Shown here: in pieces, positions 1 to 6,751 of the stretch | Layout of the letters: every line of letters begins with the position of its first letter | Numbering within the stretch: position 1 is the stretch's first letter | Origin: Bacteroidaceae bacterium | GTDB lineage: Bacteria; Bacteroidota; Bacteroidia; Bacteroidales; Bacteroidaceae | Length of the DNA: 6,751 nucleotides | Assembly: GCA_017466965.1 (NCBI GenBank) | Contig: JAFTTD010000255.1 | Span: 1 to 6,751 of the forward strand | Direction of reading: 5' to 3' | Position numbers and translations under genes: made by a program | Notes under the pieces: generated by a model | The model's database searches: none | The model's input: the letters and a program-made list of their open reading frames with translations, nothing else | What the model was told of the DNA's origin: nothing

Positions 1-98
1 AGTTCAGTAGTTGCAGGGAGTTCAGGAGTTCAGACGGTTCCATAGGACGTTATTCCTACCTTATAACCTTATAACCTAACAACCTTATAACCTTATAT
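1..98 (+). repeat. Dispersed octamer-armed intergenic repeat, copy 1 (CCTTATAA-type right arm)
   Basis: The left arm (1-34) is made of units starting at 1, 9, 19 and 27: AGTTCAGT, the decamer AGTTGCAGGG, AGTTCAGG and AGTTCAGA. A core follows (35-58) containing CCATAGGACGTT. The right arm (59-98) is five in-register octamers of the CCTTATAA type, the middle one being CCTAACAA and the last CCTTATAT. The copy may continue beyond the window's left edge. It lies downstream of the kduD terminator and directly abuts a second copy. Its unit layout matches the copies at 104-203 and 3386-3485, which is why it is treated as one defined element and not as simple low-complexity DNA. Confidence 0.85.
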
Positions 99-103
99 TA
101 GGT

Positions 104-203
104 AGTTCAGTAGTTGCAGGGAATTCAGTAGTTCATACGATACTACTGGGTGTTCTCTTTGCAAACTTAATAACTTAAAAACTCATAAACTCACAAACTT
201 AAA
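104..203 (+). repeat. Dispersed octamer-armed intergenic repeat, copy 2 (AACTTAAA-type right arm)
   Basis: Left-arm units start at 104, 112, 122 and 130, the same spacing (0, 8, 18, 26) as copy 1, again with AGTTGCAGGG as the second unit. The core (138-163) is diverged (CGATACTACTGGGTG...). The right arm (164-203) is five perfect-register octamers: AACTTAAT, AACTTAAA, AACTCATA, AACTCACA, AACTTAAA. Total length is 100 bases. It is in tandem with copy 1 but carries the other type of right arm. The AGTT of the left arm and AACT of the right arm are complementary, so a weak, periodically interrupted hairpin is possible. Confidence 0.85.
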
Positions 204-229
204 TCGGATTCATTGCCTACAGCTGTATT

Positions 230-274
230 AAAAAAGAGGTAGGGCATTGCTGTAAATCCGCTTTGCCTTACCTC
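230..274 (-). terminator. Rho-independent terminator of the kdu operon
   Basis: On the minus strand an 11-bp stem forms between GAGGTAAGGCA (274-264) and TGCCCTACCTC (246-236), with one A-C mismatch and a 17-base loop. It is followed directly by six T residues (235-230). It lies 42 bases past the kduD stop codon and points the right way to end kdu transcription. On the plus strand the same hairpin lacks a proper T-tract, so it is probably one-directional. Confidence 0.7.
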
Positions 275-316
275 CTTCCTTTGTTTGATCCTTATAATTT
301 CATATATTTAATATGA

Positions 317-1117
317 TTAAGGCTGCTTTCCGATATATGCGAGGATACCTCCGTCAACGTAGAGAACATGACCGTTCACTGCGTCTGAAGCCTTTGATGC
401 GAGGAACACAGCTGGTCCGCCGAGTTCTTCTGGATCGAGCCAGCGTCCTGCTGGAGTCTTAGCGCAAATGAAGCTGTCGAACGGATGACGGCTTCCGTCT
501 GGCTGACGTTCGCGGAGTGGAGCTGTCTGAGGTGTAGCGATGTAACCAGGACCTATACCGTTGCACTGGATATTGTATTCACCATACTCAGAGCAGATGT
601 TGCGAGTAAGCATCTTGAGTCCTCCCTTAGCTGCAGCGTAAGCAGAAACTGTTTCGCGTCCGAGTTCAGACATCATAGAGCAGATATTGATAATTTTACC
701 TTCGCGACGTTCCATCATTTCAGGGATGACTGCACTTGAACAGATGAATGGACCAACGAGGTCAATGTCAATTACCTGCTGGAATTCAGAACGCTTCATT
801 TCGTGCATAGGTATGCGCTTAATGATACCGGCGTTGTTCACGAGGATGTCAATCTGTCCCACTTCAGCGTGTACTTTCTCTACGAGTTCCTTTACTGCGT
901 CTTCGTTTGTCACGTCACATACGTATCCGTGAACGTTCTCTATGCCTGCTTCCTTGTAGTTTGCAAGACCTTTAGCGAGAGCGTCTTCGTTGATGTCATT
1001 GAAAATGATGTTCTTGATTCCTGCCTGTGCAAATGCCTTGGCAATGTTGAATCCGATTCCGTAAGAAGCACCTGTGATCCATGCGTTCTTACCTTCTAAT
1101 GAAAATAGAGAGTTCAT
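317..1117 (-). CDS. kduD: 2-dehydro-3-deoxy-D-gluconate 5-dehydrogenase (KduD), SDR family
   Basis: This is a 266-residue classical short-chain dehydrogenase/reductase. The cofactor-binding motif TGASYGIG is at residues 15-22, NNAG at 94-97, the catalytic Ser at 147 and the YxxxK pair at Tyr160/Lys164. PG (190-191) and a C-terminal VDGG (254-257) also fit the family. KduD reduces 3-deoxy-D-glycero-2,5-hexodiulosonate to 2-keto-3-deoxygluconate with NAD(P)H in the cytoplasm. The nearby kduI supports this role over gluconate 5-dehydrogenase, the name close relatives often receive. There is no Shine-Dalgarno sequence before the ATG; the upstream bases are AT-rich, as is common in Bacteroidota. 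The gene is probably co-transcribed with kduI, but a 492-base repeat-bounded insert now lies between them, ending 18 bases before this start. A terminator follows at 230-274. Confidence 0.9.
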   Translation of the reverse strand: MNSLFSLEGKNAWITGASYGIGFNIAKAFAQAGIKNIIFNDINEDALAKGLANYKEAGIENVHGYVCDVTNEDAVKELVEKVHAEVGQIDILVNNAGIIKRIPMHEMKRSEFQQVIDIDLVGPFICSSAVIPEMMERREGKIINICSMMSELGRETVSAYAAAKGGLKMLTRNICSEYGEYNIQCNGIGPGYIATPQTAPLRERQPDGSRHPFDSFICAKTPAGRWLDPEELGGPAVFLASKASDAVNGHVLYVDGGILAYIGKQP

Positions 1118-1120
1118 GTT

Positions 1121-1128
1121 AATTATTT
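1121..1128. repeat. Possible target-site duplication, left copy (AATTATTT)
   Basis: The 8 bases AATTATTT occur here and again at 1634-1641, as direct repeats lying 7 and 6 bases outside the inverted repeats that bracket the four-helix gene. The right copy overlaps the kduI stop codon. Collapsing the two copies would leave the kduI stop 5 bases before the kduD ATG, a plausible ancestral operon junction. The motif is AT-only in an AT-rich spacer, so chance is a real alternative. Confidence 0.4.
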
Positions 1129-1135
1129 TTTTATT

Positions 1136-1170
1136 AGGAGTTCAGAAGTTCAGGAGTTTAGGAGTTCAGA
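1136..1170 (+). repeat. Left inverted repeat of the insert (octamer arm)
   Basis: Four octamers start at 1139, 1147, 1155 and 1163 (AGTTCAGA, AGTTCAGG, AGTTTAGG, AGTTCAGA), preceded by AGG. The next bases, CGATACT, match the start of the core in the dispersed repeats (for example 5484-5489). This ties the end of the insert to the dispersed family. It is the inverted partner of 1593-1627. Confidence 0.85.
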
Positions 1171-1199
1171 CGATACTTGTCAGTCTTCCATGCCCTCTG

Positions 1200-1580
1200 T
1201 CATTCTGTTACTCCGTTGTTGTTAATAATTCCTTTACAATATGATGTCAGTAATTTACTTGTTTCTTCTATAGAGTAAAAAAGTTCGCAGTATTGCTCTT
1301 CGTTTATATAGTTCAAATCTCGTGACAAGATTATATAGTTGCGACATTCAGCAATACTTCCTTCGGATATGTTGAAGAAGCGGAGTTTATCAGCTTTGCT
1401 CAACTTTTTGTAGCCTTCGGCAATATTTGCCTCAATTGAGATAGCTGCACGTCTGAATTGTGCTGTAAGTCCAAATCTTTCTTCTTCAGGAAAGTTACGT
1501 GTCTGCTTGTAAACTATCAAAGTGAACAAATGGGCTTTTCTCCAAGCCTTGATACTTTCGAAAGTAAAAGAAGGTGCCAT
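1200..1580 (-). CDS. Four-helix-bundle protein, S23 / 23S rRNA intervening-sequence protein family
   Basis: The 126-residue, mostly helical protein has the family's recognisable signposts: an N-terminal FESIKAWRKAH (7-17), FPEEERFGL (30-38), QFRRAAISI (41-49), NIAEG (52-56) and EGSIAECRN (73-81). Length and spacing fit a complete member. Relatives are encoded in 23S rRNA intervening sequences, and the DGR accessory protein Avd shares the fold; the molecular function is unproven, with nucleic-acid binding suspected. It sits between kduI and kduD in the same direction but has no evident link to uronate metabolism. Identical octamer arrays flank it in inverted orientation. The ATG at 1580 is chosen because a second ATG at 1585 is out of frame. 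The nearest AGGAG lies 18 bases upstream, inside the repeat, too far for a normal ribosome site. No reverse transcriptase or template repeat is visible, so it is not called Avd. Confidence 0.88.
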   Translation of the reverse strand: MAPSFTFESIKAWRKAHLFTLIVYKQTRNFPEEERFGLTAQFRRAAISIEANIAEGYKKLSKADKLRFFNISEGSIAECRNYIILSRDLNYINEEQYCELFYSIEETSKLLTSYCKGIINNNGVTE

Positions 1581-1592
1581 CTCATGGTGTTT

Positions 1593-1627
1593 TCTGAACT
1601 CCTGTACTTCTGAACTTCTGAACTCCT
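1593..1627 (-). repeat. Right inverted repeat of the insert (octamer arm)
   Basis: Read on the minus strand this is AGG plus the octamers AGTTCAGA, AGTTCAGA, AGTACAGG and AGTTCAGA. It matches the left arm at 1136-1170 at 32 of 35 positions. It begins 8 bases after the kduI stop and ends 12 bases before the four-helix gene's start. In a kduI-kduD transcript the two arms could pair as a long, nearly perfect stem with the four-helix gene in the loop. Confidence 0.85.
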
Positions 1628-1633
1628 GAAGAA

Positions 1634-1641
1634 AATTATTT
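1634..1641. repeat. Possible target-site duplication, right copy (AATTATTT)
   Basis: This is an exact copy of 1121-1128 in direct orientation. It includes the kduI stop codon (TTA on the plus strand at 1636-1638). See the left copy for the argument and its weakness. Confidence 0.4.
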
Positions 1642-2478
1642 CAAATCAGTGATGAGTGAGAAGTCCTGGTCGCCGTAGTCGAGGTTTTCTCCACCCATAC
1701 CCCAAATGAATGTATAGTTGTGAGTAGCTGCGGCGCTATGGATAGACCATTCTGGTGAGAGGACAGCCTGGTCACCCTTCATCCAAATATGACGTGTTTC
1801 GTCAACTTCACCCATGAAGTGGCACACAGCATGGTCTTCTGGTACTTCAAAATAGAAGTATGCTTCCATACGACGGCTATGTACGTGAGCTGGCATAGTG
1901 TTCCATACACTGCCTGGAGCAAGTTCTGTCATACCCATCTGAATCTGGCATGTAGGGAGAACCTGATTTACAAGCATCTTATTGATGTTACGGTCGTTTG
2001 AGCCTTCGAGTGAACCCATGTGAGCAACAACAGCATCAGCCTTAGTAACTTTCTTGCATGGGTAGCTTGTGTGAGCAGTGCAAGAGTTGAAATAGAATTT
2101 AGCTGGATTTTTAGGATCCTTGCTCTCAAACACTACGTCACGATCGCCAGAACCAATATAGAGTGCTTCCTTGTAATCGAGCTCGAATGTTTCGTCGCCA
2201 GCCTTTACGATTCCAGGACCACCGACATTGAACATGCCGATTTCACGACGAGTAGTGAAATATGGAGCTTTCAAAGGGTCAATAGCTTCAAGTTTCAGCT
2301 CCTCTTTTACTGGCATTGCGCCACCGACAACCATTCGGTCGTACATTGAATATACCATGTTCACTTCATCAGCAGCAAATACTCTTTCAATCAAAAAGTC
2401 TCTGCGAATGCGTTTTGTGTCATAATTTTTTGCGTCTTCCGGATGAGCCGCATAACGAATTTCATAATTTGTCTTCAT
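1636..2478 (-). CDS. kduI: 5-dehydro-4-deoxy-D-glucuronate isomerase (KduI)
   Basis: KduI is a cupin-fold, metal-dependent isomerase that converts 5-keto-4-deoxyuronate (the open-chain product of unsaturated uronates from pectin and related polymers) into 3-deoxy-D-glycero-2,5-hexodiulosonate, the KduD substrate. The 280-residue length is typical. The metal-binding pattern PAHVHSRRMEAYFYFE (196-211) supplies His198, His200 and Glu205, and His247 is the probable fourth ligand; all four sit two residues after the E. coli ligands (196, 198, 203, 245) as I recall them. The N-terminal MKTNYEIRYA and the IRRDFLIERVF segment (24-34) also fit the family. It is the first gene of the kdu operon, with a candidate promoter about 85 bases upstream. 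The stop codon overlaps the possible target duplication of the insert that follows. Confidence 0.94.
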   Translation of the reverse strand: MKTNYEIRYAAHPEDAKNYDTKRIRRDFLIERVFAADEVNMVYSMYDRMVVGGAMPVKEELKLEAIDPLKAPYFTTRREIGMFNVGGPGIVKAGDETFELDYKEALYIGSGDRDVVFESKDPKNPAKFYFNSCTAHTSYPCKKVTKADAVVAHMGSLEGSNDRNINKMLVNQVLPTCQIQMGMTELAPGSVWNTMPAHVHSRRMEAYFYFEVPEDHAVCHFMGEVDETRHIWMKGDQAVLSPEWSIHSAAATHNYTFIWGMGGENLDYGDQDFSLITDLK

Positions 2479-2563
2479 ATTGTTTGATTTTATAGGGTTT
2501 GAAAACTTGTGAATGTTATGTAACCTATTATGTTTTTCCGAAGCGTATTTACACTTCTCGTAG

Positions 2564-2571
2564 CAAAGTTA
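2564..2571 (-). promoter_or_regulatory. Candidate Bacteroides-type promoter for kduI (-7 element)
   Basis: The minus strand reads TAACTTTG at 2571-2564, a full match to the Bacteroidota -7 consensus TAnnTTTG. The -33 position is weak: no TTTG lies at the usual spacing, and the nearest similar string is TTTTC around 2599-2595. Transcription from here would give a leader of roughly 80 bases. The -33 weakness would fit activator-dependent expression, but no operator was recognised. Confidence 0.5.
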
Positions 2572-2619
2572 CTAAATTATTGATTACTTTTACAGAAAAG
2601 TGAATTTATTTTTGTTGTT

Positions 2620-2650
2620 TTTGTTCTTAAATCTAAATGTTGTATATTTG
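2620..2650 (+). promoter_or_regulatory. Bacteroides-type promoter for pyrE
   Basis: TTTG at 2620-2623 is followed after 19 bases by TATATTTG at 2643-2650, a full match to the Bacteroidota -33/-7 consensus TTTG...TAnnTTTG. It is placed 25 bases before the ATG at 2676 and is back to back with the kduI promoter. It overlaps an upstream in-frame ATG at 2637, which therefore cannot be the start for transcripts from this promoter. Confidence 0.75.
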
Positions 2651-2675
2651 CAGAAATAAACTTATAAAAAAGATT

Positions 2676-3311
2676 ATGAATACTTTAGAGAACATTTTTG
2701 CAGCAAAGCTGCTCAATATCAAGGCTATCAAACTTCAGCCAGAGAATCCTTTTACATGGGCTTCAGGATGGAAGTCTCCATTCTACTGTGACAACCGCAA
2801 AACTTTGGCTTTCCCGGACTTGAGAAGTTTTGTTAAGATTGAGCTTACTCGTATTGTATTGGAAAACTTTGAAAACGTGGATGCTATTGCCGGTGTTGCC
2901 ACTGGTGCCATAGCTCAGGGTGCTCTTGTTGCAGACGCATTGAACCTGCCATTTGCTTATGTTCGTTCTAAACCGAAAGATCATGGAATGGAGAACCTCA
3001 TCGAAGGAGAATTGAAACCAGGCATGAGAGTGGTTGTCATTGAGGACCTTATCTCTACGGGAGGTAGCAGTCTGAAGGCTGTTGAGGCGCTCCGTCGTGC
3101 AGGATGCGAGGTTATCGGAATGGTTGCTTCATACACATACGGTTTCGATGTTGCAAAGAAGGCATTCGATGATGCTAACGTGAAGCTTATCACGCTTACA
3201 AACTATGAGGCTGTTCTGAATGTTGCTCTTGAGACAGGATATATCAACGAAACTCATATCCCTATGCTCAACGACTGGAGAAAGGACCCTGCTCATTGGA
3301 TGGCGAATTAA
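2676..3311 (+). CDS. pyrE: Orotate phosphoribosyltransferase
   Basis: The enzyme joins orotate to PRPP to make orotidine 5'-monophosphate, the fifth step of de novo pyrimidine synthesis, in the cytoplasm. From the ATG at 2676 the protein has 211 residues, the usual size. The PRPP-binding motif VVVIEDLISTGGS is at 119-131, with Glu123/Asp124 as the acidic pair. YVRSKPKDHG (95-104) is the flexible-loop motif with the conserved lysines, and GVATGAIAQG (73-82) is also typical. The frame is open back to an ATG at 2637, giving 13 extra residues, but that start overlaps the -7 promoter element, so 2676 is preferred. Downstream genes on the same strand are the SRPBCC gene and argH, after a 200-base gap filled with repeats. 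Confidence 0.95.
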   Translation: MNTLENIFAAKLLNIKAIKLQPENPFTWASGWKSPFYCDNRKTLAFPDLRSFVKIELTRIVLENFENVDAIAGVATGAIAQGALVADALNLPFAYVRSKPKDHGMENLIEGELKPGMRVVVIEDLISTGGSSLKAVEALRRAGCEVIGMVASYTYGFDVAKKAFDDANVKLITLTNYEAVLNVALETGYINETHIPMLNDWRKDPAHWMAN

Positions 3312-3335
3312 TTATGGGCTTGTCCCAATGTTTAC

Positions 3336-3377
3336 GGGAGTTCAGAAGTTCGGGAGTACATTTTAATTATGAATTAA
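3336..3377 (+). repeat. Partial octamer arm followed by an AT palindrome
   Basis: A short arm (3336-3359, units such as GAGTTCAG and AAGTTCGG) leads into TTTAATTATGAATTA (3362-3376). That 15-mer recurs exactly at 5550-5564, where it again follows a short AGTT arm. TTAATT-ATG-AATTAA (3363-3377) is a perfect 6-bp inverted repeat. The block lies in the pyrE-SRPBCC gap, directly before repeat copy 3. The short TGGG/CCCA pairing just after pyrE is too weak to call a terminator. Confidence 0.65.
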
Positions 3378-3385
3378 GAATTTGG

Positions 3386-3485
3386 AGTTCAGGAGTTGCA
3401 GGGAGTTCGGGAGTTCAGACGTTACCATAGGACGTTTTCATTGAGAACTTAAAAACTCAAAAACTAAAGAACTTAATAACTTAAA
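3386..3485 (+). repeat. Dispersed octamer-armed intergenic repeat, copy 3 (AACTTAAA-type right arm)
   Basis: Left-arm units start at 3386, 3394, 3404 and 3412, exactly the 0, 8, 18, 26 spacing of copies 1 and 2, with AGTTGCAGGG again second. The core (3420-3445) holds ACCATAGGACGTT; 3416-3436 differs from 31-51 at 2 of 21 positions. The right arm (3446-3485) is five in-register octamers: AACTTAAA, AACTCAAA, AACTAAAG, AACTTAAT, AACTTAAA. Length is exactly 100 bases, as for copy 2. It lies between pyrE and the SRPBCC gene and runs into a trailer that touches the next start codon. Confidence 0.88.
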
Positions 3486-3511
3486 TCAGACTTAAAATCT
3501 TAAATTCAGAA
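3478..3511 (+). repeat. Shared repeat trailer abutting the SRPBCC start codon
   Basis: From the last right-arm octamer to the base before the ATG, this leader is nearly identical to 5585-5617, just before xerD. The first 20 bases (AACTTAAATCAGACTTAAAA) are identical; after that there are two substitutions and one inserted T. The repeat therefore forms the whole translation-initiation region of this gene. No Shine-Dalgarno sequence is present. Confidence 0.75.
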
Positions 3512-3988
3512 ATGGCAAAATATGAGAGTGGCGTGAAGCTAGTTGGCTATCCGCAAGCGAATGTATTCGATAAATTGGCTGATTTGAACAACCTGTCTTC
3601 AATACGCGAAAAAATTAATGATCCTGTTGCTCAGGACAAGCTTAAAGGGCAAATTCCTGAGGATAAGTTTGAACAGGTGAAGAAACAGCTTGAGTCTATG
3701 ACTTTTGATGCAGATTCAGCAAGTGTGAATGTCGCACCAATTGGCAATGTTTCTATACGTATTGTAGAGCGTGAACCAGACAAATGCATAAAGTTCGAAT
3801 CTGTAAATTCACCTATTCCTTTTAAGATGTGGATTCAGATATTGCCAACAACAGAGTTGACAAGCAAGATGCGTCTTACTGTTGATGCGAGTCTTAATAT
3901 GTTTATTAAAGGAATGGTGGAAAAACCGCTTAAGGAAGGAATAGAGAAACTTGCAGATGTGTTGGCTGCTATTCCTTATAATGACTAA
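3512..3988 (+). CDS. SRPBCC / START-like domain protein
   Basis: This is a 158-residue cytoplasmic protein with no signal peptide or membrane segment. The layout fits the SRPBCC (polyketide cyclase / START-like) fold: an N-terminal strand (YESGVKLVGYP), a long helical stretch (about 16-65) with DKLKGQIPEDKFEQVKKQL, then alternating strands SVNVAPIGNVSIRIVE and CIKFESV, and a long C-terminal helix (132-153). Members bind hydrophobic ligands in a cavity; the ligand here is unknown and no catalytic residues can be assigned. The gene ends 20 bases before argH and is likely co-transcribed with it. I recall this pyrE, SRPBCC, argH order from other Bacteroidota but cannot check it. The start at 3512 is preferred because the conserved repeat trailer ends exactly there. 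Confidence 0.75.
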   Translation: MAKYESGVKLVGYPQANVFDKLADLNNLSSIREKINDPVAQDKLKGQIPEDKFEQVKKQLESMTFDADSASVNVAPIGNVSIRIVEREPDKCIKFESVNSPIPFKMWIQILPTTELTSKMRLTVDASLNMFIKGMVEKPLKEGIEKLADVLAAIPYND

Positions 3989-3993
3989 TAGCA

Positions 3994-3999
3994 GGGAGG
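3994..3999 (+). promoter_or_regulatory. Shine-Dalgarno-like ribosome binding site for argH
   Basis: GGGAGG lies 9 bases before the argH ATG, in the 20-base gap after the SRPBCC stop. Strong purine-rich sites of this kind are not seen before the other genes here, which fits the general rarity of Shine-Dalgarno use in Bacteroidota. It supports the chosen argH start at 4009. Confidence 0.55.
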
Positions 4000-4008
4000 A
4001 ATAATAAA

Positions 4009-5346
4009 ATGGCAGATAAGCTTTGGACTAAAAATGCGAGCATGACGGATGAAATAGAACGTTTCACCGTTGGTCGTGACCGTGAGATGGACCTTTATTT
4101 AGCCAAGTATGATGTGCTTGGTTCAATGGCGCATATCACAATGCTTGAGAGCATTGGACTTCTTGAGAAGGATGAGCTTGGTGTGCTTCTTGAAGAGCTT
4201 CGTGCGATTTATACACTTGCGGAGAATGGCGAGTTTGTAATAGAAGAAGGTGTTGAAGATGTTCATTCTCAAGTGGAGCTGATGCTTACAAGAAAGCTTG
4301 GTGATGTGGGTAAGAAAATACACAGTGGGCGTTCGCGCAACGACCAGGTGCTTGTTGACTTGAAACTGTTCACCCGTGACCGCATTCGTGAATTGGTGCA
4401 ACTTGTAGTGGGGTTGTTTGAAGAACTTATCAAGCAGAGCAATAAGTATAAGGATGTCTTGATGCCAGGATATACGCATTTGCAAGTGGCAATGCCATCA
4501 AGTTTCGGCTTATGGTTTGGAGCATACGCTGAAAGCTTAGTGGATGACATGCAGTATATGTTGGCGGCATGGCGCATCACAAATCGCAATCCGCTTGGGT
4601 CTGCTGCCGGATATGGTTCTTCGTTTCCACTTGACAGGCAGATGACAACAGATTTGCTCGGGTTCGACTCTATGGACTACAATGTTGTTTATGCCCAGAT
4701 GGGTCGTGGCAAGACAGAACGCAATGTGGCATTCTCAATGTCAAGCATTGCAGGAACCATAGCTAAGATGGCATTTGACGCATGTATGTTCAACAGCCAG
4801 AACTTCGGGTTCGTGAAACTGCCTGATGATTGTACTACAGGTTCAAGCATTATGCCTCATAAGAAGAATCCTGATGTATTTGAATTGACAAGAGCCAAAT
4901 GTAACAAAATACAATCGTTGCCTTATACTGTTACAATGATAATGAATAATTTGCCTAGCGGATATTTCCGTGATCTTCAGATTATAAAAGAGGTTTTTCT
5001 GCCTGCTTTCGATGATCTGAAAGACTGTCTGCAGATGGCGACATATATTATTGGAAAAATGAAGGTCAACGAGAATATTCTTGACAACAGCATTTATGAT
5101 TTGATGTTCTCTGTTGAAGAAGTAAACCGTCTTGCTCGAGAGGGAATGCCGTTCAGGGATGCATACAAGAAAGTGGGGCTAGACATTGAGGCAGGTAATT
5201 TCATTCCGATGAAAAATATATGTCATATACATGAGGGTAGTATAGGAAATCTATGTAATGACAGAATAGAAACGCTTATGCAGTCTGTTGTTAATGAATT
5301 CAGATTTGAGGATATTGATGAAGCTGTTAAAAAACTGGTTAATTGA
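4009..5346 (+). CDS. argH: Argininosuccinate lyase
   Basis: ArgH splits argininosuccinate into arginine and fumarate, the final step of arginine synthesis, as a cytoplasmic homotetramer of the fumarase/aspartase superfamily. The 445-residue protein has the three conserved regions that build the shared active site: HSGRSRNDQ (105-113), GYTHLQVAMP (154-163) and the superfamily signature GSSIMPHKKNP (278-288), whose Ser280 is the likely catalytic base. Length is usual for Bacteroidota ArgH, slightly shorter than the E. coli enzyme. It follows the SRPBCC gene by 20 bases with a good ribosome site. No terminator hairpin is evident after the stop; octamer repeats begin about 15 bases later. Confidence 0.95.
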   Translation: MADKLWTKNASMTDEIERFTVGRDREMDLYLAKYDVLGSMAHITMLESIGLLEKDELGVLLEELRAIYTLAENGEFVIEEGVEDVHSQVELMLTRKLGDVGKKIHSGRSRNDQVLVDLKLFTRDRIRELVQLVVGLFEELIKQSNKYKDVLMPGYTHLQVAMPSSFGLWFGAYAESLVDDMQYMLAAWRITNRNPLGSAAGYGSSFPLDRQMTTDLLGFDSMDYNVVYAQMGRGKTERNVAFSMSSIAGTIAKMAFDACMFNSQNFGFVKLPDDCTTGSSIMPHKKNPDVFELTRAKCNKIQSLPYTVTMIMNNLPSGYFRDLQIIKEVFLPAFDDLKDCLQMATYIIGKMKVNENILDNSIYDLMFSVEEVNRLAREGMPFRDAYKKVGLDIEAGNFIPMKNICHIHEGSIGNLCNDRIETLMQSVVNEFRFEDIDEAVKKLVN

Positions 5347-5361
5347 GCGAGGGGAATAAGG

Positions 5362-5418
5362 AGGAGTTAGGAAGTTAAAGGGAGTTAAGTAGTTAGAGGG
5401 AGTAAAAAAAGGAGTTAA
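5362..5418 (+). repeat. Degenerate AGTTAAG-type octamer array after argH
   Basis: AGTT units start at 5364, 5373, 5383, 5391 and 5413, with an AGTA at 5401, so spacing is 8-10 bases and then loosens. The units read GGAGTTAG, GAAGTTAAAG, GGAGTTAA and similar. They have A where the AGTTCAGG units have C, the same variant seen after xerD (6527-6606). This is probably a decayed left arm of the same family. It begins the 271-base argH-xerD gap, in which no gene is seen. Confidence 0.65.
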
Positions 5419-5451
5419 AAAGGGACTATACTATGTAAATTATATATCCGG

Positions 5452-5532
5452 AGTTCAGAAGTTCTGGAGTTCAGAAGTTCAGACGATACCACAGGATGAC
5501 ATTGCTTATCTTACAACTTTATAACCTCATTT
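5452..5532 (+). repeat. Dispersed octamer-armed intergenic repeat, copy 4 (CCTTATAA-like right arm)
   Basis: The left arm is four perfect-register octamers (5452, 5460, 5468, 5476: AGTTCAGA, AGTTCTGG, AGTTCAGA, AGTTCAGA), without the decamer of copies 1-3. The core begins CGATACCACAGGATG (5484-5498), clearly related to CCATAGGACG. The right arm is shortened to three units (5509-5532: TCTTACAA, CTTTATAA, CCTCATTT). The offset from left-arm start to right-arm start is 57 bases, close to the 58-60 of the other copies. Confidence 0.78.
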
Positions 5533-5534
5533 TG

Positions 5535-5617
5535 GGAGTTTAGGAGTTATTTAATTATGAATTATGGAGGCTTACGAACTCAAAAACTTAAATCAGACTT
5601 AAAAGCTTAAATCAGCA
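5535..5617 (+). repeat. Composite repeat block and trailer before xerD
   Basis: In order: a short arm (GGAGTTTAG, GAGTTA), the 15-mer TTTAATTATGAATTA (5550-5564, identical to 3362-3376), a bridge ATGGAGGCTTACG-like segment, two right-arm octamers (AACTCAAA 5577-5584, AACTTAAA 5585-5592) and the trailer that reaches the xerD ATG. The trailer 5585-5617 nearly matches 3478-3511 before the SRPBCC gene. No full TTTG/TAnnTTTG promoter was found; TCATTTTG at 5527-5534 is one mismatch off and lacks a -33 partner. Confidence 0.7.
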
Positions 5618-6532
5618 ATGGACCAGGAGTTTGAAAAAATTCGTAAGCGCTATTATCAGTATTTGAAATTGGAACGTGCTTTTTCTGCTAATACTCTTGA
5701 TGCTTATTTGAGGGACTTAGATAAATTCCTGACATTTATAGACGGTGAAGGAGTCGGGCCTTTTGATGTAAGGCTTGATGTCCTTCACCGTTTTTCTGCT
5801 GCCATGATTGATGTAGGGATTCATTCCAGTTCGCTTTCTCGAATACTGTCTGGGGTTAGAAGCTTTTATCATTTCTTGTTTATTGAAGACCTCATAAATG
5901 CAGATCCTACAGAATTGTTGGATTTTCCTAAGCAGGCGAGGCATTTGCCGGATGTGTTGACTGTGGAAGAGGTAGATATGATTGAAAATGCAATAGATCT
6001 TTCTTCTCCTGAGGGTCAACGGAATAAGGCTATAATTGAAGTTTTGTTCAGTTGTGGACTCAGAGTGAGCGAACTGTGTAATCTGAGGATGCAGGATCTT
6101 TATTTAGACGAAGGATTCATCAGAGTGATGGGTAAAGGGTCAAAGCAACGTCTTGTTCCTATTTCGCATAAGGCAATAAAGGATTTAGCTCTTTATTTCA
6201 TAGAACGCAATCAGATTGACATCAAGCCTGAATACAGTGATTATGTTTTTGTCAGCAAGCGCCGTTGTAAAGGGCTTTCAAGGATTATGGTTTTCCATTT
6301 TATAAAAGAATTGGTTGAGATAACTGGAATAAAGAAAACTGTAAGTCCGCATACTTTCCGTCATAGCTTTGCTACGTGTTTGCTTGAAGGTGGGGCAAAC
6401 TTACGCGCTATCCAAGCTATGTTGGGGCATGAGTCTGTGGGCACGACTGAAATATATACGCACATGGACACATCAAGACTGCGCGAGGAAATAATATTGT
6501 ATCACCCGAGAAACAGGAAGGGAAGGAGTTAA
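5618..6532 (+). CDS. xerD: Tyrosine recombinase XerD
   Basis: This is a 304-residue site-specific recombinase. XerD acts with a partner at chromosomal dif sites to resolve chromosome dimers. The N-terminal SAM-like core-binding domain covers about residues 1-95, including YLKLERAFSANTLDAYLRDL (15-34). The catalytic domain follows, with Arg149 in SCGLRVSEL, Lys173 in GKGSKQRLVPI, His245 and Arg248 in SPHTFRHSFAT, His271 in LGHESVGTTEIYTH and the nucleophile Tyr280. All catalytic residues are present and the length is normal, which favours a housekeeping XerD over an integrase of a mobile element. The final residues, after the usual ending around HPRN (295-298), run into an octamer array that supplies the last codons and the TAA. 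The ATG follows the repeat trailer directly. Confidence 0.9.
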   Translation: MDQEFEKIRKRYYQYLKLERAFSANTLDAYLRDLDKFLTFIDGEGVGPFDVRLDVLHRFSAAMIDVGIHSSSLSRILSGVRSFYHFLFIEDLINADPTELLDFPKQARHLPDVLTVEEVDMIENAIDLSSPEGQRNKAIIEVLFSCGLRVSELCNLRMQDLYLDEGFIRVMGKGSKQRLVPISHKAIKDLALYFIERNQIDIKPEYSDYVFVSKRRCKGLSRIMVFHFIKELVEITGIKKTVSPHTFRHSFATCLLEGGANLRAIQAMLGHESVGTTEIYTHMDTSRLREEIILYHPRNRKGRS

Positions 6533-6649
6533 GTAGTTAAGGAGTTAAGAAGTTAAAGAAGTTAAAGGAGTTAAAAGGGGGAGTTAAAATATGGGAGTTA
6601 AAAGGGGACGAATGCACAGGGCGTTATATCCTACCTTATAATCTCATTT
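6527..6649 (+). repeat. Dispersed intergenic repeat, copy 5, overlapping the xerD stop
   Basis: AGTT units start at 6527, 6535, 6543, 6551, 6560 and 6569 (spacing 8-9), then more loosely at 6582 and 6596. The units are of the AGTTAAGG type. The core (6608-6633) reads ACGAATGCACAGGGCGTTATATCCTA in two readable halves, ACGAATGCACAGGGCG and TTATATCCTA, and lines up with copy 1 (ACGGTTCCATAGGACG, TTATTCCTA). One CCTTATAA unit (6634-6641) and TCTCATTT (6642-6649) follow, as in copy 4. The first unit lies inside xerD. Confidence 0.75.
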
Positions 6650-6691
6650 TAGTTTTTATGTTTTTGAGTTGCTAAGTTTTTAATTTGTTGA

Positions 6692-6728
6692 CCTTACAAC
6701 CTTATAAGTTCACAACCTTAAATTAAGG
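6692..6728 (+). repeat. CCTTATAA-type right-arm octamers
   Basis: Four in-register octamers: CCTTACAA (6692), CCTTATAA (6700), GTTCACAA (6708) and CCTTAAAT (6716). The end forms the near-perfect palindrome CCTTAA-A-TTAAGG (6716-6728). It resembles the right arm of copy 1 but is separated from the copy 5 core by about 40 bases of T-rich sequence (6650-6691) in which I see no feature. Confidence 0.65.
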
Positions 6729-6751
6729 GTAATGCTATTATTCTGCATTAC
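6729..6751. other. Inverted repeat at the window edge, possible terminator stem
   Basis: GTAATGC (6729-6735) and GCATTAC (6745-6751) are perfect 7-bp inverted copies around a 9-base spacer. The window ends on the last base, so neither the full stem nor a following T-tract can be seen. It could be the xerD terminator or part of another structure. Confidence 0.35.

Follow-up and report, generated by a model that had tools for sequence, protein, structure and literature searches.

The stretch of DNA analysed here (6,751 nt, called the window in the following) carries a small gene of the S23/IVP four-helix-bundle family in the gap between kduI and an SDR gene. All three genes lie on the minus strand and are transcribed in the order kduI, S23 gene, SDR gene (Table 1). 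The S23 protein scored above the cut-offs of two family models (121.8 bits vs. 33.8 for PF05635; 112.5 bits vs. 24 for TIGR02436, four helix bundle, E 1.1e-32) and has relatives in the PDB (2gsc, E 9.4e-18; 2rld, E 1.9e-5). Tandem octamer arrays flank the gene on both sides as an inverted repeat, and it is the sole ORF of at least 70 aa between these arms. A first-pass annotation had described an S23-type gene adjoining kduI and bracketed by 35-base inverted repeats with 32 matching positions, the ends of which lie 8 nt from the kduI stop codon and 18 nt from the start codon of the next gene. This description was borne out by the family searches (NF002091 for kduI), by the arm alignment and by the ORF coordinates, and when the arm pair was extended to 43 nt, 37 positions matched. 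The same annotation had called the downstream gene kduD, but this name has to be withdrawn since the protein stays below the KduD cut-off (TIGR01832, 204 bits vs. 339) and scores best as a gluconate 5-dehydrogenase (NF005488). By kdu junction we mean the kduI-SDR gap, and all comparisons were made on genomes of relatives, not on the window's own genome.

Table 1. Features of the window (positions in nt of the 6,751-nt stretch)
Feature	Positions	Strand	Remarks
Same-flavour array patch ending in TTCAGACGGTTCC	17..41	+	
Same-flavour array patch ending in TTCATACGATACT	102..144	+	
SDR gene, gluconate 5-dehydrogenase-like, downstream of unit	317..1117	-	NF005488 470 bits, cut-off 369
3' (downstream) arm	1136..1170	-	inverted octamers, 32/35 complementary to upstream arm
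3' arm inner end, TTCAGACGATACT	1165..1177	+	motif common to other window array patches; 5 matches vs. 0.38 expected
S23/IVP four-helix-bundle gene, 126 aa	1200..1580	-	PF05635 E 1.8e-35
5' (upstream) arm on S23 strand	1593..1627	-	four AGTTCAGR-type octamers, tandem, 8-nt spacing
kduI (5-dehydro-4-deoxy-D-glucuronate isomerase), upstream of unit	1636..2478	-	NF002091 418 bits, cut-off 250
Same-flavour array patch, pyrE/next ORF gap, ending in TTCAGACGTTACC	3384..3426	+	single extra copy 3337-3345
Same-flavour array patch, argH/XerD-like recombinase gene gap, ending in TTCAGACGATACC	5450..5490	+	
Sister-flavour array patch (GGAGTTAAG), end of recombinase gene	6525..6549	+	

The arrays extend beyond the S23 unit, with five more patches present in the window: four share the flavour of the arms (17-33, 102-128, 3384-3418, 5450-5482) and one is of a sister flavour (6525-6549). 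With up to one mismatch allowed, GGAGTTCAG occurs 24 times in the window vs. 1.4 expected copies, a number reached by none of 200 shuffled sequences; seven of these copies lie within the two arms and two inside the SDR gene. An ORF of 158 aa at 3512-3988 matched no Pfam family, and its score for chorismate mutase AroQ was weak (21.7 bits vs. a cut-off of 74.15).

For the RNA of the unit, structure prediction gave -135.6 kcal/mol vs. -101.0 kcal/mol in 100 shuffles (z -6.1), with the arms forming the outer stem. Both this fold and the arm complementarity agree with the complementary termini that characterize the intervening sequences (IVS) of rRNA. However, the unit lies between kduI and the SDR gene and not within a 23S rRNA gene, and an Rfam search of the window at gathering scores yielded no match to a known RNA family. 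When the S23 protein was searched against the defence proteins of PADLOC, no match was obtained either, and its reading as a listed defence protein was dropped.

Scanning genome contigs for KduI, we kept 80 loci. An SDR gene lies near kduI in all of them and an S23 gene in between in five (L001, L007, L013, L038, L072). Each of these five genes is located inside an inverted pair, three of which pass the periodicity cut, and within the 935,512 nt of kdu loci 70 inverted pairs were found, 17 of them with both arms periodic. The arm flavour, assigned by eye, was AGTTCAGG in the window and L001, AGTTTAGG in L007 and L072, and AGTGTAGG in L013 and L038. A search of family genomes with the window protein added three further S23 genes at this junction (L187, L189, L190). 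Counting the window and eight relatives, the junction thus holds S23 in nine genomes, and all nine copies belong to a single clade of the S23 tree. The kdu site is therefore not a fresh landing. The close relative L002 has lost most of the gene; its near-empty site must be read as loss because the 3' end of S23 and the right arm remain, and it does not serve as a simple proof of insertion. Only scraps are left at the kdu junction of L003 and L025. Relatives with the same gene at this site and no flanking octamers, which the first-pass annotation had considered as a counter-case, were not encountered among the five S23 genes of the contig scan. At one kdu junction (L049, 6991-7461), a GxxExxY gene (PF13366, E 4.4e-35; TIGR04256, E 2.4e-37) replaces S23, and by eye this gene is also flanked by inverted repeats. 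The kdu junction of Xylanibacter rarus (L055, 6865-7015) contains a gene-less inverted array pair of the GTTAAAG type. Long intergenic blocks of another kind (CCTCCTAAATCCCCCTT or similar) occupy this junction in L064, where they are repeated, and in L070.

S23 genes beyond this junction were collected by PF05635 searches, in which only matches over the cut-off were counted (eight genomes, 21 matches in six of them; 61 family genomes, 23 with a match; 148 phylum genomes, 113 matches), and by a search of 399 family genomes with the window protein (71 with a match at 1e-20). Best matches were taken first, so that the sample is not random (for the phylum search, the best 30 of a longer list). This yielded 162 distinct S23 genes, and 159 were usable after three with short flanks had been dropped. 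When upstream and downstream flanks were compared in inverted orientation, 113 of the 159 genes scored above the 95th percentile of mismatched flank pairs (59 above the 99th), a control in which flavours are common to several loci. The corresponding figure was 12 of 159 for same-strand (direct) comparison and 1 of 148 for ordinary genes of 100-200 codons. Below the 95th-percentile threshold remained 46 S23 genes, and by a separate measure 10 of the 30 phylum-wide loci failed. Taken together, these data indicate that bracketing by inverted arrays is the usual layout of the sampled S23 genes and is not a coincidence, and that the arms stay alike while the repeat unit varies. S23 genes elsewhere that lack arrays, which would have made the bracketing coincidental, are thus not the rule in this sample. 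The expectation that these genes are bracketed by AGTTCAGG arrays held for the bracketing but failed for the motif: units differ per locus, mostly each locus has its own, usually of 7-10 nt, and AGTTCAGG as a mark of all S23 genes is ruled out. Among 111 arms scoring at least 20, the best period was 7 nt in 44, 8 nt in 25, 9 nt in 16 and 10 nt in 14, so that 99 fall within 7-10 nt; purine-rich 5' arms were seen in 96.

A plasmid search matched 26 records, mostly cyanobacterial. Sixteen of them were analysed, and seven of these loci exceeded the 99th percentile (own mean 21.3 vs. 11.4 for mismatched pairs). Among these seven are plasmid L304, with long AAAAGCT arrays between cas6 and cas4, and the arrays of L311 (Gemmatimonadota) and L308 (Alphaproteobacteria). 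On three cyanobacterial plasmids (L302, L304, L305), S23 is situated amid CRISPR genes (cas10/cmr3, cas6/cas4); the inverted arrays are clear in L304 and L305 and weaker in L302.

The sampled S23 genes occupy 101 distinct junctions, 26 of which are common to several genomes (84 genes). At these shared junctions, the left-right arm score within a locus was 26.7 vs. 18.0 for cross-genome pairs. The own score was higher than the cross mean in 70 of the 84 genes but higher than every cross pair at its own junction in only 38, and genes of one junction are not independent in this comparison, so that the p value of its Wilcoxon test is too small. It can be seen that the two arms change together, although the sequence of the unit varies from locus to locus and, within a single junction, from species to species; L087 and L088, for instance, share a junction but carry AGGAGTTAA-type and AGAAGATA-type arms, respectively.

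A tree of 153 S23 proteins (six of the 159 dropped) was calculated from 105 columns, a small number that leaves many of its forks unresolved. It places the kdu copies in one clade of 11 proteins (96, starred). Inside this clade we also found L186, located at an ftsY-rimO junction, and L188, whose junction is a different one next to a methyltransferase gene; the branch joining them to a kdu copy has a value of 94. Arms of the AGTTCAG type flank L186 on both sides and L188 on the upstream side only. (Here and below, ftsY, etfA, purH, mreB, rpsB, tsf and the methyltransferase gene adjoining L188 were identified by eye; rimO was confirmed with TIGR01125, 438 bits vs. a cut-off of 357.) The kdu loci of L089 and L190 are 91% (kduI) and 92% (SDR gene) identical at the nucleotide level, whereas their S23 genes share 63.5% and their arm flavours differ. 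The KduI and SDR proteins group L190 with L089 (98/96*), and this kdu gene tree conflicts with the S23 tree. In view of the conflict and the differing arms, the S23 gene and the arms of L089/L190 were probably exchanged jointly. Over 36 pairs, kdu and S23 identities are uncorrelated (Spearman 0.07), which speaks against strict vertical inheritance at kdu. A single origin per junction finds no support at the etfA/acyl-CoA dehydrogenase junction (by eye), where there are ten label changes, at least four of them forced by starred branches.

For the ftsY-rimO junction, RimO was matched in 18 of the 19 genomes of one genus. Inspected by eye, these 18 sites comprise one full S23 unit, three gene-less hairpins, one one-arm site, two short remnants, one other repeat, nine empty sites and one uninformative site, and the inspection revealed no target-site duplication. 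Arms and gene are moved or replaced together. Of the earlier proposal of an IVS-like or mobile unit, the layout and the joint movement or exchange of arms and gene stand (L186/L188, L089/L190, ftsY-rimO); a transposition event or an enzyme was not observed.

Next to co-directional neighbours, S23 lies in sense orientation at 78 distinct junctions and in antisense at one; 12 junctions were mixed and 10 unknown (n = 101). Since the palindromic ends are directionless, this bias suggests either that S23 is expressed by read-through or that insertion is strand-specific. Plasmids follow the rule less strictly: 10 of the 16 loci were sense, three antisense (L303, L306, L310), one mixed and two had unannotated neighbours. 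The three antisense loci are on cyanobacterial plasmids and oppose the annotated neighbours on either side; the S23 gene of L306 lies between two ribonucleotide reductase genes.

We favour, with moderate confidence, the reading of a hairpin-ended S23 cassette, which would correspond in protein operons to the S23 intervening sequences of 23S rRNA and be exchanged as a unit. In this cassette the S23 gene follows a short tandem array and is itself followed by the inverted form of that array, all of it lying between one stop codon and the next start.

Gene-less hairpins were surveyed in G006, the genome of the close relative L002 (1,090,447 nt scanned). This genome contains 59 periodic pairs, 49 of them with loops below 250 nt (47 after removal of two duplicates). 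Of the ten pairs with loops of at least 250 nt, eight were inspected: five enclose S23 or GxxExxY, two are without an ORF above 60 aa, and in one case two hairpins stand on either side of an unrelated 272-aa ORF. When the gene-less hairpins were compared with the flanks of the genome's own six cassettes (three S23 and three GxxExxY genes), the mean score was 17.3 vs. 10.4 for foreign sets, i.e. random draws of three S23 and three GxxExxY genes under one flank rule for all, and none of 500 draws reached the own value. Individually, 28 of the 47 hairpins matched, and 24 of 40 when those within 6 kb of a cassette were excluded. Other flank rules gave 17.3 vs. 10.5 with 29 of 47 matching (unequal windows) and 15.0 vs. 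9.8 with 21 of 49 (L362 arm misplaced). The ORF of the L362 cassette extends into its arm. Gene-less kin were found for five of the six cassettes (9, 8, 5, 4 and 2 hairpins); by the equal rule L087 has none, and 19 of the 47 hairpins match no own cassette. For the flavour of the window itself, array patches were seen within the window. A further genome, G008, in which no S23 was detected, nevertheless contains gene-less hairpins that share the flavour of the window, and from this we conclude that the gene is not needed for their persistence, unless the assembly is incomplete. Gene-less hairpins of this flavour are located between housekeeping genes at L183 (1475-1600) and L184 (825-965), by eye purH-mreB and rpsB-tsf, in a genome where S23 was not detected.

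In REP/REPIN systems with RAYT, short inverted repeats lie on both sides of a gene, and gene-less inverted pairs of the same flavour occur elsewhere in the genome. A REP/RAYT- or MITE-like reading, in which the arrays are the element, their spread is driven flavour by flavour by S23 or GxxExxY as enzyme or helper, and the gene-less hairpins are non-autonomous copies, is possible, but we do not consider it probable. It is favoured by the fit of the G006 hairpins to their own cassettes and by the GxxExxY genes, since PF13366 is a PD-(D/E)XK nuclease family and part of its loci share the layout (13 of 30 in the phylum sample score at least 20, the 99th percentile of mismatched pairs being 19). 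On the other hand, there is no transposase, we know of no catalytic activity of S23, the G008 hairpins persist without a detected S23 gene, and the cassette without gene-less kin and the 19 unmatched hairpins in G006 do not fit. Moreover, a 400-kb stretch of genome G133 has two periodic pairs, both around S23 genes, and no short hairpin; its S23 genes were placed from the PF05635-search coordinates and the printed ORFs, and at least one of them (1665224) lies outside any periodic pair.

We regard it as rather unlikely, but worth weighing, that S23 is a passenger, the arrays arising in intergenic DNA by slippage and arm-to-arm copying while the gene, spread otherwise, lands or is kept in hairpins that serve as recombination landing pads. 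The excess of short gene-less hairpins over gene-bearing pairs in G006 (49 with loops below 250 nt vs. 5 enclosing S23 or GxxExxY) would fit, as would the several S23 lineages at one junction. The arm mismatches fit this reading as well, and they count against the RNA-stem part of the cassette reading. Read in the sense RNA, 157 were of the G-U type vs. 214 of the A-C type (0.42, bootstrap 0.37-0.48). Wobble-pair covariation as evidence for an RNA stem thus went the opposite way, selection on such a stem is not supported, and DNA-level copying may explain the matching of the arms better. However, ordinary small genes seldom sit in such pairs (the 1 of 148 given above), and the 78-to-1 sense excess would need an extra reason. 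It is quite improbable that S23 belongs permanently to the operon and serves the host, with arms that act as bidirectional terminators or as hairpins stabilising the mRNA, since, despite persistence at some junctions (the kdu clade) and a low dN/dS (0.02-0.11 in the three measurable of six pairs, the other three being saturated), S23 is patchy at kdu (5 of 80 loci), was swapped between the close relatives L089 and L190 and occupies 101 distinct junctions.

Within the cassette reading, S23 is probably expressed by read-through of the operon in which it lies. The arms may pair in this transcript and form an extended duplex open to RNase III cleavage of the kind known from rRNA, and the insertion might be tolerated through this cutting; such excision from mRNA is inferred from the rRNA case. 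Copying of one arm onto the other in DNA would keep the arms matched, and the four-helix protein is a putative arm-binding protein. As a broader and speculative proposal, S23 and GxxExxY may be hallmark genes of an unnamed class of elements, array-armed hairpin cassettes with a gene-bearing master and gene-less derivatives for each flavour; the protein might recognise its own flavour and drive its spread or upkeep, and the rRNA IVS would be a special case. If the rRNA copies are one outpost of an operon cassette, the function of S23 and the origin of the IVS become testable, namely via the flavour bound by each S23 protein, the excision of the unit from mRNA and the gene-less hairpins as offspring. 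In that case, some of the puzzling short repeats in the intergenic DNA of Bacteroidota and Cyanobacteria could also be traced to such cassettes. The same packaging around most of the S23 relatives checked makes the spread of S23 genes testable.

Several known systems resemble the unit in part. The STRRs of cyanobacteria are direct repeats of heptamers. Direct-repeat arrays of the TAACTGA heptamer have been described in Beggiatoaceae, Cyanobacteria and Bacteroidetes, at intergenic sites and often near start codons (PMC4679880); the S23 arrays share the intergenic heptamers but form inverted pairs, and a term search of that paper for "S23" or "four helix" gave no hit. The Avd protein of diversity-generating retroelements is a distant sequence relative of S23 (NF033474, 30.5 bits, below the cut-off of 80), but unlike in these retroelements no reverse transcriptase is present among the seven window ORFs scanned. 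Among the matches listed in an open-access literature search, no title or abstract mentions S23 or GxxExxY genes packaged between inverted arrays at junctions of protein genes. With insertion sequences and MITEs the unit shares inverted ends; it contains no transposase, and the ftsY-rimO sites showed no duplication by eye.

RAYT is a Y1 (TnpA_REP) transposase, and REPs are palindromes of about 20 nt. As in REP/RAYT systems, inverted short repeats surround a gene and gene-less pairs of the same flavour occur, here in the relative G006 for five of six cassettes, but S23 is not a Y1 transposase, the S23 gene is the only ORF of at least 70 aa between the arms, and the arms are tandem arrays of 7-10 nt units instead of such palindromes.

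Closest are the IVS of 23S rRNA. According to a study on Coxiella (PMC4990558), the IVS there has a 28-bp terminal stem and, ahead of the S23p start codon, tandem heptamers that vary in copy number between strains; RNase III cleaves at the first repeat. Its authors consider that S23p is probably not expressed from the IVS, name orthologs in Leptospira, Brucella and Xanthomonas, and describe S23 proteins as having no known function and the function and origin of rRNA IVS as unclear (PMC4990558). To judge from this source, the cassette and the rRNA IVS have in common an S23-type gene, complementary termini (a stem of about 30 bp), a sense ORF and a scattered distribution, and with the Coxiella IVS the cassette shares the tandem short repeats in front of the S23 ORF. 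In contrast to the rRNA IVS, the cassette is located between protein genes, at many junctions, and has gene-less relatives. Taken together, the unit is closest to an IVS in the way it works, and the gene-less hairpins of a relative accompany it as a REP-like population.
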